DNA of 64,000 bases, from contig CANKBS010000001.1 in the NCBI GenBank assembly GCA_947480015.1, positions 62,001 through 126,000 on the forward strand, read 5' to 3'. The DNA is from Sphingobacteriaceae bacterium. GTDB taxonomy: Bacteria > Bacteroidota > Bacteroidia > B-17B0 > Aurantibacillaceae. Within the stretch, counting starts at the first letter, position 1; every line of letters starts with the position of its first letter. This document shows positions 1-64,000 of the stretch, piece by piece. The notes under the pieces are model-generated. The model searched no databases. It worked only from the letters and a program-made list of their open reading frames with translations, and was not told the origin of the DNA. The position numbers were made by a program, and so were the translations under genes.

Positions 1-330
1 CTAGGTTAGGTAAAGGTTAGTACGGAGTAAGAATTCTTAAGAAGTGCAAATCGGCGCAAATCGACGCAATTTGATACATCATAGTGCAAATCGACGCAGT
101 TTTGAATATGCAGAAGTGCAAATCGACGCAAATCAACGCAAAATGATGCAAATCGACGCAATAGTAACGGAAAAAATCAGGAAGGTTCGAATCCAACTTT
201 ATTTTGTATGGAGAAGAATTCTATAACAGATTGCAAATTTTAAATCGCATCACGGGTTTACAAATAATCATGAGCACTTAAAAAATTTCAAAATAATTGA
301 GTACTTTAAACGCGTCGTATCTCTACAAAC
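1..330. other. Gene-free left edge with phased repeat
   Basis: No credible coding region was found upstream of the ABC ATPase gene. The stretch contains a 12-bp palindrome at 28-39 (TAAGAATTCTTA), the 10-bp periodic repeat described separately (46-167), and an AT-rich leader (about 200-330) with no clean TAnnTTTG box. A short ORF in the repeat (44-226) reads through a non-triplet period and is not believable as a protein. The window edge cuts whatever lies to the left. Confidence 0.6.
46..167. repeat. Degenerate 10-bp tandem/phased repeat, consensus GCAAATCGAC
   Basis: Units of GCAAATCGAC or close variants start at 46, 56, 86, 118, 128, 138 and 148, with degraded units between them (66, 76, 96, 106, 158). 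The register stays at exactly 10 bp apart from a 2-bp slip at 116-117. Because 10 is not a multiple of three, the array is unlikely to be coding. The spacing is close to one helical turn, so identical half-sites would lie on one face of the DNA. It could be a minisatellite or a protein-binding array; the sequence does not decide. Confidence 0.7.
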
Positions 331-2139
331 ATGGAAAAGCAGCCCTTGCTGGAAGTTAAAAACCTGATCACGCAATTTAAAACAGAAACTGAATTCGTGA
401 ACGCGGTTAACGATGTGTCCTTTACTTTAAACAAAGGCGAAACCATTGGTATTGTTGGTGAGAGCGGCTCCGGCAAATCGGTTACTTCACTTTCCATCAT
501 GCAGCTTATTCCCAATCCTCCGGGCAGAATAAGTTCGGGACAAATTAATTACCACCGTAAAGACGGTTCGGTGATCGATCTGGTAAAAGTGAAGAACGAG
601 GAGATGCGCCAATACCGCGGCAATGATATTGCCATGATTTTTCAGGAACCCATGACCTCCCTCAACCCCGTGATGAAATGCGGGGAGCAGGTAATGGAAG
701 CTATTTTACTGCATCAGAACATTTCTAAAAAAGAAGCCAGAGAAAAAACCATTCACTTATTTACCCAGGTACAATTGCCCGATCCGGCCGGTATGTTCGA
801 ACGTTACCCGCATCAATTATCGGGTGGCCAAAAACAACGGGTGATGATAGCCATGGCCATTAGCTGCGAGCCCAGTGTGCTAATTGCCGATGAACCTACC
901 ACGGCTTTGGATGTAACAGTTCAAAAAACCATTTTAGATCTGATGCAACATTTGCAGCAGCAATATAACATGGGCATTATTTTTATTACTCACGATTTGG
1001 GTGTGATAGCCGAACTGGCCGATAAAGTGGTGGTGATGTACAAAGGTAAAATTGTGGAACAAGGCGCCGTGCTGGATATTTTCTCAAACCCGCAACACCC
1101 CTATACCAAAGGTCTGCTGGCCTGCCGTCCCCCTTTAGATTTTCGTGTAAAACGTTTGCCCGTGGTAAGTGATTTTATGAAAATTGGTGAAGGCGGTGAG
1201 ATCATTGAATTGGAGAACACCGTAAACGCTGCTTTAACCAGTAAGATCGTTACAAAGGAAGAACGCGAAACCAAACGCAGCGCTCTTTACCAGCGTGATA
1301 AATTGTTGCAGGTAAAAAATGTAAAGACCTGGTTCCCCGCAAAAAAAACTATTTTCGGCAAAGTCTTAAGTTATTCAAAGGCGGTTGACGATGTGAGTTT
1401 TGATGTGTACGAAGGCGAAACCCTTGGATTGGTAGGTGAAAGCGGCTGCGGCAAAACCACCTTGGGACGTACTATTTTAAAATTAGTAGAAGCTTCTTCG
1501 GGTAGCATTTTATATAAAAACAAAGATCTGTTGCAATTGTCAGAAGGCGAGTTCAGAGATTTCCGCAAGAACATGCAGATCATTTTTCAGGATCCTTATT
1601 CGTCATTAAATCCCCGCATTACCATTGGCAAGGCCATTTCGGAGCCCATGAAAGTGCATGGCATTTACGCCACGGCCAAAGAAAGAAAAGACAAAACCAT
1701 CGAACTCTTAAAAAAAGTCGGACTCGATGAAAAACATTATAACCGTTATCCCCATGAGTTTAGCGGTGGACAAAGGCAGCGGGTTTGTATTGCCAGAGCC
1801 CTGGGATTAAAACCACAGTTTATTATTTGTGATGAAAGCGTGAGTGCTTTGGATGTGAGTGTGCAGGCACAGGTCTTAAACTTACTCAACGAATTAAAAG
1901 AAGAATTTAAATTCACTTATATTTTTATCTCACACGATTTAAGTGTGGTTAAGTTTATGAGCGACCGCATGATCGTGATGCAAAAGGGGAAGATAGAGGA
2001 GATGGGCGATCCGGATGAGATTTACTTAAATCCAAAAAGCGACTACACGCGCCGTTTGATCGATTCCATTCCACACGGCAACCTCGAAAAAATAAAGGCA
2101 GGCATTGATGCCAAAAAAACAATTCATTCAACTTCCTGA
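331..2139 (+). CDS. ABC transporter ATP-binding protein, two fused nucleotide-binding domains (Dpp/Opp type)
   Basis: A cytoplasmic ATPase for peptide/nickel-type ABC importers: two complete ATP-binding domains in one 602-residue chain, as in YejF/GsiA. The first half has Walker A GESGSGKS at residues 43-50 and signature LSGGQKQR near 163. The second half has Walker A GESGCGKT near 369 and signature FSGGQRQR near 476. Each half ends with the oligopeptide-transporter C-terminal segment (EQG...NPQHPYTKGLL and EMGD...NPKSDYTRRL). The ATG at 331 matches family N-termini. No permease genes are present nearby; a candidate solute-binding lipoprotein lies far away at 28024-29766. The DedA gene follows after 2 bp, suggesting co-transcription. 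The substrate is unknown; di- or oligopeptides are the family default. Confidence 0.93.
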   Translation: MEKQPLLEVKNLITQFKTETEFVNAVNDVSFTLNKGETIGIVGESGSGKSVTSLSIMQLIPNPPGRISSGQINYHRKDGSVIDLVKVKNEEMRQYRGNDIAMIFQEPMTSLNPVMKCGEQVMEAILLHQNISKKEAREKTIHLFTQVQLPDPAGMFERYPHQLSGGQKQRVMIAMAISCEPSVLIADEPTTALDVTVQKTILDLMQHLQQQYNMGIIFITHDLGVIAELADKVVVMYKGKIVEQGAVLDIFSNPQHPYTKGLLACRPPLDFRVKRLPVVSDFMKIGEGGEIIELENTVNAALTSKIVTKEERETKRSALYQRDKLLQVKNVKTWFPAKKTIFGKVLSYSKAVDDVSFDVYEGETLGLVGESGCGKTTLGRTILKLVEASSGSILYKNKDLLQLSEGEFRDFRKNMQIIFQDPYSSLNPRITIGKAISEPMKVHGIYATAKERKDKTIELLKKVGLDEKHYNRYPHEFSGGQRQRVCIARALGLKPQFIICDESVSALDVSVQAQVLNLLNELKEEFKFTYIFISHDLSVVKFMSDRMIVMQKGKIEEMGDPDEIYLNPKSDYTRRLIDSIPHGNLEKIKAGIDAKKTIHSTS

Positions 2140-2141
2140 GT

Positions 2142-2765
2142 ATGTGGGAATTTTTAAAACAACTCACCGATCCTAACAGCATCATACAATATGGTGGTTT
2201 GTGGTTATTGTTGTTTGTGATCTTTGCCGAAACCGGTTTGCTGGTGGGATTTTTTTTACCCGGCGATAATCTTATTTTACTGGCCGGTATTTTATGTAAA
2301 GCAAAACCCGAATTATTGCAGGTAAATTATTTAGAACTGGTTAGTTTGATGACTTTGGCCGCTGTGCTGGGCAATGCTGCCGGGTATTGGTTTGGACGTA
2401 CGGTTGGCGAAAAATTGTATGCGCGTAAAGACAGTTTAATTTTTAAGCAGAAACAAATTGAGATCACCAAAACCTATTACGATAAATACGGTGGCAATCT
2501 GACTTTGGTATTAGCCCGCTTTTTGCCGGTGGTTCGCACCTTTGCGCCCATCATTGCCGGCGTGATAAAAATAGATGTCTGGAAATTTATGTTTTTTAAT
2601 GTGCTGGGCGCCCTCGCCTGGATCATAGGTCTCACCTCCATCGGGTATTTTTTAGTGCAGTTCTTCCCTCAGATCACCGATTATATGGGTTATATTTTTA
2701 TTTTCCTCATCATCCTTACTGCTATTCCTATATTGAGAGTTATTCTTAAGAAAAAAGAGGATTAA
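2142..2765 (+). CDS. DedA family membrane protein (VTT domain)
   Basis: A 207-residue polytopic inner-membrane protein of the DedA/SNARE-associated (VTT) family, some members of which flip undecaprenyl phosphate or phosphatidylethanolamine. Diagnostic segments are visible: the FAETGL...GFFLPGD motif near the N-terminus and the amphipathic arginine motif RFLPVVRTFAP...AG in the middle. Four to five hydrophobic stretches are present, including a C-terminal helix. The length is normal for the family. It starts 2 bp after the ABC ATPase stop, so it is probably in the same transcript, with no functional link that can be shown. The exact lipid substrate cannot be read from sequence. Confidence 0.9.
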   Translation: MWEFLKQLTDPNSIIQYGGLWLLLFVIFAETGLLVGFFLPGDNLILLAGILCKAKPELLQVNYLELVSLMTLAAVLGNAAGYWFGRTVGEKLYARKDSLIFKQKQIEITKTYYDKYGGNLTLVLARFLPVVRTFAPIIAGVIKIDVWKFMFFNVLGALAWIIGLTSIGYFLVQFFPQITDYMGYIFIFLIILTAIPILRVILKKKED

Positions 2766-3195
2766 GGAAGTATATATGTTTGTTGTTTTTTGGTGTCCTG
2801 CTAACACACAAGCTGGCTCAAAAGTTTACAAAACTTTTGCCCTGCCCAAAACCCACTCTAAGTCTGGTCTGCAAGGGGATGCCGCTACGGTCTTGGCGAA
2901 GGAATCCGGATTTTATAAGAGAATATTACTGTACGGAAATCTCTTTACTAGTCTAAAGCCTTTTGACAGAAACGGATTTCACGAAGTTGGTCTTTAAAAT
3001 AAATGAAATAAGACTAATGCTAAGAAAGGTATTTTGCGCCAGGGATGTGAAGAGTTTAGTTCTTTTTGCCGCCTGTCTCTTATGGCGGCAAAAAAACCGC
3101 AGCGAAGCGGAGCCCGGAGCAGCCCGCCCGGGCGCCCAAATAAATTGGATAAATCAGATTTTCGGATTAATTAATTCGATATCAATTTGCAAAAC
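2766..3195. other. Convergent intergenic region, gene-free, with GC-rich patch
   Basis: This 430-base gap separates the plus-strand DedA gene from the minus-strand TolC-like gene. Two short ORFs (2776-2997, 2963-3199) have no recognisable domain and overlap each other; I do not believe them. The region contains a strong hairpin at 3062-3097 (listed as a terminator). It is followed by an unusually GC-rich patch at about 3097-3138 (GCGAAGCGGAGCCCGGAGC, then GCCCGGGCGCC), in an otherwise AT-rich window. The patch looks like a dispersed intergenic repeat or a remnant of foreign DNA. Confidence 0.5.
3062..3097. terminator. Bidirectional terminator-like hairpin
   Basis: A TGCCGCC / GGCGGCA stem (3067-3073 with 3084-3090) encloses a 10-base loop. 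It is flanked by a T-rich run on the left and an A run (3090-3096) on the right, so it can act on either strand. It lies between the convergent DedA and TolC-like genes, where such a signal is expected. Confidence 0.7.
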
Positions 3196-4599
3196 TTAAA
3201 AACCTAAAGGTTTGCCTTGATAATAATCAAGCACTTTTAATTTAAAAACGTAATCGTACTTAGCCTGTAACAAATTACTCTCAGCGGCATACAAACGGTT
3301 TTTAGCGGTGCTAAAATCAAATGAGGAAATAACACCTGCATTAAATTTTTGTTGTGCGTATTTAAACGATTCGCCCGCTGCATCCACACTCATTTGTGTG
3401 GCATGGTATTTATTCAGGGCAGCTTTGGCATTGGCCTGTGCCTGCGAAATGTTTTTGTATAAATTTTGTTTGGTTAAATCCTGACTCAAACGGGCATTGT
3501 AAGCATTCAGCTTGGCGTTTTTTACTGCTGTGTGTGTGGATAAGCCGTTATAGATAGGAATGTTCAGTGTAAAACCCAGACTCTTATTCACATTATTTTT
3601 AAACTGATCGGAAAAAGGTGTTTTTGATAAGATCGGATCAACGCGGTTGTATAAAATGGGTCCGTAATTGGGCACAGTGCCCAGCGTATCAACCACCGAG
3701 TTATAACCGGTAACATGTTTGGCTAAGCCCGAACTACCTGTACCCATACTGGCGTTAAAACTCAGCGTTGGTCCAACTTTACCCCGACTAGCCGCCAATG
3801 AGCGCTCAGCACTTAAAATGGCGTATTCGCCACCTTTAATGGAAGGTTGTGTTTTTAAACTGTTTTCATAAACGTAATCAATGTTGTTTTCGAGTAATTG
3901 TGATTCCTGCATGCTTATTTCGGGACGAGCAACAGAAAAATTAGTCACCGTATCGAGGTTCATGAGCTGTTTTAAACTCAGCATCGAAAGTTTGTAATTG
4001 TTATCGGCCGTGGTGGCGTTTACCTGATCGTTGGCCATTTGCGCGCGGATATCATACTCCACACTTTTGGCTACCGAACCAGCTTCCACTAATTTTAAAG
4101 TTCTTTCTAATTGTTCAACCGAAACGGAATATTGATTCTGCGAAATTTTTAAAAGCTCTTCCGAAAAAATAACCCCTATAAAAGCGTTGGCCACATTCAA
4201 CGACAGGTCGTTTTCTTGTTGTTTTAATTTTTCAACGCCGCTCATATAATTGTATTCGCTGGCCTTCATGTTATTATATTGACACAGGCCACTCCATAAT
4301 ACAACTGAACTGCTCAAGAAAAAGTTTTGTGATAATACCTGTGTATTAGCAAAAGTATTGGTAAAACGGTCGATGGTTTGTCCGAAATTATATACGTGCG
4401 ACACACCGGCATTTAAAGAGGGTAAAATAGCGGCTTTGCTTTGTTCGCTGTTATTTTTGCTGATTTCGTTGCTGATGCCCGATTGTTTTAAACTGATATT
4501 ATGTTTAAGCGCGTAATCGATACATTGCTGCAGGTCCCAGGGAGCCTGTGCTTTGGCAAAAAAACCGGTGAGCAGAAGGGTGACAAGTAATTTTTTCAT
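3196..4599 (-). CDS. TolC family outer-membrane protein
   Basis: A 467-residue periplasm-spanning outer-membrane channel of the TolC/OEP family, used by efflux pumps or type I export. The N-terminal signal peptide ends at about ...FFAKAQA. It is followed by the typical WDLQQCIDYALKHN opening seen in Bacteroidota TolC proteins, and the family's two internally related halves of long helices with NA/LN-rich segments. The C-terminal part (YAQQKFNAGVISSFDF...AKYDYVFKLKVLDYY) is characteristic. No inner-membrane pump or membrane-fusion gene is adjacent. It follows the polysaccharide genes on the same strand but has its own -7 box (4613-4620). The exported substrate is unknown. Confidence 0.9.
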   Translation of the reverse strand: MKKLLVTLLLTGFFAKAQAPWDLQQCIDYALKHNISLKQSGISNEISKNNSEQSKAAILPSLNAGVSHVYNFGQTIDRFTNTFANTQVLSQNFFLSSSVVLWSGLCQYNNMKASEYNYMSGVEKLKQQENDLSLNVANAFIGVIFSEELLKISQNQYSVSVEQLERTLKLVEAGSVAKSVEYDIRAQMANDQVNATTADNNYKLSMLSLKQLMNLDTVTNFSVARPEISMQESQLLENNIDYVYENSLKTQPSIKGGEYAILSAERSLAASRGKVGPTLSFNASMGTGSSGLAKHVTGYNSVVDTLGTVPNYGPILYNRVDPILSKTPFSDQFKNNVNKSLGFTLNIPIYNGLSTHTAVKNAKLNAYNARLSQDLTKQNLYKNISQAQANAKAALNKYHATQMSVDAAGESFKYAQQKFNAGVISSFDFSTAKNRLYAAESNLLQAKYDYVFKLKVLDYYQGKPLGF

Positions 4600-4612
4600 G
4601 GCGATAATACAT

Positions 4613-4620
4613 CAAATTTA
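4613..4620 (-). promoter_or_regulatory. Predicted -7 box TAAATTTG for the TolC-like gene
   Basis: TAAATTTG on the minus strand matches the Bacteroidota TAnnTTTG element and ends 13 nt before the start codon at 4599. No good TTTG element was found at the -33 distance. This makes the TolC-like gene a separate transcription unit, or adds an internal promoter. Confidence 0.5.
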
Positions 4621-4720
4621 AATAATTTATCGCTGTGCTTATTCACTTATTCAAAATCTTACAGGAGCGTTAAATATTGGGTTTATGAAGAAAAATAAGG
4701 TTACGAAAAGAGTTTCTTAT

Positions 4721-5815
4721 TTAAGAAGCACTTTTTGTCTTGTTTTTTCGTTTGTTAATATTAATCACAATGAATAAAAAAACCAGCGAGGAAATGACAA
4801 CCGTTAACAGGCTATACGTTGGCACCGGTGAATAATAGGTAAGCAAAGAAGCGCCAATGGTAACAATGGAAAAGGTGTAAATAATTAAAACAGTTTTTAC
4901 ATGACTGTAATTACAATCGATTAATTTATGGTGAATGTGATTCCTGTCGGCATTAAAGGGCGATTGGCCTTTTAAGGCACGAATGATAAACACCCGCAGG
5001 GTATCCATTAGAGGGTAGGCGAGTGCCGAGATGGCAAACACCGGCTTGCTTACGTGCACCCAAATTGAATCGAGCTGATTAATGGGATATTCGATCATTT
5101 TAATGGCCAGCACACAAATAAACATACCTATGACCAGCGAACCCGAATCGCCCATAAATATTTTTGCAGGAGAAAAATTAAAGATGAGAAAACCAAGCAA
5201 GGCACCGGCTAAGGCAAAGGATAAGGAAGCATAACCATATTCGTTGGCAAAAACAAACCAAATGCCAAAGGCGCAGGAACTCAAAAAGCCAATGCCGGCT
5301 GCCAGTCCATCAACCCCGTCAATAAGGTTAAATGCGTTTACTACCACCACGTAAGTAAAAATGGAAATAAACACACTGCCCCAGTATGGAATTTCAGAAA
5401 CCCCAAAAATGCCGTGCAGCCCGGTAATGCGGATATCGCCCATCAGTACCAAAATAAGGGCGACAAAAATATGCGCAAATAATTTTTTTACTGGTGCCGT
5501 CCCAATAATATCATCTTTTACCCCTACAAAAAATAAAATCAAACTGGTGGCTATAATGAGTTTGAACTCCGTTACGGACATAAAAATCTTACTGTAATAA
5601 ATCCTGTCTTCTACATTAAACCACAGAGCATAAGCAAACAAAGTACCGGCATAGATAATGATGCCGCCAATGGTTGGTACCGAACGTGTGTGAATTTTGC
5701 GTTCTTCACCGGGGGCATCAATCAGACGCTTCAACACAGCAACTTTTATTAAAGCGGGCGTGGAATAAAGCACCACAATAAAAGAAGTTAAGAATACAAG
5801 TATTAATGTTGCCAT
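4721..5815 (-). CDS. WecA/TagO-like undecaprenyl-phosphate sugar-1-phosphate transferase
   Basis: An integral membrane enzyme of 364 residues that starts a surface glycan by moving a sugar-1-phosphate (commonly GlcNAc-1-P) from a UDP-sugar onto undecaprenyl phosphate. Family motifs are intact: the FNLIDGVDGLAAG aspartate motif, AKIFMGDSGS, and the nucleotide-sugar-binding HIHHKL motif. The chain has about ten hydrophobic helices and ends in a basic tail. Its start codon abuts the stop of the Wzi/RemB-like gene (5816), so the two are coupled. Downstream of the GDP-fucose genes it probably primes a fucose-containing exopolysaccharide or O-antigen. MraY itself is less likely because of the HIHHKL type and the context. 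Confidence 0.9.
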   Translation of the reverse strand: MATLILVFLTSFIVVLYSTPALIKVAVLKRLIDAPGEERKIHTRSVPTIGGIIIYAGTLFAYALWFNVEDRIYYSKIFMSVTEFKLIIATSLILFFVGVKDDIIGTAPVKKLFAHIFVALILVLMGDIRITGLHGIFGVSEIPYWGSVFISIFTYVVVVNAFNLIDGVDGLAAGIGFLSSCAFGIWFVFANEYGYASLSFALAGALLGFLIFNFSPAKIFMGDSGSLVIGMFICVLAIKMIEYPINQLDSIWVHVSKPVFAISALAYPLMDTLRVFIIRALKGQSPFNADRNHIHHKLIDCNYSHVKTVLIIYTFSIVTIGASLLTYYSPVPTYSLLTVVISSLVFLFIVININKRKNKTKSAS

Positions 5816-7372
5816 TTAAAAGTCGTAATACAAATTATACAAACTGGTTTTTAAAGCCAAAAAAACATAATTGGTTTCATTGTTTAAGCCCATAAAGTTA
5901 GAAAATTTTTGCTTTCTGTAAACCATTCCCAGCGATAAGTTTAAGTTATATGCCGGATTGATGAGATAACCCAGTCGTGCCGTGACAATATTGGTGTAAT
6001 AATGACCGCCGGCACTGTAAAACACATCCTGATAATTGTATTTGCCATTCACAAAAAAACGTTTGTATTTATAATCGCCAATAATGATCAATTCGGTGCC
6101 ATTGCCCGGTGTATAAGCGATGTTCTGGTTATAATGCGTGTAAGACTGATCACTCCAACCCTGCGAGGGATTTTGATAAGCGGTTTTGCTCACCTTATTA
6201 AATTCGGCCTGAAAAAATAAATTCGGCAAACCAAACACGTCAAAACACCTAAGGCCCGCCTGAAGACCAGAGCCATGTGGTATAGTGTCAATTTTGGACA
6301 ATCCATCCAACATGGCTTGTCCGTACAAATTTACCTTCGAACTTAATTTCATTTTCAGATCGGCACCTAGCAGCAAATTATTCTTATAATTTAAACTGTA
6401 CGACCCAAGATTGCTATAAATAAGCGGATTAAAATACTGCCAGCTTAAATGCTGCTGATTACGGGTGTCACCGGCCTGCCAGATTAATCCCTGAAAAAAA
6501 CCAAGATTAATGCGTTTTGTGACGTTGATGCTTAAATACTGGAAGGATGCCGCTTTCTTTTGATACAAACGCTCGGCATTGGGATTAATTTTTAAAGATG
6601 CAGGTACCAGATTCATAAATACCGCATAAATATTCGAATATTGCACACGTCCCTTAAACCATTGCTGGGTGATGCGGGCATAAGGATAATTAAAGGCGTT
6701 GTCGCTCAAAAGCAAAGAACGGTAACCATTTCCAATCTTTTGTTTACCATGGCCAATTTGAAGATTCAGATTTTTTGCTGCTTGTATGGAAACAAAACCC
6801 GAGGAAAAAGCATAATCAAAACCCACGTTTTTAAATTGTTTCCAACGCCCTTGGCCTGGCACCACTGCGCCTGCGCGCGATTGATTGGCCAGATAAACCG
6901 GAAAAACGGATTGATTTTCAGCAAACATGGTTTCAAAATATACCCCTTGGCCAATAGCACCACTGGCTATTATTCCTCGGGTATTGTTGTATAAACGATT
7001 TTGTTTTTGATTGGCAAAATCACGACCGGCTTCCAAATTTAATAAGGGATCAATGCGCAGTTTAAATTTTTCGGCCTTCGGTTCAACCTTTATAACATGG
7101 GTATTAAAAACAATGTCCAACAGCGCGTCATCCACAATGTATTTAAACAAGTGATGGGTGTCGGTCACATGCTCATATTTTTTTGAGAAGAAAGGAATGT
7201 AAGGCTTAATACCACTATGAACAGAGGAATCAGGAGCCCCCAGTTTTTTTTCGCTAAGTAAAGAAAAGGAATAGTCGTTGGGTAAATTATAAAACTGGGC
7301 TGGGGTCTTTTGAAAGAGCAACAGGCTGAAAGCGAGAAACAGAAAAGTATTTTTTTTTGCTGAAAATGTCAA
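5816..7372 (-). CDS. Wzi/RemB-like outer-membrane beta-barrel protein
   Basis: A 518-residue protein with an N-terminal signal peptide (hydrophobic stretch ending near TPAQF) and alternating amphipathic strands rich in aromatic residues, ending in Phe as outer-membrane barrels do. The overall pattern (a QNRLYNNTRG...G.Y..T..EN segment, later GNGYRSLLLSD and the WYFNP-like segment WQYFNPLIY) resembles Bacteroidota proteins annotated as capsule-assembly Wzi or gliding protein RemB. It lies directly between the GDP-fucose synthase and the WecA-like transferase, and its stop abuts the latter's start. The context favours a role in anchoring or assembling surface polysaccharide. Family assignment is by recognition, not by alignment. 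Confidence 0.65.
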   Translation of the reverse strand: MTFSAKKNTFLFLAFSLLLFQKTPAQFYNLPNDYSFSLLSEKKLGAPDSSVHSGIKPYIPFFSKKYEHVTDTHHLFKYIVDDALLDIVFNTHVIKVEPKAEKFKLRIDPLLNLEAGRDFANQKQNRLYNNTRGIIASGAIGQGVYFETMFAENQSVFPVYLANQSRAGAVVPGQGRWKQFKNVGFDYAFSSGFVSIQAAKNLNLQIGHGKQKIGNGYRSLLLSDNAFNYPYARITQQWFKGRVQYSNIYAVFMNLVPASLKINPNAERLYQKKAASFQYLSINVTKRINLGFFQGLIWQAGDTRNQQHLSWQYFNPLIYSNLGSYSLNYKNNLLLGADLKMKLSSKVNLYGQAMLDGLSKIDTIPHGSGLQAGLRCFDVFGLPNLFFQAEFNKVSKTAYQNPSQGWSDQSYTHYNQNIAYTPGNGTELIIIGDYKYKRFFVNGKYNYQDVFYSAGGHYYTNIVTARLGYLINPAYNLNLSLGMVYRKQKFSNFMGLNNETNYVFLALKTSLYNLYYDF

Positions 7373-7421
7373 ATCAGTGTATGTTTTTTTAAAGTAAATG
7401 TTTGATGGCAGTCTCTAAAAC

Positions 7422-8363
7422 TTACCAGACTTTTACATTTTCTTTTTTCTTAAAATCCTCGTAAACCAGTTGGATGCCTTCTTCCAGATGAATTTTGTGT
7501 TTCCAACCTAAGGCATGAAGAAAACTTACATCCATTAATTTACGCGGCGTTCCATCGGGTTTGCTCAGATCGTGTTTAATTTCGCCGGTGTAACCCACAA
7601 TTTTTTTAATAAGTAGAGCCAGGTCTTTTATTGACAGATCGATGCCGGTGCCAATGTTTACATGCTGCGTACCGTTATACGTCTGCATTAAATACACACA
7701 GGCTTCTCCCAAATCATCGGCATGTAAAAATTCTCTTAATGGAGAACCGGTTCCCCACATTTCAACAGATGGCAGATTCTGTTCTTTGGCCTCGTGAAAC
7801 TTGCGGATCAAGGCCGGTAATACGTGTGAGTTATTTAAATTATACGAATCGTTTGGTCCGTATAAATTAGTAGGCATTACCGAAATAAAATTACATTGGT
7901 ACTGACGCTGGTAACTCTCACACAATTTAATACCCGCAATTTTTGCAATGGCATAAGGTTCATTGGTATCTTCCAGAAATCCACTCAGTAAATAATCTTC
8001 TTTTAAAGGCTGAGGTGCTAGTTTGGGGTAGATGCACGAGGATCCTAAAAACAATAATTTACTTACCTTATTTTCATACGCCGAATGAATCACATTATTC
8101 TGGATCATTAAATTCTCGTATAAAAAATCGGCGCGGTATGTATTGTTAGCCTGAATCCCGCCAACCTTAGCAGCGGCTAAAAAAACGTAATCGGGTTTTT
8201 CGGTTTTAAAAAAATCGGCAACTTGTTTCTGATCACGCAAATCCAATTCAGATGAGGTTCTTAAAACAAAAGCATCAAAACCTTTTTTTTGCAGGTTTCT
8301 TAAAATGGCCGAGCCCACCATGCCCCGGTGTCCAGCAATGTATATTTTAGAATGTAATTCCAT
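7422..8363 (-). CDS. fcl: GDP-L-fucose synthase
   Basis: Catalyses the NADPH-dependent epimerisation/reduction of GDP-4-keto-6-deoxy-mannose to GDP-L-fucose in the cytoplasm. The 313-residue extended SDR protein shows the Rossmann glycine motif [11 protein letters not shown] at residues 9-19, the ...KVGGIQANN... loop, and the YxxxK catalytic motif in [10 protein letters not shown]. The length is normal. It lies 35 bp after gmd (8399-9487) on the same strand; the two genes perform consecutive steps, which makes the assignment firm. The product probably feeds fucose into the surface glycan started by the downstream transferase. Confidence 0.96.
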
Positions 8364-8398
8364 TAAAACAGAGGACGTTTTTTCGATATCAACAAAAA

Positions 8399-9487
8399 TT
8401 ATTCCTTGTAATTTAAAACCTTGTGACCGCCTTCTAACAGATACTTGTCACGTTTAAATAATTCCAGATCTGATTGCATCATTTCTTTACATAATTCAGC
8501 AACGGTGTACGTTGGCTTCCAGCCCATTTTCTCTTTCGCCTTTGTGGCATCACCCACTAATAAATCTACTTCCGATGGACGGTAATATTTTGGATCGATC
8601 TCTACTAAAATTTTTCCGTTAGCGACATCAATACCTTTTTCATTTTCATCTTTTCCTTCCCACTTTAAGCTAATACCAACTTCTTTAAAAGCCATGTTAA
8701 TGAAGTCGCGAACGGTAATTTTAATGCCGGTTGCCAACACAAAATCTTCGGGTTCATCTTGTTGTAACATGCGCCACATGCCTTCTACATAATCTTTGGC
8801 ATGTCCCCAATCCCTTTCAGAATCGATGTTTCCCATAAATAACTTATCTTGCATGCCCAAACTAATTTTGGCTACACCACGGGTAATTTTACGTGTCACA
8901 AAGGTTTCACCACGTAAAGGACTTTCGTGATTAAACAAAATACCATTACAGGCAAACATGCCATAACTTTCGCGGTAGTTTTTAGTGATCCAGAAACCGT
9001 ATAGTTTAGCAACACCATAAGGACTGCGTGGATAAAAAGGCGTGGTTTCTTTTTGAGGAATTTCTTGAACCAAACCATATAATTCGCTGGTTGAGGCCTG
9101 ATAAAAACGGGTCTTTTTTTCGAGACCCAAAATACGAATGGCTTCCAAAATTCTTAAGGTGCCCAAAGCATCGGAGTTGGCCGTGTATTCGGGAGTTTCA
9201 AAACTTACCTTTACGTGACTTTGTGCGGCCAGGTTATAAATTTCATCGGGTTGTACTTCCTGTACAATACGAATTAAATTGGTGCTGTCGGTTAAATCGC
9301 CGTAATGCAATTTAAAATGAACGTTTTTTTCATGCTGATCCTGATACAGGTGATCAATACGATCGGTATTAAACATCGAACTGCGGCGCTTGATACCATG
9401 AACCACGTATCCTTTATCGAGTAATAACTCCGCCAAATAAGCGCCATCCTGTCCTGTTACGCCTGTTATAAGTGCTACTTTTGCCAT
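8399..9487 (-). CDS. gmd: GDP-mannose 4,6-dehydratase
   Basis: Converts GDP-D-mannose to GDP-4-keto-6-deoxy-D-mannose, the first step to GDP-L-fucose and related deoxysugars. The 362-residue SDR enzyme has the N-terminal nucleotide motif [17 protein letters not shown], the conserved [13 protein letters not shown] segment, catalytic SPYGVAK (YxxxK) and the substrate-loop [15 protein letters not shown] typical of GMD. It is first in the minus-strand polysaccharide cluster. No perfect TAnnTTTG box was seen upstream, and the 110-bp gap to the divergent DUF3098 gene is AT-rich. Confidence 0.97.
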
Positions 9488-9566
9488 AATAATTGAATTA
9501 ACAATATTACGAAAAATTAATGGACCAATTAGAGGCTTAAAGGCGGTCGGTAAAATGAATTTTAAC

Positions 9567-9574
9567 TATATTTG
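9567..9574 (+). promoter_or_regulatory. Predicted -7 box TATATTTG upstream of DUF3098 gene
   Basis: TATATTTG matches the Bacteroidota -7 consensus TAnnTTTG and lies 23 nt before the ATG at 9598, in the divergent intergenic region with gmd. No convincing -33 TTTG was seen. It would drive the DUF3098-uppP run. Confidence 0.55.
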
Positions 9575-9597
9575 AAGCTTATTTACAAGCAATTTTA

Positions 9598-9846
9598 ATG
9601 GAGCCTTCAAAATCAACCTTTAGCAAAAAAAATTATTATGTATTAGTTACCGGAGTGGTTTTAATCGCTTTGGGATATATACTCATGATAGGTGGTAAGA
9701 GTAACGATCCGAATGTTTTTAATCCTGAGATTTTTAATTTTCAACGCATCACCTTAGCTCCCATGGTATGTTTGCTTGGTTTTGTAACCATCATTGTGGC
9801 CATCATGTGGCGTCCAAAAGCCGAAAACAAACAGCTGTCGAAGTAA
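9598..9846 (+). CDS. DUF3098 family small membrane protein
   Basis: An 82-residue protein with two predicted transmembrane helices (about residues 14-32 and 52-70) separated by a short polar loop containing the FNPEIFNFQRITLAP segment characteristic of DUF3098. The family is widespread in Bacteroidota and is usually found between ftsX and uppP, as is nearly the case here, which suggests an envelope role; no function is established. Its stop overlaps the next start by one base (TAATG at 9844-9848). Confidence 0.88.
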   Translation: MEPSKSTFSKKNYYVLVTGVVLIALGYILMIGGKSNDPNVFNPEIFNFQRITLAPMVCLLGFVTIIVAIMWRPKAENKQLSK

Positions 9847-10256
9847 TGGAAAGCCCGCTTGGTCAGGAGAGCAAAGTGCCGGTTAAAAACAAATTCAAAA
9901 AATTTGCTTTCATTGCTTTAGTCTGTATTCTGCTTATAGCGGCTGCTTATTATTTTATTTGCGGTTTAACGTATAGCGAAGGCACCCGTTCGGGTGTGCT
10001 TACCAAGGTGAGTAAAAAAGGATACATTTTTAAAACCTACGAGGGCGAGTTAAATATTGGCGGTTTAAATCAGGGCGATGGCACCATCATGCCCTTATTT
10101 TTATTTAAATTTTCGGTCAACGATAAAGCCGTGTATGATAGCCTGGAGCGCAATCAAGGTAAAAAAGTAGTTTTGCATTACAAACAAATTATTAAAAATT
10201 TTTTCTGGCAGGGCGAGTCTGATTACTTTGTTCACCAGGTCACTTATGTTCATTAA
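9846..10256 (+). CDS. Small single-pass membrane protein, conserved in Bacteroidota, function unknown
   Basis: A 136-residue protein with an N-terminal basic segment, one transmembrane helix (about residues 23-43) and an extracytoplasmic domain starting YSEGTRSGVLTKVSKKGYIF. This YSEG-R-G-L-K-S-KG-FKTYEGELN pattern is familiar from Bacteroidota proteins often carrying an unsupported '6-phosphogluconate dehydrogenase' label; nothing here supports an enzyme. I chose the ATG at 9846, which overlaps the DUF3098 stop (TAATG), over an upstream in-frame start at 9768 lying deep inside DUF3098. The uppP start follows after 3 bp, so DUF3098, this gene and uppP look like one operon. Confidence 0.8.
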   Translation: MESPLGQESKVPVKNKFKKFAFIALVCILLIAAAYYFICGLTYSEGTRSGVLTKVSKKGYIFKTYEGELNIGGLNQGDGTIMPLFLFKFSVNDKAVYDSLERNQGKKVVLHYKQIIKNFFWQGESDYFVHQVTYVH

Positions 10257-10259
10257 TCT

Positions 10260-11054
10260 ATGACTTATTTACAAGCCCTCATTATTGCCATTATAGAAGG
10301 TTTAACCGAGTATTTACCCATTTCTTCAACCGGTCACATGATGATTGCCACGGCCGTATTGGGCATGGAGGTTACGCCATTTGTAAAATTATTTACCATT
10401 GCTATTCAGTTAGGCGCCATCTTAAGTGTGGTGGTTTTGTATTTTAAACGTTTTTTTAAATCGGTAAATTTTTATCTGAAACTGATTGTGGCCTTTATTC
10501 CCAGTGCCATAGCCGGCTTGCTGTTGGGCGATTGGATTGATGCCCAACTTGAAAATGTGTTTGGGGTGGCGGTTGCGCTTTTTGTGGGTGGAATTATTTT
10601 GTTGTTTGTGGATAACTGGTTTAAAGCTCCTGTAAAAACAAACGAAGAAGAGATCACTAATACCAATGCGCTAAAAATTGGTTTATTTCAGTGTCTGGCT
10701 TTATTTCCGGGCGTGAGTCGTTCGGCATCTACCATTATTGGTGGCTTAACACAAAAATTAAGTCGCCAGGCAGCCGCTGAGTTTTCTTTCTTTTTAGCCG
10801 TGCCAACGATGTTTGCAGCCACGGCAAAAAAGCTTCTCGATTTTTATAAAGAAGGAATTAGTTTGTCGGGCGAAGAAATAAAATTACTGGCTTTTGGAAA
10901 TGCCATAGCCTTTGTGGTAGCACTTTTGGCCATTAAAAGTTTTATTGGTATTTTAAATAAATACGGCTTTAAAGGTTTTGGTATCTACCGAATTCTGGTC
11001 GGTGGCACGCTCATTATCTTATTCCTCATGGGTGTTAAAATAGCCGCGGTTTAA
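10260..11054 (+). CDS. uppP: Undecaprenyl-diphosphatase (UppP/BacA)
   Basis: Dephosphorylates undecaprenyl pyrophosphate to the monophosphate, recycling the lipid carrier for peptidoglycan and surface glycans; overexpression of the family confers bacitracin resistance. The 264-residue polytopic protein has the first catalytic motif [15 protein letters not shown] at residues 14-28 and the second motif [11 protein letters not shown] in the middle, both intact. The length is normal. It starts 3 bp after the preceding gene. The lipid carrier it regenerates is also the acceptor of the WecA-like transferase at 4721-5815. Confidence 0.97.
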
Positions 11055-11143
11055 TCGGTTTAACAAGTCTTTGTTAATTAATCCTTTGGCTTTGGTTTAA
11101 AGCTTGGCGATATTCAAATAACTTCGCTTCATAAATTACAAAG

Positions 11144-12013
11144 GTGAGCGACAGGTTAACAAAAAAACGATTACGTACATCAGGGGCAACAGTTATCATC
11201 AGTTTGTCTTTGGTGTTATTTATGCTTGGTGCTCTTGGCTTGCTTATCATTAATGCCAATAAATTATCTACACACTTTAAAGAAAATGTTGGTTTTCAGA
11301 TTTATTTAAAAGACACCGCCACTTCAGCTCAAACCGATGTGCTTTTGCAGGAGTTGAATAATTCAAAATTTACCAAAAGCGTTAATCTCATCAATAAAGA
11401 GCAGGCTGCCGAAAAACTAAAGGCCGACTTGGGCGAAGATTTTGTAACGTTTTTAGGCACCAATCCACTTTTAAACTCGCTGGAAGTTAAGTTGAATGCC
11501 GATTACGCGAATACCGACACACTCTTGATTATAGAAAAAGCCTTGTTGCAAAAACCTTTTATAAAGGAAGTGGTGTACCAAAAAGTGTTGATCAACAAAT
11601 TGAATAAAAACACACGGGCGCTTGCTTTTTTTATTCTCATTTTTAGTTCGGCCCTGCTCATTGTGGCCATAGCACTCATTAACAACACCATCCGGTTATC
11701 CATTTACTCGCAACGTTTTCTGATTCGGACCATGTATTTGGTTGGTGCAACACGCTCGTTTATTAGTAAACCTTTTATTTTTAAGGGATTCAGACAAGGG
11801 GTGATAGCAGGCGTGATTGCCGGATTATTATTGGCCGGATTTTTAATTTTAAGCACCCGTTTTATTCCCGATTTGTTGCAATTACAAGATGAAAATGTGT
11901 TGCTTATTTTATTCATCGGAATAATTCTTATTGGGGTTATTATTTCGGCTTTCAGCGCCTTTCTGGCGGTTATGCGTTATTTAAAACTTAAAACAAGCGA
12001 CCTTTATTTCTAG
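11144..12013 (+). CDS. ftsX: Cell division protein FtsX
   Basis: The membrane subunit of the FtsEX ABC-type complex, which couples division to activation of peptidoglycan hydrolases. The 289-residue protein has a first transmembrane helix (about 18-38), an extracytoplasmic domain with the KENVGFQIYLKDT strand, and three C-terminal helices within the FtsX/MacB permease domain (RTMYLVGATRSFISKPF is the conserved cytoplasmic loop). The start is a GTG at 11144; the N-terminus MSDRLTKKRLRTS agrees with family members and no better ATG exists. ftsE is not in the window. In many relatives ftsX precedes DUF3098 and uppP; here it follows uppP after 89 bp. Confidence 0.94.
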   Translation: MSDRLTKKRLRTSGATVIISLSLVLFMLGALGLLIINANKLSTHFKENVGFQIYLKDTATSAQTDVLLQELNNSKFTKSVNLINKEQAAEKLKADLGEDFVTFLGTNPLLNSLEVKLNADYANTDTLLIIEKALLQKPFIKEVVYQKVLINKLNKNTRALAFFILIFSSALLIVAIALINNTIRLSIYSQRFLIRTMYLVGATRSFISKPFIFKGFRQGVIAGVIAGLLLAGFLILSTRFIPDLLQLQDENVLLILFIGIILIGVIISAFSAFLAVMRYLKLKTSDLYF

Positions 12014-12057
12014 TTGCTTTTAATTATTCTTAACCTTTTTCCACCACAAGAAATTAG

Positions 12058-12065
12058 TATCTTTG
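12058..12065 (+). promoter_or_regulatory. Predicted -7 box TATCTTTG for the Bax-inhibitor-1 gene
   Basis: TATCTTTG matches TAnnTTTG and ends 22 nt before the ATG at 12088. The intergenic region after ftsX is AT-rich with no other candidate. Confidence 0.55.
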
Positions 12066-12087
12066 TTATTCATAAACGAACACTTAT

Positions 12088-12825
12088 ATGGACAACAACA
12101 ATTTAAGAAGTACAAATATTGACAGAATTGATTTTGCCACCGTTACCGGCGAAAACAAATTATTACGATCTTCCTTTTCATGGATGGCAGTCGCCATGTT
12201 ACTCACTTCGGTTTCAGCGATTGCTTTTGCTTTTGTGCCCGAGTTAACTGCATTTCTTTTAACACCAACGGAAACAGGCTTTAAGCCAACTACCCTCGCA
12301 TATGTTGTGATGTTTGCGCCTTTACTTTTTGTTTTAGGGATGGGTTTTGGACTCAACAAGTTGTCCTATCCCGCTCTCATTGCGCTATTTGTGGCCTACT
12401 CCATTATTAATGGCATTAGCTTTAGTTTTATCTTTTTTGTTTACCAAATAGGATCTATTGCGACCGTATTTTTAAGCACCACGGCTTTATTTACCATTAT
12501 GGCCATAGCAGGATATACAACCAAAACAGATTTAACCAAAATGGGAAGTTTGTTAATGATTGGTTTAATAGGCATTGTGGTTGCCTCGCTCATTAACATG
12601 TTTTTAGGAAGTGCACAAATGGATTACATCATCAGTATTTTAGGTGTTATCATCTTTACCGGTTTAACCGCTTATGATGTTCAAAAAATTAAAGAAATGG
12701 GTCAAAACAGTGGCGAATCAGTGATGTCTAGTAAATTAGGCCTTATGGGTGCCTTAACCCTTTATCTTGATTTCATTAATTTGTTCCTTTTCCTTCTTCG
12801 TTTATTTGGCGGAAAAAAGGACTAA
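12088..12825 (+). CDS. Bax inhibitor-1/YccA family membrane protein
   Basis: A 245-residue protein with a polar N-terminal tail of about 35 residues and seven hydrophobic helices, matching the BI-1/YccA (UPF0005/TMBIM) family. The conserved FTGLTAYDVQKIKEM segment with its buried aspartate is clear near the C-terminus, as is the terminal LYLDFINLFLFLLRLFG. Relatives act as pH-sensitive calcium leak channels (BsYetJ) or modulate FtsH; which applies here is unknown. It is a separate unit bounded by a promoter-like box upstream and a strong terminator downstream (12849-12880). Confidence 0.93.
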   Translation: MDNNNLRSTNIDRIDFATVTGENKLLRSSFSWMAVAMLLTSVSAIAFAFVPELTAFLLTPTETGFKPTTLAYVVMFAPLLFVLGMGFGLNKLSYPALIALFVAYSIINGISFSFIFFVYQIGSIATVFLSTTALFTIMAIAGYTTKTDLTKMGSLLMIGLIGIVVASLINMFLGSAQMDYIISILGVIIFTGLTAYDVQKIKEMGQNSGESVMSSKLGLMGALTLYLDFINLFLFLLRLFGGKKD

Positions 12826-12848
12826 GCTTTAATTTCCAAATGAGTATA

Positions 12849-12880
12849 AACGCCGCAGCCTTTTGGTTTGCGGCGTTTTT
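12849..12880 (+). terminator. Rho-independent terminator after Bax-inhibitor-1 gene
   Basis: Perfect 9-bp stem AACGCCGCA / TGCGGCGTT with an 11-base loop, followed by TTTTT. It is positioned 24 bp after the stop codon. Confidence 0.88.
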
Positions 12881-12957
12881 AGTTAACAAAAGTCCTTTCA
12901 CTTACTAAACAGTGGGCTTGAATGAGTGAGCAATAAGGCGCCCCTTAATATTTACAA

Positions 12958-12965
12958 TATCTTTG
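12958..12965 (+). promoter_or_regulatory. Predicted -7 box TATCTTTG upstream of giant secreted protein gene
   Basis: TATCTTTG matches TAnnTTTG. It lies 69 nt before the ATG at 13035, implying a leader of roughly 60 nt, longer than for most genes in this window. Confidence 0.45.
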
Positions 12966-13034
12966 TAAGATCAATGTTTTTTAATATCTTAGTTTCTTAT
13001 AAATTTCAATGTTAGCCTCTGGTGGTTTTCCTAT

Positions 13035-16000
13035 ATGAAAAAGTCCCATAAAATAGTAAGGTATATCGCTCTTTTCCTCGGCTTAAGTTTTTGGACTCAA
13101 GCGCAAAATGCCAATACGGTTTGCGCAAACCCTACACCCTTCTGCACAGGACAGGTTATGAATTTTCCTGCACAAACAGGTGGAGGTGTTGCACAACCGG
13201 GTCCAAACTACGGTTGTTTAGGTTCACAGCCGCGCCCAACTTGGTTTTATTTTCAAACGGCCACGGCTGGTTCTATGGTTATTACCATGTCGGCCACCAA
13301 TGATATTGATTTTATCTGCTGGGGACCATTTCCAAATTTAAATCAATGCGGTAATCTCACCTCTGCCACACAGGTTCCGGGTTCGGGTTATGGTAGCGCT
13401 ACCTCAAATGGATGCAGCTATTCGGGCTCACCTACCGAAACCTGCACCATAGCCAACTGCTTACCTGGTCAGTTTTATATCATGCTTATTACCAATTTTA
13501 GCGGTGCTACTCAGAATATTACCTTCACGCAGCAAAATGCCTTGTCACCGGGTGCAGCTTCTACCAATTGTGGACTCGTGTGTTTTGTGAGTCCAACTAA
13601 TAGTGGTATGATATGCGCAGGATCAACGGCTACTCTGGCGCTCACGACGAGTAGTTCTGTTACGTCATTCACCTGGTCAGGCCCCGGTGGTTTCAGTTCA
13701 ACCTTTACCAGTGCTGTTGTTACAGGGCTTATGGCCAACGCAACGTATACGGTTAGAGGGTCTTCCACGGCAACGCTGAATGGTATTCCAACAACAGGTA
13801 CCTGTCAGGCAGTAACGACCATTAGTGTTGTACCCTATCCGAATTTTAGCGTTAATCCCACCTATACCAGTATTTGTCAGGGTGGGTCTTTTTCGGCCGC
13901 CGTTAATTTTACTATACCCATTACGCCTGGACCATTTTCCTTTAATTGGACACCCAGCCCCGGCTCGGTGATTTGGTCGCCTTTTTCTCCGGTAACTACC
14001 ATCTTTCCACCCCTTTCACCAACTAATGTAACGCTTACTACTTTGGTTTATACCATAACGGTTTGGCCTACCAATACGGTTGTAACCTGTCCCATCTCGC
14101 AAACCATGCAAGTTATTATCAATAACCCTCTAACCCCTTCCTTAACCATGCCGCCGCCCATGTGCGACACTTATAGCCCTATTAATTTAGTGGCGACTCC
14201 CGGAGGTGGGACTTGGAGCGCAAATCCGGCTGTTTCGCCCGCCGGGGTCTTTAATCCGGCCATTGCAGGAAGCTATAAAAACCTTGTTACCTATGCAGTA
14301 AGTGTGGGTACATGCGTGGTAAGTAATTACGACTCAATTTTTGTTTCCAAATATGTTCCTCCAACACTTACAAACAGTATCAGCCCCATGTGTGTTCAGG
14401 ATCTTCCCATTAATCTCATGAACATTGTGCAAACCACTGTAACAGGCAGCTGGTCTGGCCCAAATGTGGTTAATCCGCCACCTCCACTCAACTTTATTTA
14501 TAATTTTAATCCGGCTGGTTTAGCAACAGGTAATTATATTCTAAAGCATCGTACTTGGTCATGGCCAGATGCAAGTGTTTGTCCCGATTCCGTGAATCTT
14601 CAAGTTGCGGTGTTTAATCCGGTAATTCCAACCATTTCAAACATTACAGCAAAATGCACCAATGCCGCACCCGTTCAATTAATTGCTAGTCCAACGGGTG
14701 GCCTTTGGTCAGGCAGCACCGGGGTTTCACCATCGGGTGTTCAAACACCTTCATCTTGCGCCTGGAGCACGGTTAACACGGTTACCTATACGGCTGGTCA
14801 AGGAACCTGCGTAGCCTCTTCGTCAAGAACCTTTAACGTTTCGCGATATAATACTGCCGCGCTAACGGGTACTGTGCCAAATATGTGTGTAAGTACGCCT
14901 CCTTTTAACCTCATGACTATTGTGCAAAACACCAATGGGGTCTGGTCGGGCAATGTGGCTGCTAACTTTTTTATTCCACTTGGATTACCTACCAATACGT
15001 ATGCTTTGGTTTATTCTACCGTATCTACACCCGATCCATTCCTTTGTCCCGAATCTTCAACTATTATTGCTTCAGTTTTAAATCCGCAAACACCGGTTAT
15101 AACTCAAGCCGGACCATTTTGTACTGCCGGATCGCCGGTACAGTTAACCGTTACCCCCGCAATAGGTTATTGGGTCACATCACCATTTCTGAATGCTAAC
15201 GGTGTTTTTTCGCCGGCACAAAGTCCGGTTGGTAGCAACATGGTGCAATATGTAATTGGTACAAGTTCGTGTAATGTGAGTTCAAGTGTTTATTTTAGCA
15301 CAGAGGCATTTATTTCGGCGGCCATTAGCGGTTTAGTGCCTGATGTTTGTAATAACGGGTCGCCTGTTAACCTCTCACCAATTACCATAAGTAATTTAGG
15401 CACATGGACTGGTCCGGGAATTTCAGGAACTAGTTTTAATCCGGTTGTTACAGGTCCGGGTAAATATACCTTGCAGTATAACACCTCTTCCCAACCCAGT
15501 GGCTTATGCCCTGATCAAGCTACGGTTAATGTTCAAGTGTATTCTTTAGCCGAACCAAGTATTGCTAAAGTTAGCCCAAAATGTAATAATGCGGCGCCAT
15601 TTCAAATTATGGTGAGTCCGGTTGGCGGTTTGTTTGGTTCGGCAACAGCTGGACTCATAACCCCTAGCGGGGTTTTTAATCCGGCACTAGGGGTTATTGG
15701 TACGAATTTAATCAGTTACAGTATTTCAGTTGGACCCTGCTTGGCTTATGCGCAACAATCTGTTACAATAGATAAATTTATTTCAGCCGGTTTTGAAAAA
15801 ATGCCTGAACTATTCTATTGCAAAAACAAATTACCTTTTGATCTTTTTAGTATGGTTCAAAACCCCGATATCACTAAATTCATATTCACTAGTAACGAAG
15901 GTGGGGTTATTAATGGGCACATGTTTGATCCTGATAAGGCTAATGTAGGACCAAATGTGATTGAATATTTCACTTATTCTGCGACAAGCGCTTTGTTATG

Positions 16001-16838
16001 TCCCGATAGAAGTTCGATCACCATTAATATTAAAGCAGTTCCTGCAATCAGTGCCATAAGTAATAAATATGAAGCCTGCGCACCTGCGCTCATTGTCTTA
16101 ACAGGAGATAAAACTTCCGGTTCAGGGTCGTGGAATTTTGGTGATGGAACACCCGACCAATCGGGACTCTCAGTCAATCACACCTACCATACTCCCGGTA
16201 CTTATACGGTGGTGTTTAATTACTATGATAACGACGCAAGTGGATGTATCGCTCAATATACCTTATCACCAAAAATTTTGGTGAAAGAATCACCCACTGC
16301 GAATTTCACCTATTATCCTGACGAGTTAAGTATTTCAAATCCTGAAATTACTTTAAACAATAGAAGTACGGTGCTTTCTAATAATAAATATGTGTGGACG
16401 GTACAAGGACTTTATGAATTTACCGATGTTAACCCTCAATTTAATTTTCCGCAAATTGGTAATTACCGTATCACCCTAAATGCTACTAATCTTGCTGGTT
16501 GCACCAGTGAAACGAGTCAGTTTGTGGAAGTGAAAAACGATTTTAATGTTTACATACCCAACTCATTTACGCCGAATGCAGATGGTTTAAATGATAAATT
16601 TTTACCTGTTTTCTCTCCTTATGGATTGGATGCAAAAACGTATGAAATGGATATTTATGATCGTTGGGGGCATGTGATATTTAACACAAAAGATTACACC
16701 AAGGGCTGGGATGGCACTTTAAACAACAAAAGCGATTTGCCTTTAAAAGAAGATTCGTACACCTATAAAGTTCATTACAAAGATCTGGAAGGCCGTGTTT
16801 ATAATAAGTCCGGCGTGGTAATAATGTTGCCGAATTAA
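13035..16838 (+). CDS. Giant secreted repeat protein with gliding-motility-type (type B) T9SS C-terminal domain
   Basis: A 1267-residue cell-surface or secreted protein. A signal peptide ends near residue 23 (...FWTQAQ). The first about 180 residues form a Cys-rich domain (CANPTPFCTGQ). An Ig-like region follows, and then four copies of an alternating A-B module pair beginning near residues 373, 538, 692 and 847; B halves begin near 450, 614, 769 and 923. A PKD-like domain (SGSWNFGDGTPD, about 1030-1075) precedes the C-terminal domain at about 1172-1267. That domain opens VYIPNSFTPNADGLNDKF and contains the IYDRWGHVIF strand, the type B gliding-motility sorting signature (TIGR04131-like). Type B cargo in other species needs a PorP/SprF partner, absent here. 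The likely role is adhesin; the ligand is unknown. Confidence 0.88.
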   Translation: MKKSHKIVRYIALFLGLSFWTQAQNANTVCANPTPFCTGQVMNFPAQTGGGVAQPGPNYGCLGSQPRPTWFYFQTATAGSMVITMSATNDIDFICWGPFPNLNQCGNLTSATQVPGSGYGSATSNGCSYSGSPTETCTIANCLPGQFYIMLITNFSGATQNITFTQQNALSPGAASTNCGLVCFVSPTNSGMICAGSTATLALTTSSSVTSFTWSGPGGFSSTFTSAVVTGLMANATYTVRGSSTATLNGIPTTGTCQAVTTISVVPYPNFSVNPTYTSICQGGSFSAAVNFTIPITPGPFSFNWTPSPGSVIWSPFSPVTTIFPPLSPTNVTLTTLVYTITVWPTNTVVTCPISQTMQVIINNPLTPSLTMPPPMCDTYSPINLVATPGGGTWSANPAVSPAGVFNPAIAGSYKNLVTYAVSVGTCVVSNYDSIFVSKYVPPTLTNSISPMCVQDLPINLMNIVQTTVTGSWSGPNVVNPPPPLNFIYNFNPAGLATGNYILKHRTWSWPDASVCPDSVNLQVAVFNPVIPTISNITAKCTNAAPVQLIASPTGGLWSGSTGVSPSGVQTPSSCAWSTVNTVTYTAGQGTCVASSSRTFNVSRYNTAALTGTVPNMCVSTPPFNLMTIVQNTNGVWSGNVAANFFIPLGLPTNTYALVYSTVSTPDPFLCPESSTIIASVLNPQTPVITQAGPFCTAGSPVQLTVTPAIGYWVTSPFLNANGVFSPAQSPVGSNMVQYVIGTSSCNVSSSVYFSTEAFISAAISGLVPDVCNNGSPVNLSPITISNLGTWTGPGISGTSFNPVVTGPGKYTLQYNTSSQPSGLCPDQATVNVQVYSLAEPSIAKVSPKCNNAAPFQIMVSPVGGLFGSATAGLITPSGVFNPALGVIGTNLISYSISVGPCLAYAQQSVTIDKFISAGFEKMPELFYCKNKLPFDLFSMVQNPDITKFIFTSNEGGVINGHMFDPDKANVGPNVIEYFTYSATSALLCPDRSSITINIKAVPAISAISNKYEACAPALIVLTGDKTSGSGSWNFGDGTPDQSGLSVNHTYHTPGTYTVVFNYYDNDASGCIAQYTLSPKILVKESPTANFTYYPDELSISNPEITLNNRSTVLSNNKYVWTVQGLYEFTDVNPQFNFPQIGNYRITLNATNLAGCTSETSQFVEVKNDFNVYIPNSFTPNADGLNDKFLPVFSPYGLDAKTYEMDIYDRWGHVIFNTKDYTKGWDGTLNNKSDLPLKEDSYTYKVHYKDLEGRVYNKSGVVIMLPN

Positions 16839-16852
16839 ACTAAATTAAAATG

Positions 16853-16890
16853 CAAAAAAAACCCGATTCGAATTTCGAATCGGGTTTTTT
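16853..16890. terminator. Bidirectional terminator between convergent genes
   Basis: Ten-bp perfect stem CCCGATTCGA / TCGAATCGGG (16862-16871 with 16875-16884) and a 3-base loop, with an A run on the left and TTTTTT on the right. It separates the plus-strand giant protein gene from the minus-strand response regulator gene. Confidence 0.92.
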
Positions 16891-16903
16891 AGTTTTAATG
16901 ATT

Positions 16904-17605
16904 TTATGGATTCACCAATAATTTAAATCCTTTACCGTGAATATTGATAATCTCAACTTTTGGATCGTCTTTTAAGTACTTACGCAGTTTGGCAATGTAA
17001 ACATCCATACTTCGTCCGTTAAAATAATTATCGTCGTGCCAAATTGATTTTAGTGCAAAAGTTCTATCGAGCACATCGTTTTTATGAATACAAAGCAACC
17101 GTAATAACTGACTTTCTTTGGTGGTAAGCTTTTGTTCAACGCCATCATGTTGTAGTATTTGTTTTTCCGAATTAAATTGGTATTTACCGATTTTAAAGTC
17201 CACGTCTTCCGCTTCAGTTGAACGAACCTTGTTGGTTCTTCTAAGCACAGCTGTAACACGGGCTAAGAGTTCTTCCATGCTAAATGGCTTGGTAATATAA
17301 TCATCGGCCCCGGCATTAAAGCCTTCAATGGTGTCTTCTTTCATGCTTTTGGCAGTAAGAAAGATGATAGGAATGTTTTTATCTACCACTCTAATATCCT
17401 TAGCTAAGCTCAAGCCATCCTTAACCGGCATCATTACATCTAACAACAATAAATCAAAAGATCCTTTAAAAAAGACATCTCCTCCCTTTTTCCCGTCATC
17501 TGCTAATTTGGTTTCGAAGCCTTTGGCCTCAAGGTACTCTTGTAAAAGTGGACCTAAACTTGGGTCGTCTTCTACTAATAAAATGCGTGTTTTAACAGTT
17601 TCCAT
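16904..17605 (-). CDS. OmpR-family response regulator (RprY-like)
   Basis: A 233-residue two-component transcription factor. The receiver domain (about 6-120) has the acidic pair in LLVEDD, phospho-acceptor Asp56 in LLLLDVMMP, the conserved Thr-Ala (FLTAK) and Lys of KPF. The C-terminal winged-helix DNA-binding domain (about 135-230) shows RLLRLLCIHKNDVLDR and the DVYIAKLRKYLKDDP...IINIHGKGFKL recognition part. It lies downstream of the sensor kinase on the same strand with a 74-bp gap that holds a -7 box, so it may be both co-transcribed and independently expressed. The closest described type is Bacteroides RprXY; target genes are unknown. Confidence 0.93.
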   Translation of the reverse strand: METVKTRILLVEDDPSLGPLLQEYLEAKGFETKLADDGKKGGDVFFKGSFDLLLLDVMMPVKDGLSLAKDIRVVDKNIPIIFLTAKSMKEDTIEGFNAGADDYITKPFSMEELLARVTAVLRRTNKVRSTEAEDVDFKIGKYQFNSEKQILQHDGVEQKLTTKESQLLRLLCIHKNDVLDRTFALKSIWHDDNYFNGRSMDVYIAKLRKYLKDDPKVEIINIHGKGFKLLVNP

Positions 17606-17661
17606 TAATACTAAATGTTAAATGATTTAATTAAAGGTAGGCACTAAGCCTGCCATTTTAA

Positions 17662-17669
17662 CAAATTTA
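17662..17669 (-). promoter_or_regulatory. Predicted -7 box TAAATTTG between kinase and response regulator genes
   Basis: TAAATTTG on the minus strand matches TAnnTTTG and ends 56 nt before the response-regulator ATG. The region is a run of TTAACAAAT-like repeats, so a chance match is possible. Confidence 0.35.
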
Positions 17670-17679
17670 ACAAATATTA

Positions 17680-19224
17680 TCAAATCGGCAAATGAACACT
17701 GAAAGTACTTCCTTTCCCAACATCTGAGTTAACAGAAATGGTGCCGTTGTGTTTAAGAACTACGGCTAAAACATAGGAAAGGCCTAAACCAAAACCTTTT
17801 ACATTATGAACGTTACCCGTAGGCACACGGTAAAATTTATCGAAAATTTTACGTTGATTTTCTTTTGAAATCCCAATCCCATTATCTTTTACCTGAATCA
17901 TAATGCCTTCGGCAGTGTTATAGGTTGAAATGGTGATTTCGGGAATTTCTTTCGAATACTTAATGGCGTTATCGATGAGGTTAAAAATAATATTTGTAAG
18001 ATGAACCCGATCGGCCTGTAATTTAAAATTTTGCGCTTTTAAAAAGGTGTTAACAGTACCCAAGCGTTGATTAATTAAGAGGTGTGTGTTATTAATGGCT
18101 GTGTTAATGATTTCGTGTACATCTACTTCACTGAGTTTTAATTTAAATTCCCCTTTATCCAAAATAGAAGTTTGTAAAATACTCTCCACTAACACACTTA
18201 AACGTTTATTCTCATCCCGGATCATTTTTAAATACCGTTGTTTTTTTTCCGGAGTCTGCGAAATGCTCTGGTCGCCTAGCATTTCACTGGCAAGGGATAT
18301 GGTGCTAATGGGTGTTTTAAACTCGTGCGTCATGTTGCTGATAAAATCATTTTTGATGAGCGATAATTTTTTTTGTTTTAAATTATTCACCATGATGTAA
18401 TAAAAGGAGAACGTGAGAATTAATATGACAACAATACTCGTAATTAAAAAAGGCCACATTTGTTTAAATACATCCCTATCCTGTGTTGGAAAATAAACAA
18501 TGAGGTATTCCGGATCGATAAAGGAATTAGTGGGGGAAAGGTTTACCACATAATGTTCAACGCCCAAGGAATCGAGTGCGTTCTCGGCTTGTTTGAGATC
18601 GCTGTGGTGTTGACTGCCGGGGTACAAAAACGTTAATGAGTAATTATAACGGGCTGTAATTTTTTGCGCAAGAAGTTCATGTCTTAAAATGGAATCGAGT
18701 AAAACGGTATCTACTTTTTGTTTGCGGTTATTGTAAAAGTTTTGCGTGTACGAAAGGTCAAAATAACTGTTGCCAACAATGTTGTTAGGGAGATCTTTGT
18801 TTTGTGATTTTAAACTGGATTGCTGATCGAGCAAACTTTTAAGAAAACGGCTAGCACGAATGTCAATTTGGCCCGAATCTTCACGCAACAAATCTTTTTT
18901 AGTATACCGACTGCTTTGATGTCCGTTACTGTCGGTACTTAGCTCGGTACTTAGCATCCCAATGGGATTGTTGTTTTGGCCTTTGATGTCGGGGTTATTA
19001 AAAACAATACCGGAAGTGCGAATGGTTTGTTTTTTATAATCACTTCGCGGATCGAGTCGTTCGAGTTTAGCTGAGGTTTTATTTAAGGCATCGTCTACAC
19101 GGCTTTTAAAATATTCCTCTCGCACTTTAAAGTCATTGTTAATCCAATAAGCCTGAAACCAAATCAACACGAGAAGTGCAACTGAAAACGAAACAGAAAT
19201 AAACGTAAAAAGCCTTTTGTTCAT
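17680..19224 (-). CDS. Membrane sensor histidine kinase (RprX-like)
   Basis: A 514-residue kinase partnered with the response regulator just downstream. TM1 is at about 7-29. An extracytoplasmic sensor region of about 225 residues follows, with no recognised domain. TM2 is at about 258-280. The HisKA dimerisation domain has His300 in FISNMTHEFKTPIS, and the HATPase domain has the N box (IIFNLIDNAIKYS), G1 (VKDNGIGIS), F (FDKFYRV) and G2 (GFGLGLSYV). All catalytic motifs are intact. A TAACTTTG box lies only 5 nt upstream of the ATG, suggesting a leaderless transcript. The signal is unknown. Confidence 0.94.
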   Translation of the reverse strand: MNKRLFTFISVSFSVALLVLIWFQAYWINNDFKVREEYFKSRVDDALNKTSAKLERLDPRSDYKKQTIRTSGIVFNNPDIKGQNNNPIGMLSTELSTDSNGHQSSRYTKKDLLREDSGQIDIRASRFLKSLLDQQSSLKSQNKDLPNNIVGNSYFDLSYTQNFYNNRKQKVDTVLLDSILRHELLAQKITARYNYSLTFLYPGSQHHSDLKQAENALDSLGVEHYVVNLSPTNSFIDPEYLIVYFPTQDRDVFKQMWPFLITSIVVILILTFSFYYIMVNNLKQKKLSLIKNDFISNMTHEFKTPISTISLASEMLGDQSISQTPEKKQRYLKMIRDENKRLSVLVESILQTSILDKGEFKLKLSEVDVHEIINTAINNTHLLINQRLGTVNTFLKAQNFKLQADRVHLTNIIFNLIDNAIKYSKEIPEITISTYNTAEGIMIQVKDNGIGISKENQRKIFDKFYRVPTGNVHNVKGFGLGLSYVLAVVLKHNGTISVNSDVGKGSTFSVHLPI

Positions 19225-19229
19225 TGCGG

Positions 19230-19237
19230 CAAAGTTA
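19230..19237 (-). promoter_or_regulatory. Predicted -7 box TAACTTTG directly before the kinase start codon
   Basis: TAACTTTG on the minus strand matches TAnnTTTG and ends 5 nt before the ATG at 19222-19224. If used, transcription would begin at or very near the start codon. Confidence 0.5.
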
Positions 19238-19288
19238 GTTTAATTTAAAACCTTGCTAAAATAAAAAATGCAAAAATTCTTAATTCGC

Positions 19289-20767
19289 TCATTCAATCAA
19301 CTGTTCAATAGGTGTGTGAACGCCGTTTTCGTATACATAACATTTTAATTTATCCTTAAACACATAAGGTTTGTAAATTGATTTATTAAGAAGCATGCGT
19401 AAACACTCTTGCACCCCTTCAATAATACTCGGATGTGGGTGCATCATATCAGCCAGTTCTCTAATTCCCTGATTGGTGTGAATGAGATAGGCAACACCTT
19501 GTATGGCACTACTGGCATGTTCGCCAACTACACGCATGCCTAAAATACGCATGCCATTATCGTTGCTTACTATGATTTTAAAAAAGCCCTTGGTTTTTCG
19601 CATGGCAATGGCACGGGCGTTGGTTGTAAAGTCGAGTTTCACGACTTTATGTGGAATTCCTTTGGCGATGCAGTCTTGCTCGCTCATGCCCACTGAGGCC
19701 ACCTCAGGATTCAAAAACATAATGGTACTAATGTTTTTGTAGGTGAGTGGTTTAACTATCGGTCCGAACATACGAACCACGGCATGCCTTGCCTCTCTTT
19801 CCCCCACATTTACCAGAGCCACTTCGGTAGTCACATCACCGGCAACATAAATATTACTGATATTGGTTTGGGTATCATCATCCCAAATAGACCCTCGTTC
19901 GTTAATTCTTATTCCAACATTTTCGAGACCAATGTTTTCGACGTTCGCAACACGGCCAATGGAGACGAGTGCCTTGTCAACCGTGATAACTTCAATGCTG
20001 CCGTTTTTATAGGCGAGTTCGTATTCAACTTTACCGTTCTTTATCTCCATGCGATTTAAGGAAGCGCCCTGATGAACCTGAGCCCCTTGTAATTCAAGAT
20101 TGGTTTTAATAATCTCGGCTACATCCTCATCTTCAAATGGCAAAATTCGTTCGGCTTTATCAATCAAATAAACTTTTGTTTTTCCAAAGGCAGAAAAGAT
20201 GGTGGCAAATTCGCAGCCAATAACCCCCGCACCAAGCACCACCATGCTTTTGGGTAGGGATGTAAAATTTTTAACGCTGTCGCTGGTAACGATGATCTCA
20301 TTATCAACTTCAATGTTGTTGGGAATCCTCGGGCGACTGCCTGTAGCAATGAGCATATAATCGGTGCTAACTTTTTTAAGCTGGCCATCTTCTTTAATAA
20401 TTTGAATGGTATGTTTGTCAAGAATTGAGGCCGTGCCCTTTTCGTAGGTAAATAATTTTTTTGGAAGCGTTTGCAGTAACTGTAAATGTACTGTCATTTG
20501 TGTTTTACGTTCAAAGATGGCCTCGTTTACAATTTTGGTAATACTTTCTATGTTGGCTTCATAACCCGGAATTAACTCACGGATGGAGGCTACCTTAAGC
20601 GCCTGTTCCCAAAGCGTTTTGGATGTTAATACGCCATCGTATACCCCGGCACCACCGATGCGTTTTTTTTCGATAAGCAGCACGCGTTTCCCAAAATCGA
20701 TGGCACGCATGGCTCCGGCGTATCCGCTAGGACCGGCACCAATAACAATGAGATCAAAATGTTCCAT
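19289..20767 (-). CDS. Lipoamide-dehydrogenase-like FAD/NAD(P) oxidoreductase lacking the redox disulfide
   Basis: A 492-residue cytoplasmic flavoprotein with the class I pyridine nucleotide-disulfide oxidoreductase fold: FAD-binding GAGPSGYAGA (10-19), a second nucleotide-binding motif VVLGAGVIGCEFA, the FAD-contacting YVAGDV segment, and the C-terminal dimerisation domain with the catalytic His445/Glu450 pair (HPHPSIIEG). In the active-site segment, where the family reads GGTCLNxGCIPSK, this protein reads GGAGVYDGVLTSK (38-50). Both redox cysteines are replaced (Gly41, Val46) while Lys50 is kept. It therefore cannot use the normal dithiol mechanism; soluble transhydrogenase-like hydride transfer is an alternative, unproven. 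It lies upstream of the kinase gene on the same strand (64-bp gap). Confidence 0.88.
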   Translation of the reverse strand: MEHFDLIVIGAGPSGYAGAMRAIDFGKRVLLIEKKRIGGAGVYDGVLTSKTLWEQALKVASIRELIPGYEANIESITKIVNEAIFERKTQMTVHLQLLQTLPKKLFTYEKGTASILDKHTIQIIKEDGQLKKVSTDYMLIATGSRPRIPNNIEVDNEIIVTSDSVKNFTSLPKSMVVLGAGVIGCEFATIFSAFGKTKVYLIDKAERILPFEDEDVAEIIKTNLELQGAQVHQGASLNRMEIKNGKVEYELAYKNGSIEVITVDKALVSIGRVANVENIGLENVGIRINERGSIWDDDTQTNISNIYVAGDVTTEVALVNVGEREARHAVVRMFGPIVKPLTYKNISTIMFLNPEVASVGMSEQDCIAKGIPHKVVKLDFTTNARAIAMRKTKGFFKIIVSNDNGMRILGMRVVGEHASSAIQGVAYLIHTNQGIRELADMMHPHPSIIEGVQECLRMLLNKSIYKPYVFKDKLKCYVYENGVHTPIEQLIE

Positions 20768-21037
20768 AGATAAAAAGATGAATTTACAATTTATTGTTAG
20801 ATGAAATTAGCGTCACACCAAAAACGGGGCTTAACGCGACCTATTTATTGGATGCTACCCCATTAACTTGTGAAAATGGCCCCTGTTGACAAATTAGGGT
20901 AAAGCCTAAAATCAGAGCGTCTAAATTATCAAATTCCGACTTCGCGATTTAAAATATAACAGTTTGTAAATCAATTTGATAAAAATTTTCACTATTCGAC
21001 TAAAATGTATATTTTTGCAGCCCTATAAATTAAAATT
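20768..21037. other. Divergent intergenic region upstream of hppA
   Basis: 270 bp between the minus-strand flavoprotein and the plus-strand pyrophosphatase gene. Apart from the -7 box at 21010-21017 I see no riboswitch-like conserved core, hairpin terminator or small ORF that I can support. Room for regulation exists on both sides. Confidence 0.5.
21010..21017 (+). promoter_or_regulatory. Predicted -7 box TATTTTTG for hppA
   Basis: TATTTTTG fits TAnnTTTG and ends 20 nt before the ATG at 21038. A TTTG at 20975-20978 is too far upstream (31-nt spacer) to be a good -33 element. Confidence 0.5.
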
Positions 21038-23827
21038 ATGAACGAAAGTGTTATTTATTTAGTCCCGGCTCTCGGGATAATTGGATTGATAGTAATGGCC
21101 ATTAAGTCTGCCTGGGTAAGCAAGCAGGATGCCGGTGATAAAAATATGCAGGAGCTGGCAGGTTATATAGCTGATGGCGCTATGGCCTTTTTAAAAGCAG
21201 AATGGAAAGTGTTGAGCATCTTTGTGGTGTTTGCTGCTGCATTATTAGCGTATTCAGGAACTATACATGAAGTAAACGGTCAGGAAATTCACTCCAGCTG
21301 GATCATTTCCATTGCCTTTATCATAGGTGCTGTATTCTCTGCAACCGCAGGATATATTGGCATGAAAGTGGCTACTAAAGCCAACGTTCGTACCACACAA
21401 GCAGCCCGCACGAGTTTAAAACAAGCTTTAAAAGTTTCTTTCACCGGTGGAACTGTAATGGGTTTAGGTGTTGCCGGTTTAGCAGTGTTAGGCTTAGGTG
21501 GTTTGTTTATTGCATTTTTGGCCATATTCGCTAATTTGGGTGAAAACACCGTTAAAACCGCCATTGAGGTTTTAACTGGTTTCTCATTGGGTGCCGAATC
21601 AATTGCCTTATTTGCCCGTGTAGGTGGTGGTATTTATACAAAAGCAGCCGATGTGGGTGCCGACTTAGTTGGTAAAGTTGAAGCCGGAATTCCTGAAGAC
21701 GATGTTCGTAATCCTGCTACCATTGCCGATAACGTAGGCGATAACGTAGGTGACGTTGCCGGAATGGGTGCCGATCTTTTTGGTTCTTATGTGGCAACCA
21801 TTTTAGCAACCATGGTATTAGGTCAGGAAATTAAAGTGGTAGATAATTTTGGTGGAATGTCTCCAATTTTATTACCCATGGTAATTTGTGGTTTAGGTAT
21901 TATTTTCTCTATCATCGGTACTTGGTTTGTTACTATTAAAGATGACAAATCAAATGTACAAAATGCATTAAACCTAGGTAACTGGGCTTCCATGTTAATT
22001 ACGGTAATTGCTTCTTACTTCATCGTAATGTATATGTTACCTGAAAAATTAAGCTTACGTGGATATGAGTTCACTAACTTAAATGTATTCTTAGCTATTG
22101 TAGTTGGTACAGTTGTAGGCGCTATTATGAGTATTGTAACTGAGTATTACACGGCAATGGGTAAAGCTCCTGTATTATCTATCATTCAACAATCTTCAAC
22201 CGGCCATGCTACCAATATCATTGGTGGTTTATCGGTAGGGATGAAGTCTACCGTGATTCCAATTTTAACCTTGGCAGCCGGTATTATGTCATCTTATTAT
22301 TTTGCCGGATTATACGGTGTAGCCATTGCTGCAGCCGGTATGATGGCCACAACAGCTATGCAATTAGCAATTGATGCATTCGGACCGATTGCGGATAATG
22401 CCGGTGGAATTGCTGAGATGAGTCAGTTACCTCCTGAAGTGCGTGAACGTACCGATAATTTAGATGCCGTAGGTAATACAACAGCTGCTACCGGTAAAGG
22501 ATTTGCCATTGCTTCAGCCGCCTTAACCTCTTTAGCCTTATTTGCAGCCTTCGTTGGTATTGCAGGGATTGATGCCATTGATATTTATAAAGCACCAGTA
22601 TTAGCCGGTTTATTTGTGGGTGGTATGATTCCATTTATTTTCTCAGCACTTTGTATCCAGGCGGTTGGTAAAGCGGCTATGGACATGGTTCAAGAGGTTC
22701 GTCGTCAGTTTCGCGAAATCCCGGGAATCATGGAATACAAAGCAAAACCGGAGTATGAAAAATGTGTCGCTATTTCAACCAAAGCTTCCATTCGTGAAAT
22801 GATATTGCCAGGCGCTATTGCCTTAATCACGCCATTACTTGTTGGTTTTATTTTTGGACCGGAAGTATTAGGTGGTCTTTTAGCCGGTGTAACTGTTAGC
22901 GGTGTGTTAATGGGAATTTTCCAAAGTAACGCCGGTGGCGCTTGGGATAATGCTAAAAAATCGTTTGAAAAAGGGGTGATGATAAATGGAGAAATGTTTT
23001 ACAAAAAATCAGAACCACACAAGGCTTCAGTAACCGGTGATACAGTTGGTGATCCATTTAAAGATACTTCAGGGCCCTCTATGAACATTCTCATTAAATT
23101 AATGAGTATCGTATCCTTGGTTATTGCTCCATACATTGCCGTGCAAAACGGTGGTAAAGATGCTTGTTGCGAAAAAGGTGCCATGCAAGCCGGTGTGTTT
23201 ACCTGTATGATTAATGGTGAGCAACACACGTGTAGCAGCCAAAATCAGTGTGATAGTTTAGTTGCTGCTAACACCAAAGACATTGCCGAATTACAAGGCT
23301 TGTTTTTAGTAGATGGTGTTCACAGCTCAGTGAATTTTAGTGTTAAACACATCATAAGCAATACCAAAGGAAATGTTACCATTGATAGCGGTTTTGTGAA
23401 TCTTCAAAATGTTAATGGCCCTAAAATTTTTATTCAATTAGATATGACAACTTTGAATACTCAAAACTCATACCGTGATGAAAAATTAAAAAACAAAGAA
23501 GACTTTTTTGATGTAACAAAATTCAACAAAGCTGTTTTTGTTGCTACTGATGTGGTGAAGAATGAATCGGAAGGCGCTTATGCTTTTACAGCAAAAGGAA
23601 AACTTACGCTGAAAGGTGTTACTAAGGATGTAGAATTAAACTTTAATTATTTTGGTACGGAAAGCAATGTGGAAGCGGATGCAAGCGGCAAGGAACATAA
23701 ATTCCAAACTGCAGGATTTGCGGGAGAAGCCATGGTAAACAGAAAAGATTTTGGTATTACAGGATCTTCGGTGTCTGATATGGTGAAAATTGAAATGTCT
23801 ATTGAAGCCTATCAAGAAGGCAACTAA
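21038..23827 (+). CDS. hppA: Membrane ion-translocating pyrophosphatase fused to a C-terminal YceI domain
   Basis: A 929-residue fusion. Residues 1 to about 705 are a complete membrane pyrophosphatase that couples PPi hydrolysis to H+ or Na+ export. The signature [11 protein letters not shown] and following [20 protein letters not shown] are intact, and [10 protein letters not shown] (478-487) has Ala where K+-independent enzymes have Lys, so a K+-dependent type is expected. The core ends in the usual last helix ([18 protein letters not shown]). A Cys-rich linker follows (about 706-750, five Cys), and then a YceI-like lipocalin domain (about 755-929) opening [16 protein letters not shown] and containing [16 protein letters not shown] and NRKDFGIT. 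Known pyrophosphatase structures place the C-terminus outside the cytoplasm, so the YceI part should be periplasmic. No frameshift or internal stop separates the parts. A terminator follows. Confidence 0.93.
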
Positions 23828-23845
23828 TATTTTTCTTAAATACAG

Positions 23846-23875
23846 ATCCCCGGCCTAAGACCGGGGATTTTTTTT
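23846..23875 (+). terminator. Rho-independent terminator after hppA
   Basis: ATCCCCGG / CCGGGGAT stem (23846-23853 with 23861-23868), 7-base loop, followed by a run of eight or more T. It begins 19 bp after the stop codon. Confidence 0.93.
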
Positions 23876-24060
23876 GCCTTGAAATTGGATAAAATAAATT
23901 TTTTACTCCAAAACGACATGGTTTTTATTTCAAAGGAGTAAAATCTAAATCCATTCAGACTTTAGCTAAAGACCCTTAAAAAATATATCTAGGAATTTCT
24001 AAAAAAATCAGTAAATTTATATTTACCTAGTTGAGTTATAAAACTATTAAACAGAACCCT

Positions 24061-25911
24061 ATGAAAAAATCCTTACTTTTTTTACTGTGTCTTACACTAA
24101 TTTCATTTAGTCGTATGAAGTCGCAATGCGTGTTCTCTTGTTATAATTATACGCTAGCGCCAATCACTTATTCTGCCTTTCCAAATGGCGGCACGAATGT
24201 TATTCCTTATTTTCTTCCAACTATTGACGACGGGATTACCTCTCCATTGCCCATAGGTTTTAATTTTAATTATTACTGTGGAACTTATAGCAATGTGCTT
24301 ATTTGTTCGAATGGATTTATCCAGTTTGATATCGGTTCACCACCGAGTTTGGCATTTTCTAACCCGGCTCAAACCTTCCCCGATCCTACCAGTCCGAATG
24401 GTATTGTAGCACTTAACATGAATGATTTTGATCCAAATATGGGAGGTAGTATTACCTATACAACCATTGGGACAATGCCAAACAGACGGTTTATTGTAAC
24501 CTACAGCAATGTGCCTATTTGGAACTACAATACCAGTTTAAATGACGGTCAAATTGTGTTATTCGAAACTACCAATGTGATCGAAATTCACTCCAACAGC
24601 ATTAATGCTTCTAACACCAATATTTACAATGGTACACAAGGTATTGAAAACCCGGCTGGAACACAGGGCATAGGTGTTCCGGGTCGCAACAATACTTTAT
24701 TTCAGGTAACCACACCGTCTGCGTATCGTTTTGTTCCGGTTGCGACATACAGTCCGATGCCACCTACTTCTATTGCAGGACCAACACAGGTTTGTCAGGG
24801 GAGTACCAATAATTATACCGTAAGTGCTTCTCCAAATGCAACATCTTATGCTTGGTATTTGCCTCCGGGCTGGGGTGGAAGCAGCACCACATCTGTTATC
24901 CCTGCATTAGGCGGCACCAGCGGTAACGTTTCGGTAGCAGCCACCTATTCCTGTGGTACCTCTGCACCTATTGGTTTTTCGGTAACCGTCATACAAGCCC
25001 CTGTTGTAGCCTTAAGTGTTACACCGTCTATTTTATGCACGGGGGTTACTGTAACATTTAATGCCACCGGAGCTATCACGTATACACTTGATCCGATTGG
25101 TATTATTGGCGGACCGCCGTTTACCACCATGCCATTTATTAGTACAACCTATACGCTTCATGGTGTAGATGCCACCGGATGCGCTTCGCAAAATATTGCA
25201 ACAGCTTTTGTTACCGTAAAAGAAACGCCAACCGTATCGGTTAACAGTGGCACGGTTTGTATTGGACAAGGATTTACCATAACGCCCGTAGGCGCCCCGG
25301 CATACGTTTTTTCAAGCACTTTTGCGAATGTTACGCCTACCTTAGGTGTGAATAATTATTCGGTAGTTGGAACGGGAACTAATGGTTGTGTAAGTAATAC
25401 GGCTATTTGCACCGTTACAGCTATGGCCTTGCCGGTGATTGCTGCAGTGCCCACCCGTTCGGCAATATGCATTAAGGAATCCACCACCATTAAAGTGAGT
25501 GGCGCAAGCACCTATACCTGGAGCACCAATGCTACAGGAACCGTAATAACCGTTAATCCAATTGGAACCTCGGCTTATAATGTAACCGGAACGGATGCGC
25601 GTGGATGTGTAAATTCAGGCACGGCAACTGTTATAGTGAATGCCTGTACTGGCATCGCAAGCACTAGTAATCAAACGAGTTTAATTCAACTTTTCCCAAA
25701 TCCAACAAAGGGTGTTTTTAAAGTACATTCAACCATAGCCGGTGAAAACAGCAGTATAGAAGTTTACAATTCTATTGGGGCATTAATTTTGGTTCAAAAA
25801 TTAGTTAATGAGGAGACTGAAATTAATCTGACTGAGTATGCGAATGGATTGTATTATGTGAAATTAAAAGCAAGCAATCAAGAAAGCACCTTAAAACTGA
25901 TTAAAAACTAA
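24061..25911 (+). CDS. Secreted T9SS type A cargo protein with Ig-like/PKD-like repeats
   Basis: A 616-residue secreted protein. I chose the ATG at 24061, giving signal peptide MKKSLLFLLCLTLISFSRMKSQ, over an in-frame TTG at 24031 that would add ten residues before it. The N-terminal half (about 25-230) is a globular domain with ...GFNFNYYCGTYSNVLICSNGFIQF, a pattern common in Bacteroidota surface proteins. About 250-550 holds Ser/Thr/Gly-rich Ig-like modules with paired cysteines. The C-terminal about 75 residues (LIQLFPNPTKGVFKVHS to the end, LKLIKN) are a type A Por secretion sorting domain. The function is unknown; most likely a surface adhesin or structural protein. Confidence 0.85.
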   Translation: MKKSLLFLLCLTLISFSRMKSQCVFSCYNYTLAPITYSAFPNGGTNVIPYFLPTIDDGITSPLPIGFNFNYYCGTYSNVLICSNGFIQFDIGSPPSLAFSNPAQTFPDPTSPNGIVALNMNDFDPNMGGSITYTTIGTMPNRRFIVTYSNVPIWNYNTSLNDGQIVLFETTNVIEIHSNSINASNTNIYNGTQGIENPAGTQGIGVPGRNNTLFQVTTPSAYRFVPVATYSPMPPTSIAGPTQVCQGSTNNYTVSASPNATSYAWYLPPGWGGSSTTSVIPALGGTSGNVSVAATYSCGTSAPIGFSVTVIQAPVVALSVTPSILCTGVTVTFNATGAITYTLDPIGIIGGPPFTTMPFISTTYTLHGVDATGCASQNIATAFVTVKETPTVSVNSGTVCIGQGFTITPVGAPAYVFSSTFANVTPTLGVNNYSVVGTGTNGCVSNTAICTVTAMALPVIAAVPTRSAICIKESTTIKVSGASTYTWSTNATGTVITVNPIGTSAYNVTGTDARGCVNSGTATVIVNACTGIASTSNQTSLIQLFPNPTKGVFKVHSTIAGENSSIEVYNSIGALILVQKLVNEETEINLTEYANGLYYVKLKASNQESTLKLIKN

Positions 25912-25929
25912 AGGTGCACCGGTCTGCAG

Positions 25930-25967
25930 AATTGTTTTCGGAAAAATTATTTCGGAAAACAATTTTG
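25930..25967. terminator. AT-rich long hairpin, possible terminator
   Basis: AATTGTTTTC (25930-25939) pairs perfectly with GAAAACAATT (25955-25964), with a further GAAA/TTTC pairing inside the 15-base loop, then TTGT. It lies 18 bp after the T9SS gene. The U tract is weak, so this could instead be an mRNA-stabilising stem or a palindromic binding site. Confidence 0.5.
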
Positions 25968-26030
25968 TAAATTGGTAAACAAAAGCCGCAACGCTTTTTT
26001 GCTATTTCATTCAACGATCAAAAAACAGTT

Positions 26031-27095
26031 TTGTATTTTAAGCCACTAAATTTTATTCGCTTCCTTTTGGCCTTTGGGGTGGTGCTTTTTCATTATGGTG
26101 TGAAGTATTATCCATTTAATACACCCCTTTTAAAGACATTTATTTTAAACAGCGGTTTCAGGGTTTCTTTTTTCTTTTTTATTTCAGGTTTTGTGATGAC
26201 CCTCGTTTATGGTCCGCAAGTAACAACGGTAAGTCCGACCCAATTCTATAAAAAACGATTCACGCGTATTTTTCCTGTGTATTGGTTTGCGTTTATTTTT
26301 ACCCTGCTGCTGGTATTGTTTGTGAATCATTCTTCGCCAAAAGGTTTGGTGGTAATTATACATGGCTTGGGTTTACAAAGTATTCTGCCGGGCTTTGTAC
26401 TCGATCTTAATTATCCTACTTGGTCAATATCGGTTGAATTGTTTTTTTATGCCCTTTTCCCATTCATACTTAAGTGGTTGATGAAGCAGACCAACAGGTT
26501 TTTGTTTTACATTACGGCTGCTGTATGGGTCTTGCAATCCCTACAGCATATTTTATTTATGGCGTTTATAAGTTATTCAAAACACAGCGAGGAGTTTATG
26601 AATGCTTTTCCGCTTTGGCATTTTGGCACTTTTTTTGCAGGCATGTTTAGCGCACGATTAATTCTAAGCAATGCCATCCCACTGAAGCTACAAAGGCGTG
26701 CAAGTGTTGTTTTTGTGTTAACCGGATTGCTTTTTTTGAGCATTATTTTTATTCCAAATCCTTTGATGAGGTACATTCATAATGGACTTTTATCGCCGCT
26801 TTTTGCTGTGTTTGTTTTGAGTTTATTTTACGACGCCTCATTTATTGGCCGAACATTAGCCTTAAAGCCCTTGAGTCGTTTAGGCGATTTGAGTTATGGT
26901 TTGTTTATTTTTCAGTACCCAATTTGGATTGTATATAATCAGTTTATTACGCCTTCGTTTATTGAAAGTAACTGGTTTTTTACGTTGTATTTCGGCATTC
27001 TACTTGTTTTTTCATGGGGCGTAAACAGCTATGTAGAAAAACCACTTTTGCTTTATTTAAGGCGAGACGATTCAAACAAAGCAGTTAAAATCTAA
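26031..27095 (+). CDS. Acyltransferase family 3 (OafA/YrhL-like) membrane protein
   Basis: A 354-residue integral membrane acyltransferase of the type that acetylates surface sugars or antibiotics. About ten hydrophobic helices are visible. The N-terminal family motif LNFIRFLLAFGVVLFHYG carries the proposed catalytic His, followed by RVSFFFFISGFVMTLVY and the YKKRFTRIFPVYW segment, both typical. The TWSISVELFFYALFP motif in the middle is diagnostic. The start is a TTG at 26031; no upstream ATG fits. It stands alone between a T9SS gene and exonuclease III. The acceptor is unknown. Confidence 0.9.
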   Translation: MYFKPLNFIRFLLAFGVVLFHYGVKYYPFNTPLLKTFILNSGFRVSFFFFISGFVMTLVYGPQVTTVSPTQFYKKRFTRIFPVYWFAFIFTLLLVLFVNHSSPKGLVVIIHGLGLQSILPGFVLDLNYPTWSISVELFFYALFPFILKWLMKQTNRFLFYITAAVWVLQSLQHILFMAFISYSKHSEEFMNAFPLWHFGTFFAGMFSARLILSNAIPLKLQRRASVVFVLTGLLFLSIIFIPNPLMRYIHNGLLSPLFAVFVLSLFYDASFIGRTLALKPLSRLGDLSYGLFIFQYPIWIVYNQFITPSFIESNWFFTLYFGILLVFSWGVNSYVEKPLLLYLRRDDSNKAVKI

Positions 27096-27165
27096 TCAAA
27101 ACAAATTGAGGTAGAGGTTTTTTTTCGCTTCATAAATTTTACCTTCGTCGTTCAAAATAGTTGAC

Positions 27166-27927
27166 ATGCGCATCATATCATATAACGTAAACGGCATCAG
27201 AGCCGCTATGAGTAAAGGATTAATAGAATGGATGAAGGAAACGGATCCGGATGTATTATGTTTACAAGAAATTAAAGCCAGTCCCGATCAAGTTGGCGTA
27301 ATCGAATTTGAAGCACTGGGTTATCATCACTTTTGGTATCCGGCGCAAAAAAAAGGTTATTCCGGTGTTGCCATATTTTCAAAAACCAAACCTAACAATG
27401 TGGTTTATGGTTGTGGTATTAAAGCCTATGATGAGGAGGGTAGAATTATAAGAGCCGATTATGATAACTTCTCGGTGATGAGTGTATACCATCCAAGTGG
27501 CAGTAGCGGTGAGTTGCGCCAGGCATTTAAAATGAAATGGCTCGAGGATTTCCAGAACTATGTGACCGAACTTCGCAAAACAATCCCAAATCTCATTTTA
27601 TCGGGCGATTTTAATATTTGTCATAAACCCATCGACATACACAATCCAAAATCCAATGCCAATACCAGCGGTTTTTTACCTGAAGAGCGCGAATGGATGG
27701 AAAACTTTATCAATACTGGCTTTACCGACACCTTCAGGCATTTTAATCAAGACCCGCACCACTACAGCTGGTGGAGCTACAGAGCCGGATCACGCGGGAA
27801 GAACCTGGGTTGGCGAATAGATTATAATTTAACTGCCGAAAATTTACGTGAACGCTTGAGCCACTCTGCTATTCTGCCTGAGGCCATGCACAGCGATCAT
27901 TGTCCGGTATTGCTCGAAATTGACTAA
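27166..27927 (+). CDS. xth: Exodeoxyribonuclease III (AP endonuclease)
   Basis: Cleaves DNA 5' of abasic sites and degrades 3' ends during base-excision repair. The 253-residue protein is of normal length and shows the endonuclease/exonuclease/phosphatase fold motifs: ISYNVNGIRAA at the N-terminus (catalytic Asn), LCLQEIKA (metal Glu), VYHPSG, LSGDFNICHKPIDI (Asp/Asn), WWSYR near the substrate pocket, WRIDYNL and the terminal SDHCPV His. All catalytic positions are intact. The start is the ATG at 27166; a near-match promoter box (TACCTTCG at 27140-27147) precedes it. Confidence 0.96.
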   Translation: MRIISYNVNGIRAAMSKGLIEWMKETDPDVLCLQEIKASPDQVGVIEFEALGYHHFWYPAQKKGYSGVAIFSKTKPNNVVYGCGIKAYDEEGRIIRADYDNFSVMSVYHPSGSSGELRQAFKMKWLEDFQNYVTELRKTIPNLILSGDFNICHKPIDIHNPKSNANTSGFLPEEREWMENFINTGFTDTFRHFNQDPHHYSWWSYRAGSRGKNLGWRIDYNLTAENLRERLSHSAILPEAMHSDHCPVLLEID

Positions 27928-27985
27928 GTGGTCTAATTTTATTGCACTTTTATCTAAATTATGTGACTTTTGGAGTATTGTAACC

Positions 27986-27993
27986 TATATTTG
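27986..27993 (+). promoter_or_regulatory. Predicted -7 box TATATTTG for the peptide-binding lipoprotein gene
   Basis: TATATTTG matches TAnnTTTG, 30 nt before the ATG at 28024. It also argues against the longer reading frame starting at 27970, whose start would lie upstream of the box. A TTTG at 27969-27972 has only a 13-nt spacer. Confidence 0.5.
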
Positions 27994-28023
27994 TTAGAGT
28001 ATAAACCCTCCAAATTTAGCCTT

Positions 28024-29766
28024 ATGAAAAAGATCATTACAGTTCTTGTGATTCCTCTCGCTCTGTTAGTGTTCAATTGCGGAGGCGATAAGTCAATTGG
28101 TTCGGGTTCAATTGGCAAAGGCGGTATCCAACTAGGTGGCGTACTGCGTGTAAATGAAGTTGAAATCATTAAAAGTTTAATGCCTATTGCCATTAATGAA
28201 ATGAATAGCTACCACGTGGCTTCACAGGTTTATGAAGGCTTAACGCGTTATAACGAAAGTGACCTGGCTGTCATTCCTGCTATTGCGCGTAGTTGGGATA
28301 TCAGCCCGGATCATCTCGAATACACTTTTCACATGCGTAGTAAAGTAAAATTTCACAACGATCCTTGTTTTAAAGATAGTATCGGGCGGTTTGTAACAAC
28401 TTCGGATGTAAAATTTTGTTTTGAAAATCTGTGCTCCAAAAATATTAATAACAGTCAATATGATGTCACTTTCAAAGATCGTGTTGAAGGAGCGGATGAA
28501 TTTTTTGCCGAATCAACTTCAGGGCAGGTGCGAAACTTTAGCGGTATTACCGTAATAGATGATAGTACCCTCAAAATAAAACTGGTTCGTCCGGATGCTA
28601 ATTTTCTTAATATATTGGCCATGCCCGGTTGTTATATTTACCCCAAAGAGGCCTATGCCAAATACGGCGATAAAATGCGCATGCTATGTGTAGGAACTGG
28701 GCCTTTTTATATAGACAGTTTAATAGAGGGGAAGCGTGTGAGCATGCAAAGAAATGCAGACTATTGGGGAATTGACACCAGTGGAAATAAATTGCCATAC
28801 CTGGATGGGATAAAATGGACTTTTATTCCGGATAAAAAAACAGAAGTGCAGGAATTTAAACAAGGGAAGATAGATATGATCTATAATATCCCTGTAGAAT
28901 TATTTCATGAAATTTTTGGCGACAACCAGGCTAATTCAGGCCGGAGTATCAGTTTCGAAATTTTTTCGTCGCCTGCTTTACGCACTAATTATTATGGATT
29001 TAATTTGCAAACCAATCCATTCTTTTCAATTAAAGAAATTCGTCAAGCTTTTAATTTAGCAATCGATCGCCATAAAATAGCCGACTACATTTTAAAAGGC
29101 GAAGGGCGTTCGGCCGACTACGGGATAGTGCCTTATACCGATGTGTTCGAAAAAAACGGGTATGATTATAAGCATTTAAAGGGTTATACATATAATCCCG
29201 ATTCGGCAAAAAAACTATTGGCTCTTGCCGGCTATCCGGGAGGGAAAGGCTTGCCCGATTTTAATTTGGAAATTAACAGTGGTGGTGGCGACCGCAATAT
29301 TCTGGTAGCACTAGGCATTCAAAAAATGCTTAACGATAATTTAGGGATTAATGTAAACATGAATGTCGTGTCCTGGCCCGAACACATTGAAAACGTGCAA
29401 TCTGGTAAAAGCGATTTTTTCAGATATGCTTGGATTAGTGATTATCCCGATCCGGAATCATTTCTCACCTTGTTTTATGGTAAACACGTGCCTAACAATT
29501 ACATGGATAAGTCCTATATCAATTACTGTCGCTTTAAAAACGCAAAGTTTGATTCGCTTTTCAACGCTGCCCGTTCGGAACCTGATAAAACGCGACGATA
29601 CAAGTTATTTTCACAAGCCGAACAGATTATTATAGATGAAGCGGCCTTTATGCCTTTGTTTTATGATGAAAATTTACGATTGGTTCAAAAAAACATCATG
29701 AATATGAAAGAGAATCCATTAAATTATATGGACATGTCGAAAGCGTATTTCGCTCCAAAAAAATAA
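28024..29766 (+). CDS. Peptide/nickel-type ABC transporter solute-binding lipoprotein
   Basis: A 580-residue SBP_bac_5 family (DppA/OppA-like) binding protein. I chose the ATG at 28024, giving lipoprotein signal MKKIITVLVIPLALLVFNC with lipobox Cys19; an in-frame upstream start at 27970 would spoil it. Characteristic segments are NEMNSYHVASQVYEGLTRYNE, AIARSWDISPDHLEYTFHMR (the family's SW..S.D...YTF.LR motif), RQAFNLAIDRHKI and SDYPDPESFLTLFY. No permease or ATPase is adjacent; the fused ATPase at 331-2139 is a plausible partner if permeases lie elsewhere. The ligand is unknown. A terminator lies downstream. Confidence 0.92.
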   Translation: MKKIITVLVIPLALLVFNCGGDKSIGSGSIGKGGIQLGGVLRVNEVEIIKSLMPIAINEMNSYHVASQVYEGLTRYNESDLAVIPAIARSWDISPDHLEYTFHMRSKVKFHNDPCFKDSIGRFVTTSDVKFCFENLCSKNINNSQYDVTFKDRVEGADEFFAESTSGQVRNFSGITVIDDSTLKIKLVRPDANFLNILAMPGCYIYPKEAYAKYGDKMRMLCVGTGPFYIDSLIEGKRVSMQRNADYWGIDTSGNKLPYLDGIKWTFIPDKKTEVQEFKQGKIDMIYNIPVELFHEIFGDNQANSGRSISFEIFSSPALRTNYYGFNLQTNPFFSIKEIRQAFNLAIDRHKIADYILKGEGRSADYGIVPYTDVFEKNGYDYKHLKGYTYNPDSAKKLLALAGYPGGKGLPDFNLEINSGGGDRNILVALGIQKMLNDNLGINVNMNVVSWPEHIENVQSGKSDFFRYAWISDYPDPESFLTLFYGKHVPNNYMDKSYINYCRFKNAKFDSLFNAARSEPDKTRRYKLFSQAEQIIIDEAAFMPLFYDENLRLVQKNIMNMKENPLNYMDMSKAYFAPKK

Positions 29767-29791
29767 TAAGACAATTTTATCATTCAAAAAT

Positions 29792-29820
29792 CCCGATACA
29801 AATTGTATTGGGTTTTTTTT
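29792..29820 (+). terminator. Rho-independent terminator
   Basis: CCCGATAC / GTATTGGG stem with one G-T pair (29792-29799 with 29805-29812), a 5-base loop, then eight T. It closes the binding-protein gene and precedes ispD. Confidence 0.88.
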
Positions 29821-29871
29821 ATTAATTTAGAATCGGGCAGATTGACCTTGCCTTTTTTATTAATTAACGAC

Positions 29872-30543
29872 ATGCAGGAACAATACGTTATTATAGTAGC
29901 CGGTGGTGTTGGCAGTCGTATGAAAAGCGATCGACCCAAACAATTTTTGGAAATCAAAGGAGTACCCATCATAATTAGAACGATTCGTTGTTTTTTAAAT
30001 TATAATGCGGGAATTCGGATTATTATTAGCGTACATAAAAATTACAAATCGCATCTTGAAACTTTAATCCAGAAATTTGAACTGACTGAAGCTTCCATTC
30101 AACTAACTTTTGGTGGCGATACCCGATTTGCTTCTGTTAAAAATGGATTAGTATTAATAGAAAACCCAACTTCCATTGTTGGTATTCATGATGCCGCACG
30201 ACCTTTTGTTTCTTTACAAACCATTAGTAGTTGTTTTGAAATCGCTTTGCAAAAGGGAAATGCCATTCCATCGGTTTCAGTAAATGATAGTCTCCGAAAA
30301 ATAAGCAATAACATTAACCATTCGGTTAATCGCAACGAATTTAAGATCATCCAAACGCCGCAATGTTTTTTAGTTTCAAAAATTAAAAAAGCTTTTGAAC
30401 AAGATTATAGTTCACATTTTACCGATGATGCCACGGTATTTGAATCAACCGGTGAAAATATTTTTCTAGTAGAAGGGAATGAAGAAAACATAAAAATTAC
30501 TTCTCCACTTGACCTTTTAATAGCCAATGCTCTTATACCATGA
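29872..30543 (+). CDS. ispD: 2-C-methyl-D-erythritol 4-phosphate cytidylyltransferase
   Basis: Third step of the MEP isoprenoid pathway: joins CTP and MEP to give CDP-methylerythritol. The 223-residue protein has the CTP-binding motif VAGGVGSRMKSDRPKQF at residues 8-24, the GGDTRFASVKNGL segment, VGIHDAARPFV and the TDDATVFE metal/substrate segment. The ATG at 29872 is preferred to an in-frame upstream start at 29803, because that one sits inside the terminator T run. Its stop overlaps the start of the following gene as ATGA (30540-30543), so translation is likely coupled. Isoprenoids supply the undecaprenyl carrier used elsewhere in this window. Confidence 0.95.
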   Translation: MQEQYVIIVAGGVGSRMKSDRPKQFLEIKGVPIIIRTIRCFLNYNAGIRIIISVHKNYKSHLETLIQKFELTEASIQLTFGGDTRFASVKNGLVLIENPTSIVGIHDAARPFVSLQTISSCFEIALQKGNAIPSVSVNDSLRKISNNINHSVNRNEFKIIQTPQCFLVSKIKKAFEQDYSSHFTDDATVFESTGENIFLVEGNEENIKITSPLDLLIANALIP

Positions 30544-32144
30544 TGAGTAACGACGATATTTTAGAGGCGCTTGAGATTACTGCCAAATTAATGGAACTCC
30601 ATAACGAGAATCCCTTTAAAACCAAAGCCTATACCAATGCTGCATACAAACTTTCAAAATTACGGTACGATTTTGAAGGTAAAACACAGGAAGAGATCGA
30701 ATCCATTGAAGGCATAGGGAAAGGTATCAGCGCAAAGATTGTCGAATTAATTACCACTGGATCAACCAAAGATTTAAGTGACTTAGTTGAAAAAACGCCT
30801 GCCGGTGTCATTCAAATGTTGGGGGTGAAAGGTCTTGGGCCTAAAAAAGTAAGGCAACTTTCGCTCGAATTGCAAGTTGAGAGCATTGGTGAATTGTTAT
30901 ATGCCTGTAACGAAAACCGATTAATCGGTTTAAAAGGCTTCGGTGAAAAAACGCAGTTAGCCGTAAAACAAAACATTGAATTTAAAATTTTAAACACCAA
31001 TAAGTTTCATTATGCCGCACTTGAAAAGCCTTTAATGAAATTGGTAGATGTTATCCGCGAAAATCAACCGGGCATTCAGGTCTGTTTAATTGGTCAAATG
31101 GCACGTAAAGATGAAGTGATAGACAAGTTGGACATGTTAATGGATGCTGAAATCAAAATAGATATCAGTGCCTTAGAAAAAACAATTCCACTGCCAATGC
31201 ATTATGAAGTTTGTAAGCCCGATGAATTTTTTTATAAATCAGTAGAATTTAGTGCGAAGCCTGAACATCTTGAAAAAATTAATTTTTCTTCACTAAGCCA
31301 TAAAAAATTCGAATCCGAAAAGGAAGTTTATGCGGCACTTAACTTACAATACATAGAACCTGAACTGCGCGAAGGTTTGGGAGAGGTAGAACGTGCCCGC
31401 AAGAATAAAATCCCGAAACTGATCGAATTAAGCGATCTGAAAGGAATTCTCCATAACCACAGTACTTATAGTGATGGGGTGCATACTTTAAAACAAATGG
31501 CCGATCGTTGTAAAGAAATGGGCTATGGGTATTTTGGAATTTGTGACCACTCAAAAACAGCTGTGTATGCGCAAGGACTCCCAATTGAACGTGTACTTGA
31601 CCAGTTTAAAGAAATTGAAAAATTAAATAAAACCTATTCGGGTTTCACCATTTTAAAAGGCATTGAAAGTGATATTTTAAACGACGGTTCACTCGATTAT
31701 CCTGAAGAGATCCTCAAACAATTTGATTTTATTGTGGCTTCGGTTCATTCCAATTTAAAAATGAATGAAGAAAAAGCCACCGATCGTTTGCTTAAAGCCA
31801 TCGAAAATCCGTACACCTCCATTTTGGGCCACCCAACCGGTCGCTTATTACTGGCGCGTAACGGCTATCCCATAGATCATAAAAAAATAATAGATGCCTG
31901 TTCTGCCAATAAAGTAAGCATCGAATTAAACGCACATCCCTATCGTTTGGATATCGACTGGCGCTGGATTCCCTATTGCATGGAAAAAGGAGTGTTGATC
32001 GCCATTAATCCCGATGCACATCACATGGATGGTTTTAACGATTTGTATTATGGTGTTTGTGCGGCCCGCAAAGGCATGTTGGATAAAGAAAATTGTTTGA
32101 ATGCTTTGTCCTTGAACGAACTTTTACAAAAATTTAAAAAGTAA
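30540..32144 (+). CDS. polX: PolX-family protein with degenerate polymerase palm and intact PHP domain
   Basis: A 534-residue protein organised like bacterial PolX repair polymerases. An N-terminal 8-kDa-type region with several helix-hairpin-helix motifs (IEGIGKGIS, VKGLGPKKV, LKGFGEKTQ) spans about 1-150. A reduced nucleotidyltransferase region follows (about 175-290), and a C-terminal PHP phosphoesterase domain (about 300-534). The PHP metal ligands are intact: HNHSTYSDG, ICDHS, VASVHS, LGHPTGRLL, LNAHPYRLD, NPDAHH. The palm motif, usually GSxRRxxExxGDIDIL, reads GQMARKDEVIDKLDML (about 184-199), losing the first catalytic Asp. A nuclease or phosphoesterase rather than a polymerase is inferred. 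It is coupled to ispD (ATGA) and to the GH3 gene (TAATG). Confidence 0.85.
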   Translation: MMSNDDILEALEITAKLMELHNENPFKTKAYTNAAYKLSKLRYDFEGKTQEEIESIEGIGKGISAKIVELITTGSTKDLSDLVEKTPAGVIQMLGVKGLGPKKVRQLSLELQVESIGELLYACNENRLIGLKGFGEKTQLAVKQNIEFKILNTNKFHYAALEKPLMKLVDVIRENQPGIQVCLIGQMARKDEVIDKLDMLMDAEIKIDISALEKTIPLPMHYEVCKPDEFFYKSVEFSAKPEHLEKINFSSLSHKKFESEKEVYAALNLQYIEPELREGLGEVERARKNKIPKLIELSDLKGILHNHSTYSDGVHTLKQMADRCKEMGYGYFGICDHSKTAVYAQGLPIERVLDQFKEIEKLNKTYSGFTILKGIESDILNDGSLDYPEEILKQFDFIVASVHSNLKMNEEKATDRLLKAIENPYTSILGHPTGRLLLARNGYPIDHKKIIDACSANKVSIELNAHPYRLDIDWRWIPYCMEKGVLIAINPDAHHMDGFNDLYYGVCAARKGMLDKENCLNALSLNELLQKFKK

Positions 32145-33661
32145 TGCCCATTTTAAATTCCATAGCCAGTTGGCTCATGAAAAAGCGCATGCATCAGATC
32201 GAGCTCTTCATCAAATACCCCATTGATGTGCAGCAAGAATGGATGTCGCGCCTGGTGAGTGAAGCTGCTGGAACAGATTACGGAACAAATTATCATTTTG
32301 CAGATATAAAAAATTACGAACAGTTTAAAAATCAAATCCCACTTAATAATTACGAAAGTCTGAAGCCTTTAATAGATCGAACACGCCGAGGCGAACAAAA
32401 TTTGTTATGGCATTCGGAAATTAAGTGGTTTGCTAAAAGCAGCGGCACCACCGATAAAAGTAAATTCCTGCCGGTAAGCCAGGAAAGCTTAGATGGTTGT
32501 CACTACAACGCCGGTCGTGATATGGTTACGCTGCATTGTTATAACAATCCCGAAACGCAATTATTTACCGGAAAAAATTTGGCACTGGGTGGAAGTTTTA
32601 AAGAAGATCAGTTTGGCGATTATAATTCTTTTCATGGCGATGTGAGTGCTATCATCATTCAAAATTTACCCATGTGGGCCGATTTTTTCAGAGCACCCGA
32701 TTTGAGTATTGCCTTAATGGATGAATGGGAAAGTAAACTCGAGCAAATGGCACTAAGCATGATGAATGAGAACGTTACTAGTATAGCAGGCGTACCTTCG
32801 TGGATGCTGGTTCTCTTAAAACGTATCCTTCAAAAAAAGGGTATGAGCAGCATTCGTGAAGTTTGGCCAAATTTGGAAGTGTATTTTCATGGCGGAGTAA
32901 GTTTTACGCCGTATAAAGATCAGTTTAATCAATTGTTCGGGAGCGATAAGGTGAATTATATGCAGCTCTTTAATGCGTCAGAAGGTTTTTTCGGAATACA
33001 GGATCAGTTAAAAAGTGATGAAATGCTTTTGATGCTCGATTACGGCATCTTCTATGAGTTTCTGGAGTTAAAGGATGTGGCAACAGATAGCTTTACTAAG
33101 GTCATAAATTTAGAAGAAGTAAAAATAGGAGCCGATTATGAAATGATTATCACTACAAATGCCGGTCTTTGGCGGTATCGCATTGGTGATTTGGTACAAT
33201 TTACCAGTACCAACCCTTATCGTTTTAAAGTATCGGGGCGAACCAAACAATATATCAATACCTTTGGTGAAGAACTGATGGTGCACAATACCGATGCAGC
33301 AATTGCCACAGCTTGTGAAAAAACACATGCGATGGTTAAAGATTATACTGTGGCTCCGGTGTTTATGGATAAAAATTCGGGCACACACGAATGGTTGATT
33401 GAGTTTGAAAAGGAACCGAATAATTTTGATTTTTTTATTGCAGTGCTGGATGAAACTTTAAAAAAACAAAACAGCGATTATGAAGCCAAACGTTATAACA
33501 ATTATGTGTTGCATGCTCCGCTGGTTATAAAAATGCCGCCAAATAGTTTTTTTAACTGGCTTAAAGCAAATAATAAATTAGGAGGGCAATATAAGGTACC
33601 ACGATTAAGCAATGAAAGAAAAATTCTGGAAGAAATTCTAAACCTGAGTAAAACCAAGTAA
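32144..33661 (+). CDS. GH3-family acyl-adenylate/amido synthetase
   Basis: A 505-residue member of the GH3 family, ANL-type enzymes known from plants, where they conjugate auxin or jasmonate to amino acids. The ATP-binding motifs appear complete: SSGTTDKSKF near residue 98, the NASEGFFG motif near 275 and LWRYRIGD near 340, followed by the C-terminal KVSGRTKQYINTFGEE segment. Bacteroidota carry many GH3 homologues of unknown substrate. The start codon overlaps the preceding stop (TAATG), so the PolX-like protein and GH3 are probably translated from one mRNA; whether they share a pathway is unknown. Confidence 0.9.
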   Translation: MPILNSIASWLMKKRMHQIELFIKYPIDVQQEWMSRLVSEAAGTDYGTNYHFADIKNYEQFKNQIPLNNYESLKPLIDRTRRGEQNLLWHSEIKWFAKSSGTTDKSKFLPVSQESLDGCHYNAGRDMVTLHCYNNPETQLFTGKNLALGGSFKEDQFGDYNSFHGDVSAIIIQNLPMWADFFRAPDLSIALMDEWESKLEQMALSMMNENVTSIAGVPSWMLVLLKRILQKKGMSSIREVWPNLEVYFHGGVSFTPYKDQFNQLFGSDKVNYMQLFNASEGFFGIQDQLKSDEMLLMLDYGIFYEFLELKDVATDSFTKVINLEEVKIGADYEMIITTNAGLWRYRIGDLVQFTSTNPYRFKVSGRTKQYINTFGEELMVHNTDAAIATACEKTHAMVKDYTVAPVFMDKNSGTHEWLIEFEKEPNNFDFFIAVLDETLKKQNSDYEAKRYNNYVLHAPLVIKMPPNSFFNWLKANNKLGGQYKVPRLSNERKILEEILNLSKTK

Positions 33662-34459
33662 ATGAAAGTGTTTAGACCATATCTTTTTTTCTGCTATGCG
33701 CTACTTGGCTTCTCCTTTATGTTGAAGGATGAACCCGATCGTTTGGTGGTGAAAACTAAATTGGATTTTTTTGCAACCGACAATATTGGGAATATCTATA
33801 CCGTGAAGGAAGAGGAGTTAATGAAGTATTTACCAAACGGAAAATTATTTAGCCGATACAGTAATTTAAAATTGGGTAATATCACCTCGGTAGATGCCAC
33901 CAATCCACTTAAGGTATTACTTTACTACCGCGACTTCCAACAAATTGTTTTTTTAGATGATCAACTCTCTTTAAATAGTTCAGAAGTATCGCTCGAAAAA
34001 TTGGGTTACGAGCAAAGTGATTTGGTTTGTGCCGGCGCCAACAATAGTTTCTGGATTTATAACAAACAAAACAACGAACTCGTTCGGTTTAACGAAAGTT
34101 CCAAAAAAGTGGCATTTACCGGTAATCTTAAGCAGGTGTTACAAACAGAGTTGAACCCGAATTTTATGTGCGAACACAATGGGTATTTGTATTTAAACTG
34201 TCCCGAAACAGGCATTTACGTCTTCGATATTTTTGGCGCCTTCAGCAAGATTATCAGCATTAAAAATTTAAAACAATTTCAGGTAAATGAATCTATTCTT
34301 TATTATCAAAAGGATTCGAGTTTCTGCTCTTATGATCATCGCTTGTTTGAAGAAGCCTGCAAGCCGCTACCATATGCTAAAAGCGGACTCACCTATCGCT
34401 ATAAAGAAAACAAACTGTATGTCGGTTTTAAAGATTCTTTGGTAATTATTAAATTTTAA
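33662..34459 (+). CDS. Hypothetical secreted protein, beta-propeller-like
   Basis: A 265-residue protein not recognised as a named family. A short hydrophobic N-terminus (about 5-20) looks like a signal peptide or anchor. The rest is a series of short beta-strand-like blades (DFFATDNIGNIYTV, LYLNCPETGIYVFDIFG, SILYYQKDSSFCSYD) resembling a small WD/NHL-type propeller. It begins immediately at the base after the GH3 stop codon, so it is the last gene of the ispD run. This arrangement recurs in Bacteroidota, but the function is unknown. Confidence 0.75.
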   Translation: MKVFRPYLFFCYALLGFSFMLKDEPDRLVVKTKLDFFATDNIGNIYTVKEEELMKYLPNGKLFSRYSNLKLGNITSVDATNPLKVLLYYRDFQQIVFLDDQLSLNSSEVSLEKLGYEQSDLVCAGANNSFWIYNKQNNELVRFNESSKKVAFTGNLKQVLQTELNPNFMCEHNGYLYLNCPETGIYVFDIFGAFSKIISIKNLKQFQVNESILYYQKDSSFCSYDHRLFEEACKPLPYAKSGLTYRYKENKLYVGFKDSLVIIKF

Positions 34460-34507
34460 GGCTTGGTCTTAGCAATTTAAATTATTGCAAAAGGAAATAA
34501 TATCTAT

Positions 34508-34515
34508 TACCTTTA
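34508..34515 (+). promoter_or_regulatory. Near-consensus -7 box TACCTTTA
   Basis: One mismatch to TAnnTTTG (final A). It ends 19 nt before the ATG at 34535 of the secreted T9SS protein. This is weak evidence. Confidence 0.3.
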
Positions 34516-34534
34516 ATAGTCAAACCCCATTCTC

Positions 34535-35629
34535 ATGAAAAAATCAGTACTACTTGCCGCATGTTTAATTTTTTTTATTCTCGCACAGGCATCGCATAAC
34601 CGTTCCGGTGAAATTCTTTACAAACGCACTGCGCCCTTTTCTTCAATTGTTGGCGGTATTAATGTGGAGGTGTTTACTTATTCCATAACAGTAATTAAAT
34701 ATACCGATAGTGGTCCTAGCATTGCAGACCGTTGTGTTGATACCGTTTATTTTGGTGATGGTACCAAAGGCGTGGCCCTAAGAGTTAATGGCACCAATAC
34801 CTGTGGCTGTAATTCGTCTATGTGTGGCGACCTAATTGTTAATACTGTTAGTTATGTAGTAAAGGAAAATATTTACAAAGTCACGCATACCTATCCCGGA
34901 GACTATATTATTAGGAGTACCGATCCAAACAGAACCTCTGGCATTCACAACATTCCCAATTCGCTAATGATTCCATTTTCTATCGAGGCTAAAATGAGTC
35001 TTACTGCAAACATGGGTTTAAATAGCTCCCCTGCTTTTATGCATCCTCCAACCGATCAAGCAACCATGGGTATTTGTTTTTCGGTAAACCATGGTGCTTA
35101 TGATAATGATGGCGACAGTCTATCTTTCGCTTTCACTCCATGCCTAAACGCACCGGGCTTTTTTTATCCTGAATTTGGACAATCCGGACACTTTGATATT
35201 GGCGCGACAAACGGCCTTATTGATTGGTGTTATCCTCAATTTCAGGGTCTTTATAATTTTGCTTATAAAGTATTTGAATGGCGAAAAAACAGCTTGGGCA
35301 CTTATCAAAACATTGGTTATACTGAAAGAGATATGGAAGTGATCGTTAAGTACGGTGTTCTTGGCATTAATAACTACTCAGCATTTAAAGACCTGAACAT
35401 TTATCCGAATCCCTTTAATACTGAGCTTCAGATCGAATTAAGTCAGACAAGCAACAGCAGCATTCCTTATCAGGTTTATTCAATGGAGGGGGCTTTGTTG
35501 ACGACTTCTACTGCTGAACTCGTAGATGGCATAATGAACCTTCCCCTAAAAGATTTAAAACAAGGGCTTTATCTCATAGAACTGCAACAAGGTAATGAGC
35601 GCATTTACCGCAAAATAGCGAAGAACTAA
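34535..35629 (+). CDS. Secreted T9SS type A cargo protein
   Basis: A 364-residue secreted protein with signal peptide MKKSVLLAACLIFFILAQA. The mature part opens SHNRSGEILYKR, the SHxxGGEI-type start shared by many large Bacteroidota surface proteins, and continues as a beta-rich domain with a DNDGDSLSFAFTPCLNAPGF segment. The C-terminal about 75 residues (LNIYPNPFNTELQIEL to IYRKIAKN) form a type A Por secretion sorting domain that directs export by T9SS and attachment or release at the cell surface. It stands alone with its own weak promoter-like box. Ligand or function unknown. Confidence 0.85.
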   Translation: MKKSVLLAACLIFFILAQASHNRSGEILYKRTAPFSSIVGGINVEVFTYSITVIKYTDSGPSIADRCVDTVYFGDGTKGVALRVNGTNTCGCNSSMCGDLIVNTVSYVVKENIYKVTHTYPGDYIIRSTDPNRTSGIHNIPNSLMIPFSIEAKMSLTANMGLNSSPAFMHPPTDQATMGICFSVNHGAYDNDGDSLSFAFTPCLNAPGFFYPEFGQSGHFDIGATNGLIDWCYPQFQGLYNFAYKVFEWRKNSLGTYQNIGYTERDMEVIVKYGVLGINNYSAFKDLNIYPNPFNTELQIELSQTSNSSIPYQVYSMEGALLTTSTAELVDGIMNLPLKDLKQGLYLIELQQGNERIYRKIAKN

Positions 35630-35678
35630 ACTTATCACTATTTAACAAATTTCCGGGTCCCTTAGTGCGGGATAATAT

Positions 35679-35686
35679 TAAATTTG
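35679..35686 (+). promoter_or_regulatory. Predicted -7 box TAAATTTG for the DUF4175 gene
   Basis: TAAATTTG matches TAnnTTTG and ends 13 nt before the TTG start at 35700, so the leader would be very short. Confidence 0.5.
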
Positions 35687-35699
35687 TGTAGCGCTACTA

Positions 35700-38600
35700 T
35701 TGGAGACCACAGACCATATACTCATTCAAAAACTCGACGAGTTTATACGCAGGTATTATAAGAATCAATTACTTAAGGGGGGCATTTACGCCAGTGGTAT
35801 TTTGTTAGGAGCTTTCCTTTCGGTTGTTTTGCTTGAATTTTTTGGGGAATTTAATTCACTGGTGCGGGCCATTTTATTTTTTGGTTTTCTGCTCGCCAGT
35901 TTAGCGGTATTATATCGTTATATCATCGTTCCATTACTCAAGTTAAATAAAATAGGCCCTGTGATCAGTTACGATCAGGCGGCATCTATTATTGGAAATC
36001 ATTTTTCGCAGGTGCAGGATAAATTATTAAATGTACTGCAATTACAAAGCAATCAAAATGCAAATGGCTCGCAAGAATTATTACTTGCCGGCATTACACA
36101 AAAAATAAACGAGTTAAATCCGATTCCCTTTGCGAAGGCCATCGATTTGAATGAAAACCGTAAGTATTTAAAATATGTTTTACCGCTTTTTCTGTTTACC
36201 ACGGCCATTGCTATCATTTGGCCTCAGGTAATTTCGAAAAGTACCGCGCGCTTAGTGCATTATCAAACCTATTATGAAAAAGAAATGCCTTTTCAATTTG
36301 GCATTCAAAATAAAAAGTTAGAAGCACTTCAAACCCTAGATTATAAGCTCGAAGTGAAGATAAGTGGCACGCAATTTCCGGATGAAGTTTTTATTGAGAT
36401 AAAAGGCATTGAATACAAACTCGAAAAAGAAAGCGCTAATCACTTTTATTATACGTTCACCAATATCCAAACTACAACCAATTTTCAATTGTCTGCGGCC
36501 GGTTATCTTTCAAAAGAATACGAACTCAAGGTATTGCCTAAACCTTCTTTGGTGCAATTTAATTTGCAACTTATTTATCCGACCTATCTCGAAAAACCAA
36601 ATGAACAACTGAGTAATACCGGTGACCTGCAAATTCCGCAAGGCACCAAGGTGAACTGGGTTTTTAATACAAAAAACACCGATCGTTTAACCTTGCAGTT
36701 TGCCGATTCAATGGCTAAACCCGAAAAAGAAGCCGATAATCAATTTAGTTTTTCTCGCCGCTTTTTTCAAAATAACAATTACACCATTAAAACACTCAAT
36801 CAGTTTGTTTCAAACGAATCTGATTCTGTAAATTATGGCATTCATGTTATTGCCGACCAGTTTCCTGCCATTGATGTAACAGAAAAGGTGGACACCATAA
36901 ACCCTAAGGATATTTATTTCAGTGGACAAATAAAAGACGATCACGGCTTTTCGCAGCTGAATTTTCATTTTAAAAAAATCAGCACCGACTCTACCGGAAA
37001 GACTAATGAGAACAGTGGCGTTTATCCAATAACCGTTGCTAAAAAACAAATTACCCAATCTTATTTTTATTTATTCGATGCCACTGCCTACAGCCTTAAT
37101 CCGGGCGACAAAGTAGAATATTATTTTGAAGTCTTTGATAACGATGGTGTAATCGGGCCAAAATCTTCAAAAACCCAGCTCATGATTTTTAAGGCTCCGA
37201 GTAAGGACGAGATTAATGAAACAACTGAAAAAAATAATTCAGAAATCAAAAAAGACCTCGAAGAAAGTATTAAGAAAGCAAAACAATTACAAAAGGATGT
37301 AAACGATTTGGCTAAGAAGATTAACGATAAAAAACAATTGGGTTATGAGGATAAGAAAAGTCTGGAAGATCTTTTGAAAAAACAAAAGGAGCTTCAGAAC
37401 AAGGTAGAAGAGGTGAAGAAGGAAAACGAAGAGAACAATAAACGACAAAGTGAATTCACACCAATGGATGAGTCGATCATGGAAAAACAAAAGCAACTGG
37501 AAGCTTTGTTCGAAAATGTGATGACCCCAGAAATGAAAAAGTTATTTGATGAGTTAAACAAAATGCTTGAAAAACTCGATAAAAATCAGGTGCAGGAAAA
37601 GCTGGAAGAGTTAAAATTAAACAACAAAGACATTGAAAAGGAATTAGACAGAAATCTGGAAGCCTTTAAACAGCTTGAAGTGGAGCAAAAGATGCAGAGT
37701 GCCATAGAAAAACTGGATGAACTTAAAAACAAAGAACTTGCACTAAATAAAGAAACGGACGCTAAGAAGGATCTGAACGAAAAGAATGCCGACACAAAAA
37801 AGCAGAATGATAAAAACGATAAGTCGGATAAAGTAGAAGATAAAAAGTCTAATGATAAGAACGATGTTTCTGATAAAGCAGAAGACAAAAAGGGAGACAA
37901 CAAAGATTCGAAAAAAGCCGATTCAAAAGACTTAGAGAAAAAGCAGGATGACATTAAAAAAGAATTTGAAGATTTAAAAAAGGAGCTGAAAGAGATTGAG
38001 AAAAAAAATGCGGAATTAGAAGAGCCGAACAAACTTCCTGAAACGGAGGAAAAACAAAATGAGATTAGTAAAGATATGGAAAACAGTTCTGACCAATTAG
38101 AACAGAACAATAAAAAGAACGCTTCCAAATCACAAAAAAGTGCCGCCGAAAAAATGGAAGAGATGAAAAATGCCATGGAGCAAGCGATGGCTGATTCTGA
38201 AGAAAAGCAAGATGGCGAAAATGCCGCGGCGCTAAGACAAATTCTTGAAAATTTATTAAACTTATCCTTTGCGCAGGAAGATTTAATTAAGGTCTTGCCA
38301 AAAACACGTATTGATAATCCTCAATATTTAGGCATTCCTAAACAACAAAATAAATTAAAAGACGACAGTAAAATTATAGAGGATAGTTTGTTGGCCTTAA
38401 GTAAAAGAGCCCCACAAATTAGCGCCATTATAAATCGGGAGATTAGTTCCATTCATTCTAATATGGACAAAACCGTGAAAGCATTGGCCGATCGCAATAC
38501 CTCAGAAAGTGCCATGCGCATGCAACTTACCATGAAATCGGTAAATGATTTGGCGGTTTTATTAAACGAGTCGCTTGAGCAAATGCAGGCACAAATGAAA

Positions 38601-39269
38601 CAAAAAAAGGGCAGTCCGGGTAAAGGCAAATGTAAAAAACCAGGATCGGGTTCAGGGTCTAGTCCTTCAAAGAAAGGTTCGTCGGTAGCCAACATGCGTA
38701 AGTTACAAGAGCAGTTAAATCAGCAATTGCAGCAATTAAAAGAGGCACTTGACAAGGGGCAAAAGCCGGGGAATAAACCTGGCGAAAAACCAGGTCAAAA
38801 AGGCGGTAAAGGAATGGGTCAGAATGGTCAAAGCGGGGTGAATATGCCGGGCAGCAGCGAGCAATTTGCAAAAATGGCCGCTCAGCAGGAAGCTTTAAGG
38901 AGGCAGATGCAGGCATTAATGGATAAATTAAAAAACAATGGAAAAACCCCTGGTGGAAGTATGACCAACATGATGGAAGAAACCGAGAAAGAGCTTGTAA
39001 ATAAGCAAATTACAAACCAAACCCTTAAAAGACAGCAAGATATATTGAGTAAATTACTCGAAAGCGAAAAAGCTGAGCGAGAAAGGGAGCAAGACGAGCA
39101 ACGTAAAAGTAATGAAGCAAAAACTCAGAATTTAAGCAACCCTAGTCAATTTTTAGAGTATAAAAGACTAAAAGAAAAGGAAATGGAATTGTTAAATACC
39201 GTTCCGCCAAGTTTAACTCCTTTTTATAAAGAAAAAGTTAATACTTATTTCAATAGTTTAAGTAAATGA
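35700..39269 (+). CDS. Large DUF4175-family membrane protein with long charged coiled coil
   Basis: A 1189-residue protein of the Bacteroidota/Alphaproteobacteria DUF4175 type. The start is TTG at 35700. Two N-terminal transmembrane helices (about 25-72) and a third (about 160-180) precede an extracytoplasmic beta-rich region (to about 500). A very long Glu/Lys coiled coil follows (about 500-860), containing a low-complexity Lys/Asp block near 690-760, and then a Gly/Pro/Lys-rich, Gln-rich C-terminal part. No enzyme motif is visible. Its last codons overlap the start of the GHKL ATPase gene as ATGA (39266-39269), so the two are translationally coupled. An envelope scaffold role is inferred. 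Confidence 0.8.
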   Translation: METTDHILIQKLDEFIRRYYKNQLLKGGIYASGILLGAFLSVVLLEFFGEFNSLVRAILFFGFLLASLAVLYRYIIVPLLKLNKIGPVISYDQAASIIGNHFSQVQDKLLNVLQLQSNQNANGSQELLLAGITQKINELNPIPFAKAIDLNENRKYLKYVLPLFLFTTAIAIIWPQVISKSTARLVHYQTYYEKEMPFQFGIQNKKLEALQTLDYKLEVKISGTQFPDEVFIEIKGIEYKLEKESANHFYYTFTNIQTTTNFQLSAAGYLSKEYELKVLPKPSLVQFNLQLIYPTYLEKPNEQLSNTGDLQIPQGTKVNWVFNTKNTDRLTLQFADSMAKPEKEADNQFSFSRRFFQNNNYTIKTLNQFVSNESDSVNYGIHVIADQFPAIDVTEKVDTINPKDIYFSGQIKDDHGFSQLNFHFKKISTDSTGKTNENSGVYPITVAKKQITQSYFYLFDATAYSLNPGDKVEYYFEVFDNDGVIGPKSSKTQLMIFKAPSKDEINETTEKNNSEIKKDLEESIKKAKQLQKDVNDLAKKINDKKQLGYEDKKSLEDLLKKQKELQNKVEEVKKENEENNKRQSEFTPMDESIMEKQKQLEALFENVMTPEMKKLFDELNKMLEKLDKNQVQEKLEELKLNNKDIEKELDRNLEAFKQLEVEQKMQSAIEKLDELKNKELALNKETDAKKDLNEKNADTKKQNDKNDKSDKVEDKKSNDKNDVSDKAEDKKGDNKDSKKADSKDLEKKQDDIKKEFEDLKKELKEIEKKNAELEEPNKLPETEEKQNEISKDMENSSDQLEQNNKKNASKSQKSAAEKMEEMKNAMEQAMADSEEKQDGENAAALRQILENLLNLSFAQEDLIKVLPKTRIDNPQYLGIPKQQNKLKDDSKIIEDSLLALSKRAPQISAIINREISSIHSNMDKTVKALADRNTSESAMRMQLTMKSVNDLAVLLNESLEQMQAQMKQKKGSPGKGKCKKPGSGSGSSPSKKGSSVANMRKLQEQLNQQLQQLKEALDKGQKPGNKPGEKPGQKGGKGMGQNGQSGVNMPGSSEQFAKMAAQQEALRRQMQALMDKLKNNGKTPGGSMTNMMEETEKELVNKQITNQTLKRQQDILSKLLESEKAEREREQDEQRKSNEAKTQNLSNPSQFLEYKRLKEKEMELLNTVPPSLTPFYKEKVNTYFNSLSK

Positions 39270-39673
39270 TACCTACCAAATACCAGTCCTTAAAAATAAA
39301 CTCAAACACCCAAAGTTTACGTTTGGTTGAACGGCTTATTGAAGACGTATGTCAGGTTTATGGTGTTAATGAAGACATATATGGCAACATGCTTATAGCA
39401 GTTACTGAAGCAGTGAATAATGCCATCCATCATGGTAATGCCGATGATCCTGAAAAATTTGTGCGCATAGGATTTGAGTCGGAAAATAAAAAGCTTATTT
39501 TTTCGGTGGTTGATGAAGGTCCCGGGTTTGATTACCGTAATTTACCCGATCCCACAGACCCGGCCAATCTCGATAAAATAAGTGGTCGTGGTGTATTTTT
39601 AATGCAAAACCTCAGTGATTTTATTCAGTTCGAACAAAACGGCAACAAAGTGTTATTAGGCTTCAACGCTTAA
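39266..39673 (+). CDS. GHKL ATP-binding protein (RsbW/SpoIIAB-like)
   Basis: A 135-residue stand-alone histidine-kinase-type ATPase domain. N box (AVTEAVNNAIHHGN), G1 box (VVDEGPGFDYRNLPDP) and G2-like loop (ISGRGVFLMQNL) are intact, as in anti-sigma serine kinases RsbW/SpoIIAB. No anti-anti-sigma (STAS) protein, sigma factor or phosphatase is nearby, so the usual partner-switch is not shown. It overlaps the DUF4175 gene by four bases (ATGA), pointing to a working relationship with that protein. Equivalent genes recur beside ybeY/DUF4175 in Bacteroidota; the partner is unknown. Confidence 0.88.
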   Translation: MIPTKYQSLKINSNTQSLRLVERLIEDVCQVYGVNEDIYGNMLIAVTEAVNNAIHHGNADDPEKFVRIGFESENKKLIFSVVDEGPGFDYRNLPDPTDPANLDKISGRGVFLMQNLSDFIQFEQNGNKVLLGFNA

Positions 39674-39759
39674 TCGTTCAAGGTTTATCAATCTCATTTC
39701 TTATTTGTGAAAAAAACGAAAAAGGCTGTACAGTCCTTCGTGAAACAAATCTTTGGTTG

Positions 39760-39767
39760 TATATTTA
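39760..39767 (+). promoter_or_regulatory. Near-consensus -7 box TATATTTA for the TPR protein gene
   Basis: One mismatch to TAnnTTTG; it ends 11 nt before the ATG at 39779. Its position inside the longer frame starting at 39707 supports the shorter protein. Confidence 0.35.
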
Positions 39768-39778
39768 TACATCGTAAC

Positions 39779-41641
39779 ATGAATCTGAGATTTCAAAGCA
39801 TCCTATATTTTATTCTACTGTTTTTGATGAAAAATGCCAGTTTTTCTCAAGTTAATATTGGCATGACTGCAATGCCCCAAAGTAATACCTCCGATAAATT
39901 GGCCATGCAGTATTACGAGCTAAAAGAATTTGATAAAGCAAATCTGTATTTCGAAGAATTATTCAATAAAAACCCATTTTATTGGTTCCCTTATTATTTT
40001 AAAAGTTTGGTTGCGGTGAAGGATTACAGCAAAGCAGAAAAGATTACGAAAAAGGAATTGAAACAAAACAAATACGATGTTTTCTTATATGTTTATTTAG
40101 GAAAGATTTCAAATTTATTAAATGATGCAAAAAAGGAAAAAGAAAACTATGAAAAGGCGATAAAAGAATTAACGCCGGTGCAGCCCTATATACAGAATCT
40201 TGCAAATGCCTTTATGGAGGAAGGTTTGTTTGATTACGCTATTCAAACCTATAATAAAGGAAAAAAAGCAAATCCCGATTACCCCTATTTTTATGAACGT
40301 GCCGAGGTATTTAAAGCGAAAGGTGATTTGAGCGCCATGATAAATGAATATTTAGATGCACTTGAATTTAGAGAGACAGAGATTCAAACCGTGCAAACGA
40401 ATCTTCAAAATTCGCTGGGTTATGATGATGAAGCAGGAGGCATAAAAAACCCTTTATTAAGGCAAGAGTTACAAAAACGCATTCAGAGAGACCCGGATAA
40501 AATTGTATTAAGTGAGTTTTTGATTTTTATTCTGAAACAGCAGAATGATTTCGAAGGGGCCTTCGTTCAATCGCGGGCATTGGATAAACGTTTAAAAGAA
40601 GAAGGACAAAGGATTTATGATTTAGCAAAAATCTGCAGTTCTAATAAAAATTGGGACATGGCGAAACGCTGTTACGATTATCTCATTGCAAAAGGATCTG
40701 AGAATTTATTTTATGATTCGGCCATTATTGAGGGCTTGCAAGTTGATTATTTGTCAGTGACGCAAAAACCACAACCTGCCGTTGATGAATTGCTTCAGCT
40801 TGAACAAAAACTCACTAAGGCCAACGAGCGTTACAAGCAGGGTTACAACAATACACAGATTCTAAAAAACTTGGCAAATCTTAAAGCCTATTATTTACAT
40901 AAAAGTGATGAAGCCATTACATTGTTGTTAAACTATATTCAGCAAGCCGGCATTGAATCAACACAGAAAGCCGACTACAAATTATTATTAGCCGATATTT
41001 ATTTAATTAAAGGCGAAATTTGGGAAGCATCACTATTGTATTCACAAGTAGAAAAAGATTACAAATACGAAACCATTGGTCAGGAAGCTAAATTTAGGAA
41101 TGCTAAATTGAGTTATTACGCTGGCGATTTTGCTTGGGCTAAAACACAGGCTGACGTTCTGAAGGGAGCGACTTCCAAACTTATTGCCAACGATGCGCTT
41201 GATTTGAGTTTAATTATTACCGATGCCATTGGTGTGGATACTAATGACATTCCGCTCAAATTATTTTCAAGCGCCGATTTGATGACGCTACAACATCGTT
41301 ATTCGGATGCGATAGCTCGAATGGACAGTATTAATTTGTTATTTAGTACACATACCTTGGGCGATGATATTTATTTTAAAAAAGCACAAATCTATTTTAA
41401 TTTAGGCAAGTTTGCCGAAGCCGAAGAAATGTATAAAAATATTATTGAGTATTATCCAAATGAATTGTATGGAGATGATGCACAATTTAAACTCGCTGAA
41501 TTATACGAAAAGAATATTCAAAACAAAGAAAAGGCAAAACAAGCCTGCGAAGACCTTCTAACCAAATATCCGGGTAGCATCTTTACGGTTGAAGCCCGCA
41601 AACGATTCAGGGTTTTAAGGGGCGATCAATTAAACAATTAG
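39779..41641 (+). CDS. Secreted tetratricopeptide-repeat protein
   Basis: A 620-residue periplasmic or outer-membrane-associated TPR protein. I chose the ATG at 39779, which yields signal peptide MNLRFQSILYFILLFLMKNASFSQ; an upstream GTG at 39707 would put 24 charged residues ahead of it. TPR-like helix pairs fill the chain, clearest in KLAMQYYELKEFDKANLYFEEL near the start. The C-terminal KKAQIYFNLGKFAEAEEMYKNI and KAKQACEDLLTKYPGS are of the YbgF/BamD type. The role is probably assembly of a protein complex; partners cannot be read from sequence. The next gene begins 2 bp after its stop. Confidence 0.85.
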   Translation: MNLRFQSILYFILLFLMKNASFSQVNIGMTAMPQSNTSDKLAMQYYELKEFDKANLYFEELFNKNPFYWFPYYFKSLVAVKDYSKAEKITKKELKQNKYDVFLYVYLGKISNLLNDAKKEKENYEKAIKELTPVQPYIQNLANAFMEEGLFDYAIQTYNKGKKANPDYPYFYERAEVFKAKGDLSAMINEYLDALEFRETEIQTVQTNLQNSLGYDDEAGGIKNPLLRQELQKRIQRDPDKIVLSEFLIFILKQQNDFEGAFVQSRALDKRLKEEGQRIYDLAKICSSNKNWDMAKRCYDYLIAKGSENLFYDSAIIEGLQVDYLSVTQKPQPAVDELLQLEQKLTKANERYKQGYNNTQILKNLANLKAYYLHKSDEAITLLLNYIQQAGIESTQKADYKLLLADIYLIKGEIWEASLLYSQVEKDYKYETIGQEAKFRNAKLSYYAGDFAWAKTQADVLKGATSKLIANDALDLSLIITDAIGVDTNDIPLKLFSSADLMTLQHRYSDAIARMDSINLLFSTHTLGDDIYFKKAQIYFNLGKFAEAEEMYKNIIEYYPNELYGDDAQFKLAELYEKNIQNKEKAKQACEDLLTKYPGSIFTVEARKRFRVLRGDQLNN

Positions 41642-41643
41642 TC

Positions 41644-42585
41644 TTGATTTCGTATTCACCTATTATTCATAAGATCCAAAGCAACAGCCTTCACACAATC
41701 GACATGCTTCGGCTTGATCTTATTCATGCAGAAGTAAGTGGTAATAAATGGTTCAAATTAAAACGCAATTACCAAAAGGCGCTCAGTCAACATCAAAAAA
41801 CGATCTTAACTTTTGGTGGGGCTTATTCTAATCACATAGCAGCAACCGCCGCTTTTTGTGCTGACCACCAGTTAACTAGTATTGGCATCATACGCGGCGA
41901 AGAACCGGTGCAACTAAATCAAACCTTAACTGAAGCAAAACGCAAGGGCATGCACTTGTATTTTGTAAGCAGAGAGGCCTATGACCGTAAAACCGAAACG
42001 GCATTTATTGAGAAGTTAAAGACTAGGTTTGGCGATTTTTATTTGGTGCCCGAAGGAGGAAATAATGAGGAAGGATTGTTGGGTTGTATGGATATTTTAA
42101 ACCCTACTTGGGACTATGATTATGTTTTTACTGCTTGCGGTACCGGCACAACAGCGGGCGGACTAATGGCTTCGGCCCGCACCAATCAACATGTCATAGG
42201 AATAAGTGTTTTAAAGGGAGAAAATGTTTTACCACAGGATGCGATGCGGTTATTAAAACAAACCATACCTGAAAGCACTATTCAAATTAACGGCAATGAG
42301 GCACTTGATCAGAAAACCATTAAGGGCCACAGCATTACCAATCGTTATTGTTTTAAAGGATATGCAGCATATGACAAAGTACTAATTGCGTTTAAATTAA
42401 AATTTGAAGAAGAAAATAAAATTCCTTTGGATTATGTGTATACCAACAAATTAGTATATGCGGTGTTCGATTTAATCGAAACTAAAAAACTCAAGCGGCA
42501 ATCTAAAATTCTCATCATACATAGTGGCGGTTTACAAGGCAACCTGGGATTTACCGAGCGTTACCAGCGAATGCCAATCCTATAG
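41644..42585 (+). CDS. PLP-dependent D-cysteine desulfhydrase / ACC deaminase family enzyme
   Basis: A 313-residue fold-type II PLP enzyme resembling D-cysteine desulfhydrase (DcyD) and 1-aminocyclopropane-1-carboxylate deaminase. The N-terminal RLDLIHAEVSGNKWFKLKRN motif includes the PLP-binding lysine. LTFGGAYSNHIAATAAFC and the phosphate-binding TACGTGTTAGGLMAS loop are typical. The C-terminal ILIIHSGGLQGNLGF completes the active site. Start is a TTG at 41644, 2 bp after the TPR gene. Sequence alone does not separate desulfhydrase from deaminase; for this phylum desulfhydrase is more usual. Its 3' end overlaps the convergent gene at 42561 by 25 bp. Confidence 0.88.
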   Translation: MISYSPIIHKIQSNSLHTIDMLRLDLIHAEVSGNKWFKLKRNYQKALSQHQKTILTFGGAYSNHIAATAAFCADHQLTSIGIIRGEEPVQLNQTLTEAKRKGMHLYFVSREAYDRKTETAFIEKLKTRFGDFYLVPEGGNNEEGLLGCMDILNPTWDYDYVFTACGTGTTAGGLMASARTNQHVIGISVLKGENVLPQDAMRLLKQTIPESTIQINGNEALDQKTIKGHSITNRYCFKGYAAYDKVLIAFKLKFEEENKIPLDYVYTNKLVYAVFDLIETKKLKRQSKILIIHSGGLQGNLGFTERYQRMPIL

Positions 42586-43325
42586 TTTAGGCTCATCCAG
42601 GAATACGATTTTTTGGCATTAATAGCCGTAGTAGCCGGTGAGCTGATAACCCTAACAAAACCGAATCCAAAAGAAATATGCTGAACGGTTTTGCGTTGTG
42701 TTCGAGATATGCGCCATCCCATCTGAGTTTGTAATGAATAGCCTTGAACTTCGCCTAAAATAATATCGGTGCCGTATCTTACACGCGGTCCAATGAAAAA
42801 TTTATAAATTTCGCGTTTACCGATGTAAAAATTTACATCTACACCGGTGATAAAACTAATTCTTGTTTTTTTAAAAGGCGCTTTGTTTTTATTGGTATCG
42901 AGTTGGTAGGCAAGTTTAGCGAAGGGATCAAAGCTCAGTGAAAAAGGTATTACAATGCCAATCTTTCCATCATCACGTAATCGTTCATAATTAAAGGTAA
43001 GTCGGCCTAAAAGTAATGCCAGAGGTTGCATGCCAAAACTGTTTTTGATTAGGCTATCTTGAGTAGATTTGGATTGATGAGAAGTAGTTTGTTTAACCGG
43101 TTCTCCGAATAAAATGCGAGAGCCTTTATAATCTTCAATGAGCAAAAGATCTTTTTTATTATAGGGAATGACTTGAGAACTATCGGTAGTTTTAAAGAAA
43201 ACCTGATCCTTTCCAATGCTTAGAATGATGCCCCGCTGACTAGTTCCATCAGCAAAAAAAAGTTTATCCTGCGCAAAAACAGTAAACGTTATAAAGCTGA
43301 ATATGACTATGAGTTTATACATCAA
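42561..43325 (-). CDS. Hypothetical secreted protein, outer-membrane-barrel-like (paralogue 2)
   Basis: A 254-residue protein with signal peptide MMYKLIVIFSFITFTVFA. The mature N-terminus QDKLFFADGTSQRGIILSI and a following DLLLIEDYKGSRILF form a small beta domain shared with the upstream neighbour. The remainder (GMQPLALLLGRLTFNYERL... to the end NYRIGIRW) alternates like a short outer-membrane barrel with a terminal aromatic residue. Its start overlaps the neighbour's stop by four bases (43322-43325), so they form a coupled pair. Not a named family to my recognition; function unknown. Confidence 0.75.
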   Translation of the reverse strand: MMYKLIVIFSFITFTVFAQDKLFFADGTSQRGIILSIGKDQVFFKTTDSSQVIPYNKKDLLLIEDYKGSRILFGEPVKQTTSHQSKSTQDSLIKNSFGMQPLALLLGRLTFNYERLRDDGKIGIVIPFSLSFDPFAKLAYQLDTNKNKAPFKKTRISFITGVDVNFYIGKREIYKFFIGPRVRYGTDIILGEVQGYSLQTQMGWRISRTQRKTVQHISFGFGFVRVISSPATTAINAKKSYSWMSLNYRIGIRW

Positions 43326-44218
43326 AAGGCAAATCCGGCATTGATACCAACATAGAGTTTTGGCATAAACCCTTTATTATAAGGAGCCGTATTTGGAGGT
43401 CGATTCGTGTTGATTGCATAATTAAATTGTTCTTTATAACTCCCTCTTAGGTTATAACCGCCAAGCCCAAGAAAATATTTGAGGAAGAAACTTTTTGTCA
43501 TGTTTGTCTGAAAGCCTGCTGTAACAAGGCTTGCTAGCTGACTTCCTTGAGAAGGAACGTATTTAATAGTGATGGAAGTTGAATTAGGCACCTTTTCTTC
43601 AATCACACTGTTAAAGTTAAAGGATGTGTATTTAACAAGGATTCCGAAAAAAAAGGAAGTTCTTTTTCTCATGCGATTGGGATATACATTTGCGAAAACA
43701 CCGATGTCATAATTTTTTTTGGCATTATTCAGTATGTCAATAAATGCGTTTGCACCAGTTGTTGTCGGATTAAAATTATAAGTTGCCATACAACCCAAGC
43801 CGTATTTTTTTTCAGGAAGGGTGTGCTCATAAAAACCCGCTAAATCAGCATTGCAAAGTGCCAAGGCATTAAGTGAGCCAAAATTAGAAAAATTTAGATC
43901 TTCGCTTGACGTTTGGGAATGAGAACCCTTAGCACTTGATTTTTGATTGGGGTTATACCGCAAATCATTTTTCGATTTATTATAAATCTCAACACTGCCG
44001 TTTTTATATTCAACCAATAAAACATTTTTTTTAAGAATGGTCTCATTTGAATTAATAAAAGGCGTTCCTGATTCACTTATGGGTGCGACTATAAGTTCAG
44101 CATCATTTATTTCTAGAATTTTATAAGTGCTACAACTCCCATCTAAAAAATAAATCTTATCCTGAGCCTTTAGGAATAAGGTTAAAATTAAAAGCGGGTA
44201 TACCAAAGTTCTTTTCAA
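43322..44218 (-). CDS. Hypothetical secreted protein, outer-membrane-barrel-like (paralogue 1)
   Basis: A 298-residue protein related to its downstream neighbour: both begin after the signal peptide with QDK-(I/L)-(Y/F)-F-x-DG, followed by a strand ending in VEYKNGS or EDYKGSR. The rest looks like a small beta-barrel (GMGC-type strands, ending YVGINAGFAF). The frame is open back to a TTG at 44236, but the predicted promoter box TATCTTTG (44225-44232) lies inside that extension. I therefore take the TTG at 44218, giving MKRTLVYPLLILTLFLKA as signal peptide. The start could be off by six codons. Function unknown. Confidence 0.68.
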   Translation of the reverse strand: MKRTLVYPLLILTLFLKAQDKIYFLDGSCSTYKILEINDAELIVAPISESGTPFINSNETILKKNVLLVEYKNGSVEIYNKSKNDLRYNPNQKSSAKGSHSQTSSEDLNFSNFGSLNALALCNADLAGFYEHTLPEKKYGLGCMATYNFNPTTTGANAFIDILNNAKKNYDIGVFANVYPNRMRKRTSFFFGILVKYTSFNFNSVIEEKVPNSTSITIKYVPSQGSQLASLVTAGFQTNMTKSFFLKYFLGLGGYNLRGSYKEQFNYAINTNRPPNTAPYNKGFMPKLYVGINAGFAF

Positions 44219-44224
44219 GAAAAA

Positions 44225-44232
44225 CAAAGATA
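44225..44232 (-). promoter_or_regulatory. Predicted -7 box TATCTTTG for the paralogous pair
   Basis: TATCTTTG on the minus strand matches TAnnTTTG and ends 6 nt before the preferred TTG start at 44218. It decides the start choice and suggests a leaderless message. Confidence 0.5.
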
Positions 44233-44328
44233 ACAAAAAGAGCCAAAGCCCTTCCTTATCTTACTCAGAACCAAGGGTAAAATTTTCAATAGGCTTCATG
44301 GCAATTTGTTTAAAAGCCCTAAAAATCC

Positions 44329-44336
44329 TATCTTTA
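44329..44336 (+). promoter_or_regulatory. Near-consensus -7 box TATCTTTA for ricT
   Basis: One mismatch to TAnnTTTG; it ends 20 nt before the ATG at 44357, the same spacing as other genes here, and supports that start over the frame opening at 44306. Confidence 0.4.
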
Positions 44337-44356
44337 AGCGTAAAATTTATAAGTAT

Positions 44357-45727
44357 ATGGGATGTAGTAGTGGAGGATGTGGTACCGGAACTAGTGGTAC
44401 ACCTGCCGGATGTAATAATAACGGATCTTGTGGCACCTCCGACGGTTGTAATAAATTAACCGTTTTTGACTGGCTGGGAAACATGAACCTACCGGAAGGT
44501 CAAAAACCATGTGATGTTGTTGAAGTACGATTTAAGAATTCACGTAAAGAATTTTTCCGAAATACCAATAACCTGAGTTTAAATGTGGGCGATAGTATTG
44601 CTGTAGAAGCCACTTCAGGTCATGATATGGGCACTGTATCCTTAACCGGAGAATTGGTACGACTGCAGTTAAAAAAGCGCAACATTAATTTTGATAATGA
44701 AGAAATAAAAAAAGTTTACCGTAAAGCTAAAACTGGCGATTTGGATAAATGGCGTGAAGCTCAAGCGCTCGAAATCAATACCATGTATCGGGCACGCACC
44801 ATTGCCTTAAAACTTGGTCTCGAAATGAAACTAAGTGACGTGGAATTTCAAGGTGACAAATCAAAAGCCGTGTTTTATTACACAGCTGATGCGCGTGTTG
44901 ATTTCAGAGAACTTATCAAAGTTTTGGCCGATGAATTTAAGGTAAGAATTGAAATGCGTCAAATTGGGGCCCGTCAAGAAGCTTCCCGTTTGGGCGGCAT
45001 AGGCTCTTGTGGACGTGAACTTTGTTGCAGCACCTGGTTAACCGACTTTAGAACGGTAAACACCAGTGCAGCAAGGTATCAACAGTTATCTCTAAACCCC
45101 TTAAAATTAGCGGGTCAATGTGGTAAATTAAAATGTTGTCTCAATTATGAATTAGATAGTTATCTCGATGCTTTAAAAGAATTCCCGGACATGGATGGTA
45201 AAAAATTACTGACCAAAAAAGGCGATGCGTTTTTACAGAAGACGGATATTTTTAATCGTACCATGTGGTTCAGTTACCGCAGCGATCCGGGTGTTTTTAT
45301 ACCTTTAAATGTTAAGGCGGTTCATGAAATTCTGGAAGCCAATAAAGCCGGTGAATCACCTGACGCCTTAATACCATCCATTAAAATAACAGAGAAAATT
45401 ATAGTTCAGGAACCAAATTTTGAAAATGTGGTAGGTCAGGATAGTTTAACCCGCTTCGATCGCAAAGGCGGTGGTGGTAAGGGGAGAATTAGTCAACGTC
45501 CAAAACAAGCTCAAAGCAGGCCGAAGAGCGTAAATCCAAATCAAAAACCAAGAGACCCGAATCAAAAACCAAAAGAACCAGGACAAAATAAGCAGCAGGC
45601 CAAACCACAGGGCAAGCCTGCAGCCAATCAAAAACCAAAGCAGCCTGATAATAGGTCGCACGGAACTAATCCGAATAGAAAACCAAATCCACCAAAAAAT
45701 GATAACCCGGGTCTGCCAAAAGTTTAG
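44357..45727 (+). CDS. ricT: PSP1-domain protein RicT-like
   Basis: A 456-residue homologue of RicT (YaaT), which in Bacillus forms a Fe-S-containing complex with YlbF/YmcA affecting RNA processing. I start at ATG 44357, giving the Gly/Cys-rich N-terminus MGCSSGGCGTGTSG followed by NKLTVFDWL, as in Bacteroidota homologues. The PSP1 core (about 55-280) includes FYYTADARVDFRELIKVLADEF, RIEMRQIGARQEA and the cysteine-rich GGIGSCGRELCCSTWL and LAGQCGKLKCCLNYE. The C-terminal about 90 residues are a Lys/Pro/Asn/Gln-rich disordered tail. gldH begins inside its 3' end (29-bp overlap). Whether this clade forms the Bacillus-type complex is not known. Confidence 0.9.
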   Translation: MGCSSGGCGTGTSGTPAGCNNNGSCGTSDGCNKLTVFDWLGNMNLPEGQKPCDVVEVRFKNSRKEFFRNTNNLSLNVGDSIAVEATSGHDMGTVSLTGELVRLQLKKRNINFDNEEIKKVYRKAKTGDLDKWREAQALEINTMYRARTIALKLGLEMKLSDVEFQGDKSKAVFYYTADARVDFRELIKVLADEFKVRIEMRQIGARQEASRLGGIGSCGRELCCSTWLTDFRTVNTSAARYQQLSLNPLKLAGQCGKLKCCLNYELDSYLDALKEFPDMDGKKLLTKKGDAFLQKTDIFNRTMWFSYRSDPGVFIPLNVKAVHEILEANKAGESPDALIPSIKITEKIIVQEPNFENVVGQDSLTRFDRKGGGGKGRISQRPKQAQSRPKSVNPNQKPRDPNQKPKEPGQNKQQAKPQGKPAANQKPKQPDNRSHGTNPNRKPNPPKNDNPGLPKV

Positions 45728-46184
45728 GTACTTTTTTGTGATTGCCGCTTGTGCAATTGCTTTTTCTTCGTGTAATAACAATGTGGTGTTTAGTAAATAC
45801 CAGACGTTTGCCGACAATGAATGGCACGCCAAGGATAAAGCAGTGTTTGATCTAGAAATCACCGATACACAAGCGCTTAATAACATTTCGTTAATGGTGC
45901 GTCATTTGGATACCTACCCATACAACAATTTATATTTGTTTGTTACCACCAAATACCCCGATGGGAAAATCACGACAGACACGATGGAAGTGGTTTTAGC
46001 CAATAACAAAGGCGAATGGCAGGGTAGTGGCGCCGGAGATATTTTTGATTTTAAAGTGCCAATTAAAAAAAATGTGCGCTTTCCTTTAGGCGGCAAATAC
46101 CAGTTTACTTTCGAACAGGCCATGCGTGTTGAGCCACTTCCGATGATTATGGATTTTGGATTTGAGATCGAAAAGAGCAAGTAA
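45699..46184 (+). CDS. gldH: Gliding motility lipoprotein GldH
   Basis: A 161-residue lipoprotein required for gliding in Flavobacterium johnsoniae, probably with the GldK-N/T9SS apparatus. A signal peptide leads to lipobox FSSC (Cys near residue 25). The mature domain contains VFSKYQTFADNEWHAKDKAVFDLEI, YNNLYLFVTTKYPDG and FPLGGKYQFTFEQAMR, typical of GldH. The ricT-gldH order is common in Bacteroidota and supports the call. The ATG lies within the ricT tail (29-bp overlap, other frame). Presence of gldH does not by itself prove gliding, since many non-gliders keep it. Confidence 0.9.
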   Translation: MITRVCQKFRYFFVIAACAIAFSSCNNNVVFSKYQTFADNEWHAKDKAVFDLEITDTQALNNISLMVRHLDTYPYNNLYLFVTTKYPDGKITTDTMEVVLANNKGEWQGSGAGDIFDFKVPIKKNVRFPLGGKYQFTFEQAMRVEPLPMIMDFGFEIEKSK

Positions 46185-46224
46185 TTTTATTTTCATAAAA
46201 CCATTTTTCATTCTTACTTGATCA

Positions 46225-46722
46225 ATGATAACAAAAAAAATAAGCACACTACTCCTGTTGGCACTGCTTTTTACAGGCAGTGCCTTTGCCCAATCAGCGG
46301 CTGAATCCCACCATAGTAAACACTACAGTAAAGAACCGTTATGGATCCGCATGATGGATGACCCGCAGGTCAATTATCATGAAACCATAAAGGCTTTCAG
46401 GCTTTACTGGAAAGAGCGTGTGTTACCAAAAGAACCATTTGAAACAGATGAAATGGAAGTGTTTGAGCGGGAAGTAGGTTTGATAAAAGAAGGCGAATCG
46501 GAAAAAGAAAAAGTACGGGAAGAAAAACAAAAACTAAAAAAACAAAAGCCGAACGAAATTAATTACGCTGCTGAAGTACGTGCCTTTAAAGGTTGGCTGC
46601 AAAGTGTGCAACCATGGCTTAGAGAAGATGGCAGCATTATTTCGGCAGAGGAACAACAGGCCATTATTAATAAACAACATCAGGACCTGAAAGAACTTGA
46701 AAAAAGAGATGGCAAAAAGTAA
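46225..46722 (+). CDS. Small secreted protein, charged C-terminus, unknown function
   Basis: A 165-residue protein with a clear signal peptide (MITKKISTLLLLALLFTGSAFAQ). The mature part has PLWIRMMDDPQVNYHETIKAF, a Lys/Glu coiled-coil-like middle and WLQSVQPWLREDGSIIS near the end. No named domain recognised. Its 3' end overlaps the start of the giant sortilin-like gene by 14 bp, so they are very likely co-expressed. Similar small proteins precede large propeller T9SS proteins in related genomes, in my recollection; a role as partner or chaperone is only inference. Confidence 0.75.
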   Translation: MITKKISTLLLLALLFTGSAFAQSAAESHHSKHYSKEPLWIRMMDDPQVNYHETIKAFRLYWKERVLPKEPFETDEMEVFEREVGLIKEGESEKEKVREEKQKLKKQKPNEINYAAEVRAFKGWLQSVQPWLREDGSIISAEEQQAIINKQHQDLKELEKRDGKK

Positions 46723-49700
46723 ATTAATTTTTCACAAAAGATGGGCTGTCATTTGTATTAGCTTGTTTTTTATATTGCTAGAAGGACGGGCACAATTAGC
46801 GAATTGGAAACCTTCATCAGGAACAAATTTTCCGACCAATTTAGTCGGACAAATTAATGGCATGACGCGGATCAGTCAATTGAAGTTTCATGCTACCGAT
46901 ACCAATAAATACTATGCCATTACCGCAGAGGGGGGGTTATTTTTAAGTAATAATCAGGCAAGCAGCTGGACTGTGGCACCGGGCACCGAAACACTCACGG
47001 GGAGTTGTGCAGCAGTTTGTATCGACTACACAAATGACCAGAACATCTGGCTTGGAACCGGCGATGCTAATTATTACTCCAATGGTCAGGGATTAATGCG
47101 ATCAAACAACGGGGGCTTAAGTTTTAGCGCAGGCACCTTAACCAATTGTCTGGTACTAGAAATAATACAAAACCCCACTAATGCTGCTGAATTTCTTAGC
47201 GCTACAAACAAGGGTATTTATAAATCAAGCAATGGTGGAACGACATGGGCGGCTATGACTGCAACGAGTTTGCCATTTTGCGACATGGTACTTAATGCTG
47301 CCGTTAATTCACAAACCGTTTACGCTTGCACCAAAGAGACCATCCCTAAATTTTTACGCTCAATCGATTTTGGTGCCAGCTGGACTCAAATAACTGCCGG
47401 CATAGTTAGTTCGACTTCACTCATAACTAGCGGCGCTCGTATTGCTGTTACGCCGGCCAATACCAACGTGGTTTATTTTGAAGTAATAGGCGGCGGTGGA
47501 ATAATTCATAAATCAAATGATGGCGGTTTGAATTTTTCTGTCAAAAAACCGGAAGGGAGCCCTTATATAACTTTTTACAGTAACACCTATACTTCCAGTA
47601 CGCAAGGTGATTACAACAATTCCATTACGGTAGATCGCAGCAACCCTGCCCGAATTTGGTTGCAATCGCATAACACCTGGTTTTCTGCAGATAGCGGCGC
47701 AACATGGACCATGCAAACCTTCTGGGCATTTACCGTGCATACCGATATGCATAAAATTCAGCAAGCACCTTTTAACGCCTCTAAATTATACAGTTGTAAT
47801 GATGGCGGTGTATGGCTGAGTAACGATGCCGGGAATACCTGGACAGCAAAATCGAATGGGATTTATGCTTTTGAAATCGGCAACGAAACCGGTGTGAGTA
47901 GTTTAATAAAAAAAGATTTTGTAAGTATCGGCACGCAGGACAATGCCCGTCTATATGGCAATGCCAATGGCTGGTATACCATTAGCGGTGGTGATGACTA
48001 TGCCAAACGTCAATTTGATTATAACGGACATATTTATTTTGACGGCCTTAATCGTCAAATGAATCATACCGGTGTGAGCACCACGTATAATTTGCCTACC
48101 ACCAACTGGAATGTTTTTGCTTTTAACAGGCTTAATGTAAATGTGGGTTATATGGCTCAAAACGATGTTTATCGTACCACTAATTTGGCTTCCGCATCAC
48201 CAACGTGGACCCAGATCACATTTTTTAATCAAGCTGTTCGCTCACTGCACAGTTGCATAGCCGATCCAAATCGATTGTATGTATTATTAAATTCAGGCGC
48301 CTTTTATGCCTGTAATAATGCACTGGCAGCTACACCTTCCTTTACCCTGCGCACATCACCCGCTGCCGCTAACAGCATTGCCAGTATGGCCATTATGGCA
48401 AACAACCCGGATATTATTTATGTGAGTTCAAATAATGCCGTTTACCGTTCGGCCGATGCCGGCATAAGCTGGACAAATGTGACTTACAATTTGCCTAACG
48501 TAAATCACCGCCGCATTTTAGCAGAAGATTATGGCGGCACTCAGGAATTGGTTTTTATGGCCACCAACAATGCCGTGTATTATAAAAAATCAGGACAAAC
48601 ATCCTGGACCAACTACAGCAGTAATTTACCTTCAAGGCGCAGTCCTACAGGCTTCTCCATGTTTGATAACGGCACCACACAAGCCCGTATTCGTTACGCT
48701 ACTTTTGGAAGAGCCATGTGGGAAAGTGCATTTGATAATGTGCGCGCATTTAGCTCCCAAATTATTTTGAATAGCGACACCAGTATTACCTGTGCAAATC
48801 CCACCGTTCAATTTATGGATGGTTCGGTAGGAGCCACCAATGCCCCAATAACGTATACCTGGAGTTTTCCGGGCGGAAGTCCGGCTGCTTCTAATGCTTC
48901 TCTTGCTAATGTTTCTTATTCCATCACTGGTGTTTATTCTATTTCCCTAATAATAAAAGATGCGCTCAATAATACTTCCACAAAAACGATTAGCAAATAC
49001 ATTCAGGTAATTAACTGCAATGCCGATACCTTACCGGGCAACGCTTTAGCAGTGAAGGATCTTGGAAATTATGCCACCACGCCTTCCATTGCTTTAGGAA
49101 ACACCAATTCAATCACCATTTCTGCCTGGATCAAAATTGAAACGGCTCAGGCATCTTTTGCCGGAATTGTGTTTTCACCAAACGGTACAGCTACCGGTAT
49201 CAATTTCAGAAATGGAAACCAAATTGGTTACCATTATAATGGCCTGGCCTCAACGTATAATTTCGCGGGTGGACCAAACATACCCACAGGCTTATGGACC
49301 CACGTAGCGCTAGTAACAACAGCTACTAATGCTATTATTTATGTTAATGGGGTGCCCTATGTAAATAATGTTGCCAACACGCCAATTAATTTTACCAGTG
49401 GATTTAATTTAGGAAATGACCGTGATAATTCCACCCGAACCATGGTGGGCGCGATAGATGAAGTGTGTTTTTATAATCGTTCATTGTCGCAAAACGAGAT
49501 CCGTGAATTAATGCATCTGACAAAAAATCACAATGTGATTGACGCCGGATTAATAAGCTATTATCAGATAAATGAATTAGGAGCAACCGTATTTGACAGA
49601 GCTGGCACAGCCCATGCTAGTTTGCAAGGAACGGCGTCGCATGAACTTTCTACAGCCCCTGTTGGCAGCGGTAATTCTGAAAGAATGACCATTACAACGC

Positions 49701-51247
49701 CGGGACAAAAAATATTTTCTAATGAAGGAATGCGAATGACTTTCCCGAATGCTACGTTACCAAACGGTGAAATTTGTGTGACCCGTTTAAATATACAACC
49801 CGATTCCTTGCCACCTAATAATGCCAGTTCCAATGGTGCTGCTAAATACTGGATCGTGAATAATTATGGTGCATCCGCCTTCTTTAACAGCTTAACTAAT
49901 TTTAGTTTAACCGGCTTTGGTAATGTGTTGGTCAACGAGGCACTGGCTCCGAATAAATTTAAATTATACGCCAGAAATACGGGGGCTTATCTTGCGCCAA
50001 GCTGGATCCTTATGGACAGTGCCTATGCTGCGACTTCGGGAACAAACGCCGCATTAAGTTTCAATGCTTCGGCAATAGGAAATTTTAATTTGCAGTTTAC
50101 AGTGGTTAAAAAAAATTGTCTCGCTGCGGTATTGCCAACTATCACCGCAAATGCTAATCCATTGTGTTTAAACGCAACGGGTACTTTGTCGCTTGCAGGT
50201 GCCGTTATAAATGACGCTACGGCCTGGATGTGGTATAAAAATGGCTGTGGTCTTAATCCGGTGGGTAGCGGAACTTCACTAACTATTTCGCCTAGTATCA
50301 CAACTACTTATTTTGTTAGAGGTGAAGGCGGATGCACCTTGGCGGGACCATGTTCGAGTATTACAATTAACCTGAGTAATCAACCTGCAAATCCGGGGGC
50401 GCTAGGCGGATCAATTTCTATTTGTTCAGGCGGAAATTACACCTACAGCCTGAATCCGGTTGTTGGAGCCACAAGTTATATATGGACGTTGCCTTCGGGA
50501 TGGCAGGGGAGTTCCTCCTCAAATTCTATAGTAATTAATGCGGGTGCCAATGGTGGAAGTGTTTTGGTAAGTCCTTCCAATAGCTGCGGCGTTTCTAATT
50601 CTGCAATTTTGGCGGTTAATGTAAAGCCATCCTATACAGTTACACAAAGCTTTACCTTTTGTCCGGGTCAATCTGTATTAGTTGGCACTTCCAATTATTC
50701 AACCGCAGGAACTTTTACTAATTTATTGATTACGCAATTGGCTTGTGATAGTTTGGTTTTCACTAGCATTAATCTACTTCCGTTTATCGACATCGGTATT
50801 ACTATCAGCGGAGAAACATTAACATCTAATCAGAATGGGGCCGTTTATCAATGGATTGATTGTGACAAAGCCAATCTTAGCATTAATGGCGAAACGAACC
50901 AGTCATTCACCCCTTCAAGCAAAGGAAATTATGCCGTTATAATCAGTTTCAATAATTGCACCGATACCAGTAATTGTGAGAATATAAGGACTACTTCAGT
51001 TCTTAAAAATTATCCCGATGATGCCATCAAAATATATCCAAATCCAAGCACGGGGAAATTAAGCATCGAATGTACCCATTGCTCAGAGCCCATGAAATTA
51101 ATTAATACATTAGGGCAAGAGCTAATAAAAATTACCATGAAAACAACTAAACAGCTGGTTGATCTAAGTGAATTAAATAAGGGGGTTTATTATCTGGTAT
51201 ACAAAGAAAATGGTATACAACGTGTGAATAAAATCCTTATTCAGTAA
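46709..51247 (+). CDS. Giant T9SS type A cargo: sortilin-like propeller, PKD, LamG-like and Ig-like domains
   Basis: A 1512-residue secreted protein. The ATG at 46709 is preferred over an in-frame TTG four codons upstream. A signal peptide ends near EGRAQ. A sortilin/BNR-type beta-propeller fills about 50-675 with repeated SNDGG.. and SxDAGxTWT Asp-boxes (SSNGGTTW, SADSGATWTM, SNDAGNTWTA, SADAGISWTNV). PKD-like domain at about 690-767; LamG/concanavalin-like domain at about 777-937 (SITISAWIKI...GLWTHVALV); Ig-like Cys-containing modules at about 1135-1330; type A sorting domain at about 1434-1512 (IKIYPNPSTGKLSIE to NKILIQ). Probably a surface-attached adhesin or glycan-binding/degrading protein; no catalytic residues were identified. 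Its stop abuts that of thiL on the other strand. Confidence 0.88.
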   Translation: MAKSKLIFHKRWAVICISLFFILLEGRAQLANWKPSSGTNFPTNLVGQINGMTRISQLKFHATDTNKYYAITAEGGLFLSNNQASSWTVAPGTETLTGSCAAVCIDYTNDQNIWLGTGDANYYSNGQGLMRSNNGGLSFSAGTLTNCLVLEIIQNPTNAAEFLSATNKGIYKSSNGGTTWAAMTATSLPFCDMVLNAAVNSQTVYACTKETIPKFLRSIDFGASWTQITAGIVSSTSLITSGARIAVTPANTNVVYFEVIGGGGIIHKSNDGGLNFSVKKPEGSPYITFYSNTYTSSTQGDYNNSITVDRSNPARIWLQSHNTWFSADSGATWTMQTFWAFTVHTDMHKIQQAPFNASKLYSCNDGGVWLSNDAGNTWTAKSNGIYAFEIGNETGVSSLIKKDFVSIGTQDNARLYGNANGWYTISGGDDYAKRQFDYNGHIYFDGLNRQMNHTGVSTTYNLPTTNWNVFAFNRLNVNVGYMAQNDVYRTTNLASASPTWTQITFFNQAVRSLHSCIADPNRLYVLLNSGAFYACNNALAATPSFTLRTSPAAANSIASMAIMANNPDIIYVSSNNAVYRSADAGISWTNVTYNLPNVNHRRILAEDYGGTQELVFMATNNAVYYKKSGQTSWTNYSSNLPSRRSPTGFSMFDNGTTQARIRYATFGRAMWESAFDNVRAFSSQIILNSDTSITCANPTVQFMDGSVGATNAPITYTWSFPGGSPAASNASLANVSYSITGVYSISLIIKDALNNTSTKTISKYIQVINCNADTLPGNALAVKDLGNYATTPSIALGNTNSITISAWIKIETAQASFAGIVFSPNGTATGINFRNGNQIGYHYNGLASTYNFAGGPNIPTGLWTHVALVTTATNAIIYVNGVPYVNNVANTPINFTSGFNLGNDRDNSTRTMVGAIDEVCFYNRSLSQNEIRELMHLTKNHNVIDAGLISYYQINELGATVFDRAGTAHASLQGTASHELSTAPVGSGNSERMTITTPGQKIFSNEGMRMTFPNATLPNGEICVTRLNIQPDSLPPNNASSNGAAKYWIVNNYGASAFFNSLTNFSLTGFGNVLVNEALAPNKFKLYARNTGAYLAPSWILMDSAYAATSGTNAALSFNASAIGNFNLQFTVVKKNCLAAVLPTITANANPLCLNATGTLSLAGAVINDATAWMWYKNGCGLNPVGSGTSLTISPSITTTYFVRGEGGCTLAGPCSSITINLSNQPANPGALGGSISICSGGNYTYSLNPVVGATSYIWTLPSGWQGSSSSNSIVINAGANGGSVLVSPSNSCGVSNSAILAVNVKPSYTVTQSFTFCPGQSVLVGTSNYSTAGTFTNLLITQLACDSLVFTSINLLPFIDIGITISGETLTSNQNGAVYQWIDCDKANLSINGETNQSFTPSSKGNYAVIISFNNCTDTSNCENIRTTSVLKNYPDDAIKIYPNPSTGKLSIECTHCSEPMKLINTLGQELIKITMKTTKQLVDLSELNKGVYYLVYKENGIQRVNKILIQ

Positions 51248-52294
51248 TTAACCTTTCATCAAGGCATTCCAACCCTGAGCTTTTAGTTCATGCACAGAGC
51301 CTGCTTTCGCTACCATTAAACATCCTTTGGCTTCGTTAGTAATATGGCCAATGATTGAAATGTCCATCGAGTTTTTTAATTTTTCGTAATGCGAAAGATC
51401 AACCGTAAATAATAATTCATAATCTTCGCCACCACTTAGTGCACAAAGAGTTGGATCGAGATTAAATTCTCTGGCTGTATCGAACGTTAAAGGATCAATA
51501 GGAATTTTTTCTTCATATAGTTCAACCCCAACTTTTGATTGTGTACACAAATGGAGGATCTCTGAAGATAGGCCGTCACTCACGTCGATCAGTGATGTAG
51601 GTTGAATATCCAAATCTTTTAAAATCTGAATAATGTCTTTTCTGGCTTCCGGTTTTAATTGCCTTTCAATAATATAATCTTTGCCTTCCAGATCGGGCTG
51701 AATTTTCGGATTTTCTTTAAACACGGCTTTTTCACGTTCAAGTATTTGTAAACCCATATAAGCCCCGCCCAAATCACCACTCACGCACAATAAATTTCCT
51801 TCCTTAGCACCGTTGCGGTAAACAATAGCCTCTTTTTCGGCGGCACCAATGGCCGTAATATTTATGACGAGTCCGCTTAAATTCGAGGTCGTGTCGCCAC
51901 CTACCATGTCCACATTGTATTTTTTACAAGCCAACATCATGCCTGCATAAAGTTCTTCAATGGCTTCCAGACTAAAACGGCTTGAAATAGCTATAGATAC
52001 TACAATTTGTTTAGGCGTGGCATTCATGGCGTAAATGTCGCTGAGGTTTACAACCACACTTTTATAACCCAAATGTTTTAAGGGTACATAGCTCAGATCA
52101 AAGTGAACCCCTTCTACCAGCATATCGGTTGATACAACGGTTTGCAAATTGCCGTTATCAATTACCGCGGCATCATCACCAACCCCTTTAATGGTCGACT
52201 CCTGTTCGGTTACAATGTACTGGGTTAAATGTTTGATCAGGCCAAATTCGCCTAATTCAGAAAGTTCGGTGCGTTCTGTGTTATCAAAATCCAT
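51248..52294 (-). CDS. thiL: Thiamine-monophosphate kinase
   Basis: ATP-dependent phosphorylation of thiamine monophosphate to the coenzyme thiamine diphosphate. The 348-residue protein has the ThiL/PurM-type N-terminal GVGDDAAVID motif (about 40-49), STDMLVEGVHFDL, NLSDIYAMNATP, VGGDTT and LIDVSDGLSSE, with ALSGGEDYELLFT near the C-terminus. All are canonical. It lies 4 bp behind the pterin dehydratase gene on the same strand. Its stop codon directly adjoins the stop of the convergent giant gene with no spacer. Confidence 0.95.
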   Translation of the reverse strand: MDFDNTERTELSELGEFGLIKHLTQYIVTEQESTIKGVGDDAAVIDNGNLQTVVSTDMLVEGVHFDLSYVPLKHLGYKSVVVNLSDIYAMNATPKQIVVSIAISSRFSLEAIEELYAGMMLACKKYNVDMVGGDTTSNLSGLVINITAIGAAEKEAIVYRNGAKEGNLLCVSGDLGGAYMGLQILEREKAVFKENPKIQPDLEGKDYIIERQLKPEARKDIIQILKDLDIQPTSLIDVSDGLSSEILHLCTQSKVGVELYEEKIPIDPLTFDTAREFNLDPTLCALSGGEDYELLFTVDLSHYEKLKNSMDISIIGHITNEAKGCLMVAKAGSVHELKAQGWNALMKG

Positions 52295-52298
52295 GTTC

Positions 52299-52580
52299 TT
52301 AAATTTTATCTATTTGTGAGGCCAGTTTAAAATCGAGTTCGGTTAATCCGCCGGCATCGTGTGTGTTTAATGAAATGGAAACTGTGTTGTAAATATTTTT
52401 CCAATCGGGGTGATGATTCAGTTTTTCGGCTTCCATGGCCACCTGAGTCATAAATGCAAAAGCGGCGCTGAAATTCTTAAAACGAAAATCTTTTTGAATG
52501 GCCGTTTCTACCCGTTTCCAGTCATTAAGCTTAGCAAATTGTGTTTGAATTTCATCTTCAGAATATAACGCCGGCCTCAT
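52299..52580 (-). CDS. 4a-hydroxytetrahydrobiopterin dehydratase (pterin-4a-carbinolamine dehydratase)
   Basis: A 93-residue PCD/DCoH family enzyme that dehydrates 4a-hydroxytetrahydrobiopterin formed by aromatic amino acid hydroxylases. The active-site motif [20 protein letters not shown] and the following [13 protein letters not shown] are complete, and the length is usual. No hydroxylase gene lies here. It sits between folB and thiL, so a pterin/folate association is plausible. A TAACTTTG box 13 nt upstream (52594-52601) may give it its own promoter with thiL. Confidence 0.93.
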
Positions 52581-52593
52581 GTTAATTTTACCG

Positions 52594-52601
52594 CAAAGTT
52601 A
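52594..52601 (-). promoter_or_regulatory. Predicted -7 box TAACTTTG for the pterin dehydratase-thiL pair
   Basis: TAACTTTG on the minus strand matches TAnnTTTG, 13 nt before the ATG at 52580, within the 31-bp gap after folB. Confidence 0.45.
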
Positions 52602-52611
52602 GGATAAAATT

Positions 52612-52965
52612 TTAATCCATTACCTCTACGCTTACTTTCTCTACATCACCATTCATAGGAGGAACTAGCTTGGTGAGTTTTACGCGCAAATGGCTGATGG
52701 CCGGAAATTCTTTCTTAATAATACTGTAGATTCGTTCGCAAACTTGTTCGATGAGATTGCTCCTGCGTGCCATTTGTGTTTTACTGATCTCGTAAATAGC
52801 GCAATAATCAATGGTTTTGGTGAGATCATCGTTTTTCGCAGCTTCCGAAAAATCGGTTGTCATGTATATATCTACTACATAATGCCCGCCAATTTTTGCT
52901 TCCTCTTCCAAACAGCCATGATAACCGTATAATTTAATCCCTTCTATATTTATCGTGTGTTTCAT
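52612..52965 (-). CDS. folB: Dihydroneopterin aldolase
   Basis: Cleaves 7,8-dihydroneopterin to 6-hydroxymethyl-dihydropterin and glycolaldehyde in folate synthesis. The 117-residue protein is of standard length, with the N-terminal INIEGIKLYGYHGCLEEEAKIGG motif (substrate-binding region), the DYCAIYEISK segment, LIEQVCERI and the C-terminal VKLTKLVPPMNGDVEKVSVEV containing the catalytic lysine region. It lies 18 bp downstream of the outer-membrane receptor gene and 31 bp before the pterin dehydratase gene, all on the minus strand. Confidence 0.94.
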   Translation of the reverse strand: MKHTINIEGIKLYGYHGCLEEEAKIGGHYVVDIYMTTDFSEAAKNDDLTKTIDYCAIYEISKTQMARRSNLIEQVCERIYSIIKKEFPAISHLRVKLTKLVPPMNGDVEKVSVEVMD

Positions 52966-52983
52966 AAATTTTGTTTGAAATGA

Positions 52984-55509
52984 TTATTTTCCAAAATCCA
53001 AACCATCCTGGTTTCCCTGTTGGTTATCGCCCGGCTTCATTTGTTTGGCGCGTTTAAAAATGCTGGCATCCATTTTGCCAAACAAATAAGTTACCGATAG
53101 TCTGAAATAACGGCTTTCTCTTCTTCTCGACAGATCCTGAACGTAATAAGGCGTGTCGTAATGCGTGCCCATACGTCGTGTATTAAACACATCGCTCACA
53201 TTGGCAGTAATCACCCATTTAGTACCAATCATTTTGTTCAGCGAAACATCCATTGAATAAATCGGAAGGGTTGCTCCTAATAATAATATTTTTGGCGATT
53301 CGTAATTACCATTTACCTGCAGCGTTATTTGTTTCGGAAATTTGTAAGCGAGAATGGCTTTGGCATTGTATGCAAATCCTTCCGCCTTTACTTCCGGTTC
53401 GGTTGACACCACAATACCTTTGATGTAAATATAAAAAACATTAAAATTTAAAGTAGCATCGAGGTTTTTAAAAAGTGTGTACTTAAACGTATGTTCCATC
53501 CCGTAACGAATACTGTTTTTGCCATTAATAGTGGTATTCACCAAAACGTTTTGATTGGCCGGATTAGGGTCAGGATAAGCAATGTCGGTAATGGGTTGCT
53601 CTTCATAACGGAAATAACCCGAACCTAAATAACTTCCTTTGCTATACGTTTTATTGTAATTAAGTTCAGCAATGTTTTTAAATTCCGGCTTTAATTGTGG
53701 ATTCCCGATGCGGTAATTTTGTTTGTCGGCAAACATCACCACCGGCATGAGTTGGAAAAAATTAGGACGGTTAATTTTACGACTGAAATTTAATTGCCAC
53801 TCATTACCGTTTTTAAATTTCTTTGAAAAATAAACGCCGGGAAATAACGATTTTAATAAATCATCGGTGCTTGATGGATAATTATAGGAGAAACTTTGTT
53901 TTTTGTCGGTAATGTTTCCTTTGTAATACGATTGTTCGAACCGTAAACCGCCCTGAAATGAAATATCTGATCTGAGTTTAGAACTGTAATTTACGTAAGC
54001 AGCATTGATCATGTCATTGATCACATAATGATTGCTCATGGCGATGTCGGTGGTATAGGTCTCAGGGGTTTTGGAAGCCCTGCCTGTGGTATTATCGCTG
54101 TGTGAATTTTTAAAATAGGATTTGACGCCGGCTTCTATTTTTTTTGTTTCACTTAAAGGATTGGTAAAATCCATTTGTAAAATATACTGGTTATTAAAGC
54201 CAAGACCTGTGTTCTTTTGATAATCATTCGGTATACTGAATGTATCGGGGTTGAGGTAAGTATACGTGCTAAACAGATAACCGTTATTTGATTCGGTATG
54301 GTTGTAATTGGCATCCACCGTTAATTCTTTGCCAACTTTGGGATAGGTTTTTTTATACAAAACCTGAGCATTGTAATTTTGAAAGGCGGCCTTTTGGTCA
54401 TTAAGCCTATTGCCATAAAGACGCAGATCATTGTTTTTATCAAGGATTTGATAGTTTTGTGCGTCTTTGGTATTGAACTGTCCGGCCATAATCATGCCAT
54501 TTAAAGAGAGGGTATTTCTGTTGGTGATGGCATAATCAATACCTAATTTACCAAAGTCGAAAATATTTTGTTGATCGGTAGTATTATCTTGATTAAAGTA
54601 ACCGGTAGCAGATTTATCTGCGTCTATTTGTTTCCGCTGTGTATAGCCTTTTGTAATATTAGTTGCCTGATTGTGCGAGTACATGGTCGAAAGATTCCAT
54701 TTACCTTCTTTCATATTCAAATTCAACATGCCGCCGTAACGTCCGCTGGTACCCTGGTAAGCCATAGCCATGCCGTTATAACCGGGCTTTACATTTTTTT
54801 TCAAAATAATATTCAGTATGCCGCCGGTCGCGCTGGCATCGTATTTAACCGAAGGGTTCGTAATGACTTCTATGCGATCGATCTGATCGGCCGGAATTTG
54901 CTGAAGGGTTAAATTAGTCGGACGACCATCCACATAAATCATAGGAGCCTGGTTGCGCAATTGGGCATTGCCATCGGCATCTACAGTCACACCTGGCACG
55001 TTTTTCATCACATCGGCAGCGGTTCCACCTTTGGCCGAAAGATCTTTATCTACATTATAAGTGCGTTTATCGATCGACATCACCACGGCATTTTTTTCGG
55101 CCGTGATCTCCACTTCATTTAATTGTTTCTGATCAATCTCCAGTTTAATATCACCCAAATCCTGCTCAATTTTATTGGGCATTTGAATGTAAATTTTTGT
55201 TTCATAAGGTTTATAACCTATCTGAGTCACCCGAAAACGAAAGCCACCCATTGGCGGCAAATTATCCACACTAAAATCCCCGTTTTCTTGAGTCAGGGCT
55301 CCACTCAACAAACTGTCTTTATTATACCACAATACCACCACCGAAGCAAATTCAACCGGTTTACGGGTGCTGGCATCAATGATTTTACCATAAACTCTGC
55401 CACGAATATCCTTCATTACTTTGGCCATATCCTTATTGTTACCGCCCGGAAATTGGGCAGAGAGCTTAAAGGAAACAAGGAGGACCAGTAAGAAAAGCAG
55501 TTTTTTCAT
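52984..55509 (-). CDS. TonB-dependent-type outer-membrane beta-barrel receptor with CarboxypepD_reg domain
   Basis: An 841-residue outer-membrane transporter. I use the ATG at 55509 (MKKLLFLLVLLVSFKLSA signal peptide), three codons inside the longest frame, because the -7 box lies only 6 nt upstream of it. A carboxypeptidase-regulatory-like Ig domain (about 35-115: GRVYGKIIDASTRKPVEFASV) precedes a plug domain (about 140-235; AADVMKNVPGVTVDADGN and RIEVITNPSVKYDASATGGILNIILKK). A 22-strand-type barrel with an outer_membrane_beta-barrel C-terminal family pattern follows. No TonB box or SusD partner is evident, so substrate and energy coupling are uncertain. Confidence 0.9.
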   Translation of the reverse strand: MKKLLFLLVLLVSFKLSAQFPGGNNKDMAKVMKDIRGRVYGKIIDASTRKPVEFASVVVLWYNKDSLLSGALTQENGDFSVDNLPPMGGFRFRVTQIGYKPYETKIYIQMPNKIEQDLGDIKLEIDQKQLNEVEITAEKNAVVMSIDKRTYNVDKDLSAKGGTAADVMKNVPGVTVDADGNAQLRNQAPMIYVDGRPTNLTLQQIPADQIDRIEVITNPSVKYDASATGGILNIILKKNVKPGYNGMAMAYQGTSGRYGGMLNLNMKEGKWNLSTMYSHNQATNITKGYTQRKQIDADKSATGYFNQDNTTDQQNIFDFGKLGIDYAITNRNTLSLNGMIMAGQFNTKDAQNYQILDKNNDLRLYGNRLNDQKAAFQNYNAQVLYKKTYPKVGKELTVDANYNHTESNNGYLFSTYTYLNPDTFSIPNDYQKNTGLGFNNQYILQMDFTNPLSETKKIEAGVKSYFKNSHSDNTTGRASKTPETYTTDIAMSNHYVINDMINAAYVNYSSKLRSDISFQGGLRFEQSYYKGNITDKKQSFSYNYPSSTDDLLKSLFPGVYFSKKFKNGNEWQLNFSRKINRPNFFQLMPVVMFADKQNYRIGNPQLKPEFKNIAELNYNKTYSKGSYLGSGYFRYEEQPITDIAYPDPNPANQNVLVNTTINGKNSIRYGMEHTFKYTLFKNLDATLNFNVFYIYIKGIVVSTEPEVKAEGFAYNAKAILAYKFPKQITLQVNGNYESPKILLLGATLPIYSMDVSLNKMIGTKWVITANVSDVFNTRRMGTHYDTPYYVQDLSRRRESRYFRLSVTYLFGKMDASIFKRAKQMKPGDNQQGNQDGLDFGK

Positions 55510-55515
55510 AAGCAA

Positions 55516-55523
55516 CAAAAATA
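55516..55523 (-). promoter_or_regulatory. Predicted -7 box TATTTTTG for the outer-membrane receptor gene
   Basis: TATTTTTG on the minus strand matches TAnnTTTG and ends 6 nt before the ATG at 55509. This suggests a leaderless or near-leaderless transcript and helps fix the start. Confidence 0.5.
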
Positions 55524-55684
55524 AGCTAAAGTAAAGGATTACACTAGTTTTTTTACCGGGGGTTTAAAGGTCTGATGACAGGTAGTTAAAGCTTTTATTA
55601 AATGGATTTAGGAAATTAATACTCCGGTTTTATTGGTCTACAGGCCGACCTTAAATTTTAAAATCTCAAAATAAAACAGTTTCT

Positions 55685-55692
55685 TATATTTG
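55685..55692 (+). promoter_or_regulatory. Predicted -7 box TATATTTG immediately before gmk start
   Basis: TATATTTG matches TAnnTTTG and ends only 3 nt before the ATG at 55696. A usual start site a few bases downstream would coincide with the initiation codon. Confidence 0.55.
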
Positions 55693-55695
55693 CAC

Positions 55696-56271
55696 ATGCA
55701 CGCAGGCAAATTAATCATCTTTTCAGCGCCCTCAGGATCAGGTAAAACTACCTTGGTGCGTCATATTTTAAAAACTTTCCCTAACGACATAGCCTTTTCA
55801 ATTTCAGCCACCTCTCGTCCTAAACGCGGCATCGAGGTAAATGGAAAAGATTACCATTATTTGAGTATAGAAGATTTTAAGCAAAAGGTTGAGAACAATG
55901 AATTTTTAGAATGGGAAGAGGTTTATGCCGGCACGCATTACGGCACTTTAAAAACGGAAGTCGAACAGATCTGGGCACAAGGAAAAGCAGTGATTTTTGA
56001 TATTGATGTAGAGGGCGGTTTAAATTTAAAAAGTCAGTTTAAAGACAAATCTCTTGCTGTTTTTGTGATGCCACCAAGTATTAAAATTCTGGAAGAACGC
56101 TTGCATTCAAGAAGCACCGATAATAAGGAAAGTATTGCCCGTAGAATTGCAAAAGCAGAAAAAGAATTAAAAACCGCCGAGTTATTTGATGTTTTTATTT
56201 TAAACGAAGTACTGGAAGAGGCCTGTATAAAGGCTGAAGAGATAGTGGGTGATTTCTTAAAGATCCGTTGA
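55696..56271 (+). CDS. gmk: Guanylate kinase
   Basis: Phosphorylates GMP to GDP with ATP. The 191-residue enzyme has the P-loop APSGSGKTTL at residues 10-19, the SATSRPKRGIEVNGKDYHYL GMP-binding segment, EWEEVYAGTHYGT, VIFDIDVEGG, and the lid-type RRIAKAEKEL. The ATG at 55696 is used; an in-frame TTG lies two codons upstream inside the promoter box. Short N-termini before the P-loop are normal for this family, so the start cannot be far downstream. The gene is monocistronic, ending at the hairpin at 56290-56332. Confidence 0.96.
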   Translation: MHAGKLIIFSAPSGSGKTTLVRHILKTFPNDIAFSISATSRPKRGIEVNGKDYHYLSIEDFKQKVENNEFLEWEEVYAGTHYGTLKTEVEQIWAQGKAVIFDIDVEGGLNLKSQFKDKSLAVFVMPPSIKILEERLHSRSTDNKESIARRIAKAEKELKTAELFDVFILNEVLEEACIKAEEIVGDFLKIR

Positions 56272-56283
56272 GTTTCTGTAAAT

Positions 56284-56345
56284 AAAAAAGCAGACAAACA
56301 AATTTCGAATTTTTCTCAATTTATTTGTCTGCCTTAATTTTTAAT
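56284..56345. terminator. Bidirectional terminator between gmk and DUF349 genes
   Basis: GCAGACAAA / TTTGTCTGC stem (56290-56298 with 56324-56332), with partial extension into the AT-rich loop. An A run lies on the left and a T-rich run on the right, between convergent genes. Confidence 0.75.
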
Positions 56346-58082
56346 CTATGCTTCAGCCTTTTGTTTATCAGCGTTACGCATTTTATTCAATTCTTCGCTA
56401 ATAAGTTTCCGTTTAGCAGTTAATTCCGCAATTTTCGCTTTCTCAACGGCAATTTTGTCTTCAATCTCCTTCATAAAACTATTGCTGCCTTTAGAGGTTT
56501 TGAAAAATCCGAGGTTATTGTCGTAAGTGCGTACGCGGGCATTAATTTCGTCAGCCATTTTTTTCAAGTGATCCGATTCTTTTAACAACAAATCAAAGCC
56601 ATTTTCAGAGGCAAGTAAACGATCAATTTTAGTGCGGAATTGAATGTTGGCTTTTTCATGTTTGTCAATGTGCATTTCTTCATACAACTCATCCAATTTG
56701 TTGTAAAAGGCATCATTCAAACGTTTCTTATCCTTCATAGGCACAAGTCCGGCGGCATTCCACTCCGACGAAAAGTTTTTTAGGATTTCGCGGTTAGCAT
56801 TTCCGTCTTCACTTAATTTTATCTCGAGTAGTCTGCTTAATATACCTTCTTTAATTGTCAGATTCTCTTCATAAGAGGCATCAATTTTTTCGTAGTGATT
56901 TTTCTTGGCGTCAAAAAATGTATTACAGGCTTTTCTGAAACGGGCAAATAATTTCGGTTCTTCCTTATCGCCGTTACTTGGGTATTTTTTCCAGGTATCC
57001 TGTAATTTAATGAGGTCTAATCCTGTTCTTTGCCAGTCGGTGCTGTTCGACAGCGCTTCGGCTTTAGCAATAAGCTGAGTTTTTATTTTACGGTTCTCGG
57101 CAAATTTTTCATTTAAGCCCGAGAAAAATTCTTTTTTCTTTTCAAAAAAACTATCACAAAGGGTTCTGAATTCTGCCCAAATCTTTTCATTGTCTTTTTC
57201 GGTGGTCCTGCCAATACTTTTCCATTCGGCCTGAAGCGCAATGATTTTTTCAGTGGCTTCATTCCAGCGAGTGGCCTTGGCTTCAGCGCCATTAGTAATC
57301 ATGGCTTTCACCTTTTCAATAATGTCCTGCTTGGCTTTTAAATTACTTTCCTTTTGTTCTTCCGCCGATTTATAAAAGGTTTTTATTTTCGAATAGGTTT
57401 CATCCAACACTACCTTATAATCGTGTTTTAATGCTTCCCATTTAGCATTAGGAACCGGACCAATTTCGTCCCATTCGTTGCGGTAAATTTTAATTAAACG
57501 CTCGGCTTCCTTAATGTTATCAAGCGATTGAATGGTGTGTAATTTGCCAATCAATTCTGTTTTTAATTCAAAATTCTTTTTTAAATCGTGTTCCTGAAGA
57601 TCACGGAAGATTTTTAAATTGTAATAGATGTCTTCAACCGCATGGCTGTAATCTGCCTGAATTTCCTTGTATTTGTGCGATGAAACCGGACCCGTTTCTT
57701 TCCACTGAGTTTGCAATTCGTGCAGTTTTCTTACCGCCGCACCCACATTTTCACTTAGCTGACTCAGATCTTTTATTTTGGAGATGATTTCCTGACGAAT
57801 CGATAAATTACGCGCTTGTTCACCGGCTATTTTCTGATCACTTTCTTTTTTTAATTTGTTGTATGACTCAACTAAATTTTCGAAACTAAGATCTTCCGGA
57901 CCTTTCACATATTCAAAGTCTTTAGCCTGTCCTCCCTCATCCACAAAGGATTGTTTGGCTTTTTCAAATTCCGAAGTCCAAAGCTTTTGATACTCTTTTT
58001 GCAGAGCGCGCACATCAGCAGCAACTTCACCTGCGTCTTTCAACAGCAGTTCTTCCATTTTAGTAATCAGTTCAGTTTTCAT
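56346..58082 (-). CDS. DUF349 repeat protein
   Basis: A 578-residue protein made of about five tandem DUF349 modules, each a roughly 75-residue helical hairpin marked by W...GPV or W..AG motifs (QTQWKETGPVSS, RNEWDEIGPVPNAKW, QAEWKSIGRTTEKDNEKIWAEFR, SSEWNAAGLVPMKDKKRLNDAFY), ending in a coiled coil and an Ala/Lys-rich tail. The ATG at 58082 is chosen over the frame's upstream start at 58136, since a -7 box lies between them. The family is widespread in Bacteroidota and Gammaproteobacteria; its molecular function is not established. Confidence 0.88.
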   Translation of the reverse strand: MKTELITKMEELLLKDAGEVAADVRALQKEYQKLWTSEFEKAKQSFVDEGGQAKDFEYVKGPEDLSFENLVESYNKLKKESDQKIAGEQARNLSIRQEIISKIKDLSQLSENVGAAVRKLHELQTQWKETGPVSSHKYKEIQADYSHAVEDIYYNLKIFRDLQEHDLKKNFELKTELIGKLHTIQSLDNIKEAERLIKIYRNEWDEIGPVPNAKWEALKHDYKVVLDETYSKIKTFYKSAEEQKESNLKAKQDIIEKVKAMITNGAEAKATRWNEATEKIIALQAEWKSIGRTTEKDNEKIWAEFRTLCDSFFEKKKEFFSGLNEKFAENRKIKTQLIAKAEALSNSTDWQRTGLDLIKLQDTWKKYPSNGDKEEPKLFARFRKACNTFFDAKKNHYEKIDASYEENLTIKEGILSRLLEIKLSEDGNANREILKNFSSEWNAAGLVPMKDKKRLNDAFYNKLDELYEEMHIDKHEKANIQFRTKIDRLLASENGFDLLLKESDHLKKMADEINARVRTYDNNLGFFKTSKGSNSFMKEIEDKIAVEKAKIAELTAKRKLISEELNKMRNADKQKAEA

Positions 58083-58106
58083 CAATAGGTCTATTTTGTT
58101 ACATCC

Positions 58107-58114
58107 CAAAAATA
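58107..58114 (-). promoter_or_regulatory. Predicted -7 box TATTTTTG for the DUF349 gene
   Basis: TATTTTTG on the minus strand matches TAnnTTTG and ends 24 nt before the ATG at 58082. It decides against the longer frame starting at 58136. Confidence 0.5.
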
Positions 58115-58196
58115 ATCTAATTACTACATTCAGCAAATGATTAACTTTATTGTTTTTTTATAAAGATTTTTGTAACTTGTAATTTGTCGGCATCTA

Positions 58197-60272
58197 ATGG
58201 TAGAGAAGAAACACCTTGAACTTCTTCAGTTTGAAAAAATAAAGAGTCTCATTCAACAACGATGTCACAGTCCGCAGGCTAAAATGCTCAGTGAAGCTAT
58301 TTTCCCGCAATCACATCCGGAAGATATTTTACAAGAATTAAAACGCACCAATGAGCTTAAAATTATCATTTCTTCCAAAGGTTATTTTCCTTCGGTAGAG
58401 CATGAAGATATATGGACCGAACTCAATTTTTTAGTGCTGGATGGTTCACTCCTGCGTGAAAGTCAGCTCCTCGATGTATTAAAAACATTGGAAGTTTCGA
58501 ACACACTCATTCGCTTTGTCAAGAACAAAAAACTCAGCATGCCTTTCTTGTTTGAGAAAGTAGAAACGCTTGAAATTTTTGATTCGGTTGTGGATCAAAT
58601 TCATAAAATCATCGATTCGGAAGCACAGGTTAAAAATAACGCTTCGTCTGAATTAAGCCGGATCCGTAAATCGATTGAGGAGAAACGTCGCGAAAGTGAC
58701 AAACGTTTTTACCACTACATAAACGAATTAAGGAAAGAAGGATTTTTAAGAGAGAATGAGGAGGGTTATTTTAACGGACGACGCACACTGGCTGTATTAG
58801 TAGAACATAAATCGGAAATTCCGGGTTTTGTGCACAGTAAAAGTGAAAGTGGTAAAACTATTTTTATTGAACCCGGCGTTACTATTGGCATTAACAACGA
58901 TGTGGCTGAACTGGAGATTGACGAACAACGCGAGGTGAACCGCATTTTACGTGAACTCTGTGCCGAAATTCGTCCCTTTGCCCCTCAGATCAAACAGGCT
59001 ATTAATTTTTTGGATTATGCCGATTTTTTAAAAGCCAAAGCCGAGTTTGGAACCGAACTACACGCTTCCTTACCTGAAATAAAACCGGGCTTCGATCTTC
59101 ATTTGGTTGATGCTTATCATCCACTTTTATATTTACAAAATAAACGTGCCGGTAAAAAAACGGTGCCCATGTCGCTCGAACTAAGCGCTAAAAACCGGGT
59201 GCTGGTCATAAGCGGACCCAATGCGGGCGGCAAGACCATTGCTTTAAAAACGGTGGGATTACTGCAATTGATGTTGCAAAGCGGATTATTGATTCCGGTG
59301 AAAGAAAACAGTTCGTATTGTTTTTTCGAAAAAATCCTCATCGATATTGGTGATACACAAAGCATCGAAAATGAATTAAGTACATACAGTGCCAAGTTAA
59401 AATCAATGACTTCCATTTTAAGTGAAGTAAATGAAGCCAGTTTGGTTTTAATGGACGAGTTTGGCGGGGGCACAGATCCTGAATTGGGAAGCGCCATTGC
59501 CGAGGCGGTTTTGGAAAGTCTGGTTAATTCACAAACCAAAGGGATTATTACATCGCATTTTGGAAATGTAAAATTACTGGCCGAAAAATTAAACGGCGCC
59601 GAAAATGCCTGCATGTTATTTGATATAGAGAGTTTAGAACCAAAATACATGTTAAGTGTGGGTGAACCCGGCAGCAGTTATACCTTTGAAGTGGCCGAAC
59701 GCATTGGTTTCCCTAAGTATTTAATTGAACGGGCTAAAGAAAAAGTTGATAAGGATAAACTGAAGTTTAATCGCTTGCTTGCCGAATTACAAAGCCAGAA
59801 AACCAAACTGGCCGAGCAAATTCAACGATCGGAACATGAAGAGTTTCTGAAAAAAATGGCCAAGGAAAAGTACCATACACTTTTTAATAACTGGGAAGAG
59901 AAAATAAATAAAGAACGTGAACGGAAGATTGAGTTGGCGCGGCTGGCAGACTATGGTAATAAATACCTGCGTTTGATGGAGGATTGGAATAAAAAGAAAG
60001 ACAAAAAGGAAATCATGAAACGGTTTATAGATGGCATTACTGCCGAAACCCGTAAAAAGGATGAACTTAAAAAACAAAAGAAACTCGATTCCTTTGCCGA
60101 GAAAAAGATAGCACGCATTAAACCAAATTTAAAAGTGGGCTCTAAAGTAAAAGTGCTCAATGGATCTGAAGTTGGAGTGGTGGAAGAAATAAAAGACGAG
60201 AAAGTTTATGTGCGTTTTGGATTAATGAAGATGACAGTTGGCATGGAAAACCTTTTATTGGCGGATGATTAG
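58197..60272 (+). CDS. mutS2: MutS2-family ATPase without Smr domain
   Basis: A 691-residue MutS2-type protein. The N-terminal clamp/lever region includes the family motif GFVHSKSESGKTIFIEP. The ATPase has Walker A SGPNAGGKTIALKT near 338-350, Walker B LVLMDEFGGGTDPELG and the TSHFGNVK switch. A basic coiled coil and a small KOW-like beta domain (LKVGSKVKVLNGSEVGVVEEI) follow, and then the chain stops. The C-terminal Smr nuclease domain present in typical MutS2 of about 780 residues is absent, and the convergent nuclease gene begins 3 bp later. MutS2 acts in recombination control and, in some species, collided ribosome rescue. Confidence 0.92.
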   Translation: MVEKKHLELLQFEKIKSLIQQRCHSPQAKMLSEAIFPQSHPEDILQELKRTNELKIIISSKGYFPSVEHEDIWTELNFLVLDGSLLRESQLLDVLKTLEVSNTLIRFVKNKKLSMPFLFEKVETLEIFDSVVDQIHKIIDSEAQVKNNASSELSRIRKSIEEKRRESDKRFYHYINELRKEGFLRENEEGYFNGRRTLAVLVEHKSEIPGFVHSKSESGKTIFIEPGVTIGINNDVAELEIDEQREVNRILRELCAEIRPFAPQIKQAINFLDYADFLKAKAEFGTELHASLPEIKPGFDLHLVDAYHPLLYLQNKRAGKKTVPMSLELSAKNRVLVISGPNAGGKTIALKTVGLLQLMLQSGLLIPVKENSSYCFFEKILIDIGDTQSIENELSTYSAKLKSMTSILSEVNEASLVLMDEFGGGTDPELGSAIAEAVLESLVNSQTKGIITSHFGNVKLLAEKLNGAENACMLFDIESLEPKYMLSVGEPGSSYTFEVAERIGFPKYLIERAKEKVDKDKLKFNRLLAELQSQKTKLAEQIQRSEHEEFLKKMAKEKYHTLFNNWEEKINKERERKIELARLADYGNKYLRLMEDWNKKKDKKEIMKRFIDGITAETRKKDELKKQKKLDSFAEKKIARIKPNLKVGSKVKVLNGSEVGVVEEIKDEKVYVRFGLMKMTVGMENLLLADD

Positions 60273-60275
60273 AAC

Positions 60276-63137
60276 CTATGGCTGAAGGTTGCAAATTCGG
60301 TTATAAGCGCAATACTCACACATTGTTTTATCTTCGGTTTGTTCAAAGCAGGTTCCATTTTCGAAAATCGATTCAATGAAGCGAATCAATTCATTTTCGA
60401 AATCACTTAATAAAGCAGCACTGAAAACCAAAGTATTTTTATTGCCATCGCGCAGGTATTTCGGTTCCTTTAAAAACACCTTAAAGGGAACGATACAAGG
60501 TTGAATTTTGTTAGCCGCACAACCATTGTTTTTATAGATAAGCCAGGCATACATAAATAACTGGAATTGTTTGTTGTATTCACTGTCATGAAATAATTTT
60601 TCAAAACCTTCAAACACAAATTTATCTGAATCTTTTACCGAACTTTTGTAATCAATGATCCTTGTAAACCCTTTGTAGCTGTCGATCCGGTCCATTTTAC
60701 CCTTTAAATAAATGGTTTCATCACGGCCGTTTATTTTTATAGTTAAGGGACTCGAAAATTCTCTTTCTAAACCAAGTAGACTGAGATGATGATTTTCAGT
60801 TGTGAGATTTTCAATAAATGCAAGATCGGCATGCAGTAATTTTTTCACATACACTTTAATAACTTCTACCTGTAACAACGATTTTCCCTGAGGCGGATTG
60901 TTGTCGAAAAAAGACATAAAACAACTGTTAACAGTAGCATCTACAAGACTGAGTTGTTTTAAAAGTGCTGCTTTCTGAATAACAGTTCCAATAAAATCTT
61001 TATATAATGTTTCGAGACATAAATGTAAAATAGAACCAAAGGTATTGGCTTCTGCGCTTTCTTCCACTTCGGCTGTTTCCTTTAGTCGGGCACCATAGCG
61101 GAAATAAAATTTTAAAGAGCACTCTTTAAAGCTGATGAGTCCTGATGGTGAAAGTCCACCAAACACATCATTACTCAGTGCTTTTTTGCTGATGTCTTTA
61201 AGTACTTCCGTGTTTTTGTTGATCCGGATCTCGTTTTTTAGTTCTGTCGGAAATTCCGGGTAGGAGGCTACTTCTTCACTAATTTTTATTTCGGTGTTGA
61301 AGGCATTTAATTCAAGTTGTAACTGGGTGAGAAAACGACTTTTTTCACCTTTACCAAAACTGTCGGTTTCACTATCGTATGTAATGGTGACACTTTCTGC
61401 TTTTTGTAATAATCGATAAAAGTGATACGCGTAAATGGCATCTTTTTCCAAATAAAGCGGCATGCCAAAAGCTTGTTTTAAATCATTTGGAATAAACGAA
61501 CTGATCGATTTACCCGAGGGCAACACCCCTTCATTCACATTCACCAAAATGATATGTTCAAAATCCAAAGTACGTGTTTCGAGCACGCCCATAATTTGTA
61601 ATCCGCGCAATGGTTCACCAATAAATGGCGCTGAGGCATTACCCACTATCTGCAGATATAATTGACGGAAGGAGCGGATGTCGTTAAAATGCGGATATTT
61701 AGTTAAGGTGTCATTTAATCGGTTAAAATTTTTAAAAATGATTTGAAGGTATTCCAGTTCTAAATTGGTTTTATTGGCCGGCCTTTTTTCCGAAAAGTAA
61801 AGGATACAGGTTTGTAAAACGGAAAGAATAAGTTCGCAAAGTTGCGCAACATTAACTGCCTGGCTTAATAAGGGATGCAATGCAGAATACGATTCGCCAA
61901 ATAATTGTTGAAGATTTTTCTGAGAGATAAAACTCAGATTGCGTCCGTTTATCTGATTTATGATGTGTGCTGCATTTAACCGAACACCAATGCCCTGCAA
62001 GTAATTGAGAAAAAGAGGCTGTCGCAATAATCCAACCAGGTCGAGGTGATAAATGGTTTTATGCGTTTTGTTTTGTTTCTCAAAATTTAATTGAATTTGT
62101 AAAATCAATTCAATCAAGCCATACGTGGATGTATACTTTAAAGGATACTCCATAGTTATATTCACATGCTCTAAAGCTGCCGGTAATTGCTGAAGAACAG
62201 GCCACAGCAATTTTTCGTTAGCTAAAACAACGGCTACCTTATCTAATGGAACTTCCTCATCAATTAATTTTTGTAGACTTTGTTTTACCACCTGAGCCTG
62301 TCCAATTTGTTTTGGCACCGAAATAATCTTAATGGTTTTTGGGCTAATAAAATTGCTTTGTATAAAACTAGGCTCCTTCTCTTTAAAGTACTCAAAGTTT
62401 TTTCTTAAAAATGAACCTGCTTCCTGATTTTTATCTTTTAAGTAATAGGTGTCCGCATCCCACAACAATTCGGCTTTTTTTTGCTCTACCAATCTGCCTA
62501 TTATTTTTAGCTCAGCGGCATTAAGGGCGTTAAATCCGCAAAAAATAAGTTTGTCAAATTGCTCAACATAATTACTTGACTCCAAATTTTTAACGGCCTC
62601 TTTATAAGCTAAACCCTGATATGCCCAACTATTTTGTAAAAGTTTTTCGCGATAGTTTTTATAAATAGCCCCTAAACTATTCATAAACTGTAAATAATTT
62701 TGCTGGTATTCGCTCAAATTTTCTTCACCCAGACTCCAGTTTTCAATAACCTTAATGTCTTTTAAATTCTCATATAACTGTTCCGAATCTGCCAGATAAC
62801 GGTCAATCTCGTTAAAATCCTGCAGTATTAATTGTCCCCATTTGGCAAAGCTGTCGAACGATTCGGCATTTGGGCCATAACAGGTTTTATACGAATCGTA
62901 AAGGTGACAAATGAGATCAATTTCTTCCAGTGTTTTTAATCCGCTTAATTCGGTAATGAGTTCTTCTGCGCTAATGATGTTGGGTAGCCAGATCGTTTTT
63001 CCATATACTTCCGATAAATATTTTTTAAGAAAAAGAGCCCCACGTTTATTCGGTAACACCAGGCATAATTTTTCTATGCTATCTTTGTGCTTTTCAAAAA
63101 TATATTCAGCAACTAATTTTAAAAAGGGCTTCACCAT
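60276..63137 (-). CDS. AddB/RecB-like PD-(D/E)XK nuclease with Fe-S cysteine cluster
   Basis: A 953-residue protein related to AddB-type subunits of double-strand-break-processing enzymes. The N-terminal region (CLVLPNKRGALFLKKYL) corresponds to the inactivated helicase-like part but lacks a Walker A loop. UvrD-like remnants such as GVLETRTLDFEHIILVNVNEGVLPSG are visible in the middle. The C-terminal nuclease has FKECSLKFYFRYG (first Fe-S Cys, about 673), the catalytic IIDYKSS (about 827) and CEYCAYNRIC (Cys940, 943, 949). The ATG at 63137 is preferred; the frame runs back to 63188. Its start codon overlaps that of the divergent 82-residue gene. No AddA/UvrD partner is in the window. Confidence 0.87.
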   Translation of the reverse strand: MVKPFLKLVAEYIFEKHKDSIEKLCLVLPNKRGALFLKKYLSEVYGKTIWLPNIISAEELITELSGLKTLEEIDLICHLYDSYKTCYGPNAESFDSFAKWGQLILQDFNEIDRYLADSEQLYENLKDIKVIENWSLGEENLSEYQQNYLQFMNSLGAIYKNYREKLLQNSWAYQGLAYKEAVKNLESSNYVEQFDKLIFCGFNALNAAELKIIGRLVEQKKAELLWDADTYYLKDKNQEAGSFLRKNFEYFKEKEPSFIQSNFISPKTIKIISVPKQIGQAQVVKQSLQKLIDEEVPLDKVAVVLANEKLLWPVLQQLPAALEHVNITMEYPLKYTSTYGLIELILQIQLNFEKQNKTHKTIYHLDLVGLLRQPLFLNYLQGIGVRLNAAHIINQINGRNLSFISQKNLQQLFGESYSALHPLLSQAVNVAQLCELILSVLQTCILYFSEKRPANKTNLELEYLQIIFKNFNRLNDTLTKYPHFNDIRSFRQLYLQIVGNASAPFIGEPLRGLQIMGVLETRTLDFEHIILVNVNEGVLPSGKSISSFIPNDLKQAFGMPLYLEKDAIYAYHFYRLLQKAESVTITYDSETDSFGKGEKSRFLTQLQLELNAFNTEIKISEEVASYPEFPTELKNEIRINKNTEVLKDISKKALSNDVFGGLSPSGLISFKECSLKFYFRYGARLKETAEVEESAEANTFGSILHLCLETLYKDFIGTVIQKAALLKQLSLVDATVNSCFMSFFDNNPPQGKSLLQVEVIKVYVKKLLHADLAFIENLTTENHHLSLLGLEREFSSPLTIKINGRDETIYLKGKMDRIDSYKGFTRIIDYKSSVKDSDKFVFEGFEKLFHDSEYNKQFQLFMYAWLIYKNNGCAANKIQPCIVPFKVFLKEPKYLRDGNKNTLVFSAALLSDFENELIRFIESIFENGTCFEQTEDKTMCEYCAYNRICNLQP
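63080..63087 (+). promoter_or_regulatory. Predicted -7 box TATCTTTG for the 82-residue protein gene
   Basis: TATCTTTG matches TAnnTTTG and lies 48 nt before the ATG at 63136, inside the 5' coding part of the divergent nuclease gene. Confidence 0.4.
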
Positions 63138-63384
63138 GGATTTTGAAGGTATAAACTTTCCGGTGTATAGGAAGTATAAAAATAACAAGAGTTATTTTAA
63201 AATTATACACCCAAAACTTTTTGAACAAATTCAGGTTATTGGAAGCAAAAAGAATATGTTTGAAATAAAAGCCAAACAATTCCCCGAATTAATGTTTATT
63301 CATGATTTGGTTTTTAATGACACTGAAATTGCCGTGGAGATAGGGGAGGAGGAGTATCTGCACCTAAGAAATGGAGAAGATTGA
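63136..63384 (+). CDS. Small conserved-looking protein of unknown function
   Basis: An 82-residue soluble protein. I take the ATG at 63136 (MDFEGINFPVYRKYKNNKSYFKI), which resembles small Bacteroidota hypothetical proteins I recall, rather than the upstream extension of the frame to 62911, which is antisense to the nuclease. It is rich in aromatic and acidic residues, with a probable beta-sheet fold and no known motif. The start codon overlaps by two bases that of the divergent AddB-like gene in the palindrome CCATGG, so the two genes may be regulated together. Function unknown. Confidence 0.7.
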   Translation: MDFEGINFPVYRKYKNNKSYFKIIHPKLFEQIQVIGSKKNMFEIKAKQFPELMFIHDLVFNDTEIAVEIGEEEYLHLRNGED

Positions 63385-63470
63385 TGAATAAGCGGTCTCC
63401 CGACACATCGGTCGTATAGGGCGATCAGAAGATTGTAGGACCTTTGGCACCTAAAATCTAAAAATCTTAG

Positions 63471-63478
63471 TAAATTTG
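63471..63478 (+). promoter_or_regulatory. Predicted promoter of asnS (TAAATTTG, with TTTG upstream)
   Basis: TAAATTTG at 63471-63478 fits the -7 consensus and ends 22 nt before the ATG. A TTTG at 63443-63446 gives a 24-nt spacer, slightly longer than typical for a -33 element. Confidence 0.5.
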
Positions 63479-63500
63479 GACTCCTAAAAATCATTATATA

Positions 63501-64000
63501 ATGGCACGTTTACGTATTAAAGACATTTTAAAATCAAGTCCTACTGAACAAGTAATAACGGTTAAAGGCTGGGTGCGTACCTTCAGAAACAATTCATTTA
63601 TAGCATTAAATGACGGTTCTACTAATAATAACCTGCAAGTAGTGGTTGATTTTACCAATACCGATGAGTCCATTTTAAAACGCATTACAACAGGTGCTGC
63701 AATCAGCGCTACGGGTGCCCTTTTAGCATCTTTGGGCAAAGGTCAAACGGTCGAACTAAAAGCATCAAGCATTGAAATTATTGGCGACAGTGATGCTGAA
63801 AAATATCCTTTACAACCTAAAAAACACAGTCTCGAATTTTTACGGGAGATTGCCCATTTACGTTTTCGAACCAATACGTTTGGGGCCGTTTTTCGTGTGC
63901 GAAATACCTTGGCTTTTGCCATCCACCAGTTCTTTAATGAAAAAGGCTTTTTATACATCCATACTCCCATCATCACGTCAAGTGATGCCGAAGGTGCCGG
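63501..64000 (+). CDS. asnS: Asparaginyl-tRNA synthetase, 5' part (runs off the window)
   Basis: A frame opens at ATG 63501 and stays open to the window edge (about 166 residues), so the gene is incomplete only because the window ends. The N-terminal OB-fold anticodon-binding domain ([20 protein letters not shown]) is followed by the linker [25 protein letters not shown], and class II motif 1 ([24 protein letters not shown]). These match bacterial AsnRS rather than AspRS or LysRS. It charges tRNA-Asn with asparagine. It has its own promoter-like box and a 116-bp gap after the small gene. Confidence 0.94.

Follow-up and report, generated by a model that had tools for sequence, protein, structure and literature searches.

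The closest described systems are flavoproteins that share the fold of lipoamide dehydrogenase (Lpd, E3; TIGR01350) and lack all or part of its redox disulfide. Irc15p of Saccharomyces cerevisiae, an Lpd relative in which both redox cysteines are absent and the His-Glu pair is present, is reduced by NADH at 250 per second and itself reduces ferricyanide, DCPIP, MTT, and menadione, and no reduction of cystine, glutathione, or lipoamide by it was seen (PMC6296175). LpdA (NF005883; 1xdi) has the same fold and an incomplete redox pair, with one Cys missing and no His-Glu pair, and is a published quinone reductase (PMC6296175). Soluble transhydrogenases (STH; SthA/UdhA; NF003585) are FAD enzymes that share this fold but have no disulfide, carrying a CXXXXT motif and a Tyr in place of the catalytic His, and in E. 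coli SthA the changes C45A and T50C each cut transhydrogenation roughly tenfold (PMC9460512). Given these three precedents, an enzyme that dispenses with the disulfide and relies on direct flavin chemistry is nothing new in kind. Our literature search, judged from titles and the starts of abstracts, found no description of a bacterial clade in which both cysteines are gone and the His-Glu pair is kept. Here, we analyzed a 64,000-nucleotide stretch of DNA (the window) that encodes a member of such a clade, which is a real, conserved variant of a known fold and easily misnamed.

A flavoprotein clade without the redox cysteines

The flavoprotein gene opens with ATG, closes with TGA, and encodes a protein with the Pfam domains Pyr_redox_2 and Pyr_redox_dim (Table 1), whereas the plus strand of the same interval carries stops throughout in the frame shown. 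Its active-site segment aligns residue by residue and gap-free with lipoamide dehydrogenase segments of the GGTCLNxGCIPSK type, including those from enzymes of known structure, just as a sequence-only reading of this DNA had described. Gly41 and Val46 stand where the first and second Cys would be expected, and Lys50 is retained. That reading had also held that everything but the disulfide is kept, and we confirmed both replacements together with Lys50, both glycine-rich cofactor motifs, His445, and Glu450. Among 100 clade rows examined, G10, G12, and G15 of the FAD motif are present in all 99 that cover them, and G179, G181, and G184 of the NAD(P) motif in all 100.

Table 1. Features of the flavoprotein gene, its product, and its neighbors, in window coordinates
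Feature	Position	Strand	Basis
Cys-less flavoprotein, disulfide-reductase fold, 492 aa	19289..20767	-	ORF call, Pfam, fold match of predicted model
GGAGVYDGVLTSK, residues 38-50, usual place of redox CxxxxC	20618..20656	-	sequence, clade counts
FAD-binding GAGPSG, residues 10-15	20723..20740	-	sequence; clade alignment
NAD(P)-binding GAGVIG, residues 179-184	20216..20233	-	sequence; clade alignment
His445 to Glu450, catalytic His-Glu pair of disulfide reductases	19418..19435	-	158/158 rows covering each
Asp203, presumed end of second strand of nucleotide domain	20159..20161	-	alignment
Sensor histidine kinase	17680..19224	-	HisKA + HATPase_c (Pfam); 64 bp downstream of flavoprotein gene
OmpR-type response regulator	16904..17605	-	Response_reg + Trans_reg_C (Pfam)
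Divergent H+-pyrophosphatase-YceI fusion	21038..23827	+	H_PPase aa 14-696, YceI aa 758-924 (Pfam)
Divergent intergenic region, 270 bp	20768..21037	.	between flavoprotein and pyrophosphatase genes

We gathered 161 different clade sequences, six of them near-copies at 99% identity or above. Among the 158 that cover the motif, Cys never occurs at position 41 or 46 and Lys50 is always present; position 41 is occupied by Gly (145), Ala (12), or Gln (1), and position 46 by Ala (89) or Val (69), never by Thr. At the other end of the protein, H445, E450, and R457 occur in all 158 sequences covering the C-terminus, a set that overlaps the motif-covering set in 156 sequences, the others being partial. 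Removal of the six near-copies leaves the picture as it was, at 153/153 for the motif and 152/152 for the C-terminus. Nearly all of the Cys-less sequences lie in open frames, and pN/pS values of 0.14 to 0.28 against seven relatives (synonymous sites being saturated in six of the seven pairs) indicate purifying selection. With neither Cys found in any covering sequence, and with Lys50, His445, and Glu450 retained wherever covered, the change cannot be put down to local loss or to error. Strain-specific decay or a sequence error, in favor of which nothing was found, is barely credible given a Cys-less motif in 158 of 158 covering sequences, nearly all of them in open frames, and purifying selection, and was ruled out. 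The sequence-only reading had suggested looking for a conserved clade, with near relatives that keep CxxxxC as the result that would speak against it; we found none. Its preference for a different reaction over decay draws further support from the window genome, which also carries two CxxxxC lipoamide dehydrogenases (with GGTCLNVGCIPSK and GGICLNWGCIPTK), so that the job of Lpd appears to be covered there.

Several residues are near-invariant in the 100 clade rows and absent at the same places in 12 canonical Lpds, including Ala17, Leu47, Asp203, Arg327, Ser347, Arg390, Arg412, Gln453, and Arg457, though some show exceptions in the larger set of 161. Asp203, which by the usual layout of the fold would close the second strand of the nucleotide domain, is Asp in 155, Glu in four, and Asn in two of the 161 clade sequences, and the corresponding residue is Glu in all 12 canonical Lpds compared. 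This pattern in the alignment suggests, rather than proves, a preference for NAD(H), and three STH rows (L289, L291, and L293) also carry Asp here.

Disulfide chemistry might persist if the thiol relay had moved to another cysteine, for which Cys455 (152 of 158 sequences) and Cys185 (160 of 161) would be the candidates. Cys455, however, is replaced by Ala in five and Gly in one of the 158, and Cys185 directly follows the NAD-binding GxGxxG and is found in two of the 12 canonical Lpds and in 21 of 26 STH rows as well. Its position next to that motif and its presence in Lpds and STHs make Cys185 an unlikely replacement near the flavin. With C455 variable and C185 beside the NAD motif, we rejected a relocated redox Cys as very improbable.

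Relation to lipoamide dehydrogenases, transhydrogenases, and LpdA

Judged by score, the clade proteins come nearest to dihydrolipoyl dehydrogenases and can easily be given that name. The fold of the predicted model matches those of lipoamide dehydrogenases and STH, with Lpds as the top matches, but because Lpd, STH, MerA, and LpdA all fall within about 3 Z units (VIA-align, 37.6 to 40.8 among the 50 rows shown), fold matches cannot choose between these families. Moreover, the model is weak just where the active site lies, with pLDDT values below 50 for residues 36-44 and 443-448. The window protein and three distant clade members reached no NCBIfam cut-off, as judged from the best 25 of 62 families for the window protein and from families under E 1e-60 for the others. 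Against the TIGR01350 (Lpd) cut-off of 408.8 bits, the window protein scores 356.7 and the distant members 368.4, 355.2, and 371.5; the corresponding values are 288.2 and 270.3, 283.8, and 266.5 for NF003585 (STH; cut-off 465 bits), and 270.5 and 270.1, 269.3, and 248.7 for NF005883 (LpdA; cut-off 479 bits).

The clade shares with Lpd the fold, the FAD and NAD motifs, Lys50, and the His-Glu pair, but differs from it in lacking CxxxxC, in scoring below the Lpd cut-off, and in forming a separate branch. As the disulfide is absent, the clade proteins are not expected to carry out the Lpd reaction. The loss of the catalytic pair and the Lpds at the top of the fold matches would fit a pseudoenzyme or a structural, E3-like subunit, noncatalytic though still holding fold and cofactors. 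We consider this improbable: across a wide sequence range, no covering sequence departs from H445, E450, K50, or the cofactor motifs, and inspection by eye of the ORFs of at least 100 aa at window positions 14000-28000 showed no pyruvate or oxoglutarate dehydrogenase gene.

Phylogenetic placement was assessed with two trees. The first omitted the motif and C-terminal columns and comprised 26 clade, 14 STH, 11 Lpd, three LpdA, and three MerA/GR rows; the 26 clade rows formed one group with support of 100/100, and clade, STH, and the one glutathione reductase row fell on one side of a branch supported at 95/80. In the second tree, which excluded the glutathione reductase and one of the MerA rows for their long branches, clade and STH made up one side of a branch (86/77), a grouping recovered in 864 of 1,000 bootstrap trees compared to 14 for clade and Lpd. 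The AU test nevertheless rejected neither a grouping of the clade with Lpd (p 0.274) nor one with LpdA (p 0.391). We therefore lean, weakly, towards STH as the sister group in these sequence comparisons.

This lean bears on the possibility that the clade proteins are soluble transhydrogenases, in which NADH and NADP+ (or NADPH and NAD+) would alternate at one nicotinamide site by way of the FAD, providing an energy-free counterpart of PntAB. Beyond the weakly nearest place in the tree, STH shares with the clade Arg327 (all 26 STH rows compared) and mostly Cys185. The two differ at the active site, where each of the 26 STH rows carries Thr at position 46 and FNYPT at the place of the C-terminal His, with SXXXXT and GXXXXT variants also seen, whereas the clade has Ala or Val at 46 and His445 in every covering sequence. 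The roughly tenfold losses caused by C45A and T50C in SthA (PMC9460512) also speak against transhydrogenation with such a motif. A further point against it is Asp203, which may disfavor NADP(H), though some STHs carry Asp as well.

LpdA differs from the clade in lacking both the His and the Glu, each of which the clade has in all 158 covering sequences. A related LpdA-type protein on an Arthrobacter plasmid (L177:101-1477; GGSAVLTDVVPSK) lacks both cysteines as well as the His-Glu pair. By its published features alone, Irc15p is the most similar in having lost both cysteines and kept the His-Glu pair, but it is microtubule-associated and derives from a duplicate of yeast LPD1 (PMC6296175). As the paper traces it to that yeast gene duplication (PMC6296175), descent of Irc15p from the clade is unlikely.

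Distribution and gene neighborhoods

Of 60 genomes searched, the window's own included, 37 belong to the same genus, and 35 of these hold the gene at 66% identity or above, in two pieces in G003 and with one internal stop in G011; the other two, G005 (73% complete) and G017 (100% complete), gave only matches of 30 to 33%. Three of the remaining 23 genomes, all of the same class, hold a relative at 52 to 58%. A scan of public genomes yielded 78 loci that were kept, with identities of 58 to 84% in Bacteroidota and 43 to 48% in Myxococcales or Deltaproteobacteria. Profile scans placed the clade in 103 of 395 genomes and 51 of 196 genera of the class (E of at most 1e-110), in eight of 395 genomes of the phylum, and in 12 of 282 genomes of the phylum to which a myxobacterial relative, itself counted, belongs. 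The count for the phylum follows the removal of two of its ten matches, G256 and G413 (about 340 bits), which are canonical CxxxxC Lpds. The 5,000 plasmid matches kept were all below 60% identity and showed no clade member, the best of the 30 matches listed reaching 32.9%.

Downstream of the flavoprotein gene lie a sensor histidine kinase and a response regulator on the same strand. The earlier statement that the flavoprotein gene sits upstream of a two-component system holds when the genes are followed as they are transcribed, on the minus strand, where 64 bp separate the flavoprotein stop codon from the start of the kinase gene, and the kinase gene is probably co-transcribed with it. From this arrangement, the sequence-only reading had raised redox signaling, in which the state of the flavin would be passed to the adjacent kinase and its regulator. 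The same gene order recurs in 19 loci besides the window, with gaps below 70 bp in 15 of the 19, and a different, divergent kinase adjoins the clade gene in three more (L118, L147, and L148). Yet our neighborhood set of 147 loci, in which some genes are counted twice (for example L098/L254 and L103/L248), includes 139 with a gene downstream, and just 19 of these have the pair in the adjoining position, all at 66% identity or above to the window protein, while the other 120 lack it; moreover, Pfam finds just HisKA and HATPase domains in the kinase. A redox-sensing partnership is thus decidedly improbable, and signaling was rejected as the general role of the clade. The divergent kinase of L118, L147, and L148, identified by Pfam in L118 and by similarity clustering in the other two, belongs to a cluster other than that of the window's kinase.

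On the opposite side, across the intergenic region, a divergent pyrophosphatase gene occupies the position immediately upstream in 30 of 144 loci with an upstream gene, all closer relatives (those listed at 66% identity or above), with one such locus, L253, assigned to the same family by group code. In the window, its H_PPase and YceI domains, the latter presumably isoprenoid-binding, are joined through a Cys-rich linker. Full-length homologues beside clade genes are mostly 909 to 950 aa long, which suggests the same architecture, and our literature search found no paper on a membrane H+-pyrophosphatase-YceI fusion.

A gene whose first part resembles, by eye, a di-haem cytochrome c peroxidase is found near the clade gene in 14 loci, mostly convergent (L103, L217, L218, L221, L223, L234, L237, and L248 among them). 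In six myxobacterial loci, the opposite strand carries an acetyltransferase-like gene upstream of the clade gene (L107, L108, L109, L111, L116, and L266; Pfam: L107). In the window, 13035-16838 and 24031-25911 encode large, apparently secreted proteins of a Bacteroidota type as judged by eye, the second with a C-terminal stretch that resembles a type IX sorting signal. A link to defense systems was dropped after PADLOC gave no match.

Transhydrogenation draws its genomic support from pntA and pntB. Genes of pnt lie no more than four genes away in six of the 147 loci. In four of them (L096, L097, L117, and L208), pntA-pntB follows directly downstream on the same strand, an immediate adjacency for which a rough calculation over 147 genomes, taken at 3,500 genes each, gives about 0.02 cases expected by chance. 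L241 has pnt genes downstream past one ORF, assigned by similarity only, and in L212 they are convergent. Pfam found both PntA and PntB in L096, L097, and L117, PntA in L208, and PntB in L212, and L096 and L097, though sister rows, have different pnt types (three genes versus two). Across genomes of the class, on the other hand, PNTB occurs in 56 of 103 with the clade and 190 of 292 others (odds ratio 0.64, Fisher p 0.059, kinship uncorrected), and with no positive co-occurrence a strict partnership with PntAB was rejected.

Canonical STH was found in just one of 198 genomes of the class, so the role of a soluble transhydrogenase looks vacant there. That one genome, G831 (69% complete), has two STH copies, L268 and L269, both with the GXXXXT motif GGAGVQTGTLPSK, in which the first Cys is missing. 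In the myxobacterial phylum, canonical STH occurs in 39 of 188 genomes, and since two of them, G553 and G613, also hold a clade member, the clade is not simply an STH substitute there. Weighing the tree, the pnt loci, and the near-absence of STH against the active-site residues, the AU test, and the lack of positive co-occurrence, we regard the transhydrogenase reading as possible but rather unlikely.

Proposed function

The reading we favor, tentatively and at a little under an even chance, is that the clade comprises NAD(P)H-dependent, homodimeric FAD enzymes without a thiol relay, which transfer electrons directly from the flavin to an acceptor. The FAD content, the dimer, the preference for NADH, the acceptor site, and the reaction are all inferred. 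NADH, probably preferred over NADPH, would reduce the FAD on one face, and the resulting FADH2 would pass both electrons straight to a small acceptor with no dithiol in between. This acceptor would occupy the space vacated by the disulfide, which Gly or Ala at position 41 and Ala or Val at position 46 would open up and where His445 and Glu450 of the partner subunit might serve as the acid-base pair that protonates it. That the His-Glu pair is retained, though it is lost in LpdA and altered in STH, is our reason for placing the acceptor on the side that the disulfide used to occupy. As acceptor we would first consider a quinone or some other small organic oxidant, with the enzyme working like Irc15p and its direct flavin step resembling those of STH and LpdA. 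The suggestion of the sequence-only reading, direct NAD(P)H-quinone or transhydrogenase chemistry, may be called a good guess by analogy with Irc15p, LpdA, and STH (PMC6296175 and PMC9460512). Between the two, nicotinamide exchange fits better than quinone reduction with the lean of the tree towards STH (86/77) and with the pntA-pntB loci, and it is the chief competitor of the reading we favor.

A more speculative proposal, which we think unlikely to hold in full, is that the clade makes up a separate enzyme class in Bacteroidota and Myxococcota, one that lost the dithiol but kept the His-Glu pair for a new acceptor bound on the side where the disulfide had been. Such a class would be connected with NAD(P)H balance and with partners that pump ions, either PntAB or the pyrophosphatase-YceI fusion depending on the lineage, and would fill the place of the missing STH. 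The clade offers a natural experiment on what the His-Glu pair does without a thiol, and, given how rare canonical STH is in the class, it may be the soluble enzyme, otherwise missing, that keeps NAD(P)H in balance in these bacteria.
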